A stretch of 64,000 nucleotides of DNA. Source: a bacterium HR40. Lineage in GTDB: Bacteria > Pseudomonadota > Alphaproteobacteria > Geminicoccales > Geminicoccaceae. Shown piece after piece: positions 1-64,000 of this stretch. Location: the NCBI GenBank assembly GCA_002898275.1, contig BEIQ01000001.1, positions 551,899-615,898 of the forward strand. The letters run 5' to 3'. The notes beneath the pieces were generated by a model, which saw nothing but the letters and a program-made list of their open reading frames with translations, did no database searches and was not told the origin of the DNA. The position numbers and the translations under genes are program-made. How positions within the stretch are numbered: position 1 is the stretch's first letter; each line of letters starts with the position of its first letter.

Positions 1-890
1 GCGCTTTCCTCGTCCGCAGCGCTTTCCGCTCGCTCGGTCCATCGTCCGGTGAAAGCGGCTCGCGGGCGAAGGGTTGGCGAAGGCGGAGGCGATGGTGACA
101 CCGCCACTCGTCACGGCCGCCGAGCTCGCCCGCGCGCACGAGGCGGCGTTCGTCGAGGCGGCGCTGGCCGGGCGAGTGACGCGGGAGCAGCTCCGCTAGC
201 TGGGGCGAGCGTGGAGCGAGAGCCTCGTGGCCCGGGTGCGAGCCGCCGTGGGCGGCACCGTCTCGGCCGCCCGTTTGGTGCGCGAGCGGAAAGTCGTCGG
301 CGATCTCGCAGGCAGCGGCCACCGTACCGGTCTCGAAGGGACGAGGGGGTGTCTCTTCGACGATCTGGCCGTCGCCATTCGGATATTGCGGACGGAAGGC
401 ATGATCGGGACGGCGCTCGTGCTCCACCTCGACGTGTATCGGGGGCGATGGCACGGCGCGGATCTTCGCCGGCGATCCCGAGGTCCGGCCGGTATCGCTG
501 CATCGCGCCGCCGATTGCCGCTTGCGCGGCGGCGCGAGGCGGATGGACGTCGATCTCGCGCCTCGCACCGACGATCGGAGCGACCTCGCGATCTTGGACC
601 GCACCCTCGCCGAGGTGCTGCCGGCGGCACGCCCCGATCTCGTCCTCGACATCGCCGGGTCGGAACCCCGCCAGGACGACCACCTCGGGCGTCTCGCCCT
701 AGCGATGCGGGGCTCTGTGCGCGCTCTCCGGGTGTTCGCTGCCCGGCGTCACAGCCGCTTGCCGGTCGTCCGCGTTGCCGGTGGCGGCTATGGCGGGATC
801 GAAAAGGCGGCGGCCCGCCGCACGCCGCTCTTTCGTGCGCTCGCCGCCCCGGTGAACGTCGCTAGAGGTCGAAGATCTTGCCCGGGTTGA
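1..890 (+). pseudogene. Decayed histone deacetylase / acetoin-utilisation family gene
   Basis: Conceptual translation follows the HDAC-like amidohydrolase fold for most of its length: a QRFPLAR-like N-terminal motif, then AELARAHEAAFVEA, an AVGG segment, a GSGH segment where the family has G-S/T-H-H, a DDLAVAIRIL helix, HLDVYRG, GDGTARIFAGDP, and a C-terminal AGSEP...GRLALAM...GGGY block. The frame is broken by TGA at 50-52, TAG at 197-199, and one extra G in the five-G run at 441-445, which moves the reading from frame 2 to frame 3. The expected zinc ligands are also lost: D-V-H reads D-V-Y, and the late Asp of the G-x-D-P motif reads Glu. The 5' end lies outside the window and the 3' end overlaps the convergent oxidase by about 29 bp. 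Homology is from remembered family motifs, so the exact subfamily is uncertain. Confidence 0.8.
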
Positions 891-2253
891 GGATACCTCG
901 GGGGTCGAGGGCCTGCTTGATCGCCCGCATCACCCCGACCGCTTCGCCCATCTCCTGAAGCAAGCTGGCCTTCTTGCCGAGGCCGATGCCATGCTCGCCG
1001 GTGCAGGTGCCGCCCGCGGCGAGCGCTCGCTCCACCAAACGGCGGTTGAGCTCGCGGACGTCCCGCCACTCCTCCTCGCGCGCCGGGTCGACGAGAAAGA
1101 TGACGTGGAAATTGCCGTCTCCCACGTGGCCGACGATGGTGGCCGGCAGGCCGCTTTCTTCGATATCGAGTCGAGTATCGCGGATACAACGGGCGAGCGC
1201 CGAGACCGGGACGCAGACATCCGTCACCCAGGCCTCGGCACCGGGGCGCAAGGCCTTGGCCGCATAGTAGGCATCGTGGCGCGCTCGCCACAGGCGGCCG
1301 CGCTCCTCCGGCAAGTTCGACCAGCGGAAGGCACCGCCGCCGTGCCGGCAGGCGATGTCGCCGGCGGCAGCACTCTGCTCGGCGACCGCGGCCTGGCTGC
1401 CATGGAATTCGTAGAACAGGGTGGGGAGGGGATCGAAGCCCTCGAGCCGGGCAAAGGCGATGCAGGTCGCCATCTGCGCGGCATCGAGCAGCTCGATGCG
1501 GGCGACGGGAATGCCGCAACCGACGGTCTCGACCACTGCCGCCACCGCCGCCTCGACATCGGGAAAGGTGCACACCGCAGCGGCGATAGCTTCCGGCACC
1601 GGCCAAAGTCTCAGGGTGAGCTCCGTGATGATCCCGAGGGTCCCCTCCGAGCCGAGGAACAGACGCGTGAGGTCGTAGCCGGCGCTCGATTTGCGGGCCT
1701 GCCCCCCGGTGCGGATCACCCGGCCGTCGGCGAGGACCACGCTCAGCCCCAGCACGTTCTCGCGCATGCCGCCATAGCGCACCGTCGTGGTACCAGTGGC
1801 GCGCGTCGCTGCCATGCCGCCGAGGCTGGCATCTGCCCCGGGATCCACGGGGAAGAAAAGACCGGTGTCGCGCAGCTCGTGGGCGAGCTGGCGTCGGGTC
1901 ACGCCTGCCTCGACGACGACGTCCATGTCCTCGCGATGGAGCGCAAGCACGCGGTTCATGCGCGACAGATCGAGACAGACGCCACCCTGCACCGCCGCCA
2001 CATGACCCTCGAGGGAGGTGCCCGTGCCGAAAGGAACGAGAGGCACACCGGCTTGATGGCAGGCGCGAGCCACTTCGACGACCTCGTCGGTACTGTCGGG
2101 GAACACCACCAGGTCCGGTGGAGCTGGTGGATGGAAAGCCTCCCCGCGGCCGTGCCGCTCGCGGATCGACGGATTGCGCGTCGCCCGCTCGCCGAAGCGT
2201 GCCTCGAGCCAGGCCAAGAGTTCCTCTCGCGCGTCCACGCCCTGTCTCGTCAC
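862..2253 (-). CDS. FAD-linked D-lactate dehydrogenase / glycolate oxidase GlcD-type
   Basis: A 463-residue flavoprotein of the vanillyl-alcohol-oxidase fold that oxidises a 2-hydroxy acid, most likely D-lactate, and passes electrons to cytochrome c or quinone. The FAD-binding half shows PFGTGTSLEGH near residue 74 and GSEGTLGIITELTLRL near 191. The C-terminal half shows GHVGDGNFH near 375 and CTGEHGIGLGKK near 417, the signature of LDHD/DLD/GlcD enzymes. The GTG start at 2253 is chosen because an AGGAGG ribosome-binding site lies about 8 bases upstream and the domain begins right after it. It is a single gene, divergent from the flagellar block. Substrate cannot be fixed from sequence; GlcD of glycolate oxidase is the main alternative, but no glcE or glcF is adjacent. 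Confidence 0.88.
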   Translation of the reverse strand: MTRQGVDAREELLAWLEARFGERATRNPSIRERHGRGEAFHPPAPPDLVVFPDSTDEVVEVARACHQAGVPLVPFGTGTSLEGHVAAVQGGVCLDLSRMNRVLALHREDMDVVVEAGVTRRQLAHELRDTGLFFPVDPGADASLGGMAATRATGTTTVRYGGMRENVLGLSVVLADGRVIRTGGQARKSSAGYDLTRLFLGSEGTLGIITELTLRLWPVPEAIAAAVCTFPDVEAAVAAVVETVGCGIPVARIELLDAAQMATCIAFARLEGFDPLPTLFYEFHGSQAAVAEQSAAAGDIACRHGGGAFRWSNLPEERGRLWRARHDAYYAAKALRPGAEAWVTDVCVPVSALARCIRDTRLDIEESGLPATIVGHVGDGNFHVIFLVDPAREEEWRDVRELNRRLVERALAAGGTCTGEHGIGLGKKASLLQEMGEAVGVMRAIKQALDPRGILNPGKIFDL

Positions 2254-2417
2254 CCTCCGTCCTCCTGCGCGCCGCCCTTTTTCTGCCACGAGCTTCGCGC
2301 TGCGGCGAGGGTCGGCAAACCCGTCCCGGGGAGGGACGAAGAGGTGGGCAGGGCTTGCCGAGGGGGTGGCGAAGGCCTGCCACGGTCCGGACGCCCGCGC
2401 GATAGTGTGGCGATGGC

Positions 2418-2433
2418 TGGCACAGGGCTTGCA
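2418..2433 (+). promoter_or_regulatory. Sigma-54 (-24/-12) promoter of the fliK-flgD-flgE group
   Basis: TGGCACAGGGCTTGCA matches the consensus TGGCAC-N5-TTGCA with GG (2419-2420) and GC (2431-2432) exactly ten bases apart. Transcription would begin near 2444, only about five bases before the fliK ATG at 2449. The cluster encodes the sigma-54 activator FlbD, which supports use of this site. The short leader is odd and is noted under findings. Confidence 0.75.
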
Positions 2434-2448
2434 TCTCGAGCCGGTGCC

Positions 2449-3828
2449 ATGACTGAGACCATCGATCCCATCGCCGTTCCAGCTGCCCGTTCGGGCACCG
2501 TCGTCACGGTCCCCGATCCGCTGGCATCGTCGGTCTTTGCCGCCCTGCTCGCGACCGTGCTCGGCAGTGCGGGACGACCGGAGTTCGTGGCCGATTCCTC
2601 GCCGTGGCCACCCTCCGGCACCGGCTCGCCCTCGCCATGGACACCGTCCCCTGGGGCCATGTCGGATATCGCCGGGGCCGCGGCGGGGTTCATCGACGCG
2701 ACGGGCTCCGGGACACAGCGTGCGGTCACGTTCCCCCATGCTATGCCGGCAGAGCCGCAACTTCCGGCAGCGAGCGGCCCGATGCCGAACCGTTCGCTGC
2801 AGGAGTGGGCGACGACGGAAGAGCGGGCCGCGCCCGCGGAGCCCGCGGCGCTGCCCGGGAGCATGACGGATTCCCGCCTCCCCGGTCGTGCCTTCCCGTT
2901 CTTTGTGCACGCCGGCGCTCCGGTTCGCGCCGAGGCGATGGTCTCGCCGCCGCCTCCGCTGGCGCTGCCGAGCGACGATGGCGCGCAGATCCCCTATAGC
3001 GAGGTCGGACCGACCGAACCACTGGCCGCGCAGCCGGGCACCGAGCTGGCACCTGCGGCCGAGGCTTCGCCATCCGCCGCCACCGCCCGCGCCGAGCCGC
3101 CGATCCCGGCGCTGCTGCGCGCTTTCGCCGACGGTGCGGTGGCGTTGCGCGCGCAAAGGGTAGGAACAGGCAAGGGGCAATCGGTGGGGGCGGCGCCGGC
3201 AGTCCCGAGCGCGGCCTCGGCCCCGGGTCGGTCCATGGAGGCTGCTCCGAACCGGCAGCCGTCCTCCCCTCCGGCCGCAGGGCTCGCTGCCGTCGACGCC
3301 GATCCTGCGCCGCTGTCCGCGGATCGGCAGTGGCCAGCCGATCCGGCGGCGGGCGCGACCGAAAGTCTGGCGGTTGCCGGACGAGTGGCCGAAGGTCCAT
3401 CTGCACCCACCGTCCAGCCGTCCCGACTGCCCGTCTATGTCGGCGTGCGACCGAGCGAATTGCCGGCCCTCGCCATGCACGCGCTCGCCCATGCCCGACA
3501 GCGGATCGTCGTCGCCCTGGAGCCGGCGGAGCTCGGTCGGGTGCGGGTCAGCGTCGAGTTCGCGCCCGACGGACGAGTCCAGGTCAAACTGCGCATCCAG
3601 AAGGAAGAAGCGCTCGAGCGGCTGCAGCGCGAGGCCGGCAGCTTCGCGCGCATCTTCGCCGCCCACGGCTTCGAGCTCGGGCCCCAGGGCCTGGCGTTCG
3701 AGCGTGGAGATGAGGAACGCTCGCCGGACGAGGGTGGCGATCGACCCGAAACCGATGGCCAAAACGGTCGTCGGGCAGCCACGGAGTTCGCAGCCGTGCT
3801 GGAACGCCTCTTCGACCTGCGCACCTGA
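2449..3828 (+). CDS. fliK: Flagellar hook-length control protein FliK
   Basis: A 459-residue protein. The first roughly 320 residues are Pro/Ala-rich and of low complexity, as in FliK rulers. The globular C-terminal domain (about 325-415) has the Flg_hook pattern: VALEPAELGRVRVSVEF, then KEEALERLQREAGSFARI and AAHGFELG. FliK is secreted during hook assembly, measures hook length and switches FlhB to filament export. It is followed by flgD and flgE, the scaffold and hook subunit it monitors. The ATG at 2449 is preferred over the in-frame ATG at 2413 because a sigma-54 promoter overlaps the latter; neither has a strong ribosome-binding site. Identification rests on the C-terminal domain and gene order. 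Confidence 0.86.
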   Translation: MTETIDPIAVPAARSGTVVTVPDPLASSVFAALLATVLGSAGRPEFVADSSPWPPSGTGSPSPWTPSPGAMSDIAGAAAGFIDATGSGTQRAVTFPHAMPAEPQLPAASGPMPNRSLQEWATTEERAAPAEPAALPGSMTDSRLPGRAFPFFVHAGAPVRAEAMVSPPPPLALPSDDGAQIPYSEVGPTEPLAAQPGTELAPAAEASPSAATARAEPPIPALLRAFADGAVALRAQRVGTGKGQSVGAAPAVPSAASAPGRSMEAAPNRQPSSPPAAGLAAVDADPAPLSADRQWPADPAAGATESLAVAGRVAEGPSAPTVQPSRLPVYVGVRPSELPALAMHALAHARQRIVVALEPAELGRVRVSVEFAPDGRVQVKLRIQKEEALERLQREAGSFARIFAAHGFELGPQGLAFERGDEERSPDEGGDRPETDGQNGRRAATEFAAVLERLFDLRT

Positions 3829-3859
3829 GAGTGACGATCATGGAGGAAGGCCGAGTGTC

Positions 3860-4525
3860 ATGAACGTGACGTCCACCACCTCCACGGCTTCCCGCTCGAG
3901 CGGTCGCGGCACCGGTGTCATCACCGGCTTCGAGGACTTCTTGCGGTTGCTCACCGCCCAGCTCCAGCACCAGGATCCCCTCGGGCCGATCGATGCCGAC
4001 CGGTTCACCCAGCAGCTCGCCGAGTTCGCGGCGGTGGAACAGGCGACGCGAGCCAACGACCGGCTCGAGAGGCTGATCGACACGGTGGCCGCCGGACAGT
4101 TGCTGGTGGCTGCCGGCTACGTCGGCCGACAGGTGGAGCTCGCAGGCGATGAGCTTTACCTCGGCCAAGACGGTGTCGCCGAAGTCTCCTACCGGTTGTT
4201 GCGGGACGCGGCATCGGCCGAGCTCGTGATCCGCGATGGCGCGGGCAAGGTAGTGCGACGCCTCGCGATCCCCACCGAGGCGGGCGTCCACCGGGTGCAA
4301 TGGGACGGCCGCAATGCGGCAGGGTCGGCCGTACCGAGCGGCACCTACCGGGTCGAGGTCGCTGCCAAGGATGGCGCTGGCGACCCGGTTCCTGCCGACC
4401 TGCGCACCGCCGGCACGGTCGAAGCCGTGGCCCTCGAGGGAAATACCCTTCTGCTGACGGTCGGCGGGCTGCGAGTGCCGGCGACCAGCGTCACCGCCGT
4501 TCGAGCAGCCGCGACCGCCTCCTGA
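3860..4525 (+). CDS. flgD: Flagellar hook assembly scaffold FlgD
   Basis: A 221-residue hook cap/scaffolding protein needed to polymerise FlgE on the rod. The N-terminal FlgD signature is clear: FEDFLRLLTAQLQHQDPLGP followed by DADRFTQQLAEFAAVEQ. The C-terminal part has the FlgD Ig/Tudor-like segment around VHRVQWDGRNAAGSAVPSG. The ATG at 3860 follows a GGAGGAAGG stretch at 3842-3850. A short overlapping frame opens at 3839 but ends within 24 bases. It lies between fliK and flgE, 31 bases after fliK, and is presumably co-transcribed. Confidence 0.93.
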   Translation: MNVTSTTSTASRSSGRGTGVITGFEDFLRLLTAQLQHQDPLGPIDADRFTQQLAEFAAVEQATRANDRLERLIDTVAAGQLLVAAGYVGRQVELAGDELYLGQDGVAEVSYRLLRDAASAELVIRDGAGKVVRRLAIPTEAGVHRVQWDGRNAAGSAVPSGTYRVEVAAKDGAGDPVPADLRTAGTVEAVALEGNTLLLTVGGLRVPATSVTAVRAAATAS

Positions 4526-4559
4526 CAGCCGTCTCGATCCAGCTTCTGGAGAAAGCCGC

Positions 4560-5873
4560 ATGACCCTCTTCGGTACGCTCTATTCCGGTGCCTCGGGTCT
4601 TGCCGCCCAGAGCCGCTCGCTCGGCATGATTTCGGACAATATCGCGAATGTGAATACCACCGGCTACAAAGGGGCGACCGCCCAGTTCGCTACCCTCGTC
4701 ACCCGCCAGGCAGGAACGGCGAGTTATGCGCCGGGCGGAGTGCGCGCGTTCACGGCCTTCAACGTGACCAAGCAGGGTCTGGTGCAGAGCACCGACTCGT
4801 CCACCGACGCCGCCATTTCCGGCAATGGGTTCTTCGTCGTCAACGCCAATGCGGACGGTACGGGCGAGCAGCTCTACACCCGTGCCGGCTCCTTCCTATC
4901 CGATCATCTCGGCAACCTCCGCACTCCCTCCGGGTTCTACCTGCAGGGCTGGGCTCTCGATGCCGACGAACAGATCGTCGACATCAATACTCTCGAGACG
5001 GTCAACATCCGCTCCATCAGCGGCGTAGCGATCGCCACCACCCGGGTCGAGATCGGTGCCAACCTCGATTCGACCACTTCCCCCTATACCGGAGCCTACA
5101 CGTCCGGAGACCTGGAACTCTATGCCTTCTCGTCGGGCACGCTCGGTGTACAACCCCACTTCCGCCGCGACATCCGCATTTTCGACAGTCTCGGAGAGGC
5201 GCACACGGTCACCCTCGCCTTTCTGAACACCGGCGCCAACACCTGGGAAGTCGAACTCTACGGCGATCGCGCCGACCTCGACAGTGGCACGCATCCGACC
5301 GGCCTGCTCGCCTCGGGGACGGTGACCTTCAACGGCGACGGCAGTCTCGCCAGTGTCACCGGCTCGATCGCCAGCGCGGTCACCATCGACTGGGCGAACG
5401 GGGCCGACGACAGCTCCATCGCCTTCGATCTCGGCACCGTCGGTGAAACCGATGGCCTCGCGCAGTTCGCTTCGGCCAACGATGTCGCCTTCGTCTTGCA
5501 GAACGGCGCCGAGGTCGGTCAGCTCAACCGTGTCTCCATCGACGAGGACGGCTATGTCGTCGCTTCGTTCACCAATGGCGCCGAGCGCAAGATCTATCGA
5601 TTGCCAATCGCTACGTTCGCCAATCCCTCCGGGCTCGATCCCCGCACGGGCAACGTCTTCGCCGAGACCGACGCGTCGGGCGAATACAATCTCCGCCTCG
5701 CTGGGACTGGCGGCGCGGGACGCCTGACACCTTCCGCCCTCGAGATGGCGAATGTCGATCTCGCCGATGAATTCACTCGCATGATCGTCACCCAGCGCGC
5801 GTATACGGCAAACGCTCGGGTGATCTCTACGGTAAATGAGATGCTCGACGAGCTGATGCAGATCAGGCGCTGA
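4560..5873 (+). CDS. flgE: Flagellar hook protein FlgE
   Basis: The 437-residue structural subunit of the flagellar hook, exported by the flagellar type III system. The N-terminal rod/hook signature reads GASGLAAQSRSLGMISDNIA followed by NVNTTGYKG. The C-terminal heptad region that packs against it reads MIVTQRAYTANARVISTV and NEMLDEL. The central variable domains carry FNGDGSLASVTG-type beta segments. It starts 34 bases after flgD with a GGAGAAAG ribosome-binding site. Length is normal for alphaproteobacterial hooks. Confidence 0.96.
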   Translation: MTLFGTLYSGASGLAAQSRSLGMISDNIANVNTTGYKGATAQFATLVTRQAGTASYAPGGVRAFTAFNVTKQGLVQSTDSSTDAAISGNGFFVVNANADGTGEQLYTRAGSFLSDHLGNLRTPSGFYLQGWALDADEQIVDINTLETVNIRSISGVAIATTRVEIGANLDSTTSPYTGAYTSGDLELYAFSSGTLGVQPHFRRDIRIFDSLGEAHTVTLAFLNTGANTWEVELYGDRADLDSGTHPTGLLASGTVTFNGDGSLASVTGSIASAVTIDWANGADDSSIAFDLGTVGETDGLAQFASANDVAFVLQNGAEVGQLNRVSIDEDGYVVASFTNGAERKIYRLPIATFANPSGLDPRTGNVFAETDASGEYNLRLAGTGGAGRLTPSALEMANVDLADEFTRMIVTQRAYTANARVISTVNEMLDELMQIRR

Positions 5874-5997
5874 TCGTTCTACTCGGGTACAACATTCGTT
5901 CGTTTACCATTCCGCTTAGCCGGGCGTTAAGATGCAGGATGTAATCGGAGCGGCGTCGACGCAGTCGAACGGTTCCACCGTGGAATGGAGGAACGCC

Positions 5998-6270
5998 GTG
6001 ACCACGAGCCCGACGCACCGCCCGGACTACGTGCCCGGACCAACCGGCCGCCCTTTGACCCTGGCCGATCTGCCGCCTCCGGATACCCGGCGTTGGGTCG
6101 CCCGCCGCAAGGCCGAGGTGGTGGCGGCCGTGCGCGGCGGCTTGTTGACCTTCGAGGAGGCCTGTGCGCGCTACGGTCTGACGGCGGAGGAGTTCCTGTC
6201 CTGGGAACGGGCACTCGACCGCTACGGACTCGACGGGCTGCGGGTCACCAAACTGCGCGTGTTCCGCTGA
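5998..6270 (+). CDS. sciP: CtrA inhibitor SciP (DUF1153)
   Basis: A 90-residue helix-turn-helix protein of the DUF1153 family. It is nearly collinear with Caulobacter SciP: YVPGPTGRPLTLADLPPPDT, then WVARRKAEVVAAVRGGLLTF, EEACARYGL and EEFLSWERALDRYGLDGLR. SciP binds CtrA-activated promoters and blocks RNA-polymerase recruitment, limiting CtrA-dependent flagellar and cell-cycle genes to part of the cycle. The GTG start at 5998 has GGAGG six bases upstream and gives the family length; an in-frame ATG at 5932 would add a non-conserved tail. Placement between flgE and fliF matches the Caulobacter arrangement. A TTTACCAT at 5903-5910 resembles one CtrA half-site, but the partner half is missing. 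Confidence 0.92.
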   Translation: MTTSPTHRPDYVPGPTGRPLTLADLPPPDTRRWVARRKAEVVAAVRGGLLTFEEACARYGLTAEEFLSWERALDRYGLDGLRVTKLRVFR

Positions 6271-6277
6271 CGCCGCC

Positions 6278-6294
6278 TTAAGCGTCCGTTTACC
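6278..6294 (+). promoter_or_regulatory. CtrA-box upstream of fliF
   Basis: TTAA-GCGTCCG-TTTACC (TTAA 6278-6281, seven-base spacer, TTTACC 6289-6294) differs from the CtrA consensus TTAA-N7-TTAACC at one base. It lies 55-71 bases before the fliF ATG and 8 bases after the sciP stop. In Caulobacter the fliF operon is a classic CtrA target. With sciP next door, the site would be where CtrA and SciP act. Confidence 0.65.
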
Positions 6295-6348
6295 GGGGGG
6301 GATTAGGCTGCCCGTGCCATTCCGCTCGTGGATGGGGAACGGACAGCC

Positions 6349-8118
6349 ATGGCCCAGGAGCTGCAGGCCGGCAGTGCCGAGAATGTGCCCGTAGTGGCGA
6401 GAAGCGGGCTGCCGGCACTGCTCGAGCAGCTGCGCGGCCTCGGACCGGGGCGCATTCTGGCGCTCGGGGCGGTCCTGCTGGCAATGCTCGGCTTTGCCGG
6501 CTTCGCCTTGCAACGGGCGCTCGAGCCGCGTTACGCGTTGCTGTTCGCCGGCCTCGAAAGCCGCGAGGTGGCGGCGATCACCGACAAGCTCGATGCCACC
6601 GGCGTACCCTGGCGTCTCAATGCCCGCGGCGATGCGGTGCTGGTGCCGGCCGACCGGGTGGCATCGGTGCGGATGGCGCTGGCCGAAGAGGGGCTGCCGG
6701 CCGGAGACGTCGTCGGCTACGAGCTCTTCGACCGCGGCGCAGGCTTTGCCACCACCGACTTTCAGGCCAACGTCAATCTCAAGCGCGCCCTCGAGGGCGA
6801 GCTGGCACGGACGATCTCGAGCCTCGAGGGGGTGCGGGCAGCCCGGGTCCATCTCGTCCAGCCGGTACGCCGGCTCTTCGAGAAGCAGACGGAAACGCCG
6901 AGCGCCTCCGTCTTCCTGTCGCTCGGCGCTGGGGCGAAGCTCGGGCGACGTCAGGTGGAGGGGATCCGTCATCTCGTTGCTTCCGCCGTACCGGGATTGG
7001 AGCCCGGACGCGTTACGGTCATGGATGACCGCGGCGAATTGCTCGCCCGCGGCGAGGCGGACGCCGAGGGCTTCGTGCTCGAGGAGGCGGACAGCTACCG
7101 CCGCGCCTTCGAGGAGAACCTGCGCGACAAGCTCGTGCGCGCGCTCGAGCGAACGGTGGGAGCCGGGCGCGTCGACGCCCAGGTCACCGCGGAGCTGGAT
7201 TTCGACGAGCGCACCAGTACCGAAGAGGTGTTCGACCCCCAGAGCCAAGTCGCACGCAGTACCCGTACCACCGAAGAGACGAGCGAGCGGAGCGAGACAG
7301 GCACGTCCCAAGCGGTCACCGTAACGAACAATCTGCCGGGCGCCCAGCAACCACCGGCGGCGGCGCCGACCAGCAACGAGCAGACGAACCGGACCGAGGA
7401 AGTCACCAACTACGAGCTGTCGCGCACGGTGCGCAGCCAGCGCCGGCGCGCACCGGAGATCCGCCGACTGTTCGTCGCTGTCCAGGTGGACGGCATCGAA
7501 GTCCAAGCGGCCGACGGATCCCGGCGGGTGGAGCCGCGGTCAGCGGAGGAACTCGCTCAGCTCGAGGCCATCGCCCGCGGCATCGCCGGCATCGACGAAG
7601 AGCGTGGCGACCGGCTGGAACTGGTGAGTCGACCCTTCGTGATGAACGGCTTGCCGGAGCTGCCGGAACCCTCGCTGATCGAGACGGTCATCGGCCACTA
7701 CGGCCATCTCCTCGAGAGTGCGCTGTGGCTGGCGGCGGCGGGTCTCGTGCTGGCATTCGGTCTTCGCCCGCTGCTGCGCCGGCTGCTTCCCTCCGGGCGC
7801 ACGCCCATCGTGCAGAGCGGACAGACCGCAGTGGTGCTCGCGGAGGACGGCAGGCCGCTTTTGGTGCACGCTCGCTCCGGGACCGTGGTGAGCGTCGACG
7901 AGGCGGGGCGTCCCGTGATCGAGGCGCGCGAGGAGGCGAAACCGGCGGTCCCGGCCGAGCAAGCGCCGGCCGAAATGCCGGCACCGAAGGGCGAGCTCGT
8001 CGATCTCAAGAACGTGCTCGGCAAGGTCAAGGCGTCGCTCGTCGACGAACTCGCCGACATCTTCGAGAAACATCCGGAAGAAGCCGTCCGGGTCATTCGC
8101 GGTTGGCTGCACGGCTGA
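6349..8118 (+). CDS. fliF: Flagellar MS-ring protein FliF
   Basis: A 589-residue inner-membrane ring protein on which the motor and export gate assemble. Two membrane segments bracket the periplasmic region: ILALGAVLLAMLGFAGFAL at about 36-54, and one at about 451-473. Ring-building motifs include FAGLESREVAAITDKLDATG, NVNLKRALEGELARTI and VRAARVHLVQP. The C-terminal tail KASLVDELADIFEKHPEEAV is the FliG-binding segment. The ATG at 6349 is chosen; the in-frame GTG at 6328 adds seven unconserved residues. A CtrA box lies just upstream, and fliG follows after 15 bases. Confidence 0.96.
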   Translation: MAQELQAGSAENVPVVARSGLPALLEQLRGLGPGRILALGAVLLAMLGFAGFALQRALEPRYALLFAGLESREVAAITDKLDATGVPWRLNARGDAVLVPADRVASVRMALAEEGLPAGDVVGYELFDRGAGFATTDFQANVNLKRALEGELARTISSLEGVRAARVHLVQPVRRLFEKQTETPSASVFLSLGAGAKLGRRQVEGIRHLVASAVPGLEPGRVTVMDDRGELLARGEADAEGFVLEEADSYRRAFEENLRDKLVRALERTVGAGRVDAQVTAELDFDERTSTEEVFDPQSQVARSTRTTEETSERSETGTSQAVTVTNNLPGAQQPPAAAPTSNEQTNRTEEVTNYELSRTVRSQRRRAPEIRRLFVAVQVDGIEVQAADGSRRVEPRSAEELAQLEAIARGIAGIDEERGDRLELVSRPFVMNGLPELPEPSLIETVIGHYGHLLESALWLAAAGLVLAFGLRPLLRRLLPSGRTPIVQSGQTAVVLAEDGRPLLVHARSGTVVSVDEAGRPVIEAREEAKPAVPAEQAPAEMPAPKGELVDLKNVLGKVKASLVDELADIFEKHPEEAVRVIRGWLHG

Positions 8119-8133
8119 GGAGGTGGCACGATC

Positions 8134-9150
8134 ATGGCGGGAACCACGGTGCGTCCCGACAAGCTCACGGGACCGGAAAAGGCAGCCATCCTTTTGCTCG
8201 CGGCAAGCGAGCAGCATGTCGCCAAAATCATGGGGATGCTGGATCTCGAGGAGATCAAAGAAATCTCGCAGACCATGTCGGTTCTGGGCAAGGTCGAAAG
8301 CAGCGTGGTCGAACGCGTCATCCGCGAGTTCGCCGAATCGCTCTCCAACATGGGCGGCGTCATCGGTAGCTTCGAGGTCACGGAGAAACTGCTGCGCAGC
8401 GTGCTCGACCCGGAAACCGTCGAGAGCATCATGGAGGAGATCCGGGGACCAGCTGGTCGCACGGTGTGGGAAAAGCTCGGCAACGTCAACGAAAACGTCC
8501 TCGCCTCCTATTTGAAAAACGAATATCCCCAAACGGTGGCCGTCGTGCTGAGCCGAATCGACCCCGCCCACGCAGCACGCGTTCTCTCCGGACTCCCGGA
8601 AGATTTCGCAATCGAGGTCGTCATGCGCATGTTGCATATGGAGGTCGTGCGAAAGGAAATCCTCGCCGATGTGGAACGCACGCTGCGCACCGAGTTCATG
8701 ACCAATCTCGCTCGTACCAGCCGTCGCGACAATTACGAGGTAATGGCGGAGATATTCAACTATCTCGACAAGGCGACAGAAGAAAAGTTCATGCTGGCGT
8801 TGGAGGAACGGAACCGCGAAGCCGCCGACCGCATCAAGTCGCTGATGTTCACGTTCGAGGATCTCGCGCGGCTCGATTCGAGCGGGATCCAGACGCTCAT
8901 CCGCAACGCGGGCAACGATCGCATCGCCGTCGCCCTCAAGGGTGCGAGCGAAAAGCTGCGCGAGCTCTTCTTCGCCAACATGTCCGAGCGCGCCGCCAAG
9001 ATCCTGCGCGAGGAAATGGCAGCCATGGGGCCGGTGCGTCTGCGCGACGTCGAGGAGGCACAGCTCTTCCTCGTGAACATGGCGAAGGAACTGGCTGCCG
9101 CAGGCGAGATCATGCTGCTCGATGGCAAGGACGACGAGCTTGTTTACTGA
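8134..9150 (+). CDS. fliG: Flagellar motor switch protein FliG
   Basis: A 338-residue rotor protein coupling stator force to the MS ring. It shows [13 protein letters not shown] at the N terminus, [15 protein letters not shown] in the middle, and the C-terminal torque-helix region [20 protein letters not shown] with charged positions in place. It ends with [13 protein letters not shown]. The ribosome-binding site GAGGAGG lies 10 bases upstream. The next gene starts inside its 3' end (29-base overlap), which implies translational coupling. Length is typical. Confidence 0.96.
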
Positions 9151-9925
9151 CGCGCCCGACGGCGCATTCGAACCCGATTGGTTCCGGCGATCGCCGATCC
9201 GATCGAGCGGTGCGCCGAGCCGCGCGGGCATCTGGCCCGAGTTCGAGGAGGCACGGGCGGCTCCCGTTCCCGCCGCAGCGCCGGTCGTTCCGACTCCGGC
9301 GGGGCCGACAGGCGAGCTGACCTTCGACGAGGCGGAGGTCGCGCGTCTGTGCGCCGCTGTCGCCGCTCGTGCTCGCGCGGAGCGTGTGGCGGTCGAGACG
9401 GCAGCGGTGCGGGCCCGGCTCGAGGCCATCGCCGCGGGGTTGCGGACGGCCTGGAATGCGCTCGAGCAGGCGCGCGAGGAGGAGCTACGGGCCACGAGAA
9501 GGCGGCTCGGACTCATGCTCGCCGAAGCGTTTTCCCGGCTCGCGCCACAAGTCTTGGATCGGTTCCGACGCCAGCAGCTCGCGCACGAGATCGCCGAAGC
9601 GTTGCGCCTGCTGCGCGAAGAACGGCGAATCCGCGTCTTCGTACCGCCGGATCTGGTCGAGCCGATTGCCGCGGCGGTGTTGGCCGACGGCGCCGACACG
9701 GCGGAGCGGATCGAGATTTTGCCGGACGAGGGATGTGCGCCCGCCGGCTGTCGCATCGAAGGGGGCGAGGCCACGCTCGACTACGATCCGGCCCGGATGG
9801 TCGCGGCGATCGCCGCCGCCCTGCGCGCGGTGCTCGAGGCCCCGGCTGAGGCGGAGCCGACGTCTCCGGCGGCGCGTCGCGAAACCGATACCGTCCAGTT
9901 GGAGGAGCACGCACATGCCGGGTGA
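9122..9925 (+). CDS. fliH: Flagellar assembly protein FliH / FlbE
   Basis: A 267-residue protein placed exactly where FliH (FlbE in Caulobacter) sits, between fliG and fliN. It has an acidic Ala/Pro-rich N terminus, then a long Ala/Arg/Glu-rich helix (about 65-150) suited to stalk and coiled-coil formation with FliI. A C-terminal FliH-like domain follows, with [16 protein letters not shown] and [19 protein letters not shown]. It regulates the export ATPase and docks on FliN. The ATG at 9122 lies within fliG; a TTG at 9140 is an alternative. Sequence conservation in this family is low, so position carries much of the call. Confidence 0.8.
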
Positions 9926-10247
9926 CAGACCGACGTTTGAGGAACTCTCTGCGGCCGCTGCGGAGTCCCCTCCCTCGACACGGCCCGCCAGCGACGGCCA
10001 AGGGCCGGCGAACCTGAGCGCCGTCTACGACATTCCCGTGCAAGTGACGGCGGTCCTCGGCCGCACCACGATGCCAGTCGGGCAGTTGCTGCGCCTCGGA
10101 CGCGGCGCTGTGGTCGAGCTCGACCGCAAGGTAGGCGAACCCATCGACATCTACGTCAATAACCGGTTGGTCGCACGCGGCGAGGTACTGGTGGTCGACG
10201 ATCATCTCGGCATCACCATGACGGAAATCGTCAAGAGCGAGCGATGA
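9915..10247 (+). CDS. fliN: Flagellar motor switch protein FliN
   Basis: A 110-residue C-ring subunit. The variable N-terminal third is followed by the SpoA/FliN domain: YDIPVQVTAVLGRTTMPVGQ, LLRLGRGAVVELDRKVGEP, IDIYVNNRLVARGEVLVVD and LGITMTEIV. It forms the base of the switch complex and binds FliH and CheY~P. Its start overlaps the fliH end by 11 bases with GGAGGA at 9901-9906. Its stop overlaps the motA start as ATGA. Confidence 0.95.
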   Translation: MPGDRPTFEELSAAAAESPPSTRPASDGQGPANLSAVYDIPVQVTAVLGRTTMPVGQLLRLGRGAVVELDRKVGEPIDIYVNNRLVARGEVLVVDDHLGITMTEIVKSER

Positions 10248-11062
10248 GTGCGCATTGGCCTCGGACAGTCCGCGCTCTCGCCCTCGGGAGCCTGCCGGGA
10301 CTCTTGGCCACCGCGGTCGTCCTCGCCTTCACCCTTGCCGCTGCCGAGAGACCTTCCCTCTTCTTCGATCGGATTTCGATCCTCTTCGTGGTCGGAGGCA
10401 CGCTGACCGTGACCGCGGCGGCCGTGGGCGTGGACGAGATTCGCGTCCTCGCCAAGCTGCTGCCGCGGGCCCTGCTCCCACCCTCGGCGAGCGACACTGC
10501 TGGCCTGGTGGCCGAGCTCGTACGCATCGCCCGCATGACCCGTCGCGAGGGGCTGCTGTCGGTGGAGCCGACGCTGGCCTCGCTCGCTCACCTGCCGGTG
10601 CTGCAGCGGGGCCTCTCTCTGCTGCTCGAGGGTCGGGATCCCGGCGCGGTCGGCCGCCTCTTGGACCAAGAGGTCGACCGTCACTTGGAGCTCTTCCGCC
10701 GAGCCGAGACGGTCCTGCGCCAAGCGGCGGAGGTGGCGCCGGCGCTCGGCCTCCTCGGCACGCTCGTCGGTCTCGTGCGCATGCTGTCCGTCCTCGAAAC
10801 ACCGGAGCAAATCGGACCCGGCATGGCGGTGGCGCTGCTCACCACCTTCTATGGTGCCATTCTCGGGCATCTTCTCTTCGCTCCGCTCGCCGAGAGCCTC
10901 GTGAGGGCGCGCGAACGGGAGGAGCGGCTTCTGCGGCTGCAGGCCGAAACCGCGCTTTCCATCGGGCGACGCGAACATCCTCAGCTGCTCGCCGGCGCGG
11001 TGGCGACGCTGCTTCCTCTCGAGACGGATCCCGAGGCCGCTCTTGGCGCAACGGAATCTTAA
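10244..11062 (+). CDS. MotA-type flagellar stator / proton-channel protein
   Basis: A 272-residue membrane protein of the MotA/TolQ/ExbB family. Predicted membrane segments lie near residues 10-32, 40-60, 165-190 and 198-220. The conserved channel helices read PALGLLGTLVGLVRMLSVLE and GPGMAVALLTTFYGAILGHL, closely matching MotA, with the channel prolines in place. MotA forms the pentameric part of the stator around MotB. No motB or other OmpA-type partner is present in the window. It overlaps fliN by four bases and precedes flbD. In Caulobacter the fliF operon is not known to carry a MotA gene here, so this may be a second stator set. Confidence 0.8.
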   Translation: MSAHWPRTVRALALGSLPGLLATAVVLAFTLAAAERPSLFFDRISILFVVGGTLTVTAAAVGVDEIRVLAKLLPRALLPPSASDTAGLVAELVRIARMTRREGLLSVEPTLASLAHLPVLQRGLSLLLEGRDPGAVGRLLDQEVDRHLELFRRAETVLRQAAEVAPALGLLGTLVGLVRMLSVLETPEQIGPGMAVALLTTFYGAILGHLLFAPLAESLVRAREREERLLRLQAETALSIGRREHPQLLAGAVATLLPLETDPEAALGATES

Positions 11063-11103
11063 CCGGAACGCGCCATGCTGGCGGTGGCTCGGAGGACGGG
11101 ATC

Positions 11104-12435
11104 ATGAGGCTACTCATCGTCGGCAGGAATGCGGGCGACGTCGCGGAAGCGAGCCGGATCGCCGCTGGCCGCGGGGCGCGGGTGCGCCATGTGCCGGACT
11201 TCGAGACGGCGCTCGAGGAGCTGCGTGCCGGGCGCGGCGCCGATCTCTTGCTGGTGGAGCTCGGCATCGACGTCGCTCGAGTCATCGCCGCCTTGCGTCG
11301 CGAGCGCATCTTTTTGCCTGTCGTTGCCTATGGCGTCGATGCCGAGCCGGCCGAGGCTGCCGCGGCGATCAAGGCGGGAGCGATCGAATTCCTCCCTTTC
11401 CCGCCCGATGCCGACGCCATTGCCGCCCTCCTCGAAGGGGTGAGCGGCGATCCTGGCGAGTTCGTGGCTTCGGATCCGAAGATGCGGGAAGTGCTCGAGC
11501 TCGCACGCGTGTATGCGCGTTCGGATGCGAGTGTCTTGCTCATAGGCGAAAGCGGCACCGGCAAGGAGCGGCTCGCCCGCTTCCTGCACGAACACAGTCC
11601 GCGCGCCAGCGGCCCCTTCGTTTCGGTCAACTGCGCCGCCATTCCCGACAGCCTGCTCGAGAGCGAACTGTTCGGTCATGAGAAAGGAGCGTTTACCGGC
11701 GCCGTGGCCAGGCGGGTAGGCAAGTTCGAGGAAGCGAACGGTGGGACGCTCCTGCTCGACGAAATTTCCGAGATGGATGTGCGACTGCAGGCGAAACTGC
11801 TGCGCGCCATCCAGGAGCGGGAGATCGACCGTTTGGGGGGCAGCGGGCCCATCAGAGTCGATATCCGACTGATCGCCACCACCAACCGCGCGATCGAGGA
11901 GGAAGTGGCGGCCGGACGCTTTCGCGAGGACCTTTATTTCCGTCTGAGCGTGCTGGTCCTCGAGATTCCGCCGCTGCGCGAGCGGCCAGGCGACATCCGA
12001 GTCCTCGCCGAGCACTTCGCCCGTCGCTTCGCGCGCGCCAACGGCCTGCCTCATCGCCCCTTCACCGAGCGGGCGCTCGCCAAGCTCCGGGGCCATGTCT
12101 GGCGAGGCAACGTGCGCGAGCTCGAGAATGTCGTCCATCGCGCGGTGTTGCTCGCCCGCGGCCAGTCCATCGACGAGGAGGCCATTCTCTTGCGCGCTCC
12201 TGGGATGGGCCGCGAGGAACGCACCGCGGGTTCGGTTGGGCCCACCACCTCGACCCTGGTGGGCCGTTCGGTGGCCGAGGTGGAACGGGAACTCATCCTC
12301 GACACCCTGCGCCATACCTTGGGCAACCGCACGCGAGCGGCGCATCTGCTCGGTATCTCCATCCGCACGCTGCGCAATAAGCTGCGGGAATACGCGGAGG
12401 CCGGCATCCCTATCCCGCCGGCGCTTCAGGGGTGA
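11104..12435 (+). CDS. flbD: Sigma-54-dependent flagellar regulator FlbD
   Basis: A 443-residue NtrC-family activator. Its N-terminal receiver-like domain (1-115) resembles Caulobacter FlbD, including VVAYGVDAEP and AIKAGAIEFLPFPPDADAI. The position expected to hold the phospho-acceptor Asp is Glu (E52 in LLLVELGID). The AAA+ domain has Walker A GESGTGKE, the sigma-54-contacting GAFTGA loop, LLLDEISEMD and the arginine-finger region FREDLYFRL. The C terminus is a Fis-type helix-turn-helix (NRTRAAHLLGISIRTLRNKL). It should activate late flagellar promoters such as the one before fliK and repress early ones. The ATG has GGAGG upstream. FliX, its usual partner, is not in the window. Confidence 0.94.
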   Translation: MRLLIVGRNAGDVAEASRIAAGRGARVRHVPDFETALEELRAGRGADLLLVELGIDVARVIAALRRERIFLPVVAYGVDAEPAEAAAAIKAGAIEFLPFPPDADAIAALLEGVSGDPGEFVASDPKMREVLELARVYARSDASVLLIGESGTGKERLARFLHEHSPRASGPFVSVNCAAIPDSLLESELFGHEKGAFTGAVARRVGKFEEANGGTLLLDEISEMDVRLQAKLLRAIQEREIDRLGGSGPIRVDIRLIATTNRAIEEEVAAGRFREDLYFRLSVLVLEIPPLRERPGDIRVLAEHFARRFARANGLPHRPFTERALAKLRGHVWRGNVRELENVVHRAVLLARGQSIDEEAILLRAPGMGREERTAGSVGPTTSTLVGRSVAEVERELILDTLRHTLGNRTRAAHLLGISIRTLRNKLREYAEAGIPIPPALQG

Positions 12436-12447
12436 GGGCTGGCGGCC

Positions 12448-14532
12448 GTGATCCGCGCCCTGGACGGACGTTTCCTCGCTAGTCTCGCGGCGCGCGGTGC
12501 CCGCCAGAGCGACATTCTGCTCGGGCTCGGGATCGTCGCCATCCTGATCGTCCTGATCCTCCCCATCCCCACCTTTCTGCTCGACGTCCTGCTCGCCGTG
12601 TCGATGACCTTCTCGGTCATGGTCTTGATGACGGCGATGTTCATCACCCGGCCGCTCGAGTTCAGTGCCTTTCCCACGGTGCTGTTGATCGCCACGATGC
12701 TGCGGCTGTCGCTCAATCTCGCCTCCACTCGCCTCATCCTGGCGCATGGACACGAGGGGACCGACGCAGCCGGCCGAGTGATCGAGGCTTTCGGCAGTTT
12801 CGTCATGCAGGGCAATTTCGTGATCGGGCTCATCGTGTTCGTGATCCTCGTGATCGTGAACTTCGTGGTCATCACCAAGGGCTCGGGGCGCATCGCCGAG
12901 GTCGCGGCACGCTTCACGCTCGATGCCATGCCCGGCAAGCAGATGGCGATCGACGCCGATCTCTCGGCAGGGCTCATCGACGAGACCACGGCGCGAGCCC
13001 GCCGACGCGAGCTGGAGGAGGAGAGCGCCTTTTACGGTGCCATGGACGGCGCCGCCAAGTTCGTGCGGGGCGATGCGGTGGCCGGTCTGTTGATCACCGG
13101 GATCAACCTCGTGGGTGGCCTCGTCGTGGGCGTCGGCCAGATGGGGGTGGGAATTACCGAGGCCGTTCGCACCTACACCATCCTCACCATCGGTGACGGT
13201 TTGGTCTCGCAGATCCCGGCCCTCTTCGTGTCGACCGCTGCGGGCATGCTCGTCTCCAAGGCCGGGGTTTCCGGTCGGGCCGACGAGGCGCTTTTCGGCC
13301 AGCTCGCTGCCCATCCGCGCGCTCTCGCGGTCACGGCCGGATTGGTGGCCGCATTGGCCGTTCTCCCCGGTCTTCCAGCCCTGCCGTTCCTCGCGCTCGC
13401 GGGTGCGCTGGGAACGCTCGCCTGGCAGCTCGCCCGGGCAGCTGTCGTGCCGACCGCGGCGGCTCAGACCGGCGCCAGTCCGCCGAAGCCCGTGGAAACG
13501 GAGGCGGGAACCGAGTCGCTGGCCGTCGATCCCATCCGCCTGGAGCTCGGTTACGGCCTGCTCACCCTCGTGGGCGAGCCCGACAATCCCAAGCTGCCCC
13601 AGCATGTCAAAGCGCTCCGGCGGCAGCTCGCCGGCGAGTTCGGTCTGCTCCTGCCGCCCGTGCGCATCCAGGACAACATCCAGTTGCCCGCCAACACCTA
13701 TGTTTTGCGCATCCGGGAGATCGAGGTCGCCCGCGGCGAAGTGCGGCCCCATCGTCTCCTGGTCATGCACCCGACGGGTGGACCGATCGATCTCCCGGGC
13801 GAGGACACGACCGAGCCCACCTTCGGCCTACCGGCGAAATGGATCGCTCCCGCTCTTCGGGAGGAAGCGGTGATGCGGGGTCTGACGGTGGTCGATGCCG
13901 CCACCGTCATCACCACCCATCTGGCCGAGGTGGTGAAAGACAATCTGGCGGATCTGCTCGGGTTCGCCCAGACTCGCCGGCTTCTCGACCAGCTCGACGA
14001 GGAATATCGCAAGCTGCTCGACGAGCTGGTGCCAGCGCGGATCCCCCTCTCGACCCTGCACCGAGTGCTCCAGGGACTGCTCGCCGAGCGGGTGTCGATT
14101 CGCGACCTGCCGGCGATCCTCGAGGCGGTCGCCGAGGTCGCCGGGCATACCGGCAATGTCGTCCAGATCATCGAACATGTCCGCACGCGTCTCGCCCGAC
14201 AGATCACCCACTCCTGTACCGCGCCCGGCGGCTATGTGCCGATCCTCGTGCTGTCGCCGAGATGGGAGCGGGCCTTTCAGGAAGCCCTGGTCGATCGCGG
14301 CGGCGAGCGACAGCTGGCGATGCCGCCGGAGGAGCTGCAGGCGTTCCTCGCGGCACTGCGCGAGGCGTTCGAGCGACAGGCGGCACGGGGTGAATTGCCC
14401 GTGCTGCTGACCTCCCCCGGGATTCGCCCCTATGTCCGCTCGATCGTCGAGCGGTTCCGGCCGTCGACGGTGGTGCTCTCGCACAGCGAGATCCACCCAC
14501 GCGCGCGAATCCGCACCCTCGGACAGGTGTGA
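12448..14532 (+). CDS. flhA: Flagellar type III export gate protein FlhA
   Basis: A 694-residue export-gate subunit. It has about eight membrane helices in the first 330 residues, then a cytoplasmic ring domain. The FHIPEP signature region reads RIAEVAARFTLDAMPGKQMA followed by IDADLSAGLID. LRLSLNLASTRLIL and GDGLVSQIPAL are further family motifs. The C-terminal domain contains VDAATVITTHLAEVVK and ILPSTLHRVLQGLL-type segments used in chaperone and substrate docking. It starts with GTG 12 bases after flbD, with only a weak GGTGAGGGC ribosome-binding site. Confidence 0.96.
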   Translation: MIRALDGRFLASLAARGARQSDILLGLGIVAILIVLILPIPTFLLDVLLAVSMTFSVMVLMTAMFITRPLEFSAFPTVLLIATMLRLSLNLASTRLILAHGHEGTDAAGRVIEAFGSFVMQGNFVIGLIVFVILVIVNFVVITKGSGRIAEVAARFTLDAMPGKQMAIDADLSAGLIDETTARARRRELEEESAFYGAMDGAAKFVRGDAVAGLLITGINLVGGLVVGVGQMGVGITEAVRTYTILTIGDGLVSQIPALFVSTAAGMLVSKAGVSGRADEALFGQLAAHPRALAVTAGLVAALAVLPGLPALPFLALAGALGTLAWQLARAAVVPTAAAQTGASPPKPVETEAGTESLAVDPIRLELGYGLLTLVGEPDNPKLPQHVKALRRQLAGEFGLLLPPVRIQDNIQLPANTYVLRIREIEVARGEVRPHRLLVMHPTGGPIDLPGEDTTEPTFGLPAKWIAPALREEAVMRGLTVVDAATVITTHLAEVVKDNLADLLGFAQTRRLLDQLDEEYRKLLDELVPARIPLSTLHRVLQGLLAERVSIRDLPAILEAVAEVAGHTGNVVQIIEHVRTRLARQITHSCTAPGGYVPILVLSPRWERAFQEALVDRGGERQLAMPPEELQAFLAALREAFERQAARGELPVLLTSPGIRPYVRSIVERFRPSTVVLSHSEIHPRARIRTLGQV

Positions 14533-14535
14533 GCC

Positions 14536-15483
14536 ATGCGGCTTCGGGTGTTCGAGGCGCGGACCATGACCGAGGCGCTCGAGGCCATGCGACGGGCTCT
14601 CGGACCCGATGCCGTGATCGTGGCCTCGCGCGAGGATGCCAGGGGGGTGCGCATCACCGCCGCTGTGGAACGCGAGGACGATCTTCACTTGCTCGCGCCA
14701 GAAAGCGAGGCGGCACCGTCGGACCGGAAGCTCCTCGACATCCTGACCTGGCACGGGTTGCCGGAGCACGCTGCCCGCATCCTCCTCGCCGGCGAAAAGA
14801 TGGCCCCCAGCGCCGATCCCGTCGCCGCTCTTGCCGCCGTCCTGGGGCAGCGATGCGGCCCCGGGATCGGCTCGCTCCTGCAAGGGGTGCGAGCGGTGGT
14901 CGGTGCCCCGGGGGTCGGCAAGACGCTCGTCGCCGCCAAACTGGCAACCGCCGCGGCCCTGGCGGGCCGAAGGGTGCGCGTGTTCCACGCCGACGATGCT
15001 CGGGCCGGCGAGGCCAGTCGTCTGCGCGAGCTCTTGGCACCGCTCGAGATCGCTCCGCGACCGCTTTCGACCGCGACGGCCGATGAACTCGCCGCCACCG
15101 AGACCGAGTTGGTCGTGGTCGACCTGCCAGGAGTCGACCCGACGCGCGGGACCGAACTCGCCCGTCTCGCGCAGCTCGTTGCCAGCGCTCGCGGGCGACC
15201 GCTTGTCGTCTGGCCAGCTGGCGCCGACCCCGTCGATGCCTGCGATGCGGCGAGCAATTTCGCCGCTCTCGGGGTGCGCGACTGCATCGTCACCCGCATC
15301 GATCTGGCACGGCGGCTCGGGAGCCTCCTCGCTGCCGTGGCCTGCGGCCTACGCCTTGCGGCTCTCGGCATCGGGCCCTCGCTCGACCGGCCCCTCGTGA
15401 CGGTCTCGCCCGTGCGCCTTGCCACGCTGATCGTCGAACGCGCTTCGCCTTCACGGAGTGTTGCGGCATGCCGCAGACCATAG
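14536..15483 (+). CDS. flhF: FlhF-like SRP-family GTPase
   Basis: A 315-residue protein that starts like FlhF (MRLRVFEARTMTEALEAMRR followed by ALGPDAVIV). It carries an SRP-type G domain with P-loop GAPGVGKT at 123-130. FlhF marks the pole for flagellar assembly and works with FlhG, whose gene overlaps it by 16 bases. Two nucleotide-binding motifs depart from the family: G3 is D196-LPG rather than DTAG, and G4 reads TRID (253-256) rather than TKLD. The shortened middle domain also makes it smaller than typical FlhF. It may be a degenerate or slow GTPase; the name is supported by N terminus and context. Confidence 0.82.
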   Translation: MRLRVFEARTMTEALEAMRRALGPDAVIVASREDARGVRITAAVEREDDLHLLAPESEAAPSDRKLLDILTWHGLPEHAARILLAGEKMAPSADPVAALAAVLGQRCGPGIGSLLQGVRAVVGAPGVGKTLVAAKLATAAALAGRRVRVFHADDARAGEASRLRELLAPLEIAPRPLSTATADELAATETELVVVDLPGVDPTRGTELARLAQLVASARGRPLVVWPAGADPVDACDAASNFAALGVRDCIVTRIDLARRLGSLLAAVACGLRLAALGIGPSLDRPLVTVSPVRLATLIVERASPSRSVAACRRP

Positions 15484-16241
15484 CCGTCGCTTCCGGCAAA
15501 GGAGGCGTCGGCAAGACGTTTCTTGCCTGTACCGTCGGCCAGGCCCTGCGCGAGGGCGGCCTCGGGGTGCTGCTCGTCGATGCCGATCTCGGTCTCGCCA
15601 ATGTCGATATCCAGCTCGGGATCGACCCCCCGCTCGACCTCTTCGCCGTCCTGCGGCGGGGAGTTCCGCTGGCCGAGGCGGTGCTCCATCACGCACCAAC
15701 CGGCCTCGACATCGTGGCTGGCCGCTCTGGCTCCGGCAGTCTCGCCGCGCTCGAGCCGTCCCGACTCGAGCGGCTGCTGGTGGAGTTGCGGCTGATCTCA
15801 GCCAGTTACGACTTCGTCCTGCTCGATCTGCCGGCGGGAATCGATAGCGCGTGCCGCAGCTTCGCGGCTGCCGCTGGCACCACCCTCGTTGTCACGACCG
15901 AGGAACCGACGGCGCTCACCGACGCCTATGCCTTCATCAAGGTCGCCTGCCGGCCGGATCGCCCCGTCGGCATCGTGGTCAACTTCGCCAAGTCCGAGTC
16001 ACAGGGTCGGCAAACCTACGAGACCCTTGCCCGTGCGTGCGAGCGTTTTCTCGGGCGACGCCCGTTTCTTGCCGGGATCGTGCGACGCGATCCGCGGGTT
16101 GCCGAAGCCATCCGGGCACAGAAACCGTTCCTTTCTCGTTATCCCCAGAGCACCGCAGCGGCGGACCTGCGCACCCTTGCGCGAGCGCTTTCCGGTCTGG
16201 CGACGATGGAACCGCGCGCCACTCCCAAGGCGGCGATTTGA
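15468..16241 (+). CDS. flhG: FlhG/FleN MinD-like ATPase
   Basis: A 257-residue ParA/MinD-type ATPase that controls flagellar number and stimulates FlhF. The deviant Walker A is KGGVGKT (11-17, with the preceding signature Gly-Lys), followed by LLVDADLGLANVDIQLG and the Walker B-like YDFVLLDLPAGI. The C terminus lacks an obvious MinD amphipathic targeting helix. Its start lies inside flhF, giving a coupled pair. It is the last gene of the flagellar block, and no terminator hairpin is obvious after it. Confidence 0.9.
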   Translation: MPQTIAVASGKGGVGKTFLACTVGQALREGGLGVLLVDADLGLANVDIQLGIDPPLDLFAVLRRGVPLAEAVLHHAPTGLDIVAGRSGSGSLAALEPSRLERLLVELRLISASYDFVLLDLPAGIDSACRSFAAAAGTTLVVTTEEPTALTDAYAFIKVACRPDRPVGIVVNFAKSESQGRQTYETLARACERFLGRRPFLAGIVRRDPRVAEAIRAQKPFLSRYPQSTAAADLRTLARALSGLATMEPRATPKAAI

Positions 16242-16841
16242 GAGTCGCTCGGCGAAGGGCGGGCCGCGCGATGCCTTCACCCGGGCCAGGAACCGCAGCT
16301 TTTCCCGGCTGCCGGCGAACAGCGCGGTGTTGCGGCCTGGCGGTGGAGGCCGCCGCCGGAGCGCACGAGGAAGTGGCCCGCTGGCAGGGGCGCGAAGCTT
16401 CGACGCGACATCTGCGGCAATGGCACGCTCGGAGGTCACGGAAAGGGGATGGTAGTGACACCGCGGCTCGTGCCGGCACGACCACGCGCCTGCGAGCCCT
16501 CGGGTGCGAGGTGGGGCCCACTTGCCCACACCGATACCCCGGAAGGAGGGCGGGCGACCTCCAATCTCCGAGGGGTCGCGGGGACGCGAGCGCGCGGCCA
16601 TGGCGTGCCGCCGCGGCACGGGTGTGCGTTTCGACGGTCGGAACCGGCTGGCTTTCGCGCCGCCGCGGGCGAAGAGTCTGCCATCTGCCGAGCGCGCCCG
16701 GGCTTCCGGCTTCGCGAGGAGCGATACCCCGGCACCGTTGCACCTTGCGCGGAGCACGACGGAGCTCGAAGGGCGCAGCTCGGCCGGCTCGCAGCCCACG
16801 CTCTTGCCAGAGCTGCGCCCCTCGTCCATATGCCCGGCAGC
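16242..16841. other. Gene-poor stretch between flhG and tRNA-Thr
   Basis: About 600 bases with no reading frame that resembles a known family and no ribosome-binding site leading into a convincing frame. All six frames contain open stretches because the DNA is GC-rich, but their translations are Arg/Pro/Ser-rich shadow-like sequence. The only regulatory signal is the tRNA promoter near its right end. It may be decayed coding DNA. Confidence 0.6.
16804..16832 (+). promoter_or_regulatory. Candidate sigma-70 promoter of tRNA-Thr
   Basis: TTGCCA (16804-16809), a 17-base spacer and CATATG (16827-16832) precede the tRNA 5' end by 9 bases. The -35 matches five of six consensus bases and the -10 about three. 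Spacing and distance fit a stable-RNA promoter. Confidence 0.5.
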
Positions 16842-16914
16842 GCCGCAGTAGCTCAGCCGGTAGAGCAGCGCATTCGTAATGCGCGGGTCGGGGGTTCGAA
16901 TCCCTCCTGCGGCA
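16842..16914 (+). tRNA. tRNA-Thr (anticodon CGT)
   Basis: A complete cloverleaf of 73 bases: acceptor arms GCCGCAG and CTGCGGC with discriminator A, D arm GCTC...GAGC, anticodon stem GCGCA/TGCGC around loop TTCGTAA, and T arm GGGGG TTCGAAT CCCTC. The anticodon CGT reads ACG, so the tRNA is threonine-specific. CCA is not encoded; the bases after the discriminator are CCG. Confidence 0.96.
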
Positions 16915-18129
16915 CCGACAACCGGCTCGCTTCTCCTCGACCTGGGCTGCTTTCTCGTCCGACCGCGGGTGCCAGCGATGATCTGGGCCCGTGAGAGTGG
17001 GCGGCGATTCCCACGCTGGCGAAGCCCGGCCGCCGCGGCGGGCATACGGATCTCTGGTCGCTTGACGGAGGCGAAACGGCTATTCCGCTCGTGCGGCGGG
17101 ACAGGGTTTCCGATGAGTTCGACGACCGGAACTCGCCGACGCCCGGTCTCGATTCCGGGACCTCCCGCGGGGGGCGAGGGGGAGCTGGCGGGAAATCCCG
17201 TTCCCTCGAGGGTCAGGGTAGCCGAGACGGGGCTCGCGGTGCGGCGTGCCACTTCCTTCCCGGCGAGCGCGAGCCGCGCTCGTGCCGCTACCGACCGCGT
17301 TCGGGTCAACGAGCTTTTCCCATCGTACCGGATCGTCGATCCTCGGCGCTCGCCCTTGGCGGGGGCGTGACAGGCCGCGACACCGGAGACCCGAACGAGG
17401 GGCGCCGCATCTTCCTGTGGCCCGCCGTCGCGCCACCCCCTGCCGTCCGGAGGCTCGGCCGCACGCCGCGCCGTGCCGGAAAGCCGGAGGCGCTGCGGCA
17501 GGTGTCGGAATCGGCGAGGCGCGCCTTCGCCTGCCAGGGTCGCCGACCGCCTCGAGCGCCATCGGGATCGAAAACAGTCGCGCGCTGATACCTGAGCAAC
17601 GCGCCGCCCCGACCGGATGCGCCAGGATAGGGGCCGCTCGCCAAGGCCAGCCGCACCGCGAGCCGCCACAGAGGAGAAGGGCGCAATCTCGTCGCAGCGC
17701 CGGCCGAAGGCGGCGCCTGACAGCGCGAAATCGCGCCCTCGCACGATCGCCACTCCGGAGTCGTCCTAGCCCCACACCTGGAGAAGGCTGTGAGCGCGCG
17801 ATCTCCCTTCTCGCCCTTTGCCGCCTCCTGCCGGGCAAAGCATTCGGGACATGCTCCCTCTCGCGCGAGAGGACCGCACATCCCCGGAGGATCGGCAGGG
17901 ACATCGGCGCGGGCCAGGGCGTTTGGCTGCTCTCGCCTCGAAAGGGCTATCGCGCATCGCTGGGGATCCGATGCGCCCTCCGTCCTTGCCAATGGGCTTG
18001 TTGGGCGGAGAGCGTTCGGATGATTGCGCCCACCGTCTCGAGCGCTCGCGCGGAATGGTGGACGGCCAAGGCGAAGAGGCCAGCTCTGGCGATCGCGGGA
18101 TGCCGGTACAGCGGGAACGAGGCCAAGGC
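16915..18129. other. Gene-poor stretch between the two tRNAs
   Basis: About 1.2 kb flanked by tRNA-Thr (+) and tRNA-Leu (-). No frame shows a recognisable domain, a good ribosome-binding site, or the length pattern of a real gene. I see no inverted terminal repeats, integrase fragment or tRNA-derived direct repeat that would mark an integrated element. Long open frames here (for example on the minus strand to 17753) read through the tRNAs and are spurious. Confidence 0.55.
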
Positions 18130-18216
18130 TGGTGCCCAGGAGAGGACTCGAACCTCCACGGCCTTGCGGCCACTGCGACCTGAACGCAGCGCGTCTACCA
18201 GTTCCGCCACCTGGGC
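18130..18216 (-). tRNA. tRNA-Leu (anticodon CAG)
   Basis: An 87-base class II tRNA including an encoded CCA. Acceptor stem GCCCAGG/CCTGGGC, anticodon stem CTGCG/CGCAG around loop TTCAGGT, long variable arm GTGGCCGCAAGGCCGT, T arm GGAGG TTCGAGT CCTCT. The anticodon CAG reads CUG, and the long variable arm is typical of leucine tRNAs. Confidence 0.96.
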
Positions 18217-18244
18217 AGGCACGGGCCCCGAACTGGGTGCCGCG

Positions 18245-18273
18245 GATCTAGGGCGAAGGCGTTCGGCCGTCAA
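18245..18273 (-). promoter_or_regulatory. Candidate sigma-70 promoter of tRNA-Leu
   Basis: On the minus strand TTGACG (18273-18268), a 17-base spacer and TAGATC (18250-18245) lie 29 bases before the tRNA 5' end. The -35 matches five of six consensus bases. Spacing is ideal. Confidence 0.5.
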
Positions 18274-18283
18274 CTGCGACCTG

Positions 18284-18311
18284 AAAAACGGACCGGGCCC
18301 GAAGGCCCGGT
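18284..18311 (-). terminator. Rho-independent terminator after the binding-protein gene
   Basis: A perfect 8-bp stem, ACCGGGCC/GGCCCGGT, with a TTCG tetraloop on the minus strand (stem arms 18304-18311 and 18292-18299). Five T residues on the transcript strand follow (18288-18284). It begins 29 bases after the stop at 18340. Confidence 0.85.
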
Positions 18312-18339
18312 CGCGAAAGAGCGGCAGGAAGGGTGCGCG

Positions 18340-19443
18340 TCAGCCGCCGAGCTCGTGATACTTACCCTTGTCCCAGACGTACATGGTGTAGTTGGCACCG
18401 GTCACATCGCCCTTCTCGTCGAAGTCGATCTTGCCGAGCACCGTGTCGAAGGTCTCGGTGCGCAACACCTGGATGAGCTTCTTGAGCTCCAGCGAACGGG
18501 CCTTGCTCGCTGCCTGCGCAAAGACCTGGATGGCGGCGTAGGTGTAGAGCGTGTAGCCCTCGGGATCATAGCCTTCCTGCTGGAAGCGCTTGACCACCTC
18601 GGCCGCTGCGGGGTTCTTGCGCGGATCCGGGCTGAAGGTCATGAGGGTGCCTTGGCCGGTGTCGCCGGTGATCTGCCAGAACTCGTCCGTGACGAGCGCA
18701 TCGCCCGACATGAACTGCGCCTTGAGGCCCTGTTCTGCCATCTGGCGCACGATCAGGCCAGCCTCCGTATGATAGCCGCCGAGATAGACGAGGTCGACGC
18801 CCATATCCTTCATCTTGGTGATGAGGGCACTGAAGTCCTTGTCACCCTGGGTGATTGCCTCGTACATCACCGGCTTGACGCCAGCGGCCGCGAGTCCCTT
18901 CACGAACTCGTCGGCGAGACCCTTGCCATAGGCGCTTTTGTCATGGATGACGGCGATCTTCTTGCCGATTCCCTTGTCGATTACGTACTTCGCCGCATAG
19001 GCGCCTTGCTGGTCGTCGCGTCCGCACACGCGGAAGACGTTGGCGAGCCCGCGTTCGGTCAGCTGGGGATTGGTCGAGGCCGGAGAGATCTGGAGGACTC
19101 CCTCTTCGGCATAGACGTCCGAGGCAGGGATCGACGAGCTCGAGCAGAAGTGGCCGGCGACGAAGACCACCTTCTTGTTGACCAGCTGGTTGGCCACGGC
19201 CACGGCCTGTTTCGGATCGCAGGCATCGTCACCGATCTCGAGGACGAGCTTCTGGCCGAGCACGCCGCCGGCGGCATTGATGTCCCGCACCGCCGCCTCC
19301 GCACCCCGACGCATCTGCTCACCGAAGGCGGCGTACTGACCGGTCATCGGACCGGCCGTGGCGATGACGATATCGGCCGCAGCGGGCCCTGCCGCGAGGC
19401 CCCAGGCTGCCGCGCCCAGCGCGGTCAGAACGAGACGGCGCAT
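18340..19443 (-). CDS. ABC transporter substrate-binding protein, branched-chain amino acid type
   Basis: A 367-residue periplasmic binding protein of the LivJ/LivK family (type I fold). The Sec signal peptide (1-23) ends in PAAA-D. The mature protein begins IVIATAGPMTGQYAAFGEQM and continues GAEAAVRDINAAGGVLGQKL, the standard LivK start; a DDACDPKQAVAVANQLV segment follows. It captures leucine-type amino acids or related small amides for an ABC importer. No permease or ATPase gene is nearby, so it is an orphan component here. The ATG has GGGAG upstream, and a strong terminator follows the stop. Confidence 0.92.
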   Translation of the reverse strand: MRRLVLTALGAAAWGLAAGPAAADIVIATAGPMTGQYAAFGEQMRRGAEAAVRDINAAGGVLGQKLVLEIGDDACDPKQAVAVANQLVNKKVVFVAGHFCSSSSIPASDVYAEEGVLQISPASTNPQLTERGLANVFRVCGRDDQQGAYAAKYVIDKGIGKKIAVIHDKSAYGKGLADEFVKGLAAAGVKPVMYEAITQGDKDFSALITKMKDMGVDLVYLGGYHTEAGLIVRQMAEQGLKAQFMSGDALVTDEFWQITGDTGQGTLMTFSPDPRKNPAAAEVVKRFQQEGYDPEGYTLYTYAAIQVFAQAASKARSLELKKLIQVLRTETFDTVLGKIDFDEKGDVTGANYTMYVWDKGKYHELGG

Positions 19444-19746
19444 TTGGTCCTACTCCCTGGTGGTTGACGGGGCCACGACCCCGGATACGAGAGGGCGGAA
19501 CGTTTCCCGACAGCCCTTCGTGCTTTCCTGTTTACTGCTGACCGAGCACCTTGCAAGCGGTTTCGCCGATATCGACGCGGGTGCGCGTCCGCCCTCGGGC
19601 AAGGGGAGGGACGGCGCGAGCTCGGACGAGGCCAAGCTCGCCCATCCTCGCCTGGGAGAACGCCGCCTTTCGTCCCCTCGACCTCGGGCTGCCGACGGCC
19701 GATATGCGGGATGCTGCGATCCCATGGCCAAGTGGAGAGCTCGCAC
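19444..19746. other. Divergent intergenic region between binding protein and yedK
   Basis: About 300 bases holding the leader of the minus-strand binding-protein gene and the upstream region of yedK. Only the candidate minus-strand promoter at 19529-19556 stands out. No small ORF with a good ribosome-binding site is visible. Confidence 0.5.
19529..19556 (-). promoter_or_regulatory. Candidate promoter of the binding-protein gene
   Basis: Minus strand TTGCAA (19556-19551), a 16-base spacer and TAAACA (19534-19529). Each box matches about four of six consensus bases. It lies about 85 bases upstream of the ATG at 19443. Confidence 0.35.
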
Positions 19747-20472
19747 GTGTGTGGTCGCTTTGCCCTGTCGCTCACCCCGGCGCGGATCGGGTGTGTGTTC
19801 GGCTGCCAGCCGCCGGCCTTGCCGGCACGCTACAATATCGCCCCCGATGGGCCCGTGCTCGCGATCCGCAGCGGAGCCAGGGGAGGACGCGAGGCGGTCT
19901 GGCTGCGCTGGGGTCTGTTGCCGCCCTGGTCGCACGATCCCACCGATTCCGCCCGCCAGATCAATGCTCGCCTCGAGACCGCAGCCGACAAACCCATGTT
20001 CCGCGATGCCTTCCGCCGCCATCGCTGCCTCCTGCCGGCGGATGGCTTCTACGAATGGCAAAAGGCGGGACGGGGTGGCAGCCAGCCCTTCTTCGTGCGC
20101 TACCGTGACGGTTCGCCCATGGCGTTCGCTGCCATCTTCCGGCGCAGCCGGTTGGCAAACGGCAGCGAGCTCGAAACCTGCGCGATCCTGACCACGGCGG
20201 CCGCACCGGCGCTCCGGCACATCCATCATCGCATGCCGGCGCTGGTGCCAGCAGACCGGATCGATATCTGGCTCGACCCGACACTCGACGATGGCGAACT
20301 CCTGCGAAGCCTGCTGACTCCGCCGGAAGACGGCCAGCTCGAGGCGGTGGCGGTGAGCAGTCTGGTCAACGACCCCCGCAACGACGGTCCGGAACTGCTC
20401 GTGCCCCGTTCCGATCTGCCGCGAGAGCGCAAGGACACGACCCAGTTCGAGGGCCAGGGTCGCCTGTTCTAG
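19747..20472 (+). CDS. yedK: SOS-response-associated peptidase YedK / HMCES family
   Basis: A 241-residue SRAP-domain protein that shields abasic sites in single-stranded DNA by forming a covalent thiazolidine link. The catalytic Cys2 is present in V-CGRF at the very N terminus, which fixes the GTG start at 19747. YNIAP supplies the conserved Asn, PADGFYEW the conserved Glu, and HHRMP the conserved His. INARLET is another family motif. GGAGAG lies 11 bases upstream of the GTG. It stands alone, divergent from the binding-protein gene and followed by glpD after 91 bases. No LexA box was recognised. Confidence 0.93.
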   Translation: MCGRFALSLTPARIGCVFGCQPPALPARYNIAPDGPVLAIRSGARGGREAVWLRWGLLPPWSHDPTDSARQINARLETAADKPMFRDAFRRHRCLLPADGFYEWQKAGRGGSQPFFVRYRDGSPMAFAAIFRRSRLANGSELETCAILTTAAAPALRHIHHRMPALVPADRIDIWLDPTLDDGELLRSLLTPPEDGQLEAVAVSSLVNDPRNDGPELLVPRSDLPRERKDTTQFEGQGRLF

Positions 20473-20563
20473 GGTATCGAACGCAGCCAACCGATGGACC
20501 CGGGCGAATCCCGACGCCGTTCGCTGCGAAAGCGGCGGGACCCGGGTCGGAGCGGGACAACCG

Positions 20564-22090
20564 GTGTCGGAACGAAGCTTCGATCTCTTGGTGGTGGGTG
20601 GGGGAATCAACGGAGCGGGTATCGCCCGCGACGCCGCGGGGCGTGGCCTCTCGGTGCTGCTCGTGGAGCAGGATGACCTCGCGGCCCACACCTCCTCGCG
20701 GTCCTCCAAGCTGATCCATGGCGGCTTGCGCTACCTCGAGCATGGCGAGTTCCGGCTCGTGCGGGAGGCGCTGCGGGAGCGCGAGGTGTTGCTCGCGAAC
20801 GCACCGCACCTCGTCCGTCCCCTCACGTTCGTGCTACCCCATGCGGCCGATATGCGTCCGGCCTGGCTCGTTCGCCTCGGGCTCTTTGTCTACGACCATC
20901 TGGGGGGGCGCGAGCGTCTCCCGCGTTCGCGCAGAGTGCGACTGACGGCCGAAGACCCCTTTGGCGCACCACTCAAACCGGCGTTCGAGACGGGCTTTCT
21001 TTATGCCGACTGTTGGGTCGATGACGCCCGCCTCGTCGTCCTCGTAGCCCGCGATGCCGCGGACCGGGGTGCGCGGGTGCGCACCCGCACCCGCTGTATC
21101 GCGGCCAGACGAGGAGATGGCGTTTTTCGCGTAACGCTCGAGGATATGCGTACGGGCGAACGCGAGGAGGTGCGGGCGCGAGCCCTCGTCAATGCCACAG
21201 GTCCCTGGGTGTCGCATTTCCTGCGAGAGGTGACGCACAGCCAGAGCCGTCGCGACGTGCGCCTGGTCAAGGGCTCGCATCTCGTGGTGCCGCGGCTGTA
21301 CGAAGGCCAGCACGCCTACATTCTGCAGAACCGCGACCGGCGGGTGGTGTTCGTGTTGCCCTTTGCCGACGCCTTCTCGCTGATCGGCACCACCGATGTG
21401 CCCGTCGGCGACGACCCGGTCGCAGAGGAGGTGTCGGAGGCGGAAGTCGACTATCTGCTAGCGGCTGTCGCCCGATATTGGGCGAAACCGCCGCAGCGCC
21501 ACGACATTGTGTGGCGGTTTGCCGGTGTGCGTCCGCTCTACGACGACGGCATCGAGGATCCTTCGGCGGTCACTCGGGACTATGTCCTCGACCTCGACGC
21601 CCCGCCTGGCGAGGCGCCTCTGCTCTCGGTCTTCGGCGGCAAGCTCACGACCTTCCGTCGGCTCGCCGAACACGCCCTCGCGCGTCTAACGCGGGTGACT
21701 CCCATCCCGGGCCGGTCGTGGACGGCAGATGCTCCGCTTCCCGGAGGCGACATACCGGGGGCCGATTTCGATCGCTTCCTGAGCGAGGCGATCTCTCGCC
21801 TGCCGGAGATGCCCCGGGACCTTCTCGACAGGCTCGCCCGCGCCTATGGTACGCGGCTGTTCGCCCTCCTCGCGGGGGCGAAGCGGCCCGAGGAGCTCGG
21901 TACCCATTTCGGCGCCGGTCTCTACGAGCGCGAGCTCGCCTGGCTCGCGCGGGAGGAATGGGCGGAGATCGCCGAGGACGTCCTGTGGCGGCGCACCAAG
22001 CTCGGCCTCCACTTCGCCGCTGCCCAAGTGGAGGCGGTCGAGGGGTGGCTCGCGGACCATGTCGGTCCATCTGCCGCTCGGCAGCGCTGA
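20564..22090 (+). CDS. glpD: Aerobic glycerol-3-phosphate dehydrogenase
   Basis: A 508-residue membrane-associated flavoprotein that oxidises sn-glycerol-3-phosphate to dihydroxyacetone phosphate and reduces quinone. The FAD-binding motif VVGGGINGAGIARDAAGRGL is at the N terminus. SSRSSKLIHGGLRYLEHGEF, RLVKGSHLVVPRL and GGKLTTFRRLAEHA are GlpD signatures, and FAGVRPLYDD matches the substrate region. A GTG start at 20564 is used and the ribosome-binding site is weak. Neither glpK nor glpF is adjacent. It converges with pqqE, 33 bases away. Confidence 0.95.
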   Translation: MSERSFDLLVVGGGINGAGIARDAAGRGLSVLLVEQDDLAAHTSSRSSKLIHGGLRYLEHGEFRLVREALREREVLLANAPHLVRPLTFVLPHAADMRPAWLVRLGLFVYDHLGGRERLPRSRRVRLTAEDPFGAPLKPAFETGFLYADCWVDDARLVVLVARDAADRGARVRTRTRCIAARRGDGVFRVTLEDMRTGEREEVRARALVNATGPWVSHFLREVTHSQSRRDVRLVKGSHLVVPRLYEGQHAYILQNRDRRVVFVLPFADAFSLIGTTDVPVGDDPVAEEVSEAEVDYLLAAVARYWAKPPQRHDIVWRFAGVRPLYDDGIEDPSAVTRDYVLDLDAPPGEAPLLSVFGGKLTTFRRLAEHALARLTRVTPIPGRSWTADAPLPGGDIPGADFDRFLSEAISRLPEMPRDLLDRLARAYGTRLFALLAGAKRPEELGTHFGAGLYERELAWLAREEWAEIAEDVLWRRTKLGLHFAAAQVEAVEGWLADHVGPSAARQR

Positions 22091-22123
22091 GGGCGCCTCC
22101 CGGCTGTGCTCGACCCACGCGCT

Positions 22124-23281
22124 TCAGGCCGCCGGTGCGGGCTCCCGCGGCGCGCGACCGGCCGCCAGCGTCCGGTAGAGGAAGGGAGGCGGTGGCGCCT
22201 GCGATTCGGCTTCGGCGAGGGCCAGGATGCGAGCGTGCTCGGGGGACAGCTCGCAGGCCGGATCGGTGGCCTCGGGATCGCCGGCGAGCAACATGGCCTG
22301 GCAGCGACAGCCACCGAAGTCGATCTCCCGCCGCGGACAGGAACGACAGGGTTCCTTCATCCACGCCGTCCCGCGGAAGCGGTTGAAGGCCTCGCTCTCG
22401 TACCAGATGCGGGCGAGGGGCTCGTCGCGCACATTGGCGAAGACGAGGCCGGGGATGACATGGGCGGCGTGACACGGCATCACCCGTCCATCCGGGCTCA
22501 CCGTGATCACCGCACGGCCCCAGCCGTTCATGCAAGGCTTGGGCCGGCGGGCATAATAATCGGGAATGACGAAGTCGATGACGAGGCGACCCTCGAGTTC
22601 GCGACGGGCGCGCTCGACGACCGCAAGCGAGCGCTCGAGCTGGGCGCGGGTGGGAAGCAGCGCCGCGCGGTTGGCGAGGGCCCAGCCATAATATTGGACA
22701 TGCGCCACCTCGATGCGGTCGGCTCCGAGCTCGAGAGCGAGTTCGATCATCCGCTCGAGACGATCGAGATTGTGCCGGTGCACCACCGCGTTGACGGTGA
22801 GGGGCAGGCCACGCGCCCGCACCGCCCGGGCGAAGGCGAGCTTCTTTCTGAGCGCGTCCGGATAGCCGGCGATCCGATCGCAGCCTTCGGGATCGACGTC
22901 TTGGATGCTGACCTGCACATGCTCGAGTCCGGCGGCGACCAGCGCATCGAGCCGCGCTTCGGAGATCCCGACTCCGGCGGTGATGAGGTTGCAGTAGAGC
23001 TCGCGCGAGCGCGCGTGGGCGATGAGTTCCTCGAGATCGGGGCGGGCGGTGGGCTCGCCGCCCGAGAGGTGGAGTTGCAGCACGCCGAGTTCCGCGGCCT
23101 CGTCGAACACCCGCTTCCATTCGGCGGTGGACAGCTCCTCGCTCCGCCGCACGAGCGCGAGCGGGTTGGAACAGTAGGGGCACTGCAGCGGACAGCGGTG
23201 GGTGAGCTCGGCGAGCAGACCCACGGGGGGCTCGATGCCGCCGTGGGTTCGAGATGCCCCTTCAGGCTGCGGCATCGACAT
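22124..23281 (-). CDS. pqqE: PQQ biosynthesis radical SAM enzyme PqqE
   Basis: A 385-residue radical SAM/SPASM enzyme that joins the Glu and Tyr side chains of PqqA, the first step of PQQ formation. The SAM-cluster cysteines are C30, C34 and C37 in [17 protein letters not shown]. The GGEPTAR motif follows, and the C-terminal auxiliary-cluster segment is [18 protein letters not shown]. The ATG at 23281 has GAGAGAGGA six bases upstream and overlaps the pqqD end by 20 bases. It is the last gene of pqqABCDE. The window has no pqqF/G-type protease, although PqqA must be cleaved. Confidence 0.96.
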
Positions 23282-23573
23282 CGCGGTCCTCTCTCTCGAC
23301 ACGGATCAAGCGGTCTTTGGCGAGCTGGCCGAGGAGGGCGAGCACGTCTTCGGCGATGGTCTCGCGCGCCGCGTCATATTCCTGGGCGAGCCCGTCCACG
23401 AGGCGGGCGATGGTCGTCCCTCCGGGTGGAATGCGTTCGAGGATCTCGACCGTGGTCGGACAGGGGAACAGCACCCGCTCCGGCGCCAGCAGCACATGCC
23501 GGCCGCGCACCGGATCGAAGCGCAAACGCACGCCCGGCTTCGGCGCCACCACGCACGCTTCGTCGAGGATCAT
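23262..23573 (-). CDS. pqqD: PqqA chaperone PqqD
   Basis: A 103-residue peptide chaperone that presents PqqA to Pqq[41 protein letters not shown] and [10 protein letters not shown] are the PqqD pattern. The start forms ATGA with the pqqC stop, and the end overlaps pqqE by 20 bases, so B-C-D-E are translationally coupled. Length is slightly above the usual 90-95 because of a charged C-terminal tail. Confidence 0.93.
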
Positions 23574-24346
23574 GCGGCTGTCCTCCGGCCCGTCTCGAAG
23601 TCGGCAGGCACGAACGCCCCCTTCGGGATGCCGCCGCCCAAGACATAGGCATGGTGCAGCGCATCCAGCTGGGCCCACAGCACGTCGCATTTGAAGAGCA
23701 ACGCCTTGCAGACGAGGAAGCGCTTCTCGGGTGTGTCCGCATGCCGCTTCACATAGTCGAGGGCAAAACCCGCATCGCGCGGCGCCTGGACGAGCCGCTT
23801 GCGAAAATAGGCCACCATCTCTTCGGTAACGAAGTCGTAGTTCGACAGGAGGCCCGGGATGCGTTCCTCGTGAATCTTGGGCGCGAAAAGCTCCGTCAGC
23901 GAGGACGCGATGGCCTCGAGCAGCGACTTCTCGCGGACGAAGCGGACATAGGCGTCGACGGCGAACTTGGTCGCCGGCAGAATCCCTTCCTCGGACACCA
24001 CATAGCCCCGGTCGAGGCCGAGTTGCTCGCACAGCCGCAGCCAGCGCTCGATGCCACCCTCGTCTTCGCCGAAGCCGTCGTGATCCAGCAACCGTACGAG
24101 CCACTCGCGACGGATGCCGCGGTCCTCGCAGCGGCCGATGAGGGAGGCGTCCTTCATCGGGATGCGGCTCTGGTAATAGTAGCGATTGAGCGCCCATGCC
24201 TGCACTTGCCCTTTCGTCAGCCGGCCGGTGTGGAGCAGGCGATGAAAGGGATGGTGAATGTGATAGCGTTCTTCGCCGATGGCGCGCAGCGCCGCCTCGA
24301 GCTCCTCGGCGCTCGCCAGATTGCGGAAACGGTCGAGTTCGCTCAA
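23570..24346 (-). CDS. pqqC: Pyrroloquinoline-quinone synthase PqqC
   Basis: A 258-residue cofactor-free oxidase that catalyses ring closure and the eight-electron oxidation completing PQQ. Hallmarks include YHIHHPFHRLLHTGRLTKGQ, VQAWALNRYYYQSRIPMKDA and LLSNYDFVTEEMVAYFRKRL. The start codon is TTG at 24346, overlapping the pqqB stop as TTGA; there is no better upstream start. Length matches the family. Confidence 0.96.
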   Translation of the reverse strand: MSELDRFRNLASAEELEAALRAIGEERYHIHHPFHRLLHTGRLTKGQVQAWALNRYYYQSRIPMKDASLIGRCEDRGIRREWLVRLLDHDGFGEDEGGIERWLRLCEQLGLDRGYVVSEEGILPATKFAVDAYVRFVREKSLLEAIASSLTELFAPKIHEERIPGLLSNYDFVTEEMVAYFRKRLVQAPRDAGFALDYVKRHADTPEKRFLVCKALLFKCDVLWAQLDALHHAYVLGGGIPKGAFVPADFETGRRTAA

Positions 24347-25269
24347 AGCTCGATCTCCATGCCATCCGCCGCGACTTCGAAGCCGCGCCGCTCCAGTTCG
24401 GCCCGCTCGGCGGAATCCGCGAGCAGGGCGGGATTGGTGTTGTTGATGTGGATGAACAGCCGCCGTCCGACCGGCAAATCGGCCACTGCCGCCATCGCTC
24501 CTTCGGGTCCGGCCATCGACACATGACCCATCCGCCGCCCGGTCTTGCTGCCGGCACCGGCCAGGATCATCTCGTCATCGCGCCACAGCGTGCCATCGAG
24601 GAAGAGCAGATCGCAGCCACGGATACGCTCGCGCAAAGCCGGGGTGATGCGGGCGCAGTTGGCGAGCCACACCAGGCGCTTTCTGCCGGCCACGATCTCG
24701 AGCCCGAGGACGTCTCCCTCCTCTGCATCCGTCACCAAGGCTTCGCCGATCTCGCCCTCGAGCCACAGCGGCGGCTTGCCCGGAACCGGAAAGGCGCGCA
24801 GACGCAGCCCCAGCGATCGGCCGTCGGCGTCCTCCGGCTCCAGCCACACCTCGAGGGGCAGCTTCCGGCGCGGCACGATGCCCCGGTCGACCACCTCGAA
24901 GATCGGATTCCGGTCGAGCACCGCGAGCGTCCGCTCCCCAGCGTAGAGAACGAAGGGGGTTCCCTCGCGCAGGTGCAAAAGCCCAGCGATGGCATCCACA
25001 TCGGCATTGGTGAGGACCACCGCAGCGATGGGAGAAGAGCGAGGTGCGACTTTCGGGTGCAGTGGCGGATTGGCCTCGATCTGCTGGCGCAGATCCGGCG
25101 ACGCGTTGACGAGCAGCCAACGCTCGCCGTCCACCGTCGCGGCAATGGAACATTGCGTCGCTGGCCGCGCCGCGGGATCCCCCGCGCGCGCTCGCCGGCA
25201 AGCCTCGCTTGCCGCGTTCCACTGGGGAAAGCCGCCGCCCGCGGCGGCACCGAGCACGAGGACGCGCAT
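24343..25269 (-). CDS. pqqB: PQQ biosynthesis protein PqqB
   Basis: A 308-residue metallo-beta-lactamase-fold protein. It opens with VLGAAAGGGFPQWN, the PqqB signature, and carries NASPDLRQQI, VVLTNADVDAIAGLLHLREG, GHVSM and FIHINNTNP. It is thought to hydroxylate the PQQ precursor tyrosine moiety. It lies 31 bases after pqqA and overlaps pqqC by four bases. Confidence 0.96.
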   Translation of the reverse strand: MRVLVLGAAAGGGFPQWNAASEACRRARAGDPAARPATQCSIAATVDGERWLLVNASPDLRQQIEANPPLHPKVAPRSSPIAAVVLTNADVDAIAGLLHLREGTPFVLYAGERTLAVLDRNPIFEVVDRGIVPRRKLPLEVWLEPEDADGRSLGLRLRAFPVPGKPPLWLEGEIGEALVTDAEEGDVLGLEIVAGRKRLVWLANCARITPALRERIRGCDLLFLDGTLWRDDEMILAGAGSKTGRRMGHVSMAGPEGAMAAVADLPVGRRLFIHINNTNPALLADSAERAELERRGFEVAADGMEIEL

Positions 25270-25300
25270 CGCTTCCTCCCGCGGGCGGCGCGCTGCGGCC

Positions 25301-25384
25301 TCAGACTTCGGCCGGCAGATACATGGTGACTTCCATGCTCACCGGACGGCTGGTCACCCGCGGAGCCTTCCACACCTTGCGCAT
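25301..25384 (-). CDS. pqqA: PQQ precursor peptide PqqA
   Basis: A 27-residue ribosomal precursor. The Glu and Tyr that become PQQ are E18 and Y22 in the segment MEVTMYLPAEV, separated by three residues as in all PqqA peptides. The N terminus MRKVWKAPRV is typically basic. The ATG follows GGGAG by 8 bases. It opens the pqqABCDE operon, 107 bases after the LysR gene. Confidence 0.93.
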   Translation of the reverse strand: MRKVWKAPRVTSRPVSMEVTMYLPAEV

Positions 25385-25491
25385 CTTCGCACTCCCTTTT
25401 GGGTTGGCGACTCGACCGGCCTTGCGACCGGCGTCCATCAAGATCGGAGGAAAGCAGCGATTTTCTACTTGTTTCTCGGATAACCCCGCCT

Positions 25492-26487
25492 TTATACGCG
25501 CTCGACCGCTTCGACCTTCCCTGGCTCTTCCGGGGCCGCAACGAACGGCGGAGCTGGCAGCGGCGGCAGCGGATCGAGCGCTGCGGCCGCCTCCGTCAGG
25601 GCGTCGAGGAACAGGGACAGGGGTTGCAGACGGGCGTGATGCGAGGGGAAGAGCGCTACCGCCCGTCGTTCGAGCCCGGGTATGGCATAGACGTCGACAT
25701 CGTAAAGCCAACGCCGGCGCAGCTGAGCGGCGAACAGCGGCACGAGAGCGACGCCGAGGCCGGCTTCGACGATGGCGAGGGCGCTCTCGTATTGGCGGAC
25801 CCGCGCGACGGTCTCGTAATGGCCGAGGACGCGGCGGAACCAAGCCTCGATCCGCTGCTGGTGGAGAGTGCCGAAATTGAACTGTACGACGCGGCGAAGG
25901 AGCGCCCGCTGATCGGCTGGCAGATCCCGTTCCGGATCCCTCACCTGGGCGAGCTCCAAACCGCGCGGCACCGCCAGCACATAGGCGTCGGTGCACAGCA
26001 GGCGGCGCCCGAAATCGACATGGTCGCGGGCGATCGCCGTCTCGGAGAGCAGCGCCAGTTGGATGTTGCGGCCATAGAGCATGGATAGGGCATCGCCGGG
26101 TGCGAGCTCGTGGAGGTCGAGCTCGAGACCGGGCAGTTTCGCCCGTGCCCGGGCGAGGGCCTCGGGCAGGAGAGTCCGGCCGAGGGAGGCGAGGGTGCCG
26201 ACGACGATGCGCCCCCTTCGGCCTTCGCGGAAGGCCGAAAGGGCGGCCTCGATTCGCTCCCAGTCGCCGAGAAGCTCGGCCGCTTGCTCGAGCAGGAAGC
26301 GCCCGGCATCGGTGAGTTCGAGCCCGTTGCCGTGGCGAGCGAAGAGGCGGACGCCGATCGCCCGTTCGAGTCGCGCCAGTTGTTGCGAGACGGCCGGCTG
26401 AGAGATGCCGAGCTGTTTCGCGGCCTGGGTCACCGAAGGACTGTGGGCGAGCGTCCAAAAGACACGAAGCTGCTGGACCGTGAACAC
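25492..26487 (-). CDS. LysR-family transcriptional regulator
   Basis: A 331-residue LysR-type regulator. The N-terminal winged helix-turn-helix (1-60) reads FTVQQLRVFWTLAHSPSVTQ, AAKQLGISQPAVSQQLARLE and VRLFARHGNGLELTDAGRFL. The effector domain follows, with VGTLASLGRTLLP and ALAIVEAGLGVALVP. A Pro-rich tail extends the C terminus. It starts with GTG, 16 bases after the small exported protein gene, and is upstream of pqqA on the same strand, so it may read through into or regulate pqqABCDE. The effector is unknown. Confidence 0.9.
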   Translation of the reverse strand: MFTVQQLRVFWTLAHSPSVTQAAKQLGISQPAVSQQLARLERAIGVRLFARHGNGLELTDAGRFLLEQAAELLGDWERIEAALSAFREGRRGRIVVGTLASLGRTLLPEALARARAKLPGLELDLHELAPGDALSMLYGRNIQLALLSETAIARDHVDFGRRLLCTDAYVLAVPRGLELAQVRDPERDLPADQRALLRRVVQFNFGTLHQQRIEAWFRRVLGHYETVARVRQYESALAIVEAGLGVALVPLFAAQLRRRWLYDVDVYAIPGLERRAVALFPSHHARLQPLSLFLDALTEAAAALDPLPPLPAPPFVAAPEEPGKVEAVERV

Positions 26488-26503
26488 CGCGTCCGGACCA
26501 CGG

Positions 26504-26854
26504 TCAGCGGAAGCATTTGCGGTCCGCCTCGACCTGCACGCGGCGCAACCGGTCGACCATCTCCTGCGCCCAGGCCGAGGATCGGAACATCACCAGCTGA
26601 TCGCGGCCGCTCTTCTCTTGCCGCATCCGCAGCACCGTTTCCGCCTCCACATATTGGTCGTAGGGCAGGTGCTCGGCGATATAGTCGATGGAGCAGGAAC
26701 AACGGCGCAACATGTCGGGAGTCTGGCCGTTGGCCGCCATGCAGCCGAGCACATAGTCGGCGAGGGCTTCCGTGGGATAATCGGCGGGGGCGGCCGGCGC
26801 CGCCGCTGGCACCATCATGAGCGCGAGGGCGAACAGGCGCGAGACGGTCTTCAA
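26504..26854 (-). CDS. Small exported cysteine-containing protein of unknown function
   Basis: 116 residues with a Sec signal peptide (about 1-21, ending APAAP-A). The mature part holds four cysteines: GCMAANGQTP, RRCSCS and a near-terminal RKCF. They could form two disulfides. Conserved-looking segments include YPTEALADYVLGCM, AEHLPYDQYVEAETVLRMRQ and WAQEMVDRLRR. I do not recognise an assigned function, though proteins like this turn up near quinoprotein gene sets. It sits in a minus-strand run of three exported proteins followed by LysR and pqqABCDE. Confidence 0.8.
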   Translation of the reverse strand: MKTVSRLFALALMMVPAAAPAAPADYPTEALADYVLGCMAANGQTPDMLRRCSCSIDYIAEHLPYDQYVEAETVLRMRQEKSGRDQLVMFRSSAWAQEMVDRLRRVQVEADRKCFR

Positions 26855-26885
26855 GGTCGATCCTCCTTTACCGGTGGTCAGGCCG

Positions 26886-27554
26886 TCACGGACGCACCGC
26901 CTCGAAGGTCAAAGTCTCCTCGATGAACGGAGCGCCATCGGGACCGGGGACCCGAGTGGACAGTTGCCAGATGCCACCCGGGATGCCGGGCGCCATCACG
27001 AACTCGTAGGTCTTGCCGCGGAACTTGGGAAAACGCTCCACCTGCGGGTCGTTGGCGAAGGGCTGCAGCACGACGCGCCGTGCCTCGTATTCGCGGCCGT
27101 TCCATCGCACCGTGAGCTGCTCCACGGTCCCGGGGCTGGTGAAGGCGCGTCGGATCTGCTGCTGGAAATAGCCGGCAGCACCCCCTGTGAGATTGGCCAT
27201 GGCGGTGACGTCGCGCTGGAGAAAAACCAGCACCATCGGGTTCTGGTCGCTCGCCGGCACCGGACCGAAGTTGCGGTGGTTCGGCCCATCGAACATGTCG
27301 AACCATACGAGCTTGCTGCCATCGGGCCGGACTTCGCGGATCTCCATCCGGGCCTCGCCGACATAGTCCTCGGCCATGGTGCCGGCATGCAGACGGTAGC
27401 GGTAGACCAGGGTTTGCGGGCTCGTCACCGCGGCGAACGGACGGCTGTCGAACACCACCTCGGCGACGCTCGCGCTGCCTGCGGCGAGCGCCGGAAGGGT
27501 GGCGAGGGCCGCCACGACGGCAGTCACGAAGCGCGCGAAGGAGCGACCGTTCAC
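26886..27554 (-). CDS. Exported beta-rich protein of unknown function
   Basis: 222 residues starting with GTG at 27554, which overlaps the previous stop as GTGA and has GGGAGGAAG upstream. A Sec signal peptide (about 1-23, ending LAAG) precedes a lipocalin- or DUF3108-like beta pattern: TLVYRYRLHAG, DYVGEARMEIREVRPDGSK, VEQLTVRWNGREYEARRVVL and TYEFVMAPGIPGGIWQLSTR. It is probably periplasmic. Function is not recognised. Tight coupling to the neighbouring exported protein suggests they act together. Confidence 0.8.
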   Translation of the reverse strand: MNGRSFARFVTAVVAALATLPALAAGSASVAEVVFDSRPFAAVTSPQTLVYRYRLHAGTMAEDYVGEARMEIREVRPDGSKLVWFDMFDGPNHRNFGPVPASDQNPMVLVFLQRDVTAMANLTGGAAGYFQQQIRRAFTSPGTVEQLTVRWNGREYEARRVVLQPFANDPQVERFPKFRGKTYEFVMAPGIPGGIWQLSTRVPGPDGAPFIEETLTFEAVRP

Positions 27555-28204
27555 GACTTCCTCCCTTGGGCGAGCTCTTCGGCGATCGCCCGCGCCAGCT
27601 CGAACAGTCGCTTTTCCACGAGATCCGGTTGCTCGCAGACGGCACTCGCGGTGGCGCGCCGATCCTCGAAAATCCGCAGATCCCAATTGAGCCGTTCCTG
27701 GAGGGCGGCGATCTCCTCGGCTGGCGCTCCCTCGCGCTGCATCGCCCGCAGCCGATCACTTTCCTCGCGGATGCGCGCCGTGAGCTGTTTTTGATGACGA
27801 GCGAAGGTGAGGGCGCCCTCGATGGTGCGGCGGCGTTCGGCGCTCAGGATTTCGAACAATCCGCGCATCAGCCGCAGCAGCCGCGCCTCGCGCTCCTCGC
27901 TGGGAACCGTTCTGGCGAACTCCCGGACCTTCTCCACCGCTTCCGCGATCGACAGTTCGCTCGCGGCGAGCTGGGGTACGAGCGGCGCCACGAGCGGGTC
28001 GGCGGCCCACTGACCGTCGACGCCGCCGAGATCGGGACCCCGCCAGACCTGGGCCAAGGCGATCTCGGGAACGTAGGTCTGCGCACACGGCCAGTCGGCG
28101 GGAGCTGCGGCGACCTGGGCGCGGACCGGTTCCCCGCCCGCGAACCCGACAGCGACAGCCGAAATGCCGAGAGCCACCGCCACAAGGCGGCCTCTTCCTC
28201 CCAT
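27551..28204 (-). CDS. Exported helical protein of unknown function
   Basis: 217 residues with a signal peptide (about 1-29, cleavage near VRAQ). The mature protein starts with a cysteine motif (WPCAQTYVPEI) and has a second cysteine late (SAVCEQPDL), which could pair. The middle is a long charged helix likely to form a coiled coil (TFARHQKQLTARIREESDRL followed by RAMQREGAPAEEIAALQERL). The ATG has GAGGAGGAGG three bases upstream, the strongest ribosome-binding site in the region. It opens the minus-strand run ending in pqqABCDE and is divergent from fae. No function is recognised. Confidence 0.8.
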   Translation of the reverse strand: MGGRGRLVAVALGISAVAVGFAGGEPVRAQVAAAPADWPCAQTYVPEIALAQVWRGPDLGGVDGQWAADPLVAPLVPQLAASELSIAEAVEKVREFARTVPSEEREARLLRLMRGLFEILSAERRRTIEGALTFARHQKQLTARIREESDRLRAMQREGAPAEEIAALQERLNWDLRIFEDRRATASAVCEQPDLVEKRLFELARAIAEELAQGRKS

Positions 28205-28399
28205 GAACCTCCTCCTCTTTGATCCCTCTCGAACCTCGCGGCCGATGGCAGGAGACCGATGTCGGCCGGCCTCGTCGGCCGCTGATATAGTGGGGACACA
28301 GCGGCGCGTGCAGTCCCCGCCTGCGGCGCGAAAGCTATTGCTCCTATTTGCCGGCGCGTGTAAGGGCTTTGCGCCCGTTCCTACCTCAGGGAGGATTCG

Positions 28400-28909
28400 A
28401 TGCCCAAGATCGATCGCATGCTCGTCGGTGAAGCGCTCGTTGGCGAGGGCAACGAAGTTGCTCACATCGATCTCATCATCGGCCCGCGCGGCACACCTGC
28501 CGAGACGGCGTTCGCCCTCACCCTCACCAACCAAAAAGAAGGCGTGAACGCGCTGCTCGCGGTGCTCGAGCCGAACCTGATGGTGAAGCCGGCCACCGTG
28601 ATGTTCAACAAGGTCACCATCAAGAACGCCAAGCAGGCGACCCAGATGTTCGGCCCGGCGCAGCGGGCGGTCGCCATGGCGGTGGCCGACTGTGTCGCCG
28701 AGGGTACCATCCCGGCCGACGAGGCCGAGGACCTCTTCATCTCGGTCGGCGTGTTCATCCACTGGGAGGCGTCCGACGACGCCAAGATCCAGCAGTACAA
28801 CTACGAGGCCACGAAGCTCGCCATCGAACGGGCGGTCGCTGGCCAGCCGACCGCGGCCCGCATGGTGGCGCTCAAGGACAAGACCCGGCATCCCTTCCAG
28901 GCCGGCTGA
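28400..28909 (+). CDS. fae: Formaldehyde-activating enzyme
   Basis: The 169-residue enzyme that condenses formaldehyde with tetrahydromethanopterin, the entry to the H4MPT oxidation pathway. The active-site His is H22 in [18 protein letters not shown]. The C-terminal pocket segments [20 protein letters not shown] and [10 protein letters not shown] match Fae. GGGAGG lies 6 bases before the ATG. It is divergent from the exported-protein/pqq run and followed by two hairpins. Confidence 0.97.
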
Positions 28910-28950
28910 AGGGAACGAGCGGCCCCACCTGCGCCGGAGAGGGCAGCGCC

Positions 28951-28980
28951 GCGGCCCCGCGATCTCGATCGCGCGGCCGC
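28951..28980 (+). terminator. Hairpin downstream of fae
   Basis: Arms GCGGCC-C-CGCGAT and ATCGCG-C-GGCCGC close on a CTCG loop with one C/C mismatch, starting 42 bases after the fae stop. There is no T run, so it may be a 3'-end-stabilising structure or a Rho-assisted terminator rather than an intrinsic one. Confidence 0.45.
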
Positions 28981-28999
28981 TCCCGCTGCAGCCACGAGG

Positions 29000-29137
29000 A
29001 TGGAGCCGCCGCCGATGCCGGAACCCCCTCCGGCATCGCGGCCGGCTCCCCCGCCTCCTCCGGCGGCACCGGCGGCCCGATCGGGCACAGGCTGGTGGCG
29101 GACCCTCCTCCGACTGCTGGGTCTCCGACGCGACTAG
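29000..29137 (+). CDS. Candidate small proline-rich ORF between fae and its terminator
   Basis: A 45-residue frame: N-terminal MEPPPMPEPPP, a run of five prolines, then an amphipathic basic end GTGWWRTLLRLLGLRRD with paired tryptophans. The ATG is preceded by ACGAGG. The TAG stop (29135-29137) lies two bases before a perfect 10-bp terminator stem, so the frame fits exactly between two hairpins. No homologue is recognised and GC-rich DNA gives such frames by chance; the precise fit to the terminator is the main argument. Confidence 0.4.
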   Translation: MEPPPMPEPPPASRPAPPPPPAAPAARSGTGWWRTLLRLLGLRRD

Positions 29138-29139
29138 AC

Positions 29140-29171
29140 CCCGCCCCGGCCCCTCCGGGGCGGGCGCGTTT
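29140..29171 (+). terminator. Terminator hairpin downstream of fae
   Basis: A perfect 10-bp stem, CCCGCCCCGG/CCGGGGCGGG (29140-29149 and 29155-29164), with a five-base loop, followed by CGCGTTT. It lies between fae and the convergent HisA-related gene, which stops at 29171, so it may serve both directions. Confidence 0.65.
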
Positions 29172-29872
29172 CAGGCGAACTCCGCGAGCTCGCGGGAGCC
29201 GATGCGTCCGTCGTGCAGGGCCGAGGCCACCAGCACCCCGGCGCAGCCGAGCCGCGCGAGGGCGCGGAGATCGGCGGCGTCGCGCACGCCCCCGGCGGCA
29301 TAGACCTCGGCATCGCCCGCCGCCTCGCGCACGGCCTGCAGCGCCCCGAGATCGGGGCCACGACCGGTGCCCACCCGCGCCAGCGTCATAACGATGATCC
29401 GGCTGGGCCACAGCGCCGGACGCTGGAAGAGCTCAGCCGGACCGAGGGGTTGATCGCCCCGCCAATCGAGGGACAGGACGATGCGCGGCTCTTGGCGCCA
29501 GCGCGCGACGAGCGTCGCATGCGTCTGGCTCTCGCTGCCCAGCACGCAAAGTCCGCGGCAGGACGCGAGAAAGGCGTCGATCCGGCGATCGTCGGCAAAG
29601 CCGGCATCGATCCAGAAGCGCAGCTGCGGAAAGGCGCGCTCGAGGGCCGCGACCACCGCGCTCTGGGGCGCGCCGCCGCGGATGGCGTCGAGATCGGCGA
29701 CATAGATATCGGAGAAAGGGTGGAGGGCCTGGAACGCCGCCACCACCTCGAGGGGGTCGGGAGAGCGGCAAAGGCGCGAGTGGGAGAGTGGCGCATAGCG
29801 CTCGCGCTCGCCGGCCCGCGCCCGGACGACGAGTCCACCCATGAGATCGACGACCGGCAGGATGCGGAACAT
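29171..29872 (-). CDS. HisA-related TIM-barrel protein of the H4MPT/methanofuran gene set
   Basis: A 233-residue HisA/HisF-like barrel: RILPVVDLMGGLVVRARAGE, SDIYVADLDAIRGG, LRFWIDAGFADDRRIDAFL and a C-terminal phosphate-site segment EVYAAGGVRDAADLRAL. The family member found in H4MPT-using bacteria and archaea is distinct from true HisA, and no histidine genes are nearby. It probably serves methanofuran or pterin cofactor synthesis; the exact reaction is unknown to me. The ATG has a GAGG-containing leader. Its start codon overlaps that of the divergent MfnF-like gene. Confidence 0.85.
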   Translation of the reverse strand: MFRILPVVDLMGGLVVRARAGERERYAPLSHSRLCRSPDPLEVVAAFQALHPFSDIYVADLDAIRGGAPQSAVVAALERAFPQLRFWIDAGFADDRRIDAFLASCRGLCVLGSESQTHATLVARWRQEPRIVLSLDWRGDQPLGPAELFQRPALWPSRIIVMTLARVGTGRGPDLGALQAVREAAGDAEVYAAGGVRDAADLRALARLGCAGVLVASALHDGRIGSRELAEFA

Positions 29873-31499
29873 GACCTCATCTCCCTGTGGGCAATCGTCC
29901 ACCCACCGATGTGGCGCGGCAGCTCCCGCGATCATCGGGCTCGATGTCGGGGGGGCGCACCTGAAGCTCGCCTGCCTCGACGGCTGTGGTCGACCGCTCG
30001 CCCTGCGCGAGGTGGCTTGCCCCCTCTGGCAGGGACTCGACCGCCTCGAGACGGCGCTCGCGGAAATCGTGCCGGAGGTGCCCGGGCCGGTGCCGATCGC
30101 GGTGACCATGACCGGCGAGCTCGTCGATCTGTTCGCCGATCGCGAGCAGGGAGTGGCCGCGATCGTCGGCCAGCTGGTCACCCGGTTCGGCGAGCCGGCT
30201 CTGGCCTTTTTCGCCGGAAAGGAGGGGTTCCTCGACGTCGACGGGGCGCTTCGCCAGGCCCGCGCCGTCGCCTCGGCGAACTGGCGGGCGACGGGCCAGT
30301 GGGTGGCGAGCCTCCTGCCCGAGGGGTTGCTCGTCGATTGCGGCAGCACGACGACCGATATCCTGCCCCTCGCCAGGGGTCGGGTCCTCGCTCGCGGCGA
30401 CAACGACCGTGCGCGCCTGGCCTGCGGCGAGCTCGTCTATCAGGGCTGTATCCGCACGCCCCTTTGCAGTATCGCCGACCGCGCTCCCTTCGCGGGCGCC
30501 TGGCATGCCGTCATGAACGAGTGGTTCGCGACCTCCGCCGACGTCTGGCGCCTGCTCGGCGAGCTCGACGAACGCGTCGATCTCCATCCGGCCGCCGATC
30601 GCGGCGCCAAAACGGTGGAGGGCAGCGCACGGCGCCTCGCGCGGACGATCGGCTGCGACCTCGACGACGCGCCCTTTTCCCAATGGTTGCAGCTCGCGCA
30701 TTATTTCGCCTCGCGCCAGCTCGATGCGCTCGAGCAGGGGGCGCGGCTCGTGCTCTCACGGGGAGAGCTGGCAGCCGACGCCCCGGTGGTCGCCACCGGG
30801 GCTGGAGCCTTCGTCGTGGCGCATCTCGCGACCCGTCTTCGCCGACCGGTGATCCTCTTCGAAACGCTCGTGGGTCTCGAGGGCGAGCTCGGGCGCATGG
30901 CCTCGGTGGTCGCTCCGGCATTCGCTGTGGCCCGTCTGCTTCTGCGCTCCCTGTGTCCGGAGCAGGGCGCGGACGCGGGCGAGCCGTGCCGGGTCGAGCG
31001 CGCCGGTTCGACCGCCGCGGCACAGGGCGCCGCGAAAGCCGAGATAGTCGGGAGCGAGTGCGCACAGGGGCGGCACGTCAGCCGGGGTCAAGGAGCCGGC
31101 AAGGCCGACCAGGAGGCCGAGGCGCCGGGCTTCGCCGATGAAACGCGCGAGCTGCGGCTCGGCGAGGGAGCGACGCAGGCCCTGGCCACTCTTGCTCGCG
31201 GTGTCGAGCATGACGCCGGTGAAACCGGCCGCGGCGAAGTCGCCGAGACGGTGGAGCGGGGGCGCACGGTCGGCGAAGAGCACCGCGATCAAGCGGAAAT
31301 GGGCGGCGAGGGGGGCGAGGACGGCGAGGGTAGCCGGGAGATCGCCCGCAAAGATCCCGATCTTGACGTAGTCGACACCGGTCGAGCCGATCTCGACGAC
31401 CCGGGCCGCCACCTCCCGGGGAACGAGCGGCAGGTCGCCGATCGTGGCGCTGACCGGACGGCGGCCAGCGATCTGCCGTACAGCCGCGCGAATCGCTAG
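29871..31499 (+). CDS. MfnF-like H4MPT-linked C1-transfer protein (hydantoinase/oxoprolinase family)
   Basis: An ASKHA-type ATP-binding protein: IIGLDVGGAHLKLACLDG (phosphate-1), ITMTGELVDLFADREQGV-like (VTMTGELVDLF), LVDCGSTTTDILPLARG, and VVATGAGAFVVAHLA. This is the bacterial family annotated as H4MPT-linked C1 transfer protein, related to archaeal MfnF, which couples the furan and tyramine halves of methanofuran. Homology ends near 30950 (after APAFAVARLLL), about 360 residues. No stop follows until 31499, so the annotated ORF has a roughly 180-residue antisense tail over mfnB. The only standard starts in frame are 29871 and 29841. Whether the tail is translated is unknown. Confidence 0.8.
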   Translation: MTSSPCGQSSTHRCGAAAPAIIGLDVGGAHLKLACLDGCGRPLALREVACPLWQGLDRLETALAEIVPEVPGPVPIAVTMTGELVDLFADREQGVAAIVGQLVTRFGEPALAFFAGKEGFLDVDGALRQARAVASANWRATGQWVASLLPEGLLVDCGSTTTDILPLARGRVLARGDNDRARLACGELVYQGCIRTPLCSIADRAPFAGAWHAVMNEWFATSADVWRLLGELDERVDLHPAADRGAKTVEGSARRLARTIGCDLDDAPFSQWLQLAHYFASRQLDALEQGARLVLSRGELAADAPVVATGAGAFVVAHLATRLRRPVILFETLVGLEGELGRMASVVAPAFAVARLLLRSLCPEQGADAGEPCRVERAGSTAAAQGAAKAEIVGSECAQGRHVSRGQGAGKADQEAEAPGFADETRELRLGEGATQALATLARGVEHDAGETGRGEVAETVERGRTVGEEHRDQAEMGGEGGEDGEGSREIARKDPDLDVVDTGRADLDDPGRHLPGNERQVADRGADRTAASDLPYSRANR

Positions 31500-31619
31500 G
31501 GTCGGCCAGGCACCGAGAGCCCCCGCTCGCGGGTCCTTGAGGTCGACGATATCGGCTCCGCCTTCGAGTGCGGGCGGGATTTCACCGAGGCCGGCAACGC
31601 TCGCGAGCAGTCCAGTCAA
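30756..31619 (-). CDS. mfnB: (5-formylfuran-3-yl)methyl phosphate synthase MfnB
   Basis: A DUF556/MfnB barrel that makes the furan precursor of methanofuran from two molecules of glyceraldehyde-3-phosphate. LLASVAGLGEIPPALEGGAD is followed by the catalytic-lysine motifs IVDLKDPRAGALGA (K28) and YVKIGIFAG (K86). GLAGSLTPADVP and YLGFRGALC match the C-terminal end. The start is probably TTG at 31619, because no ATG or GTG lies in frame near the conserved N terminus. Family homology ends near residue 222, but the frame stays open 65 more codons to 30756, antisense to the MfnF-like gene. Gene context (fae, HisA-related, MfnF-like) agrees. Confidence 0.85.
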   Translation of the reverse strand: MTGLLASVAGLGEIPPALEGGADIVDLKDPRAGALGAWPTLAIRAAVRQIAGRRPVSATIGDLPLVPREVAARVVEIGSTGVDYVKIGIFAGDLPATLAVLAPLAAHFRLIAVLFADRAPPLHRLGDFAAAGFTGVMLDTASKSGQGLRRSLAEPQLARFIGEARRLGLLVGLAGSLTPADVPPLCALAPDYLGFRGALCRGGRTGALDPARLARVRALLRTQGAQKQTGHSECRSDHRGHAPELALETHERFEEDHRSAKTGREMRHDEGSSPGGDHRGVGCQLSP

Positions 31620-31802
31620 GGGTCGGTTCGAACCCCCGTGGCGAGAGGCGAGGCGGGATATGCGGCATGCGGGTGGCTCCCGGCAAGGCCTCGGCCAAGG
31701 TCCCTCTTGACGCAGCGCACCCGGGCAGGGAATGTCGCGAAATGGCAACGGAGATGCCGAGTGAGGGACGAGACAGGGGGTGCCGGCGAACGCAGCGCCA
31801 CG

Positions 31803-32327
31803 ATGCGGGTCGGCGTCGTTCTCGAGCGCCGGCGGATCGACCATCCCTGGCAGAAGTGGCGGTGGCGGGCGGTCTCGGTCATCGCCCATGCGCCGCCGAT
31901 TCGCCAACCCCGGCTGCTGCTGTCGGACGGAACCGCCGACATGGCGCTATGGCACACCGTCACGCTGCCGCTTCTGGTCCATCGAACCGACACCGAAGCC
32001 TACAAGTACAATCTCTCCACCGCCCAGCCGCAGGTGTACGTGGTGCTGCGTCCGGGAAACGACGAGGCATTCCCGCTCTGGCCCGCGCTCGTCACCGTCT
32101 CGCCCTCCGAGGCCCAAGCCTACTCGGAGACGAGCGAGGACCGCGTCGAACCCGTCCCCATGCCGGAGCCGATCATCGCGTGGCTCAAAGCGTTCGTCGA
32201 TCGGCACCATGTCGACCGGCCGATCGTCAAGCGGCGGCGCAAGGGTCTCGACCGCGGGCCCGGCGAGGCGAGCGAGTTCGAGATCGTGGAAGGAGGGAGC
32301 AGTGACGCGGGGCGAGTCGGAGAGTGA
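31803..32327 (+). CDS. DUF3305 protein of formate dehydrogenase clusters
   Basis: A 174-residue cytosolic protein of family DUF3305: VVLERRRIDHPWQKWRWRAV, WHTVTLPLLVHRTDTEAYKY and PQVYVVLRPGNDEAFPLWPA. The family is found almost only beside DUF3306 and FDH genes, as here, and probably assists FDH maturation or assembly. The ATG at 31803 lacks a good ribosome-binding site; a GTG at 31761 preceded by GGAG is possible. It begins the long plus-strand FDH array. Confidence 0.85.
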   Translation: MRVGVVLERRRIDHPWQKWRWRAVSVIAHAPPIRQPRLLLSDGTADMALWHTVTLPLLVHRTDTEAYKYNLSTAQPQVYVVLRPGNDEAFPLWPALVTVSPSEAQAYSETSEDRVEPVPMPEPIIAWLKAFVDRHHVDRPIVKRRRKGLDRGPGEASEFEIVEGGSSDAGRVGE

Positions 32328-32889
32328 GGAACCGTTCCTCGCCCGCTGGTCGCGCCTCAAGCGCCTGAGGCGAGAGGAGGGGGAGCCAGCGGATCCGCAA
32401 ACCGCCGATCGGGCGCGAACGGCAGAGCGCGCCGAGGAGCAGGTGCACCCGGTCGACGCCGAAACCGGCGGCATCGAGGCGGAGGAAGGCCCCTTCGATG
32501 TGACGAAGCTGCCCGACCCCGACACCCTCGATGCCGGGTCGGACTTTCGGATCTTCCTGCGCGCGGAGGTGCCAGAGGAGCTGCGGATCCGGGCGCTCCG
32601 GCGATTGTGGCGGGTGAACCCCATCATCCGCGAGCCCTGTCCCCTCATCGATTTCGCCGAGGACTACACGGATGCTGCCACGGTCGTTCCCGACCTGCAG
32701 AGCGTGTTCAAGGCCGGGCTTCGGACGCTCGAGAAGCTGGCAGGCGAGGGCGGAGGGCGGGAAGCCTCGTCGACGACCGTCGTCGGTTCGGCGGAAAGAA
32801 AAGCGCCTCCCACAGAGGCAGAAGCGGCGCCCGCAACCGGGCCTCGGCCGGAGCCGAGCGGCCCGCCGCGAACATCCCCGGCGAGTTGA
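32302..32889 (+). CDS. DUF3306 protein of formate dehydrogenase clusters
   Basis: 195 residues. The N-terminal signature FLARWSRLKRLRREEGEP is followed by an acidic linker, then LPDPDTLDAGSDFRIFLRAE, EELRIRALRRLWRVNP and DFAEDYTDAATVV, all typical of DUF3306. The C-terminal Pro/Ala-rich tail looks disordered. The GTG at 32302 overlaps the DUF3305 end by 26 bases and follows GGAGGG. Role unknown; co-occurrence with DUF3305, TorD and FDH implies an accessory function. Confidence 0.87.
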   Translation: MTRGESESEEPFLARWSRLKRLRREEGEPADPQTADRARTAERAEEQVHPVDAETGGIEAEEGPFDVTKLPDPDTLDAGSDFRIFLRAEVPEELRIRALRRLWRVNPIIREPCPLIDFAEDYTDAATVVPDLQSVFKAGLRTLEKLAGEGGGREASSTTVVGSAERKAPPTEAEAAPATGPRPEPSGPPRTSPAS

Positions 32890-32985
32890 AAATCGGTGCT
32901 TGTGAGAGCAGGAGCGTGGTTTTAGAATGACGGCGCGATTCGGGCTCAGGGGGTGCGGGTGGCAGGACCCGCCGAGGGATAGGGC

Positions 32986-33591
32986 ATGAAAGAGGAGGCG
33001 AGGGAACGCGCTGCCGAGGTGGAGACCGAGCGCTCGCGCGCGCTCCTCTACGGTCTGCTGTCCCGGCTCTTGGCGGCCCCGCCCGATGCTCAGCTGTTGC
33101 GGCAGCTCTCCAGACTCGAGGGTGACGAGACGGCGATCGGTACCGCGCTTGCCGGCCTCGCGGCGGCGGCGCAGAGGCTGTCCGCGGCGGCGGTGCGCGA
33201 GGAATACGAGGCGCTGTTCGTCGGTTTGGGGCGGGGCGAGCTGTTGCCCTATGCCTCCTGGTATCTCACGGGCTTTCTCTACGAGCGGCCGCTCGCCGAG
33301 CTGCGCGCGGAGTTGGGCCGGCTCGGAATTGTCCGGCGCGAGGGCAATCCCGAGCCGGAAGACCACATCGCGAGCGTGCTCGAGGTGATGGCGGGGCTCG
33401 CGGATGGCCGTTTCGGGCGGGTCGATTTGACGCTCCAGAAGCGCTTCTTCGAGCGTCATCTCGACAGCTGGGGGGTGAGGTTCTTCGCCGATCTCGCCCA
33501 GGCCCGCGCGGCGGACTTCTACCGAGAGGTGGCAAAGCTCGGTCGAGTGCTGCTCGAGATCGAGCGCGTGGCGTTCGCGATGGTCGACTGA
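32986..33591 (+). CDS. TorD/DmsD-family molybdoenzyme chaperone
   Basis: A 201-residue all-helical chaperone that binds the Tat signal and apo-enzyme of periplasmic molybdoenzymes before cofactor insertion. Family features include RALLYGLLSRLLAAPPDAQL, VREEYEALFVGLGRGELLPY and ASWYLTGFLYERPLAELRAE, and PEDHIASVLEVM. Its client is most likely the Tat-exported FDH alpha subunit encoded two genes downstream. GAGGGATAGGGC precedes the ATG. Confidence 0.92.
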   Translation: MKEEARERAAEVETERSRALLYGLLSRLLAAPPDAQLLRQLSRLEGDETAIGTALAGLAAAAQRLSAAAVREEYEALFVGLGRGELLPYASWYLTGFLYERPLAELRAELGRLGIVRREGNPEPEDHIASVLEVMAGLADGRFGRVDLTLQKRFFERHLDSWGVRFFADLAQARAADFYREVAKLGRVLLEIERVAFAMVD

Positions 33592-33640
33592 CGGCCGCGG
33601 CAGTGCGGCGAGGTTGGCAGGGCAAGGAGAAGGCAGAGCC

Positions 33641-33838
33641 ATGGAACGAGAAATGCAGGGCCAGAGTCGGAAGCGGCGGGAGTTCCTGAAGCTGGCCGGT
33701 CTTGGAGCCGTGGCCGGGGCGGCGGCGGTGGTGGGAGCGAAGCAGGAGGTGCGAGCGGAGGAGGTAGCAGGGCGTCGGCGCGCCGGCTACCAGCTCAGCG
33801 AGCACGTCCGCAGGGTCTACGAGCTCGCGCGCTTCTGA
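33641..33838 (+). CDS. Small Tat-signal protein of the formate dehydrogenase region
   Basis: 65 residues with a twin-arginine motif, KRREFLKLAGLGAVAGAAAV, and a short mature part ending YQLSEHVRRVYELARF. This fits the small Tat-target family found just upstream of FDH alpha genes. AAGGAGAAGG precedes the ATG at 33641. It may ride with FDH through the Tat system as a small subunit or assembly factor; that role is inferred from position. Confidence 0.85.
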   Translation: MEREMQGQSRKRREFLKLAGLGAVAGAAAVVGAKQEVRAEEVAGRRRAGYQLSEHVRRVYELARF

Positions 33839-33867
33839 GGCGGGCGACGAAAGGAACGGAGTGAGCG

Positions 33868-36747
33868 ATGCTGAAGAAGCGGACAGGGGGTCGAATCGAG
33901 GCCGGGCGCTTCGGTGCCTTGCTCGCCGGTCTCGGGGCGGAGGCTGTCGACCGTCGCACTTTCCTCAGGCGCTCGGGGATCGCGGTGGGCGGGTTGGCCG
34001 CCCTCGGCAGCCTCGGTGGCGGGATGACGCGCAAGGCCGAGGCCCAGGTGCAGGCGGCAGCTGCGGTCGAGGTGAAGAAGACGGTGTGCACCCACTGTTC
34101 GGTGGGTTGCACGGTGCTCGCCGAGGTGCGCGACGGTGTTTGGATCGGCCAGGAGCCCGGTTTCGACAGCCCGTTCAACCTCGGTGCCCATTGCGCCAAG
34201 GGGGCGTCGGTGCGCGAGCACGCCATCGGCGAGCGGCGGCTCAAGTATCCGATGAAGCTGGTGGGCGGCAAATGGCAGCGCATCAGCTGGGATCAGGCGA
34301 TCGAGGAGATCGGCGATCAACTCCTCAAGATTCGCCAGGAATCGGGTCCGGATTCCGTCTACTGGCTGGGATCTGCCAAGCATAGCAACGAGCAGGCCTA
34401 TCTCATTCGCAAGCTCGCGGCATTTTGGGGTACGAACAACGTCGATCACCAGGCGAGGATCTGTCACTCGACCACGGTCGCAGGTGTGGCCAACACCTGG
34501 GGCTATGGTGCGATGACGAATTCGTACAACGACATTCACAATTCGCGGGCGATCTTTTTGATCGGCGGCAATCCCGCCGAGGCGCATCCGGTATCGCTGC
34601 TGCATATTCTCAAGGCCAAGGAGCAGAACAACGCGCCGCTCATCGTGCTCGATCCGCGGTTCACTCGTACGGCCGCGCATGCCGATGAATATGTGCGGTT
34701 CCGGCCGGGTACGGACGTGGCGTTGATCTGGGGTATCCTCTGGCACATCTTCGAGAACGGCTGGGAGGACAAGGAGTTCATCCGCACCCGGGTGTGGGCG
34801 ATGGATCGCGTCCGCGAGGAGGTGCGGAAGTGGACGCCGGAGGAGGTGGAGAACGTCACCGGTGTGCCGCCGGCGCAGGTGAAGCGGGTCGCCATGCTGA
34901 TGGCGAACAACCGGCCGGCGACGGTGATCTGGTGCATGGGCGGCACCCAGCACACCATCGGCAACAACAATGTGCGCGCCTACTGCATCCTGCAGCTGGC
35001 GCTGGGCAACATGGGTGTGGCCGGCGGCGGCACCAACATCTTCCGCGGCCATGACAATGTGCAGGGGGCGACGGATCTCGGCGTGCAGTCGCACGACCTG
35101 CCGGGCTATTACGGGCTGGCGGAAGGGGCGTGGAAGCACTGGGCGCGGGTGTGGGGCGTCGACTACGACTGGCTGCTCGGTCGCTTCGCTTCGAAGGAGC
35201 TGATGGAGGCGTCGGGCATTCCGGTGTCGCGGTGGATCGACGGGGTGCTCGAGGCGAAGGAGAACATCGCGCAGCCGGATCATGTCCGGGCGATGATCTT
35301 CTGGGGTCACGCGCCCAACTCGCAGACCCGCTTGCCGCAAATGAAGCAAGCGATGGAGAAGCTCGACCTGCTAGTGGTGATCGACCCCTATCCGACCTTC
35401 TCGGCGGTGCTGCACGACCGCACCGACGGGGTCTATCTGCTGCCGGCGGCGACGCAGTTCGAGACGTCGGGCTCGGTGACCGCCTCGAACCGGTCGATCC
35501 AGTGGCGCGAGAAGGTGATCGACCCGGTGTTCGAGTCGAAGGTCGACCACGAGATCATGTATCTCTTCGCCCGCAAGCTCGGTTTCGCCGAGCAGATGTT
35601 CAAGAACATCAAGGTCAATGGCACGGAGCCGGTGGTCGAGGACATCACCCGCGAGTTCAATCGCGGTATGTGGACCATTGGCTACACCGGCCAGTCGCCC
35701 GAGCGTTTGAAGCTGCACATGCAGTGGCAGCACGTCTTCGACAAGACGACGTTGCGGGCGAACGGCGGTCCCGTGGATGGCGAGTACTACGGTCTGCCGT
35801 GGCCGTGCTGGGGCACGCCGGAACTGAAGCATCCCGGCACGCCCATCCTCTACGACACGAGCAAGCACGTCATGGAGGGTGGATTGCCATTCCGGGCGGC
35901 TTGGGGTGTCGAGCGGGATGGCGAGAACCTGCTGGCCGAGGGGGCCTACACCAAGGGCTCGGAGATCCGCGACGGCTATCCCGAGTTCACGATGGAGATG
36001 TTGATCCAGCTCGGGTGGGACAAGGATCTGACGCCCGAGGAGCGGGCGGTGATCGAGAAGGTGGGCGGTCCCAAGGCCAACTGGAAGACGGATCTGTCGG
36101 GCGGCATCCAGCGGGTTGCGCTCAAGCACGGGTGCGCGCCCTTCGGCAACGGCAAGGCGCGCTGCTTCGTGTGGAACTTCCCCGATCCGATCCCGCTGCA
36201 TCGGGAGCCGCTGTTCAGCCCGCGGCGCGACCTCGTCGCCAAATATCCGACCTACGAGGATCGGAAGTTCTACCGCTTGCCGACCCTCTACAAGTCTCTC
36301 CAGGATCAGGACGTCGCCCAGCAATATCCGCTGATCCTGACCTCGGGGCGGCTCGTCGAATACGAGGGCGGTGGCGACGAGACCCGCTCCAATCCGTGGC
36401 TCGCCGAGCTCCAGCAGCACATGTTCGTCGAGATCAACCCCTACGACGCCAACACTCTCGGGGTGCGTGACCGCCAGATGGTGTGGGTCGAAGGTGTGGG
36501 GATCGGCGGCGCCGGCAAAGTGCTGGTGATGGCGATGGTCACCGAACGGGTCGGGCGCGGCGTGGTGTTCATGCCGTTCCACTTCGGTGGCTGGTTCCAG
36601 GGCGAGGATCGGCGGCACAAGTACCCGGTCGGCGCCGATCCCTACGTGTTGGGCGAGGCGTCGAACACGGCGCAGACCTATGGCTACGACTCGGTGACTC
36701 AGATGCAGGAAACCAAGACCACGCTCTGTCGAGTGGTGCCGGCGTAA
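33868..36747 (+). CDS. fdhA: Formate dehydrogenase catalytic (alpha) subunit, Tat-exported
   Basis: A 959-residue molybdopterin enzyme oxidising formate to CO2 in the periplasm. The Tat signal is DRRTFLRRSGIAVGGLAALG. The proximal [4Fe-4S] site is CTHCSVGC plus the Cys of NLGAHCAKGA. The active-site ligand is cysteine, not selenocysteine, in QARICHSTTVAG, where Sec-type enzymes have U. Bis-MGD-binding segments include DNVQGATDLG and the C-terminal dinucleotide-binding domain. It precedes the Fe-S beta and cytochrome b gamma subunits, so electrons should go to quinone. Ribosome-binding site AAGGAACGGAG. Confidence 0.95.
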   Translation: MLKKRTGGRIEAGRFGALLAGLGAEAVDRRTFLRRSGIAVGGLAALGSLGGGMTRKAEAQVQAAAAVEVKKTVCTHCSVGCTVLAEVRDGVWIGQEPGFDSPFNLGAHCAKGASVREHAIGERRLKYPMKLVGGKWQRISWDQAIEEIGDQLLKIRQESGPDSVYWLGSAKHSNEQAYLIRKLAAFWGTNNVDHQARICHSTTVAGVANTWGYGAMTNSYNDIHNSRAIFLIGGNPAEAHPVSLLHILKAKEQNNAPLIVLDPRFTRTAAHADEYVRFRPGTDVALIWGILWHIFENGWEDKEFIRTRVWAMDRVREEVRKWTPEEVENVTGVPPAQVKRVAMLMANNRPATVIWCMGGTQHTIGNNNVRAYCILQLALGNMGVAGGGTNIFRGHDNVQGATDLGVQSHDLPGYYGLAEGAWKHWARVWGVDYDWLLGRFASKELMEASGIPVSRWIDGVLEAKENIAQPDHVRAMIFWGHAPNSQTRLPQMKQAMEKLDLLVVIDPYPTFSAVLHDRTDGVYLLPAATQFETSGSVTASNRSIQWREKVIDPVFESKVDHEIMYLFARKLGFAEQMFKNIKVNGTEPVVEDITREFNRGMWTIGYTGQSPERLKLHMQWQHVFDKTTLRANGGPVDGEYYGLPWPCWGTPELKHPGTPILYDTSKHVMEGGLPFRAAWGVERDGENLLAEGAYTKGSEIRDGYPEFTMEMLIQLGWDKDLTPEERAVIEKVGGPKANWKTDLSGGIQRVALKHGCAPFGNGKARCFVWNFPDPIPLHREPLFSPRRDLVAKYPTYEDRKFYRLPTLYKSLQDQDVAQQYPLILTSGRLVEYEGGGDETRSNPWLAELQQHMFVEINPYDANTLGVRDRQMVWVEGVGIGGAGKVLVMAMVTERVGRGVVFMPFHFGGWFQGEDRRHKYPVGADPYVLGEASNTAQTYGYDSVTQMQETKTTLCRVVPA

Positions 36748-36759
36748 GGAGGCAGGATC

Positions 36760-37356
36760 ATGGCACGGATGCGTTTTCTCTGTGACGCCGAGCGCTGCAT
36801 CGAGTGCAATGCCTGCGTCACCGCCTGCAAGAACGAGCACGAGGTGCCCTGGGGGATCAACCGTCGGCGGGTGGTGACCATCAACGACGGCGTACCGGGC
36901 GAGCGGTCGATCTCGGTTGCCTGTATGCACTGCTCCGATGCGCCGTGCATGGCTGTCTGTCCGGTCGACTGCTTCTACCAGACCGAGGAGGGTGTGGTCC
37001 TCTGGAACAAGGACCTGTGCATCGGCTGCGGCTACTGCTTCTACGCCTGTCCCTTCGGCGCGCCGCAGTATCCGCAGGCGGGCAACTTCGGCACCCGCGG
37101 CAAGATGGACAAGTGCACCTTCTGCGCCGGCGGTCCGGAAGCGGACAATAGCGAGATCGAATACCGCAAGTACGGACGCAACCGGCTCGCCGAGGGCAAG
37201 CTGCCGCTCTGCGCCGAAATGTGCGCCACCAAGGCGCTGCTCGCCGGTGATGGCGACGTGATCGCCAACATCTACCGCGAGCGGATCGTCGCCCGTGGCT
37301 TCGGCAGCGGCGCTTGGGGCTGGGGCACGGCCTACGGCATCAAGGGTGGGATCTGA
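36760..37356 (+). CDS. fdhB: Formate dehydrogenase iron-sulfur (beta) subunit
   Basis: A 198-residue ferredoxin-like subunit with four [4Fe-4S] cysteine groups: CIECNACVTACKNEH, CMHCSDAPCMAVCP, CIGCGYCFYACPFG, and CTFC...CAEMCATKAL. They carry electrons from the alpha subunit to cytochrome b. It starts 12 bases after fdhA with GGAGGCAGG. No C-terminal membrane helix is visible, unlike enterobacterial FdnH. Confidence 0.95.
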   Translation: MARMRFLCDAERCIECNACVTACKNEHEVPWGINRRRVVTINDGVPGERSISVACMHCSDAPCMAVCPVDCFYQTEEGVVLWNKDLCIGCGYCFYACPFGAPQYPQAGNFGTRGKMDKCTFCAGGPEADNSEIEYRKYGRNRLAEGKLPLCAEMCATKALLAGDGDVIANIYRERIVARGFGSGAWGWGTAYGIKGGI

Positions 37357-37368
37357 GGTTCTCTCGGG

Positions 37369-37386
37369 CCCGTCTCTAGAGACGGG
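37369..37386. repeat. 18-base perfect palindrome after fdhB
   Basis: CCCGTCTCTAGAGACGGG is a perfect inverted repeat beginning 13 bases after the fdhB stop, in a 156-base gap inside the FDH array. No T run follows, so it may be an attenuator or RNA-stabilising hairpin, or an operator. Confidence 0.5.
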
Positions 37387-37512
37387 ACCGTCCTCCGCCG
37401 GATGGAGCGGCGGGCCATGGCCTCGCCGCTCTTTCCGTCACCATCCCCGCGGTTGCGGGGGGAGCAGGCGGAGCCGACGGTCCGGTGGGGGATGGAAGGC
37501 ATCGGGTGAAGC

Positions 37513-37713
37513 ATGGGCATGGGGTTTCGCATCGGTCTCGCCCTGGTGCTGCTGCTGGGCGTGCTCTGGGCTGTGTGGGGGTTCAAGGACCGGCCGCTGA
37601 CGGCACGACCGGTGCCCGACATCAAGGGCGTCTATCAGGGTCCGGCGGACCAGCCGGCGAGCGAGGCGGCGCGCGAGGCGGCGCGACTGCGCGCGCGCCA
37701 TCAGGCTTTCTGA
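37513..37713 (+). CDS. Small membrane protein in the FDH operon
   Basis: 66 residues: one N-terminal membrane helix (GFRIGLALVLLLGVLWAVWG) and a short periplasmic Pro/Arg/Ala-rich tail (RPVPDIKGVYQGPADQP). It lies between fdhB and the cytochrome b gene, 10 bases before the latter. It is likely a small structural or assembly subunit of the membrane FDH. The ATG at 37513 has GGGTGAAGC upstream. No family is recognised. Confidence 0.75.
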   Translation: MGMGFRIGLALVLLLGVLWAVWGFKDRPLTARPVPDIKGVYQGPADQPASEAAREAARLRARHQAF

Positions 37714-37723
37714 GGCGGGGAGG

Positions 37724-38848
37724 ATGGGGGTGAGCAGAACACGCGTTCGAAGCCTGCTGCGGCGTGCGCGGCTCCTGCTCGTGCTCGCCGGTTGCTTCGT
37801 GCTGCCGATGCTGGTGGCCCTCGCCCAGAACCCGCCCGCCGTCCCGTCCTCGGTGCGTCCGCCGGCAGGTGCGGCGAGCGAGGCGGTACCCCCGGTCAAT
37901 TTGTTGCCGAAGGCGAGCGATGCCGAGGTCTGGGCCCAGATCCGCAAGGGGGGTGCCGGCTTCGCGGTGCAGTCCGGCCCCATGGCGCCGGTGCTCATTC
38001 AGTCGGAAGGCGAAGTCTGGCGGGATGTCCGCAACGGACCTTACCGTGCCTATGCCGGCTGGTTCCTGATCGGCGTGGTGGTGGCGATCGCTGTCTTCTA
38101 CCTGTTGCGCGGCCGCATTCGCCTCGAACATCCGCCGACCGGGGTGCGGGTGCGCCGGTTCGGTTGGTTCGAGCGGTTCACTCACTGGCTCACGGCCGTG
38201 TGCTTCGTGGTGCTCGCCGTCACCGGGCTGTCGCTGATGTACGGGCGGGAGCTCGTGCTGCCGGTCATCGGCAAGGAGGCCTTCGCGGTTTGGTCGATGT
38301 GGGGCAAGTTGGCGCACAACTACCTCGCCTTCGGCTTCATGCTCGGCCTGGCGCTGATGTTCGTCCAGTGGGTGTGGTTCAATCTGCCGAATCGCCACGA
38401 TCTGGCATGGCTTTTGCGCGGCGGAGGGTTGTTCGGCGGAGGGCATCCGCCAGCGCGCAAGTTCAACGCTGGCCAGAAGATCCTGTTCTGGCTGGTGATC
38501 CTAGGCGGACTGTCGTTGAGCCTGTCCGGACTGCAGTTGCTCTTCCCGTACCAGTTCCACTTTTTCCGCGACACCTTCGCGACCCTCAACAGCTGGTTCG
38601 GCACCGGCCTCCCGACGGAGCTCGGGCCGCTCGCCGAGCAACAGCTGGCGGTCATCTGGCACGGGACCGTCGCGGTGTTTTTGATCGGGGTGATCCTCGG
38701 CCACATCTACATCGGCACCCTCGGCATGGAGGGTGCCATCGACGCCATGTGGGAGGGCGAGGTGGACCTCGAATGGGCGCGGGAACATCACAACCTCTGG
38801 GTCGAGGAGCTCGAACGCCGTGGTGTCGTGGCGCAGCCAGCAGAGTGA
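37724..38848 (+). CDS. fdhC: Formate dehydrogenase cytochrome b (gamma) subunit
   Basis: 374 residues. An N-terminal hydrophobic segment and a periplasmic region (to about residue 105) precede a cytochrome b561-like core with about five membrane helices. Candidate heme ligands include H in WFERFTHWLTAVCF, H in GKLAHNYLAFGFML and H in LAVIWHGTVAVFLIGVILGH. It anchors the FDH and passes electrons to quinone. The ATG at 37724 and the GTG at 37730 are both possible; the GTG has GGGGAGG at better spacing. The extended N terminus is characteristic of the alphaproteobacterial FDH type. Confidence 0.93.
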   Translation: MGVSRTRVRSLLRRARLLLVLAGCFVLPMLVALAQNPPAVPSSVRPPAGAASEAVPPVNLLPKASDAEVWAQIRKGGAGFAVQSGPMAPVLIQSEGEVWRDVRNGPYRAYAGWFLIGVVVAIAVFYLLRGRIRLEHPPTGVRVRRFGWFERFTHWLTAVCFVVLAVTGLSLMYGRELVLPVIGKEAFAVWSMWGKLAHNYLAFGFMLGLALMFVQWVWFNLPNRHDLAWLLRGGGLFGGGHPPARKFNAGQKILFWLVILGGLSLSLSGLQLLFPYQFHFFRDTFATLNSWFGTGLPTELGPLAEQQLAVIWHGTVAVFLIGVILGHIYIGTLGMEGAIDAMWEGEVDLEWAREHHNLWVEELERRGVVAQPAE

Positions 38849-39203
38849 GCGAGCGACCGTTCTCGCCCTCCTTTTCGTGGCGAGCACGCCGGCCGTGGCG
38901 CTCACCCCCGAGGAGGTGGCGGCGCGGATCGCGAGCGAATACCGAGTCGAGGTGCTGAAGGTCGAGGACGCGAGTGACGACGGTCGCCGGCTCTATGTGC
39001 TCACGGTGATGTTGCCGCCGGATGCGGGCAATGCCGCCTTCCAGGTGGGCCGGTTGTTCGTCGATGCCGAGACGGGCAAGCTCGTCCCGCGACTGCGACA
39101 TCGGCCAGACGGCTACGAGGCGCCGCCAGCTTGGCCCTCGGCACCGGAGCCGTCGGGGCCGGCGCTGCGCCGGGAGAGCCTCGAGCGTCCTCACAGCCGT
39201 TGA
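38823..39203 (+). CDS. Small exported PepSY-like protein of the FDH operon
   Basis: About 126 residues, GTG at 38823 (or 38820) overlapping the fdhC end. A signal peptide (ATVLALLFVASTPAVA) precedes LTPEEVAARIASEYRVEVLK, then RLYVLTVMLPPDAGNAAFQV and GRLFVDAETGKLVPRL. The pattern of a helix followed by beta strands ending in a D-x-x-T-G-K-L turn resembles PepSY-type domains. It may be a periplasmic accessory of FDH or of the following cytochrome. Function not recognised. Confidence 0.65.
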   Translation: MSWRSQQSERATVLALLFVASTPAVALTPEEVAARIASEYRVEVLKVEDASDDGRRLYVLTVMLPPDAGNAAFQVGRLFVDAETGKLVPRLRHRPDGYEAPPAWPSAPEPSGPALRRESLERPHSR

Positions 39204-39210
39204 GGCAGGC

Positions 39211-40575
39211 ATGGCGGGGTTCGGCGCCGGTTTGCGGTCGGTGCCGCTGGCGGTGGTCCTCTTCGCGCTGGCGACATTCGGCACGGGGATCGCTGCACCG
39301 GCGAGCGAGCGGTTCGTTGCCCACGGCGGTGCGGTCCGCGATCTCGCGGTGACGGCGGACGGCCGAGCGCTGGTGTCGGGCGGCTTCGACTATGCCGTCG
39401 TGCTCTGGGAGCGAGCCACCGGAACCCCGCGCGCCCGCGTCGTCGCCCACGACGGTCCCGTCAACGACGTGATCGTCCTGCCCGGTGGAGCGATCGCAGC
39501 GAGCGCTGGCGACGACGGTGCGATCGTCCTCTTGGACATCGGCTCCGGCGCGGTCGTGGCCCGTCTTTTCGGACATGAAGCCAAAGTCGTCGCCCTGGCG
39601 GCGCGCGCCGGGGGCGAGGAGCTCGCTTCGGCGGGTTGGGACGGCACGGTAAGGCTGTGGTCGATCGCCGAGCGCCGGGAGCGCACCCGCTTCGGCGATC
39701 CCGACCGACGTTACACCGGTGTTGCCTTCCTCGCGGAAGACGGACTCGTCGCGGCCGATCACACCGGCTCGCTCACCCGATGGGACGGCGTTTCCGGGCG
39801 TGTACGCTGGCGGACACCTGGCAATGGCTTTCCCACGACCCGCCTGCTCGCCCGCGGCGACCTCGTGATCTCGGGATCGATCGATGGCAGCGTCCGTGGC
39901 TGGAACGCGGAGGACGGTCGCGAGCGGTTCCGCCTCGAGGGTCAGGAAAAGCCGGTGCTCTCCCTCGCGCTCTCGGATGACGGCGCGTGGCTCGCGAGCG
40001 GCACGGCGGCAGGCACCATCTACCTCTGGCATGTGGCGGAACAGCGCGGCGAACGAGTGTTGCGAGCCCCAGGCGGGGCGGTGTGGTCGCTGGCTTTCGC
40101 ACCCGATGGCAGAACGCTCTATTCGGGGCATGGGGATGGCGCCATTCGGGTCTGGGACATTTCCAATGGTCAGCAGATCGGCGGTCCGCACGCCTTGCAA
40201 CTCGCCGCGAGCGAGCGGTTGCTGGGCGACGAGCGCGGGGCGCAGCTCTTTCGCAAATGCATCGGCTGCCACTCGCTCACTCCCGATGACGAGCACAAGG
40301 CCGGGCCGACCTTCTACCATCTGATCGGCCGGCGAGCGGGGACCGTGCCGGGCTATCCCTATAGCGAAGCGTTGCGCCGCAGCGGCATCGTGTGGACGGA
40401 GGAGACCCTCGGTCGGCTATTCGAACTCGGGCCCGAAGCCTTTGTGCCGGGATCGCGCATGCCGCTCCAGCGGGTGCCCGATCCGCAGGACAGGGCGGCG
40501 CTCGTCGCCTATATCGCGCGCATCTCGGCGCGCGAGCAGGCAAGTGGATCCAACGGCGCGGAGAGCGGTCGATGA
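39211..40575 (+). CDS. WD40 beta-propeller fused to cytochrome c
   Basis: A 454-residue exported protein. The signal peptide (about 1-29) is followed by seven WD40-like repeats (about 30-330), such as HGGAVRDLAVTADGRALVSG and HGDGAIRVWDISNGQQ. A class I cytochrome c domain has heme site CIGCH at 350-354 and a distal Met candidate in VPGSRMPLQRVPDP. It probably takes electrons in the periplasm; the propeller may dock a partner such as FDH. It lies between the membrane FDH and the NAD-linked FDH genes. Confidence 0.88.
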   Translation: MAGFGAGLRSVPLAVVLFALATFGTGIAAPASERFVAHGGAVRDLAVTADGRALVSGGFDYAVVLWERATGTPRARVVAHDGPVNDVIVLPGGAIAASAGDDGAIVLLDIGSGAVVARLFGHEAKVVALAARAGGEELASAGWDGTVRLWSIAERRERTRFGDPDRRYTGVAFLAEDGLVAADHTGSLTRWDGVSGRVRWRTPGNGFPTTRLLARGDLVISGSIDGSVRGWNAEDGRERFRLEGQEKPVLSLALSDDGAWLASGTAAGTIYLWHVAEQRGERVLRAPGGAVWSLAFAPDGRTLYSGHGDGAIRVWDISNGQQIGGPHALQLAASERLLGDERGAQLFRKCIGCHSLTPDDEHKAGPTFYHLIGRRAGTVPGYPYSEALRRSGIVWTEETLGRLFELGPEAFVPGSRMPLQRVPDPQDRAALVAYIARISAREQASGSNGAESGR

Positions 40576-40913
40576 AGGCGTTCCTGGCGGCCTTGGTCGC
40601 GGTGGTCGCGATCGCGGTCGGCGTTCATTTCTTTTTCGGGCGGCTCGCCCCAGGCTGGAATGCGGCGGCGGTAGCCGCCTCTCCGGATGCGGTCCGACTC
40701 GACCCCCTGGTCGAGCCGAGAGTGGAGGGGACTCTCCCGCTGGCGCGCCCCCCCGCACTGGCTGAGAGCGAACGCGCGCTCGCGGAGCGCATCGAGGCCT
40801 GCGCTCGACTGCGTGCCCGGGCGGTGTTCGACCCCTCGCGCTATGCGGGGCAGGGTGCGGAAAGCTGGACCTGCCCGGAGGCGATCGGCACGAGCGGCGC
40901 AACGGGCCATTGA
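40572..40913 (+). CDS. Membrane-anchored hypothetical protein of the FDH array
   Basis: 113 residues with an N-terminal membrane segment (FLAALVAVVAIAVGVHFFFG), then a periplasmic part with two cysteines (EACARLR and SWTCPEA) that may form a disulfide. Its ATG overlaps the preceding stop as ATGA, implying coupled translation with the WD40-cytochrome. No family is recognised. Confidence 0.7.
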   Translation: MKAFLAALVAVVAIAVGVHFFFGRLAPGWNAAAVAASPDAVRLDPLVEPRVEGTLPLARPPALAESERALAERIEACARLRARAVFDPSRYAGQGAESWTCPEAIGTSGATGH

Positions 40914-40975
40914 GTCTGCCGACAAAGTGGCTAGATCCCGCTCGGATCGCAGCCGACGGTGAAGGGAGGTACCGG

Positions 40976-42667
40976 ATGCGCCGGCTGGAAGAGGAACGGC
41001 GGCGCGGACGGACGGGGCCGCGCGGACGTCAGGTAGACGAGCAGGCGCTCGCCGAGATCCGCGAGCTTCTCGCCGACATGCCACGTCGGCGCGATCTGTT
41101 GATCGAGTACCTGCATCTCGTCCAGGACCGCTTCGGTTGTCTCGCCACCCCTCACCTCGCGGCGCTCGCCGAGGAGATGCGCTTGCCGCAGGCGGAGGTG
41201 TTCGAGGTCGCGAGCTTCTACGCCCATTTCGACATCGTCCGCGAAGGCGAGGCGAAACCTCCTGCCGTGACGGTTCGCGTGTGCGACAGCCTGTCTTGCA
41301 TGTTGGCGGGTGCCGAGCGTCTGCTCGCGGAGTTGGAGGAGCAGTTCGAGAGCGGCGCGGTGCGCATCGTCCGCGCACCTTGTATGGGCGCCTGCCACGA
41401 GGCTCCGGCCGCCATGGTGGGCAAGCGGCGGGTCGCACCAGCGGACTGCCACCGCGTCCGAGCCGTGGTGGAACGTGCCGAGCTGACGCCGGAGCTGCCC
41501 GCGTATATCGGCTTCGAGACCTACCGGAACATGGGCGGCTACCGCCTGCTCCAGGCGGTGAGGCGGGGCGAGCGTGGGGACGTGATCGCGACGCTCTCGC
41601 GTGCCGAGCTGCGAGGCCTCGGTGGCGCAGGCTTTCCCACCGGCCGCAAGTGGCAGATCGTGCGCGACCAGCCGGCGCCCCGCTATATGTGCGTCAATGC
41701 CGATGAAGGCGAACCCGGGACCTTCAAAGACCGCCACTATCTGTCGACCGATCCGCACCGGATGCTCGAGGGAGCGTTGATCGCTGCCCATGTGGTGGGG
41801 GTCGAGGGCATTTGGGTCTATCTGCGCGATGAATATCCCGACCTGCACGAAGTGCTGCGGCGGGAGATCGCGGCTATCGAGCAGGCGGGCATCGTCGCGC
41901 CCGGCTTCGTCCAGCTGCGCCGCGGCGCCGGCGCCTATATCTGCGGCGAAGAGTCGGCGATGATCGAAAGCATCGAGGGCAAGCGCGGTCTACCCCGGCA
42001 GCGGCCGCCCTATGTGGCGGGTCGCGGCCTGTTCGGACGACCGACCCTCGTCAACAATGTCGAGACCCTGTGGTGGGTGCGCGACATCCTCGAAAAGGGC
42101 CCGGACTGGTTCATCAGCCACGGCCGCCATGGCCGGAAGGGTCTTCGGAGCTTCTCCGTTTCCGGACGGGTACGGGAGCCGGGTGTCAAGCTCGCCCCCG
42201 CCGGCATCACGGCGCGGGAGCTGATCGAAGAATATTGCGGCGGTATGGCCGAGGGACACCGCTTTGCAGCTTATTTGCCGGGCGGTGCCTCGGGGGGCAT
42301 TCTGCCGGCCTCCCTCGCCGACATCCCGCTCGACTTCGGCACCCTCGAACCCCATGGCTGTTTCGTCGGCTCCCATGCGGTGATCGTCCTTTCCGATCGC
42401 GACGATCTGGCAGCGGTGACTTTGAACCTCATGCGTTTCTTCGAAGAGGAATCCTGCGGCCAGTGCACCCCCTGTCGCGCCGGCACCGAGAAGGCGGTGC
42501 AGCTCATGCAAGCGGGCGACTGGGATGCGCGCAAACTCGGCGATCTCGTGCAGGTGATGAGCGATGCCTCGATCTGCGGCTTGGGTCAGGCCGCAGGCAA
42601 TCCCGTCCGCTGTCTGTTCCGCTACTTCCCGAGCGCCGTGGCCGGAGCCCAGGAGTCCAAGTCATGA
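40976..42667 (+). CDS. NAD-dependent formate dehydrogenase beta subunit (NuoE-NuoF fusion)
   Basis: 563 residues. The N-terminal NuoE-like [2Fe-2S] domain (to about 155) has VRVCDSLSCMLAG and RAPCMGACHEAPA. The NuoF-like domain has the FMN/NAD motif RAELRGLGGAGFPTGRKW, NADEGEPGTFKDRH, RGAGAYICGEESAMIESIEG and the [4Fe-4S] site ESCGQCTPCRAGTEK. It transfers formate electrons from the catalytic subunit to NAD+. The ATG at 40976 has AGGGAGG eight bases upstream; the ORF extends to 40910 without conservation. The arrangement matches the FDH1 beta subunit of methylotrophs. Confidence 0.95.
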   Translation: MRRLEEERRRGRTGPRGRQVDEQALAEIRELLADMPRRRDLLIEYLHLVQDRFGCLATPHLAALAEEMRLPQAEVFEVASFYAHFDIVREGEAKPPAVTVRVCDSLSCMLAGAERLLAELEEQFESGAVRIVRAPCMGACHEAPAAMVGKRRVAPADCHRVRAVVERAELTPELPAYIGFETYRNMGGYRLLQAVRRGERGDVIATLSRAELRGLGGAGFPTGRKWQIVRDQPAPRYMCVNADEGEPGTFKDRHYLSTDPHRMLEGALIAAHVVGVEGIWVYLRDEYPDLHEVLRREIAAIEQAGIVAPGFVQLRRGAGAYICGEESAMIESIEGKRGLPRQRPPYVAGRGLFGRPTLVNNVETLWWVRDILEKGPDWFISHGRHGRKGLRSFSVSGRVREPGVKLAPAGITARELIEEYCGGMAEGHRFAAYLPGGASGGILPASLADIPLDFGTLEPHGCFVGSHAVIVLSDRDDLAAVTLNLMRFFEEESCGQCTPCRAGTEKAVQLMQAGDWDARKLGDLVQVMSDASICGLGQAAGNPVRCLFRYFPSAVAGAQESKS

Positions 42668-45435
42668 ACGAGGCCATCCGCTTCATCCTCGATGGTCGGG
42701 AGGTAGTCGCCCGACCCGGAGAGACCATCTGGCAAGTGGCGCAGCGCGAGGGGATCGAGATCCCGCATTTGTGCTGGCTGCCCGCTCCCGGTTATCGCGC
42801 CGATGGGAACTGCCGGGCGTGCATGGTGGAGATCGAGGGTGAGCGTGTACTCGCCGCCTCCTGCGTGCGCACCCCGCAGCCCGGCATGGTGGTGCGTACC
42901 GCGTCGGAGCGGGCGAGGCGGGCTCGCGAGCTCGTCATCGAACTCTTGCTCGCTGACCAGCCGGCGCGCGCGGACGCCCACGATGCGCGCTCGCGCTTGT
43001 GGCAGTGGGCGGAGCGCATCGGGATCGAGACCAGCCGCTACCCAGCCCGTCACCAGCCGGCGCCGGACTGGTCGCACCCGGCCATGGCGGTGCAGCTCGA
43101 TGCGTGCATCCAGTGCAACCTGTGCGTTCGCGCCTGCCGCGAGGTGCAGGTGAACGACGTCATCGGCCTCGCCTATCGAGGCCACAAGAGCAAGATCGTT
43201 TTCGACATGGACGATCCCATGGGGCACTCCACTTGCGTGGGTTGCGGCGAGTGCGTCCAGGCCTGCCCCACGGGTGCCCTGATGCCGGCTTCCATCGTCG
43301 ATCGCGCCACCGGGCGCGGCGCGCGCACGGCCGAGCGCGAGGTGCGCAGCGTATGCCCCTATTGCGGTGTCGGCTGCCAAATCACTTACCATATCCGCAA
43401 CGACCGCATCGCCTGGGTGTCGGGAGCGCCCGGCCCGGCCAACGAGAATCGCCTGTGCGTCAAGGGGCGCTTCGGCTTCGACTATGTCCACCATCCGCAC
43501 CGTTTGACCGTCCCGCTCGTTCGCAAGGAAGGGGTGCCCAAGCGGGCGGACGACGAGGTGGACCCGGCCAATCCTTGGACTCATTTCCGACCGGCGAGCT
43601 GGGAAGAGGCCCTCGAACGCGCAGCCGCGGGACTGCGCCGCATCCGCGACCGCGACGGTCCGCGCGCGCTAGCCGGCTTCGGTTCTGCCAAGGGCACCAA
43701 CGAAGAGGCGTATCTCTTCCAAAAGCTCGTGCGCACCGGCTTTGGCTCCAACAACGTCGACCACTGCACGCGCCTTTGCCATGCCTCCTCGGTGGCGGCC
43801 CTCATGGAAGGGATCGGCTCGGGCGCGGTGACCGCGCCCTTCACCGAGGTGCGCAATGCCGACCTCATCTTCGTCATCGGTGCCAACCCGACCGAGAACC
43901 ATCCGGTTGCCGCCACCTATTTCAAGCAGGCGGCCAAGCGGGGCGCCAAGCTCGTGGTGGCCGACCCGCGCGGCCAGGCGCTCAAGCGCTATGCCACCTG
44001 GATGTTGCAGTTCCGCGCCGGTACCGACGTCGCGCTGCTCAACGCGCTCATGCACGTGATCGTCGAGGAAAAGCTCTACGACGAGCAGTTCGTGCAAGCG
44101 CGCAGCGAGAATTTCGAGCGGCTGCGCGAGCATCTCGCCAAATTCCCGCCCGAGCGCATGGCTGAGGTCTGCGGCATTCCCGCTGCCACCCTCCGCGAGG
44201 TGGCGCGCGCCTACGCCCGAGCCGAGCGCGCCATCATCTTCTGGGGCATGGGGGTGAGCCAGCACGTGCACGGCACCGACAATGCCCGCTGCCTCATCTC
44301 CCTCGCCATCCTGTGCGGTCATGTCGGCCGGCCGGGAACCGGATTGCATCCGCTGCGCGGACAGAACAATGTGCAGGGCGCCTCGGATGCCGGGCTCATC
44401 CCGATGGTGTTTCCCGACTACCATCCGACGCGGGATCCGGATTACCGGCGTTTCCTCGAGGAGCTGTGGGGAACGAGGCTCGATCCGGAGCCGGGCCTGA
44501 CCGTGGTCGAGATCATGGAGGCGGCACGCGCCGGCAAAATCCGCGGGATGTACATCATGGGCGAAAACCCGGCCATGTCCGACCCGGATGCCCTGCACGC
44601 GCGCGAAGCCTTGGCCTCCCTCGAGCATCTCGTGGTCCAGGACATTTTTCTCACCGAGACCGCCTGGCACGCCGACGTCGTGCTGCCCGCTTCGGCTTGG
44701 CCGGAAAAGCAGGGGACCGTCACCAACACCAACCGCCAGGTGCAGATGGGTCGCATGGCCCTGCCGCTTCCCGGGGAGGCGCGACAAGATCTGTGGATCA
44801 TCCAGGAGATCGCCCGTCGCCTCGGCCTGCAATGGAACTACGCCGGTCCGGCCGACGTGTTCGCCGAGATGAAACGGGCGATGCCGTCGCTCGACAATAT
44901 CACGTGGGAGCGGCTCGAGCGCGAGCACGCCGTCGCCTATCCCTGCCCGGCCCCCGACCATCCCGGCAAGACGGTGGTGTTCGAGGAGCGTTTCCCCACG
45001 CCCACCGGCCGGGCGCGGCTGGTGCCGGCAGAGGTGGAACCGCCAGCGGAGCTCCCGGACGAGGACTACCCCATGATCCTGACCACCGGGCGCACTCTCG
45101 AGCATTGGCACACCGGTGCCATCACCCGGCACGCGAGCGTGCTCGAAGCGCTCGAGCCCGAACCGTTCTGTGCCATGAACGGCCGCGACCTCGCCCGGCT
45201 CGGGGTAAGCCCGGGTGGCCGAGTGCGAGTCTCGACGCGCCGCGGCGCCATCGAGCTCATGGCCCGGCGGGATCCAGCCGTGCCGGAGGGAATGGTGTTC
45301 ATTCCCTTCTGCTATCGCGAAGCCGCGGCCAATATCCTCACCCATCCGCAGCTCGATCCGTGGGGGAAGATCCCCGAGTTCAAGTTCTGTGCCGCGCGGG
45401 TGGAACCCGTCGTGGCGGCGGTCGCTGCGGAGTGA
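42664..45435 (+). CDS. NAD-dependent formate dehydrogenase alpha subunit
   Basis: 923 residues, cytosolic (no Tat signal). A NuoG-like N terminus has a [2Fe-2S] ferredoxin (C in HLCWLPAPGYRADGNCRACM and ASC), a His-Cys3-type [4Fe-4S] region, and two further [4Fe-4S] sites (CIQCNLCVRAC and CVGCGECVQACPTGAL). The catalytic domain begins CPYCGVGCQITYHI. The metal ligand is cysteine in TRLCHASSVAAL. TNTNRQVQMG and the C-terminal GRTLEHWHTGAITR are standard FdhF/FdsA motifs. It overlaps the beta subunit as ATGA. The fdhD and mob genes needed for maturation are not nearby. Confidence 0.95.
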   Translation: MNEAIRFILDGREVVARPGETIWQVAQREGIEIPHLCWLPAPGYRADGNCRACMVEIEGERVLAASCVRTPQPGMVVRTASERARRARELVIELLLADQPARADAHDARSRLWQWAERIGIETSRYPARHQPAPDWSHPAMAVQLDACIQCNLCVRACREVQVNDVIGLAYRGHKSKIVFDMDDPMGHSTCVGCGECVQACPTGALMPASIVDRATGRGARTAEREVRSVCPYCGVGCQITYHIRNDRIAWVSGAPGPANENRLCVKGRFGFDYVHHPHRLTVPLVRKEGVPKRADDEVDPANPWTHFRPASWEEALERAAAGLRRIRDRDGPRALAGFGSAKGTNEEAYLFQKLVRTGFGSNNVDHCTRLCHASSVAALMEGIGSGAVTAPFTEVRNADLIFVIGANPTENHPVAATYFKQAAKRGAKLVVADPRGQALKRYATWMLQFRAGTDVALLNALMHVIVEEKLYDEQFVQARSENFERLREHLAKFPPERMAEVCGIPAATLREVARAYARAERAIIFWGMGVSQHVHGTDNARCLISLAILCGHVGRPGTGLHPLRGQNNVQGASDAGLIPMVFPDYHPTRDPDYRRFLEELWGTRLDPEPGLTVVEIMEAARAGKIRGMYIMGENPAMSDPDALHAREALASLEHLVVQDIFLTETAWHADVVLPASAWPEKQGTVTNTNRQVQMGRMALPLPGEARQDLWIIQEIARRLGLQWNYAGPADVFAEMKRAMPSLDNITWERLEREHAVAYPCPAPDHPGKTVVFEERFPTPTGRARLVPAEVEPPAELPDEDYPMILTTGRTLEHWHTGAITRHASVLEALEPEPFCAMNGRDLARLGVSPGGRVRVSTRRGAIELMARRDPAVPEGMVFIPFCYREAAANILTHPQLDPWGKIPEFKFCAARVEPVVAAVAAE

Positions 45436-45483
45436 AGACCGGGGCGAGCAGGGCAGCTGGAGCGTGCCGCCTCCTGGACCAGG

Positions 45484-45969
45484 TCAGGGACGAAGCTCGC
45501 TGAACACGAAATCGGGGCCTGCAGCCTGGTGGCAGGCGTGGCAGGCCTCGAACGCCTTGGCCCCCACCACCGGCTTCTCCGGATCGCCCCCAGCAAAGCC
45601 CTCGTAGCCCCAGCCGTCGGTGGCGGTGAAGACGCGTGCGTCCCGCCGCATCACGCCCAGGACCTTGCGCTCCTTCTCGACCACGGCCTGGTCGGCGGTG
45701 CGTTCGACCGCGAGCAGATCGAAGACGATCACCGCCCCATCCGGAAAGCTGCCGCGCTGGTAACCCTCGAGCGCCTTCGCGTTGGCATAGATGTGGTGCA
45801 GCCCACCGAAGGCCTCGAACAAGGGGTGGCCGGGCTCGATGAGCATGCTTTTCACATGATACCAGCTCCGGTAACCTTCTGGATAGGCGACCTCGGGCTC
45901 TTCCGCGCGGACCATCGCGGTCGCCGCCAAGGCGGCGACAGAGAGGAGAATCGGGTATCTTGGGTGCAC
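45484..45969 (-). CDS. Cytochrome P460 family protein
   Basis: 161 residues beginning with GTG at 45969 (GGGAGA seven bases upstream). The signal peptide ends at MVRAEE. A P460-like beta domain (YPEGYRSWYHVKSMLIEPGH, FDLLAVERTADQAVVEKERK, RVFTATDGWGYEGFAGGDPE) is followed by the C-terminal heme site CHACH. Family members oxidise hydroxylamine or act as cytochrome c'-beta; here a general redox or nitric-oxide-type role is possible. It is divergent from an HxlR regulator. Confidence 0.88.
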   Translation of the reverse strand: MHPRYPILLSVAALAATAMVRAEEPEVAYPEGYRSWYHVKSMLIEPGHPLFEAFGGLHHIYANAKALEGYQRGSFPDGAVIVFDLLAVERTADQAVVEKERKVLGVMRRDARVFTATDGWGYEGFAGGDPEKPVVGAKAFEACHACHQAAGPDFVFSELRP

Positions 45970-46077
45970 GAGACATCTCCCAATGTTGCGACTGGCTGGT
46001 GCGATAGCCATATCGACAAACGATCAATGCCTGTCGAGACAGTACTTTGTGGTGACCAACTTACCGGAAGGTCAGGA

Positions 46078-46449
46078 TTGACGAAAACCGAGGACAGAAA
46101 GACCGCGGAACCGACCGTGGCGGCGATGTTCGAGCGCGTGCTCGGCTGCAAGTGGTCGTTGCACGTCCTCGATTGCGTTCGCCGTGGCGTCGCTCGTCCC
46201 GGGGCCATGCAGCGCGCCGTCCCCGGCCTGTCGGCCAAGGTGCTGGCCGAGCGCCTCCGCCGTTTGGTCGCCTTTGGCGTACTCGAGCGGCAGGTGTTCG
46301 CCGAAGTCCCGCCGCGGGTGGAGTATCGTCTCACGCCCTTTGGCCAACGTTTCGTCGATATCCTCGAGCGCATCGCTGCCCTCGAGCGCGAGCGACGGGA
46401 AGGGTCGGTTCGACCGGCTGCGGTTCGAGTAAAGGAGGGCGAAGGCTGA
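46078..46449 (+). CDS. HxlR-family transcriptional regulator
   Basis: A winged helix regulator of about 123 residues: LGCKWSLHVLDCVRRGVARP, AMQRAVPGLSAKVLAERLRR and VPPRVEYRLTPFGQRF follow the HxlR pattern closely. The family often senses aldehydes, quinones or redox state through a conserved Cys; one sits at CKW and another in LDC. The TTG at 46078 has GGAAGGTCAGGA upstream; an ATG at 46027 would add 17 residues. It is divergent from cytochrome P460, which it may control. Confidence 0.88.
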   Translation: MTKTEDRKTAEPTVAAMFERVLGCKWSLHVLDCVRRGVARPGAMQRAVPGLSAKVLAERLRRLVAFGVLERQVFAEVPPRVEYRLTPFGQRFVDILERIAALERERREGSVRPAAVRVKEGEG

Positions 46450-46478
46450 ACGGCTCGTCGCCCGACGAAGCCCAGCTC

Positions 46479-46976
46479 ATGGACTGGGCGCTGTCCTATC
46501 TCGCCCGTTACGCCAGCAGCCGGGCGCAGCTCGAGCGTTATCTGCGGCAGCGCGCCAGCCGGAGCCTGCGCCGCGCAGGGCTGGCGGCGGATCCCGGACT
46601 GGCTGGCGCGATCGAGCATGTGGCGGAACGGTGCGCGGAGCTCGGGCTCGTGGACGAGCGAGCGCTCGCGCGGTCACGGCTAACGCGACTCTTGGCCCGC
46701 GGAGCCTCCCGGCCGCAGGTCGAGGCCGATCTTCGGCGTCGGGGCATCCCCCCGGAGATCGTGCGCGAGGAGCTCGCGGCTTTCGAGGGAGAGGCCGGCC
46801 GCGAGGCGGAAGAGCAGGCGGCGCGACGTCTGTTGGAGAGACGAGGCCTGCTGCCCGGGCCCGCGGGCTGGAGCGAAGACCGAAGACGCAAGGCTCTGAC
46901 GGTGCTGGCCCGCGCTGGCTTCACCTTGCGGGTGGCGGAGGCGGTGATCGGCGGAAACAGGGAACCGCGGCGCTGA
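46479..46976 (+). CDS. recX: RecX family regulatory protein
   Basis: About 165 residues of three-helix repeats: DWALSYLARYASSRAQLERY, LGLVDERALARSRLTRLLAR and GASRPQVEADLRRRGIP. RecX limits RecA filament growth. The ATG at 46479 is the first standard start, but conserved residues seem to extend upstream; a CTG at 46446, preceded by GGAGG and overlapping the HxlR stop as CTGA, is possible. recA is not in the window. Confidence 0.8.
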   Translation: MDWALSYLARYASSRAQLERYLRQRASRSLRRAGLAADPGLAGAIEHVAERCAELGLVDERALARSRLTRLLARGASRPQVEADLRRRGIPPEIVREELAAFEGEAGREAEEQAARRLLERRGLLPGPAGWSEDRRRKALTVLARAGFTLRVAEAVIGGNREPRR

Positions 46977-47097
46977 CAGTCGGACAGCGTGCGCTGCCGC
47001 GAGATAGAAGATCGGTCTGCTGTCAATCCGCTGCGCTATTGTGTCGCACGAAGGGAAGGCTTACATTGTGGTGTGCCTTAGTCGCAGGAGGGACGCC

Positions 47098-47718
47098 ATG
47101 CTTCGCCACGGAGCGCAGACCTACCGTGTTCGAGAGGTGGTGGCGGTCTTCGACGACTATCAGGCGCTCGAGGACGCCGTTCAGGATCTCGAGCTCGCTG
47201 GATTCGATCGGGCGCAGATCAATCTGCTCGTGCACGAGGACAGGGTGCGCGAGCGGTTCGGAGATCGAGTGGACATCCGCCGCCTCGAGGACGATCCGCA
47301 GGCGCCGGTGGAGGATCCGGTCGATTGCCACGAGGTCGCCGAAGGCAAGGCGGCGCTCACCGCCGGCCTCGCTCTCTTGGGCAGCCTCGTTGCCCTCGGT
47401 TTCGTGGTGACCCCGGAGATCAGCATCCCGGCCGCTATTCTCGCAGCGGCCGTGGGCGGGGGCGCTGCCGGCACGATCGGCGGTATGCTCGCCCGTTATC
47501 TCGGCGAGCTGAGGGCGCGCCAGATCGAGGAGCAGATCCGCTCCGGCGGCCTTTTGCTTTGGGTCCAGTTGCGGAACGAGGACCAAGAGCAGAAGGCGGT
47601 GGCCATCTGCCGGCGCTACGGCGCGAAGGACGTGCATGTGCACGAGATCGAGCGCGAGTGGGGGGAGGAGCACATCCCCCTCGCGCAACGGCAGCCCGAT
47701 CCCTTCCTGTTCCGCTGA
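47098..47718 (+). CDS. Glycine-zipper membrane protein, general-stress-like
   Basis: 206 residues. The first part has a ferredoxin-like alpha/beta start typical of general stress 17M-like proteins (REVVAVFDDYQALEDAVQDL followed by ELAGFDRAQINLLV). Two hydrophobic Gly/Ala-rich helices (GLALLGSLVALGFVV and ILAAAVGGGAAGTIGGML) form a glycine zipper. The C-terminal part repeats the alpha/beta fold (GGLLLWVQLRNEDQEQKAVA) with an HVHEIE end. Excellent AGGAGGG ribosome-binding site. It may be an envelope-stress protein; function is not known. Confidence 0.8.
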   Translation: MLRHGAQTYRVREVVAVFDDYQALEDAVQDLELAGFDRAQINLLVHEDRVRERFGDRVDIRRLEDDPQAPVEDPVDCHEVAEGKAALTAGLALLGSLVALGFVVTPEISIPAAILAAAVGGGAAGTIGGMLARYLGELRARQIEEQIRSGGLLLWVQLRNEDQEQKAVAICRRYGAKDVHVHEIEREWGEEHIPLAQRQPDPFLFR

Positions 47719-47738
47719 CGGCCGCGGTCGGCCGTCAG
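47715..47738. terminator. Bidirectional hairpin carrying the stop codons of two convergent genes
   Basis: A perfect 10-bp stem, CTGACGGCCG/CGGCCGTCAG, with a CGGT loop. The left arm includes the plus-gene stop TGA (47716-47718); the right arm includes the minus-gene stop (47735-47737). There is no T run on either side, so intrinsic termination would be weak. Confidence 0.5.
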
Positions 47739-48481
47739 TCGGCCAGCACGCCGGCGGCAGCCAGTTCGGCGCGCCGGCGGCGTACGCGCTCGGCGAGCTC
47801 TTCGAGCTGGCGATCGGGGATGCCGAGCGTGCGCAGATGGCGAGCGGTGTCGTAGAGATAGTCGCAGGCGCGGCCGAGCGGGCCCTCTCCGGTTGCCAGC
47901 ATGTCGAGCATCTCGCTGTCGCTGAGCTCACGGCAGTAGCGCTCGTGTCGGCGCTCGATCGTGAAGGCGATCGCCGAAACCATGCCGTTCGGGACGCGGG
48001 CGCGAAGCCAGCGCGGGCGATAGGCGCCGGTCACCATCTCGCGTCGCCACAACAGACGGAGCTCCTCCTCGCAGTCTTCCTCGGCGAGGGTGTAGACGAC
48101 GCCGCGGCAGGAGCCACCGTGATCGAGTCCGAGCATCAGGCCGGGCCGCTCGGGCGATCCGCGACCGAGAATGGTGCGCAGGCAAAAGCGACGGCGATAG
48201 CCCGAGATGCAGGCGATCTGCCGGTCGCGATAGCGGACGGTCGGGTTCCAGATCAGCGACCCGTAAGCGAAGACCCGCACCGGCCCCTCCTCCGGTCGTG
48301 CCTCTAGGGTCGCCCGCAGCGAGGCGTCGATCTCTTCGTCCGAAAGGATGCGTACGGGTAGGCCGGCGCGCTGGGCGATCTCCCGGATCCAGCCCGCGGC
48401 GATGCGCTCGCGGGTGAGGGGAAACATCCCGCCTTCGCCAGGGTCCATGTTCCGATCCGGGTGCGCGGGCTGGCCGGTCAC
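47735..48481 (-). CDS. chaC: ChaC-type gamma-glutamylcyclotransferase
   Basis: A 248-residue enzyme that degrades glutathione to 5-oxoproline and Cys-Gly. The substrate-binding motif VFAYGSLIWNP is intact. GYRRRFCLRTILGRGSPERP, LMLGLDHGGSCRGVVYTLA and WRREMVTGAYRPRW match ChaC, with the catalytic Glu expected in the last region. The start is GTG at 48481, overlapping the upstream monooxygenase stop, or ATG at 48448. Glutathione turnover may matter in a formaldehyde-producing cell. Confidence 0.93.
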   Translation of the reverse strand: MTGQPAHPDRNMDPGEGGMFPLTRERIAAGWIREIAQRAGLPVRILSDEEIDASLRATLEARPEEGPVRVFAYGSLIWNPTVRYRDRQIACISGYRRRFCLRTILGRGSPERPGLMLGLDHGGSCRGVVYTLAEEDCEEELRLLWRREMVTGAYRPRWLRARVPNGMVSAIAFTIERRHERYCRELSDSEMLDMLATGEGPLGRACDYLYDTARHLRTLGIPDRQLEELAERVRRRRAELAAAGVLAD

Positions 48482-49536
48482 TCGGCTGCAGCCGCCTCGC
48501 CGGAAAGGATGGCAAGCCGACGCTGGGCCCGGGGCGCCACGTCCTCGACCATCCGCTGCAGCGAGGCACAGGCGAGCGCATGGGGGAGATCGCCAAAGTT
48601 ATAGAGCACCATGAGCTCGTCCACTCCCATATCGGCGAGCGCCACGAGCTTGTCGGTGACAGTCTCCACCGAGCCCATGAGCGAAAGCCCGCTTTTCTGG
48701 ATGTCGTCCCAGGTCTGCCGCTTCGCATATTTGCGGGTCGCGACATAGAGATCGAAAGCCACCGCGGCATCGGCGCGCGCCTGCTGGTCGCTGTCGGCGA
48801 CATAGGTGTGGAGGGCGACATAGGTACGCCCCCGGTCGTGGCCGCCAGCGGCCCGCCCTTCGCGGTAGGCGTCGAGCAGCCCGCGGATGTCCTCGAAGCG
48901 GTCGACCGTGGCATAGGGCACGGTCATGAGCTCCTCTCCGGCCTTGCCGACATGGAAGGCCGCTTCTGCCCGCAACACCGCGATGGGCATCGGCGGGATT
49001 CGGCCTTGCCAGGGGAGGACATTGAGGGCGACTCCGGAAAGCGCGTGATAACGCCCGGCAAAACGCACCCGCTCGCCGCGCCAGAGGGTCCGTACCAGCG
49101 CGAGCGACTCGTCGAACCGGAAGCGTTTGGTGCTGCCGTCGATGTTGAACCCCTCGAATTCGTGCCGGAGATAGCCCGAACCCACCGGCAACACGAGGCG
49201 ACCGCGCGAGAGCTGGTCGAGGACCGCATAGTCCTCCGCGACATGGACGGGATCGCGGAACGGCAGGACGGCCACGGCAGGGCCCAAGAGGATGCGCGTC
49301 GTGCGCGCCGCGGCAGCCGCCAGCCAGACTGCCGGATTGGGGATCACGCCGTACTCGTCGAAATGGTGTTCGGCGACATAGAAGGCACGATAGCCCAGCC
49401 GTTCCGCCAGCACGCACTGTTCCAAGACTTGCTGGTAGAATTCCCCAATCGTGCGGTGATGCCCGGGATAGCTCTCTGGCGGATAGTGATCGATCACCGA
49501 AAAACACGACAGATCGGGCAACGCCCTGGTCGACAT
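48478..49536 (-). CDS. LLM-class flavin-dependent oxidoreductase
   Basis: A 352-residue luciferase-like monooxygenase barrel: [80 protein letters not shown], and a C-terminal [20 protein letters not shown]. It would use FMNH2 or F420H2 and oxygen; the substrate is unknown. The GGGGGG-rich leader precedes the ATG at 49536. It is coupled to chaC and divergent from secA. Confidence 0.9.
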
Positions 49537-49620
49537 CGGCCCCCCCGCGGCGAAGCTCGGTGCACGCTCTCCGCTTTGCCGCAGCTGCTCGGCTCGGTCA
49601 ATCGGGGCCGGCTGGTCGCG

Positions 49621-49649
49621 TTGACAGTCCCGAGCGCCATGCCTATCTG
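49621..49649 (+). promoter_or_regulatory. Sigma-70 promoter of secA
   Basis: Perfect -35 TTGACA (49621-49626), a 17-base spacer and TATCTG (49644-49649). Transcription would start near 49656, leaving about a 36-base leader before the secA ATG at 49692. Confidence 0.65.
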
Positions 49650-49691
49650 GCAGCACGCTCGATCACTCCGCGCCAAAGGTCGCACAGTCGC

Positions 49692-52361
49692 ATGCTCGGT
49701 GCTCTCGCCAAGCGCATCTTCGGCACCGCCAACGATCGCATCGTCAAGCGGTTGCGCAAGGAAGTCGCGCGGATCGACGCACTCGAGCCCGAGCTGGAAA
49801 GGCTTTCCGACGACGAGCTCAGGGCTCGCACGCCCTGGCTGCGGGAGCGGCTGCAGCAGGGCGCGACTCTGGACGAGCTGCTGCCGGAGGCCTTCGCCAC
49901 GGTGCGCGAGGCCGCCAAACGGACGCTCGGCCAGCGACACTTCGAGGTGCAACTGATCGGCGGCATCGTTCTCCATCAGGGAAAAATCGCCGAGATGAAG
50001 ACCGGCGAGGGCAAGACCCTGGTGGCGACGCTGCCCGCCTATCTCAATGCGCTCACCGGGCGCGGCGTGCACGTGGTGACGGTCAACGACTATCTCGCCC
50101 GGCGCGACGCCGAGTGGATGGGTCGGATCTATCGTTTCCTCGGAATGACCGTGGGTTGCATCGTCCCCGGCCTCGACGATGCCGAACGTCGGCGGGCCTA
50201 TGCCTGCGACATCACTTACGGCACGAACAACGAGTTCGGATTCGATTACCTGCGCGACAATATGCGCCTCAGTCTCGATCACATGGTGCAGCGTGGACAC
50301 CACTATGCGATCGTGGACGAGGTCGACAGCATTTTGATCGACGAGGCGCGAACCCCGCTCATCATCTCCGGTCCGGCCGAGGACAGCTCCGAGCTTTACC
50401 GCCGCATCGACGAGCTCGTGCGCTTGCTCGATCCCGAAGACTGGGAAAAGGACGAGAAACAACGGACCGTGACGCTCACCGAAAGGGGCGTCGAGCGCAT
50501 GCAGCAGCTCCTCGAACAGGCGGGACTGCTCAAATCCGGCGATCTCTACGACATCGAGAATGTGACGCTGGTCCATCACGTGCAACAGGCGCTCAGGGCG
50601 CACAAACTGTTCGCCCGCGACGTGGACTACATCGTCAGGAACGGGCAGGTGATCATCGTCGACGAGTTCACGGGGCGCATGATGCCCGGTCGGCGCTATT
50701 CGGACGGGCTCCACCAGGCGCTCGAGGCCAAGGAGAGGGTGCCGATTCAACCGGAGAATCAGACCCTCGCCTCGATCACCTTCCAGAACTACTTCCGCCT
50801 CTATGAAAAACTCGCCGGCATGACCGGCACGGCCGCCACAGAAGCGGCGGAGTTCGCCGAGATCTATGGCCTGGAAGTAGTCGAGATCCCGACCCACAGG
50901 CCGATGATCCGCAAGGACGAGGACGACGAGGTCTACCGTACGGCGCGCGAGAAGTACGAGGCGATCGTGCGGGAGATCGAGGAAGCGCATCGGCGCGGCC
51001 AGCCGGTGCTGGTGGGCACCGTGTCGATCGAAAAGTCCGAGTTGTTGTCGGAGATGCTCAAACAGAAGGGCATCCCGCATCAGGTGCTCAACGCCCGCTA
51101 CCACGAGCAAGAAGCGCAGATCGTGGCGCAAGCCGGCCGACTCGGCGCGGTCACGATCGCTACCAACATGGCCGGACGCGGCACCGATATCCAGCTCGGC
51201 GGCAATGCCGAGATGCGCATCCGGCAGGAGCTGGGGGAACATCCCGATCCGGCGGAGGTGGAGCGCATTCGCCGCGAGGTCCAGGACGAACACGAGAAAG
51301 TGGTGGCGCTGGGCGGTCTCTATGTGATCGGCACGGAGCGGCACGAGAGCCGTCGGATCGACAACCAGCTGCGTGGCCGCTCCGGACGCCAGGGCGATCC
51401 CGGACGCTCCAAGTTCTTTCTCTCTCTCGAAGACGATCTGATGCGCATTTTCGGCTCCGATCGTATGGACGGGCTTTTGCAGAAGCTGGGTCTCCGGGAG
51501 GGCGAGGCGATCATCCATCCATGGATCAACAAGGCCCTCGAGAAGGCGCAGCAGAAGGTCGAGGCGCGCAACTTCGAGATCCGCAAGAATCTCTTGAAGT
51601 TCGACGACGTGATGAACGACCAGCGCAAGGTCGTGTACGAGCAGCGTCGCGAGCTTCTCGAGAGCGAGGACGTCTCGGAAACCGTGCGCGACATGCGCCA
51701 TCAGGTCATCGAGGATCTGGTGGCCAAACACATTCCTGCCAATGCCTATCCCGAACAATGGGACATCGAAGGGCTCGCCAACGATGTCAGGCGCATCCTC
51801 GCCCTCGACCTGCCGATCGCCGAATGGGCGAAGGAAGAGGGGATCGCCGAAGACGAGATTCGCACCCGGATCGTCGAGGCGAGCGACCGCCGAATGGCCC
51901 AGAAGGTGGCACAGTACGGCGAAGCCGTGATGCGGATGGCCGAGAAGAGTCTGCTGCTGCAGATCCTCGACCATCTCTGGAAGGAGCACCTCCTCCACCT
52001 CGACCATCTCCGCCAGGGCATTCACCTGCGCGGCTACGGTCAGCGCGATCCGCTCAACGAGTATAAGCGCGAGGCTTTCGTTCTGTTCGAGGCGATGCTC
52101 GCCAATCTCCGCCTCACCGTGACCCAAGTGCTCTCCCACCTCGAGATCCGGCTGCAGCCCCCGGCCGCCGAGCCGGAACCAGCACCGCAGGTGGCGCCGC
52201 CACGGACTCGGGCGCGGGCCGTGGCCCTGGCGGGTGGGGACGACGGCGGCAGTGACATCGACCCGCGCGACCCGCGGACCTGGGGCAAGGTCCCGCGCAA
52301 CGCCCCCTGTCCCTGCGGCTCGGGCAAGAAATACAAACAATGCCACGGCCGTCTTGCATGA
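49692..52361 (+). CDS. secA: Preprotein translocase motor SecA
   Basis: An 889-residue ATPase driving Sec-dependent export. Walker A is [20 protein letters not shown] and Walker B is [36 protein letters not shown] and the helicase motif [11 protein letters not shown] are intact. The C-terminal zinc finger [14 protein letters not shown], which binds SecB and phospholipid, ends the protein. The ATG at 49692 is the conserved [11 protein letters not shown] start; the open frame upstream is not conserved. Normal length. Confidence 0.98.
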
Positions 52362-52434
52362 GCGGGGGACGAGCCTCGCCCCGGTCGGGGTGGGGAGGCC
52401 GAGCAGCCGGCGCGGACCGGAGGCGGCGGCGCTC

Positions 52435-53472
52435 TCAGTCGGTCGTCGCGGACCGGACGAGGCCGGCGATCGCGACCAGCTGCTGACCGCAGATGGTGCG
52501 ATCTGGTAGGCCGGTGGTCTTGCACAGCCGCTCGGCTTCCTGGAGCCGCGTCAGCGCCTCGACCAACAGGCGCGGCGACCAGCGGCGAAGAGCGGCCTCG
52601 AACATCGGACGCCTGCGGTAGAAGATGGGCGGATGGGCCGCCTCGACCGCCTGTCGGGGATCGATGCCGGAGGCGACGGCGGTCGCGAGGTCGAGCAATC
52701 GCCGCACGTCGTGCGCGGTGCGGCGGAGAATGGCGACGGGTGCCTCTCCCTCGGCGAAAAGCCGGTCCAAGTGGCGGGCGACCTCGAGCGGCCGACCGGC
52801 GAGCACGGCATCGACCGCCGCCTCCATAGCCAGCGGCGCGGCATCCGCCACCACGGCCTCGACGTCCTCGAGCCGGACCCGGCGCTCCGGCCGATCGCCA
52901 ATGTAGACGGCGAGCTTGTCGATCTCGTTGCGGGTCAGGGCGCGATCGGCACCGACATGAGCGGCGAGGCGTTCCAGCACCTCGGGGTCCGCCTCCAGAC
53001 GGTGCTGGCGCAGCAGTCCCGCGATCGCCCGCACCAGAGCCGCCCCCTCCTCGCGATAGCACGGGAGAGCGACGGCCTGGCGCGCGCGCTCGATGGCTTG
53101 GCGGAGCTTCGAGGAAGCTGGCAGGTCGCCGGCCTCCAGCAGCACGAACGCCGCTGGCTGCGGGATCTCGAGCAAGAGCGCGAGTGCACGGGCGATACGG
53201 TCGGAAGCGTCGCGCACCACCACCGCCCGTCTGCCACCCCCGAGCGCATAGGCCTGCGCCTCCTCGGCGAGCCGTGCCGGTGCGCGCTCGAGCTCCACAG
53301 CTTCGATCCGGGTAACCGCGAAAGGGTCGTTCGGATCGGTCACCGCCCTGGCCAGCAGGCGTGCCAGGCGTTCGGCCACGAGCCCGCGGTCGGGGCCGAA
53401 CACCAGGACGACGGCGATCGCGGGATCGGGATTGGCGAGAAACGCTTCGATCCGGCGGCTGTCGAGTTTCAC
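52435..53472 (-). CDS. holA: DNA polymerase III delta subunit
   Basis: A 345-residue clamp-loader subunit. The AAA+-like N-terminal domain (VLVFGPDRGLVAERLARLLA, no functional P-loop, as expected for delta) is followed by VGADRALTRNEIDKLAVYIG and APVAILRRTAHDVRRLLDLA. The GTG at 53472 overlaps the lptE stop as GTGA. The order leuS-lptE-holA is typical of alphaproteobacteria. It converges with secA. Confidence 0.93.
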   Translation of the reverse strand: MKLDSRRIEAFLANPDPAIAVVLVFGPDRGLVAERLARLLARAVTDPNDPFAVTRIEAVELERAPARLAEEAQAYALGGGRRAVVVRDASDRIARALALLLEIPQPAAFVLLEAGDLPASSKLRQAIERARQAVALPCYREEGAALVRAIAGLLRQHRLEADPEVLERLAAHVGADRALTRNEIDKLAVYIGDRPERRVRLEDVEAVVADAAPLAMEAAVDAVLAGRPLEVARHLDRLFAEGEAPVAILRRTAHDVRRLLDLATAVASGIDPRQAVEAAHPPIFYRRRPMFEAALRRWSPRLLVEALTRLQEAERLCKTTGLPDRTICGQQLVAIAGLVRSATTD

Positions 53473-53990
53473 GAGGGATGTCCGGCAAGGAACAGGGCGA
53501 GCCGAGTGCGGAGCGCCCGTGCGAGCTCCGCCGTGGCCCGAGCTTCCGCGTCCCGCTCGGCCATGAAGTCGGCGAAGGGTTGGCGGACGACGTTGAAGCT
53601 CGATGCCTGGCGGATGACGCTGCGCAGGAGCACCCGGTCGGCGACGCGGTCGACGAGATCGTATTTGGCCGTGAGCAGCAGCTCGTAGCGGGTGATGCTG
53701 TCGTCGAGTTGGACGAGCAGCGCCTTGCGCTGGCGTTCGAGCTGGACCTTGAGGAGATAGCGGGGTTCGGTCGCCAGTCCGGAGGCGCCGAACTCGCGCC
53801 GCAGTGCCTCGGCGAGGGCGAGACCGGCGCGGCTGTGGGGCACCTCGACCTCGATGGCCGCGAGCTTTTCGGCAAGCTCGCTTCCTGCCGGACCACCGTA
53901 GAGCGGACGCAGCTCGCAACCGGCGAGCAGGCCGAGGATCGGGAGCACGGCTGCCACCCGGCGACGGGAGAGAGCCTCAGACCACCACAT
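53469..53990 (-). CDS. lptE: LPS assembly lipoprotein LptE
   Basis: 173 residues. A lipoprotein signal with lipobox LLAGC (Cys about residue 25) precedes [20 protein letters not shown]. The beta-rich domain includes [20 protein letters not shown] and [14 protein letters not shown]. It plugs the LptD barrel that inserts LPS. The ATG overlaps the leuS end by 14 bases. The identification relies on size, lipobox and synteny. Confidence 0.88.
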
Positions 53991-56550
53991 TGACGATGCG
54001 GCCAGGCACGACGATCACCCGCTTCGGCTCGCGGCCGGCGAGCGCCCGCTGCACCGCCGGGTCGGCGAGAGCGATCTCCCGCATCTCGTCCTCGGAGGCG
54101 TCGGGTGTCACCTCGATCTCCGCCCGGCGCTTCCCATTGACCTGGACGGCGAGGCGGACGGTCTCCTCGCGCGTCCAGGCCGGATCGGCCACCGGCCACG
54201 GGCTTTCCGCGAGCAGACGCTGATGTCCGAGCTTTTGCCACAGTTCCTCGGCGAGATGCGGCACCATCGGCTCGATCAGCGCCACGAGCGTCTCCAATGC
54301 CTCGCGCAGGAGGGCACGGCCAGGGGCGGTAGCCGGCTCGAAAGCCTCGATGCCGTTCGTGAATTCGCGCACGAGGGCGACCGCCTTGTTGAAGTGGAAG
54401 CGCTCGAACGCTTCGGTCACCCGCCGGATACTCCGATGGACGAGCCGCTTGAGGGCCGCTTCGGCTTCGTTCCCCGGCTCGCCCGGCGGGGTGCCGACCG
54501 GTGGCAAGAGCGGCAGCCTCTCCTCGACCAAGCGCCACAGGCGATTGATGTAGCGGAAAGCGCCGTCGATGCCGGCCTCGGTCCACTCGAGGTCGCGCTC
54601 CGGCGGGCTGTCCGAGAGCATGAACAGCCGTGCGGTATCGGCGCCATAGGCTTCGATGATGCGCTGCGGGTCGACCACGTTCTTCTTCGACTTGCTCATC
54701 TTCTCGACGCGGCCGGGGATGGCCGGCCGGCCATCGAGGGTGACCCACCGTCCGTGCTCGTCGCGCCGCACCTCGTCCGGCTGCAACCAGCGGCCACGCT
54801 CGTCGCGGAACGTCAGATGTGTGACCATCCCCTGAGTGAACAGGCCGAGAAACGGTTCGTCGAGATCGAGATAACCGCAGTCCCGCATGGCGCGGGTGAA
54901 GAAGCGCGCATAGAGCAGATGGAGGACCGCATGTTCGACGCCGCCGATGTACTGGTCGACGGGTAGCCAGTAGTCGACGTCCCGGCGACGGAACGGGGCA
55001 TCGGTCACATCGGGCGAGCAGTAACGGGCAAAATACCAAGAACTTTCCACGAAAGTGTCGAAGGTGTCGGTCTCCCGGCGCGCCGGCCGGCCACAGCGCG
55101 GACAGTCGACATACTTCCACGTGGGATGCCGGTCGAGCGGATTGCCCGGCTTGGAGAAGTCCACGTCATAGGGCAAGGTCACCGGCAGCTGGTCGCGGGG
55201 AACCGGCACGATCCCGCAGCTCTCGCAGTGGATCACCGGGATCGGACAACCCCAGTAGCGCTGCCGGGACACGCCCCAGTCGCGGAGCCGATAGGTCACT
55301 TCGCCGCGGCCGAGGCCGTGCTCTTCGAGAAAGGCGATGATCCGTTTCTTCGCTTCCGCCACCGGAAGGCCATCGAGGAAGGCCGAATGGAACACCGTTC
55401 CGTCACCGGTAAAAGCCTCCTCGCCAATCGTGAAACTCGTCGGGTCCGCTCCCGGCGGGAGGACCACCGGCCGTACCGGCAGGCCGTAGCGGCGGGCGAA
55501 CTCGAGGTCGCGCTGATCGTGGGCGGGGCAGCCGAAGATGGCCCCGGTGCCGTAGTCCATCAGCACGAAATTGGCGACATAGATGGGCAGATCCGAGGGA
55601 GCACCATAATCGGCGAGCGGATGGCGGGCCCGCAGCCCGGTATCGTATCCTCTCTTCTCGGCCTTCTCGAGGGCTTCTTCGGAAGCGGCGATGCGAAGAC
55701 AATCCTCGACGAAGGCGGCGAGCTGGGGATCCCGCTCCAGCAACTCTCGGGTGAGGGGATGATCGGGCGCAATGGCGACAAAGGAGGCTCCCCAAAGGGT
55801 ATCCGGGCGTGTCGTGAACACCTCGAGATGGTCGGTCCGGCCGAGCAGCGGGAATCGCACGCGCGCCCCTTCCGATCGGCCGATCCAATTCTTTTGCATG
55901 AGCCGCACTTTTTCCGGCCAGCGATCGAGCCGATCGAGGGCCGCGAGCAGTTCCTCGGCATAAGCGGTAATGCGGAAAAACCACTGGGCGAGCTTGCGCC
56001 GTTCCACCGGCGCTCCGGAGCGCCAGCCGCGGCCGTCGATCACCTGCTCGTTGGCGAGGACCGTTTGTTCCACCGGATCCCAGTTGACCCAGCCTTCCTT
56101 GCGGTAGACCAGGCCGCGCTCCAGCATGTCGAGGAACATGGCCTGCTCGTGGCGATAGTAGGACGGGTCGCAGGTCGCGATCTCGCGCTTCCAGTCGAGG
56201 GAACAGCCCATGCTCTTGATCTGGGCGCGCATCTCGGCGATGTTCGACCATGTCCAATCCGCCGGATGGACCCCCTTTTCGAGCGCGGCATTTTCCGCCG
56301 GCAGGCCGAAGGCGTCCCAGCCCATGGGGTGCAGGACATTGTAGCCCGTGCGCCGCTTGAGCCGCGCCACCACGTCGCCGAGGGTGTAGTTGCGGACGTG
56401 GCCCATGTGGATGCGCCCCGACGGATAGGGGAACATCTCGAGTACATAGTATTTCGGCCGTGAAGGGTCGGTGACGCTCTCGAAGCAGCGGCGCTCCTCC
56501 CAGATCCGCTGCCATTTCTGTTCGGTCGCCCGGAAAGGATAGCGCGACAT
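53977..56550 (-). CDS. leuS: Leucyl-tRNA synthetase
   Basis: An 857-residue class I synthetase. The HIGH-equivalent is HMGH in [20 protein letters not shown], and the KMSKS motif appears as [13 protein letters not shown]. The CP1 editing domain is present ([20 protein letters not shown]). The N-terminal [16 protein letters not shown] is typical. It charges both Leu tRNAs, including tRNA-Leu(CAG) at 18130. Full length with no lesions. Confidence 0.98.
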
Positions 56551-56623
56551 CGTCCTCGCCTTGTCGGGATCGCATCGTGCCGAGATGGAACGGGCTACGA
56601 CGGCCGCCGGCGGCTGGGCCCAG

Positions 56624-57175
56624 TTACGACTTCCCCTCGAGGGTCGCGAGCCGGAGCTCGCGCGCCTTGGTCAGGATCTTGTCCTCGATCGCCCGTGCCG
56701 TTTCCGGCGCTACCGGCGCATCCAGCCAGCTTCCGTCCGGTGCGCGTACCTGGCGGTACACCGATACCTTGATCGCATCCGCCCGCAGCACGGTATCGCG
56801 GATCAGCACATTGAGCTTGAACCGCTCCTGCGGTGCATCCTGTGGCTGGTACCATTCCGTGATCACGAGACCTCCGAACGGATCGGCCGAGGCGAGCGGC
56901 ACGAACTCGAGGGTCTCGAGCGTCGCCCGCCAGAGATAGGCGTTGACGCCGATCCCGACGCCACCTTCCTGCGGCGTTTGCCGCCGACGGCTCGTCCACA
57001 GGAAACGGTCCTCGCCGAACAGCGTGCCATAGCGCTGGCGGACGCGATAGTCCTTGGGATCGCCGATCTGCTCGCTCTGCGGCGGCGGTTTGATCTCCGT
57101 TCCGGAGCAGGCGGTGAGGGACATGCCGGCCAGCACCAGCATGGCGAAGGCGCAGAGACGCCCTGGGATGGCCAT
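56624..57175 (-). CDS. DUF3576 lipoprotein
   Basis: 183 residues. The signal with lipobox LTAC (Cys about 23) precedes [20 protein letters not shown] and [47 protein letters not shown] and FKLNVLIRD are DUF3576 features. It sits upstream of leuS in alphaproteobacteria, as here. Role unknown; probably an envelope lipoprotein. Confidence 0.9.
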
Positions 57176-57269
57176 GATCCTCGGATTCCATGATCGTCGT
57201 AGGACGGGCGCAACATAGCCCTGCCTGCGACAGCTTTCCAGCGCAGCGTCAAAGCAGCTGAAAGAGGTT

Positions 57270-57899
57270 TCAGAAGTCGAGCCGAATGCCGATGCGACCC
57301 GCCGCGAGAGCACCACTCGCCTGCCGCTCGCTGATGGCCATCTCGCTCTCCAGCGCGAGCCACGGCAAAGCTCGCAGATCGGTGCGCAGCAACAACATGT
57401 CGAGCGGCCCGCTCTCGGCGTCCGGTCGACGCGCGTAGGCGAAGCTCGCGGACCAGCCGCCGACGGCGATCCCAGCCGCGAAGAGCTCGGCGGGAGTTCC
57501 GAACAAAACGGGTCGAGCGAAGCCGGCCGACACGGTGACGTTATCGAGCCGGAAAGCACCGCCCACCCGGAACTCGTCCTGTCCGACCGAGGTGACAAAG
57601 CCTAGCCGGTCGAGGGTGGTGAGGGGGGAGAAGGCGGATGGGCCGAAGCTCGGGGATTCGTCGGCATCCCGCTGACGGAGCTCGTTGCCGAGGAGCAAAG
57701 CGCCGGACATCCGAGGGGTGAAATGGAGGACGAGCGGGGTCGAAGCCTCGAAGGCGAGCAGTTTCGCTGCTGGCCATGGACTCTCCGTCGTGGATTCGAC
57801 CGTGCCATAGCCGCCCGCCACCAGCTCCGCCGCTCGCGCAGGAACACCGCCGAGACCGACCACGAGAGCCAGAACCCAAGAGATGCGACGGATCGACAT
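57270..57899 (-). CDS. Putative outer-membrane beta-barrel protein
   Basis: 209 residues with signal peptide ISWVLALVVGLGGVPARAAE. The mature protein shows alternating hydrophobic strands (VLHFTPRMSGALLLGNELRQ, FRVGGAFRLDNVTVSAGFAR, WSASFAYARRPDAESG) and ends in RIGIRLDF with a terminal Phe, the BAM recognition signature. It is likely a small outer-membrane protein, next to the porins. No family is recognised. The ATG at 57899 fixes the signal peptide; the ORF extends upstream without conservation. Confidence 0.7.
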   Translation of the reverse strand: MSIRRISWVLALVVGLGGVPARAAELVAGGYGTVESTTESPWPAAKLLAFEASTPLVLHFTPRMSGALLLGNELRQRDADESPSFGPSAFSPLTTLDRLGFVTSVGQDEFRVGGAFRLDNVTVSAGFARPVLFGTPAELFAAGIAVGGWSASFAYARRPDAESGPLDMLLLRTDLRALPWLALESEMAISERQASGALAAGRIGIRLDF

Positions 57900-58035
57900 C
57901 GCTCCCCGCCGACGCGCACCGAACGTCCCCGATATCGCGTTGGCTACCCTGCGGGGCAAGAGGTTCCGCGAGCCGAAACGACCCTGTGGCATTCTCTCGA
58001 CAGCCCTGCCTATGCCTTTTCACAGGCAACCCCGA

Positions 58036-58068
58036 GCAGGAACGGCGGGTGGATCCCGCCGTTCCTGC
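58036..58068 (-). terminator. Hairpin downstream of porin 1
   Basis: A perfect 14-bp stem, GCAGGAACGGCGGG/CCCGCCGTTCCTGC, with a five-base loop, 24 bases after the porin 1 stop. It has no T run. It shares the core GGAACGGCGGG with the hairpin after porin 2, so the duplication may include the 3' end. Confidence 0.6.
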
Positions 58069-58091
58069 GAGCAGTCGTCAGCTGGCCTCGC

Positions 58092-59123
58092 TCAGAAGGA
58101 TACGGCAAGCCGCGCCACGCCCAGCATGCCATCGTCATTGCCGCCGGCGTCGCGGTCGAAGAGCGCGACATCGGCCTGCAGCGCCATGCCGGGGAACAGA
58201 CCGACGCTGCCCGAGAAGACGAGGTTGTTGGGATCGCTCGGCCCGTCGTTGTCCTGCTTGACATAGGTGACCGAGAGATCGACCGGCCCGAGGGTCGCAG
58301 CCGCACCCGCCGTCCAGCGGTTCGAGTCGCCGCTGACATCGAGGTCGTTGTGCGCCCAGCTTGCCGCCACCTTCACCCCGGCAAAGCCGACCTGAGCGCC
58401 GAAGCCGTAGCCGGTATAGTCGTCACCGATCGCGCCATCCTGGTCGTCGGCGGTGCTGAAGCCGGCACCGAGCTTGAGATCGACGCCGCCAAAGCTGCCG
58501 GTGAAGGTCGCTCCAGCCTCGATCCAGTTGCCAAGCCCACCCGCGGTGTTCGGGAAAGTGCCGCCGGCGACATGGTCGGAATCGGGAGTGTAGCTCACAC
58601 CCAGCTGGAACCCACCGACCACCGGCGAGTAATAGACGATCTTGGTCGCGTCGCCGCTGTTGTCGAGAAAGATGCCGATCAGCGCCACCTCGTCCCAGCC
58701 ATCGATACCGCCGGTGCCGGCCGCGATGTTGGCAGCGGTGATCTTCATGTCGTCGGCAGGACCGTCGTTGTCACCGAGCTGGATCTCGCCCCAGCCGCCG
58801 CGGACGAACACCCACTCTTCGTCGGTGTTGGTGTTGCCGGTGGCGTTGTCGTCCTGCAGTTCGATGACCGCACCGTATTCCATGCCGGTGGCATCGTCCC
58901 GGCCGGATGCCTTGACATGGACCTCGAACTCGTTGCGGAAGTAGAGACCCTGGGTGCCCGTTACCCCCGCTGCCTCGTCGGTGTCGCCGAAGATGGCGCC
59001 AGAAAAGCCGTAGCCACCTACCTTGACATCGATCGCCGAGGCCTCTCCCGCCGCTGCGATCATCACCGCGCCAGCGCCGAGCAGGGCCGTCGTGCCCAGT
59101 AACGCTTGTCTCGACAGCTTCAT
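58092..59123 (-). CDS. Porin (tandem copy 1)
   Basis: A 343-residue general porin of the Gram-negative porin 4 type. The signal peptide ends EASA-ID. Mature strands include YFRNEFEVHVKASGRDDATG, YYSPVVGGFQLGVSYTPDSD and GYGFGAQVGFAGVKVAASWA. The C terminus is VARLAVSF with terminal Phe. From residue about 46 to the last few residues it is identical to the neighbouring porin, while the first mature strand differs (GGYGFSGAIFGD against AGYGRSGVIWGD). It should form an outer-membrane trimer for small hydrophilic solutes. Confidence 0.93.
   Translation of the reverse strand: MKLSRQALLGTTALLGAGAVMIAAAGEASAIDVKVGGYGFSGAIFGDTDEAAGVTGTQGLYFRNEFEVHVKASGRDDATGMEYGAVIELQDDNATGNTNTDEEWVFVRGGWGEIQLGDNDGPADDMKITAANIAAGTGGIDGWDEVALIGIFLDNSGDATKIVYYSPVVGGFQLGVSYTPDSDHVAGGTFPNTAGGLGNWIEAGATFTGSFGGVDLKLGAGFSTADDQDGAIGDDYTGYGFGAQVGFAGVKVAASWAHNDLDVSGDSNRWTAGAAATLGPVDLSVTYVKQDNDGPSDPNNLVFSGSVGLFPGMALQADVALFDRDAGGNDDGMLGVARLAVSF
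58108..58988. repeat. Direct repeat, copy A (inside porin 1)
   Basis: About 881 bp apparently identical to 59380-60260 (offset 1272). Identity includes silent positions, because antisense and out-of-frame translations also match. It covers nearly all the mature porin coding region. Confidence 0.9.
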
Positions 59124-59304
59124 GCCAGATTCCTCACCAGCTCGAGGTCCACTCGCGGGCCCTTTCCCGGCCCCTGCGAGCGCGGCACGTCCGCGCTGCG
59201 GCTGCATTGTGGATCCGACTTTCGCCCATCAGGCAACCATCGCGCGGAGCGCGACGCGTGTATGGTCGTTTCTGTGACGTTCTCGCCACAAGGAACAGAC
59301 GTCC

Positions 59305-59335
59305 GAAAACGAACGGCGGGCAAAGCCCGCCGTTC
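59305..59335 (-). terminator. Terminator downstream of porin 2
   Basis: On the minus strand, an 11-bp stem GAACGGCGGGC/GCCCGCCGTTC with a TTT loop, followed by GTTTTC. It starts about 28 bases after the porin 2 stop and would separate the two porin transcripts. Confidence 0.7.
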
Positions 59336-59363
59336 CTTTCCGCAGCTTGACGATGGTGCGGGA

Positions 59364-60392
59364 TCAGAAGGCGACGTTGAGCCGCGCCACGCCCAGCATG
59401 CCATCGTCATTGCCGCCGGCGTCGCGGTCGAAGAGCGCGACATCGGCCTGCAGCGCCATGCCGGGGAACAGACCGACGCTGCCCGAGAAGACGAGGTTGT
59501 TGGGATCGCTCGGCCCGTCGTTGTCCTGCTTGACATAGGTGACCGAGAGATCGACCGGCCCGAGGGTCGCAGCCGCACCCGCCGTCCAGCGGTTCGAGTC
59601 GCCGCTGACATCGAGGTCGTTGTGCGCCCAGCTTGCCGCCACCTTCACCCCGGCAAAGCCGACCTGAGCGCCGAAGCCGTAGCCGGTATAGTCGTCACCG
59701 ATCGCGCCATCCTGGTCGTCGGCGGTGCTGAAGCCGGCACCGAGCTTGAGATCGACGCCGCCAAAGCTGCCGGTGAAGGTCGCTCCAGCCTCGATCCAGT
59801 TGCCAAGCCCACCCGCGGTGTTCGGGAAAGTGCCGCCGGCGACATGGTCGGAATCGGGAGTGTAGCTCACACCCAGCTGGAACCCACCGACCACCGGCGA
59901 GTAATAGACGATCTTGGTCGCGTCGCCGCTGTTGTCGAGAAAGATGCCGATCAGCGCCACCTCGTCCCAGCCATCGATACCGCCGGTGCCGGCCGCGATG
60001 TTGGCAGCGGTGATCTTCATGTCGTCGGCAGGACCGTCGTTGTCACCGAGCTGGATCTCGCCCCAGCCGCCGCGGACGAACACCCACTCTTCGTCGGTGT
60101 TGGTGTTGCCGGTGGCGTTGTCGTCCTGCAGTTCGATGACCGCACCGTATTCCATGCCGGTGGCATCGTCCCGGCCGGATGCCTTGACATGGACCTCGAA
60201 CTCGTTGCGGAAGTAGAGACCCTGGGTGCCCGTTACCCCCGCTGCCTCGTCGGTGTCGCCCCAGATGACGCCCGAGCGACCATAGCCGGCGACCTTGACG
60301 TCGATCGCCGAGGCCTCTCCCGCCGCTGCGATCATCACCGCGCCAGCGCCGAGCAGGGCCGTCGTGCCCAGCAACGCCTTCTTGAGTTCCAT
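59364..60392 (-). CDS. Porin (tandem copy 2)
   Basis: 342 residues, same family and architecture as porin 1. The N terminus MELKKALLGTTALLGAGAVM, the first mature strand and the last residues (VARLNVAF) differ; the rest is identical. A GAGGAGAGCGGAACG ribosome-binding site precedes the ATG. Separate terminators suggest each copy can be expressed on its own. Two nearly identical porins could be a dosage duplication or a variable-surface pair. Confidence 0.93.
   Translation of the reverse strand: MELKKALLGTTALLGAGAVMIAAAGEASAIDVKVAGYGRSGVIWGDTDEAAGVTGTQGLYFRNEFEVHVKASGRDDATGMEYGAVIELQDDNATGNTNTDEEWVFVRGGWGEIQLGDNDGPADDMKITAANIAAGTGGIDGWDEVALIGIFLDNSGDATKIVYYSPVVGGFQLGVSYTPDSDHVAGGTFPNTAGGLGNWIEAGATFTGSFGGVDLKLGAGFSTADDQDGAIGDDYTGYGFGAQVGFAGVKVAASWAHNDLDVSGDSNRWTAGAAATLGPVDLSVTYVKQDNDGPSDPNNLVFSGSVGLFPGMALQADVALFDRDAGGNDDGMLGVARLNVAF
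59380..60260. repeat. Direct repeat, copy B (inside porin 2)
   Basis: Partner of 58108-58988. The identity stops abruptly at both ends, then short similarity resumes in the signal-peptide coding region. That is the pattern expected after gene conversion or a recent duplication with altered ends. Confidence 0.9.
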
Positions 60393-60586
60393 CGTTCCGC
60401 TCTCCTCGTTGCCGTATAGGCGCCTGTCACTCGCCGGGCCGGTTCTCCCGGCCCTGCAGACGGAGGTGCCCGGAAAGCCCCTCCGCTGGCGTCAGAGGTT
60501 ATGGGCGGTGCGCTCTGGTCGCGCAACGCGCGGGATGGCAAGGGCGCGGCATCCGGAAGACGGTGTGACACCGGCGCAACAAGAGC

Positions 60587-61786
60587 TTAGACCTCGGGCC
60601 GGAGGATGGCCATCTTTTCCATGTCTTCGAGGAACTTGCGCCGCTTCTCTGCCGGCTCGAGGGCAAAGGCCCGATCGAAGGCGCGTTGTTCGAAACTCTC
60701 CTGGGCGAGGACCCATTGGGTCATGAGAACGAGGTCGGGCGGCACGGGAAGCGCGCGGCGGGTGAGGGGATCGACCAGGGCGGCTTGCCCGTTGCGGGTG
60801 AGGAGCTGCAACCGTCCGGCCGTCACCCGATAGCGCAGTTGGCTGGCATCGAGCAGCTCCGGCAGATCGTAGGAGCCGCGCGGCCAGCGGTAGTCGCGCA
60901 TGAAGCGTCGCATGTCGGCCAGGGTGCGCTCGTCCCGCAGCACCTCGGCGATCCGGTTGCCGAGAGCGGCGAGGCGCTCGGCGAGCGCCGCCTGGTCGCG
61001 GGGCAGATTGTGCCGGGCGATCGGCTCCGCCACCATGCGTTCGAACAGATAGCTCACGACATCGAGGCCGATCGGATAGGTGACACCCAAAGCGATGTGG
61101 ATGCAGCCGCCCTCGTCAGCGAGCGCATAGTGGTACTGACCACGCGGCAGGTAGAGGAGGTCGCCGGGCTTCATGCGGATCTCCTTCCACAGCGCCCCCT
61201 TCTGCCGCTCGTGCACCTCTTGCGGCACGGTCTTGAACATCGGGTGGGCGATCGGCACCTCGGCACGCCCCTCGAAGACGAACCAGGTCTTCTCGCCTTC
61301 GCAGTGGATGGCGAAGACGTCGTGCGTGTCGTAGTGGACGCGGAAACCCTGCTTCTTCTTGCTCGACAGATAGAGATTGGCCTGCACCTTGCCGCCGAGC
61401 GCCTCCTCCATGACCCGCGCCAGCGTCGAGAGTTCCGGTGTCAGCTGGTCGATGTCGTTGGCGACGAGGGTGGCACCGCGGGCCAACCAGCGTCGGACCC
61501 GCTCGGGATCCGGCCGCAGCACCTGACCTCCGTCGCGTCCGGGAGCTGGCGACGCGTAGTCGGCGGGTGGGACCGGCTCTTTGTCGTAGACGAGTTTGAG
61601 CGACTGGGTCGACCAAATGGTGGTCATGCCGAGCAGCCGGTTGAGGATCTGCCAGTTCATGAGGGCGCGGAATTTCTCGGCTCCGCCCTCGATATAGGCG
61701 GGAGCGCGATCGAGATGGTCGCGCTCGAAGGTGGCGAGGTCCATCGGTGCGAGAAGATCCTGGAAGCTCTCGATCGGACGGCTCAC
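60587..61786 (-). CDS. JmjC/cupin-4 domain oxygenase
   Basis: 399 residues, GTG start at 61786. A double-stranded beta-helix with the iron motif H-x-D ([20 protein letters not shown]) and a later His in [13 protein letters not shown] resembles ribosomal oxygenases and other 2-oxoglutarate-dependent protein hydroxylases. [10 protein letters not shown] and the C-terminal winged region agree. The substrate may be a ribosomal protein or other target; it is not known. It is divergent from the YggS-type gene, with short overlap of leader sequences. Confidence 0.88.
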
Positions 61787-61830
61787 GGCTTGACACTCCG
61801 GAGGCTGTCGGCAGTCTGCCGGGCGGTGGG

Positions 61831-62577
61831 ATGGGGCATAGCGCAAAGGTGAACGACAGCGAAGAGGCGATCGCAGTGCGGCGCCGCCTTGCTGAGGTGC
61901 GCGAACGCATCGCGCGAGCGGCGCGCGAAGCCGGGCGCGATCCGCTCGAGGTCACGTTGGTCGCGGTGAGCAAGGGGCAGCCCCTCGTCCGCATCGAGGC
62001 CGCCCTCGAGGCCGGCCAGCGGGTCTTCGGGGAGAATTACGTCCAGGAGGCGGCGTCCCGCTGGCCGGCGCTACGGCCGCGTTACCCCGGGATCGAACTG
62101 CACCTCGTCGGTTCCCTGCAGACCAACAAGGTGCGCGAGGCGGTCCGACTGTTCGACGTGCTGCAGACTGTCGACCGACCCAAGCTCGCTCTCGCCCTCG
62201 CCCGCGAGATGGCCCGCGCAGGCCGCAGGCTTCCTGTCTTCGTCGAGGTCAATCTCGGCGAGGAACCGCAGAAAGCGGGCGTTCCGCCCGCGGCTGTGGA
62301 TGCCTTCGTCGCCACCTGCCGCGAGGAGTTCGGCCTCGATGTGCGGGGGCTCATGGCGATCCCGCCCGCGGGCGAGGATGTCGCTCCCTATGCCGCGCTG
62401 CTCGCTCGTCTGGCGCGCCGGAACGGCCTTTCTGGAGTGAGCATCGGCATGAGCGACGACTTCGAGGTGGCGATCGCCTTCGGTGCCACCCACGTGCGCA
62501 TCGGTACGGCCATTTTTGGCGAACGGACGGCCAAGCGTCAGCCGGAGAGGGGATCGGAACCCTCGAGCATCTCGTAG
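61831..62577 (+). CDS. YggS-family PLP-binding protein
   Basis: A 248-residue PLP homeostasis protein (alanine racemase-like barrel without dimer domain). The PLP lysine is in [20 protein letters not shown], followed by [27 protein letters not shown] and [31 protein letters not shown] are family signatures. The ATG at 61831 is chosen from the conserved start. It converges with the S4 gene, overlapping it by 40 bases. Confidence 0.95.
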
Positions 62578-62825
62578 AGACGGCGCGCTTCGCTCGCCGG
62601 ACCGCGGCGATCGCCCAGCGCCATCACCCTGACGAGCACGAGCCGCCGACCGAGGATCAGGGTGAGCACATCGCCCGGGCGAACGGGCTGGTGGCTCTTG
62701 GTCACCGGCTGCCCATTCAGGCGCACCCGGCGCTCGACGAGGAACCCCGGAACGAGCTCGCGCCGGCGCACGAAACGAGCGTGCACCAGCCAGCGGTCGA
62801 TGCGGATGGCGACCCTTTCCGTCAC
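62538..62825 (-). CDS. S4-domain RNA-binding protein (HSP15-like)
   Basis: 95 residues, mostly one S4 domain: IRIDRWLVHARFVRRRELVP, RVRLNGQPVTKSHQPVRPGD and VLTLILGRR. HSP15-type proteins bind stalled 50S subunits with tRNA. The GTG at 62825 overlaps the helicase stop as GTGA. The helicase-S4 pair is conserved in alphaproteobacteria. It overlaps the 3' end of the YggS-type gene. Confidence 0.93.
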   Translation of the reverse strand: MTERVAIRIDRWLVHARFVRRRELVPGFLVERRVRLNGQPVTKSHQPVRPGDVLTLILGRRLVLVRVMALGDRRGPASEARRLYEMLEGSDPLSG

Positions 62826-64000
62826 CCGCGGACCCTGAGCCCTGCGAGGGCGGCGAATGGCCGCTCCGAATCCGGTGGCCCGTCCCTCTCTGGAGCTTTC
62901 GACGACTTCGGCCGCCGCCGCGGGGACGCCAGCATCCACAAGGGCCCGGTGCCCTCTCGGAGGCTCGTCGCCGTTGGCCGGAAGCCGAGGGCGCGCGCCA
63001 TCCCCTCGAGCTCCTCGCGGGTGAGCCCGGCCTCGGCTGCCAGTTCTGGCGGGAGCGGGAAGCGACGGTGACGGCGCGCGAGAGCGCGCAGGCGCGCGGC
63101 GAGTCGCTCGCCGAGGTCGACCCTGAGCGCGAAGTCGCGGACGGGCACGAATCCGAGTTGCAGCGCCCACTCGCGGGCCGCCTGCGGGAGACCGCGCAAC
63201 ACCGTGCAGCCAGGAGAGGGCACCGGCACCGGCGCGCCGGTCCAGATGGCGAGCAGCCGCGCTCGCGCCTCGATGGCTGCCGGACGCAACAAAGGGGCGA
63301 CATAGACATGGTGGACGCCGAAGCGCACGCCGAGGCGTGTGAGGAGGCGGCGATCCGGGGTCGTGAGGCCGGCAAGAAGGCCATCGACCTGCTCCCGCGG
63401 CACCAGCCCCGCCGCCTCCGCCAGTTGGAAGGCGAGGCCGCGGGCACTGCCGCTCGCCTCTGGCGAATCCGAGAGCGCTTGCAGGGCCTCGAGGGGCGCG
63501 AGCACGCAGGCGAAATGGGTAGCGAGCCAGTTCTCGATGCGGGCCTTGAGGGCGGTGCCGCGATCGACGATCTCGGGAGCCAGCAGGAGCTCGATGAGTG
63601 GCCGCAACAGCGAGGGGCCGCGGGCGAGGCGAGCGATCGCCGCGCCCTCCCAGTGGACCTCGTGGCCCACGAGGGTGAACGCACACGGGCCGGCCTGCTC
63701 GATCGCCCCGAGGCGTCGCCGCAGTTCGCGACCCACGGCACGGCGAGCGGCTCGGGCCACCATCCGGGCCTCGAGATCGCCCGCCACCGCCTGCGGGAGA
63801 AAGCGCAGCCCCTCGATCCGCCCGACGAGGCGCCCATCCACCAGCACCTCGCCGCTTTGCCGCTCGACATGGCTCTCGAGCTCGCCGCGCTCGCGCAGCT
63901 GGCGCAACAAAGCGGTCGTCCGGCGGTCGACGAAGCGTTGGGTGAGGCGGGCGTGCAGGGCGTCCGACAGCCGGTCCTCCACCGCGCGCGTGCGCTCTTG
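62822..64000 (-). CDS. Helicase, C-terminal part (Suv3-like), cut by the window edge
   Basis: At least 392 residues of the C-terminal region of a large alphaproteobacterial helicase; the motor domains lie beyond 64000. Visible segments: RQSGEVLVDGRLVGRIEGLR, EGLRFLPQAVAG, LGVRFGVHHVYVAPLLRPAA, and AREWALQLGFVPVRDFALRV. The C terminus is Arg-rich and disordered (ASPRRRPKSSKAPERDG). It is translationally coupled to the S4 gene. The family name comes from synteny and remembered C-terminal sequence. Confidence 0.8.
   Translation of the reverse strand, partial: QERTRAVEDRLSDALHARLTQRFVDRRTTALLRQLRERGELESHVERQSGEVLVDGRLVGRIEGLRFLPQAVAGDLEARMVARAARRAVGRELRRRLGAIEQAGPCAFTLVGHEVHWEGAAIARLARGPSLLRPLIELLLAPEIVDRGTALKARIENWLATHFACVLAPLEALQALSDSPEASGSARGLAFQLAEAAGLVPREQVDGLLAGLTTPDRRLLTRLGVRFGVHHVYVAPLLRPAAIEARARLLAIWTGAPVPVPSPGCTVLRGLPQAAREWALQLGFVPVRDFALRVDLGERLAARLRALARRHRRFPLPPELAAEAGLTREELEGMARALGFRPTATSLREGTGPLWMLASPRRRPKSSKAPERDGPPDSERPFAALAGLRVRG

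Follow-up and report, generated by a model that had tools for sequence, protein, structure and literature searches.

The window, by which we mean the whole stretch of DNA analysed (64,000 nucleotides from bacterium HR40), carries a flagellar cluster with fliK, the gene of the hook-length control protein, and downstream of it flgD and flgE. The following features of the window are used below:

865 to 2253, minus strand: divergent FAD-linked oxidase gene with predicted start, from an open frame and domain match
2346 to 2360, plus strand: palindrome GGGCAGGGCTTGCCG (consensus CGGCAN5TGCCG), candidate FlbD enhancer site, from its conservation upstream of the promoter
2418 to 2433, plus strand: sigma-54 -24/-12 element TGGCACAGGGCTTGCA, from reading of the sequence, a shuffle test and conservation in relatives
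2444 to 2449, plus strand: predicted transcription start zone, with the start at 2444 (12 nt past C2432), 2446 (G at -3) or the A of the ATG, from inferred geometry
2449 to 3828, plus strand: fliK, hook-length control protein of 459 aa, from a Flg_hook match
3860 to 4525, plus strand: flgD, probable operon partner with an SD-like (Shine-Dalgarno-like) sequence, from a domain match and the SD rule
4560 to 5873, plus strand: flgE, hook protein, probable operon partner with an SD-like sequence, from a domain match and the SD rule
11464 to 11961, plus strand: sigma-54 interaction domain of an activator (probable FlbD), from a domain match; the open frame is 10255-12435, its start predicted

FliK was identified by its C-terminal Flg_hook domain (E 3.4e-10, 40.1 bits, cut-off 29.8). 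As the FAD-linked oxidase gene upstream is divergent, no co-directional upstream gene feeds fliK. The preliminary description of this DNA had placed FlbD in the same cluster, and frame 10255-12435 encodes an activator of the sigma-54 type whose AAA+ and Fis-type HTH domains, like its neighbourhood, are consistent with FlbD. The rpoN gene is present in the genome, outside the fliK cluster. A SciP-like DUF1153 protein is encoded at 5932-6270, between flgE and fliF in the flagellar cluster.

The preliminary description had further claimed a near-perfect -24/-12 element and a start about five bases ahead of the fliK ATG, and both claims stand. Within TGGCACAGGGCTTGCA, T2418 is followed by the GG at 2419-2420 and by CAC, and further on by TT, G2431, C2432 and A; exactly 10 bases separate GG and GC (2431-2432), all 11 of the 11 consensus positions are matched and the TGGCAC/TTGCW context is present. 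With C2432 taken as -12, the predicted +1 is 2444, which leaves a leader of 5 nt to the fliK ATG (2449-2451). Sigma-54 start points can differ by a base or two, and given this error a fliK leader of 0-5 nt agrees with the prediction; as the start is a predicted one, we use the word leaderless for fliK in the sense of 0-5 nt. A leader of 3-5 nt falls short of the strict definition, in which the 5' base is the A of AUG. The exact consensus TGGCACNNNNNTTGCW is matched once in the window, compared with 0.05 matches expected from 100 dinucleotide shuffles, and this is the sole exact match there. When two mismatches are permitted there is no enrichment (22 window matches, 19.8 expected), the whole 2.9-Mb genome contains only two exact matches, and the genome-wide one-mismatch totals (27+24) are below those of a reversed-pattern control (33+40), the motif being no commoner than chance. 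The motif taken alone is therefore weak evidence, and it is position and conservation that bear the case. The other exact match of the genome, at L087:8620-8635, precedes by 84 nt a gene for a Fer4_20/pyridine-nucleotide oxidoreductase that is adjoined by a dihydroorotate-dehydrogenase-type frame.

Conservation was assessed in a sample of 31 Geminicoccaceae genomes, 25 of them with a Flg_hook match (G000 and 24 others). G020 contributes an N-terminal fliK fragment and in G029 the 5' part of fliK lies on a separate contig, for a total of 26 readable fliK starts; G017 has, beside its normal fliK, another frame with weak similarity to FliK (L086; G017:C278), which was kept out of the count. A GG-N10-GC site that matches 9 or more of the 11 consensus positions puts the predicted start 1-5 nt before the ATG in 18 of the 26 fliK genes, which, the genomes being related, do not amount to 18 independent events (the tree described below points to one loss). 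The predicted leader is 5 nt in G000, G023 and G029, 4 nt in G001, G005, G007, G008, G012, G015, G020, G025, G027 and G030, 2 nt in G004, G006, G013 and G017, and 1 nt in G002. In three of the 26 the spacing is retained but the element is damaged (-12 in G009 and G010, -24 in G003), and five have longer distances of 24-40 nt (40 nt, to a GTG, in G014, 24 nt in G018, 35 nt in G021, 24 nt in G024, 36 nt in G026), so that the near-leaderless layout is dispensable. The preliminary description had proposed comparing fliK starts and promoter in relatives and had named a lack of conservation of GG-N10-GC as the result that would speak against it; by this comparison the promoter and its spacing are conserved. 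Were the element a chance match and fliK without a sigma-54 promoter, genome-wide exact matches at about the chance expectation would be no surprise, but the element recurs at a constant position in 18 of 26 relatives, and 13 of 22 fliK loci outside the family have a sigma-54-like site, both of which contradict this. On conservation we rule out a chance motif, which we regard as exceedingly improbable.

One of the long-leadered genomes shows an additional small frame. In G021 (L078, about 4006-4037, reversed strand) an ATG 6 nt past the predicted start opens a frame of 10 codons whose TGA overlaps the fliK ATG (ATGA). It is possible that this is a leaderless minicistron coupled to fliK, as if an old leaderless AUG had been converted.

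Upstream of the promoter, comparison of the relatives reveals the conserved palindrome CGGCAN5TGCCG, which with at most one mismatch and within 170 bp upstream of -24 is present at 18 of 23 Geminicoccaceae fliK promoters versus 3.7% of background windows. In 18 near-leaderless loci the palindrome selected (two mismatches or fewer) lies 69-102 bp upstream and is strongly phased at ~10.5 bp (10-11 bp); phasing as strong was seen in 0 of 20,000 random draws with each period tried, a figure that is not a probability because the genomes are related. The palindrome is probably the site of the FlbD-type activator; the copy at 2346-2360 presumably resembles the ftr site of FlbD. These data also bear on the idea that another upstream promoter mainly drives fliK from a long leader, still without an SD sequence, the sigma-54 element being secondary. 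The intergenic stretch of ~195 bp could accommodate such a promoter, and our scan detects alphaproteobacterial housekeeping promoters poorly. We nevertheless consider this arrangement unlikely, given that the scan found no sigma-70-type site in 2200-4600, and given the divergent gene upstream of fliK, the joint conservation of palindrome and sigma-54 element and the presence of sigma-54 fliK promoters in related orders as well. An Rfam search of 2000-6400 gave no match.

Regarding the start codon, we compared 18 loci, namely 16 of the 18 short-spaced family loci together with G009 and G010. All 18 fliK genes start with ATG and none with GTG or TTG. The triplet ahead of this ATG is always GCC or GGC, which puts G at -3 and C at -1; GCC-ATG is found in three more fliK loci, G003, G020 and G029, too. 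The combination GCC/GGC-ATG with G at -3, present in 18 of 18 fliK genes, occurs at only 4 of 22 flgE and 12 of 25 flgD starts. Two options had been offered at the outset, leaderless translation or a true fliK start further downstream, with the promoter-proximal ATG unused and an ordinary leader. The overall poor conservation of FliK N-termini would suit a downstream start, and the window offers in-frame GTG codons 37 and 47 as the next starts. However, in 15 of the 18 loci a hydrophobic FAxLLAxL-like motif begins at residue 27-32, counted from the promoter-proximal ATG (L067 was matched elsewhere by the loose expression, L070 and L071 were unmatched). In the window the motif is FAALLATV at residues 30-37, with codon 37 at its end and codon 47 past it, and in six loci (L062, L069, L075, L081, L083, L085) the next in-frame start lies beyond the motif. 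Moreover G012 and G025, two species of one genus, share MLQINAST directly at the ATG with base differences that are synonymous. Because the conserved N-terminal motif would be cut or lost, we ruled out a downstream start and give it a very small probability; of the two options it is leaderless translation that is favoured, with promoter and ATG spacing conserved in the family.

One SD rule was applied to fliK, flgD and flgE alike: GGAG, GAGG, AGGA, AAGG or GGGA at 4-18 nt upstream. No such tetramer precedes the fliK ATG of the window, and in the family loci they precede 2 of 18 fliK starts compared with 22 of 22 flgE and 21 of 25 flgD starts, in line with the initial view that no space is left for a ribosome-binding site ahead of fliK. 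Over its first 45 nt the predicted fliK mRNA has little structure given its base composition (mean z +0.9 versus shuffles, n=18; controls: flgE -0.18, n=22, and inside fliK -0.19, n=36). With no SD sequence, an AUG start and a little-structured 5' end, fliK resembles leaderless mRNAs, its leader being predicted as 5 nt and those of its relatives as 1-5 nt.

A short leader is not the general build of sigma-54 genes in these bacteria, as flgI and the family controls are leadered. In the same genome flgI (FlgI, E 1.3e-141) has the sigma-54 element TGGCACGAAAATGGCT (10/11), the palindrome CGGCAGAAACTGCCG and a 27-nt leader with GGGAG. Among 18 non-fliK sigma-54 places in the family, 10 are followed, 18-26 nt after the predicted +1, by what is plausibly the start of a gene, and a GGAG- or AGGA-type sequence could be seen by eye in 8 of the 10; the remaining 8 places have no gene start within 18-26 nt. 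We also inspected 20 family places with an ATG close to an exact sigma-54 match, nearly all of which are not gene starts; those at the G002 PII gene and at flgI of G008, for instance, were rejected because the true starts are likely further on, and G019:C150 was dropped as it is fliK-like by pattern but encodes another protein. A livH-like gene in G030 (L235, d=2) is a possible near-leaderless case. The spacing at a PII gene outside the family (L098) is ambiguous.

For fliK beyond the family, FlgE neighbourhoods in named genomes were used. We kept 80 of 113 relatives and found FliK upstream in 27 loci, 5 of them from Geminicoccaceae already among the 26 and 22 from outside the family. A sigma-54-like site (at least 9/11) lies 19-39 nt before a plausible fliK start in 13 of the 22 non-family loci, mostly as TGGCCC-N5-TTGCT, and a convincing site is absent from 9 of the 22. 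Of the four Emcibacter-type loci used, three also offer a GTG or TTG in frame at 8-10 nt; these codons were passed over because it is at the ATG that the N-termini line up. SD-like tetramers stand ahead of fliK in 8 of 11 outgroup loci checked. A FastTree phylogeny of FlgE, FliG and FliF with 21 family tips (one missing) and 11 outgroups (L152, L165 and G021 are absent) places the short-leader state at the base of Geminicoccaceae and nests the long-leader groups inside, with weak support on some deep branches. Ancestors of Geminicoccaceae probably had a fliK leader, and the topology suggests one loss at the base of the family followed by two regains. The fliK locus L255 of G117, outside the family, is ambiguous (d=5 or d=23); as a possible extra-family case it counts against the near-leaderless trait being confined to the family.

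We favour, with a probability of about 0.76, a near-leaderless, non-SD fliK mRNA under RpoN/FlbD. RNA polymerase with sigma-54 (RpoN) would transcribe fliK, and probably flgD and flgE as well, from 2418-2433, activated by the cluster-encoded FlbD-type protein sitting on the palindrome at 2346-2360. Transcription would begin at or just before GCC-AUG, and with the mRNA 5' end 0-5 nt from the AUG, fliK would have to be translated without an SD sequence. Initiation at fliK may be of the 70S/leaderless type or another non-SD type, while flgD and flgE, carried by that message too, would be SD-led. The layout would have arisen through loss of a ~20-35-nt leader in the Geminicoccaceae ancestor. Of this scheme the comparison shows the promoter, the palindrome, the spacing, the start codon and the lack of an SD sequence; start point, activator identity, operon and mode of translation are inferred. 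As to any effect on the amount of FliK, a plausible use would be to make less of the hook ruler, which is scarce, than of the plentiful hook protein encoded on one message with it.

Class-wide pattern scans gave a match in 30 of 289 genomes and in 42 of 385 genomes. Close spacing at apparent gene starts was observed for an SLT-like gene (2 nt in G126, 4 nt in G164, 4 nt in G264, 2 nt in G318) and for the gene of an NPLQHIPV protein (5 nt in G169, 1 nt in G350, 5 nt in G283, 5 nt in G176), and at fliS of one family (L252, L253, L254; G127, G324, G401) a sigma-54 site lies 2-4 nt before the ATG. Use of this fliS ATG adds an N-terminal extension of 20-23 residues with the conserved start M(E/N)KLH. 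Most of the remaining matches are not at gene starts. Searches for SLT-like and NPLQHIPV-type genes in 190 class genomes each gave a match in 88 and 71, respectively, and the best 30 upstream regions of each were analysed. The first in-frame ATG lies 0-6 nt from a site (at least 9/11) in 7 of the best 30 in either family, where two of each seven were search seeds, starts are predicted and the cut-off is a loose one; on a rough estimate, chance alone would let about 1 in 20 through. Other loci with a site among the best 30 of each family mostly have longer leaders. The NPLQHIPV...IYR protein (L259:1532-2128, L263:772-1503, L269:1532-2056, L092:1532-2251) is often encoded behind a sigma-54 site; the single member scanned (L263) has no Pfam family. 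Alphaproteobacterial flagellar sigma-54 promoters might have collapsed repeatedly onto start codons. Near-leaderless mRNAs under activator control would then form a class, to which fliK of Geminicoccaceae, the SLT-domain/transglycosylase-like gene, the NPLQHIPV gene and fliS in one family would belong. Given the seeds, predicted starts, loose cut-off and chance rate this wider claim is suggestive only, and we hold it tentatively, at somewhat under even odds. If true, a non-SD first gene would be set against SD-led followers within one operon.

Flagellar sigma-54 promoters of Caulobacter crescentus work with an FlbD-type activator and an upstream site, as is proposed here. They likewise combine a -24/-12 element with flagellar genes, and the RpoN motif given for them is GGCNC-N4-CTTGC; in the text consulted, none was described as lying 1-5 nt from a start codon (PMC4287350). 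Leaderless mRNAs are reported in numbers of 375 for Caulobacter, where they are translated about equally to other messages (PMC4117421), and 171, all with AUG, for Sinorhizobium (PMC3616915), and in Bradyrhizobium 320 start points lie 0-10 nt from gene starts, 192 of them exactly, with an extended -10 motif upstream (PMC4842269). A review describes such messages as having their AUG at the 5' end or close to it, with a preference for AUG, and mentions the distance from the 5' end (PMC9031893). As far as these texts describe them, such mRNAs and fliK are alike in the AUG at or near the 5' end, the missing SD sequence and the little structure past the start; they differ in that the Bradyrhizobium motif is an extended -10 box and not sigma-54, whereas the fliK promoter here is activator-requiring and its leader probably 0-5 nt. 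Because leaderless mRNAs are common in Alphaproteobacteria, the mechanism is plausible and the fliK finding a variation rather than a new kind. In open-access text, figures excluded, we found no near-leaderless sigma-54 flagellar mRNAs; Sinorhizobium sigma-54 promoters are tallied by start-site class in a figure (PMC3616915). The fliK case would tie an activator-dependent sigma-54 system to non-SD translation where the ratio of hook ruler to hook protein matters, and starts of this kind may be misplaced by gene-finding programs that count on a ribosome-binding site. In Rhodospirillaceae, Emcibacter and related bacteria the same gene lies upstream of flgE behind a sigma-54 element, mostly of the TGGCCC form, but in contrast to Geminicoccaceae its leader is 19-39 nt long, with an SD-like sequence in 8 of 11 loci checked. 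The leadered state in these related orders and in two groups inside the family, and the leaderless state in most of the family, provide a natural, evolutionarily replicated test of the role of the 5' leader, with one gene, promoter type and operon present with and without it. Compared with these systems, sigma-54 promoter and leaderless mRNA are each known, and it is their conserved combination that is new.
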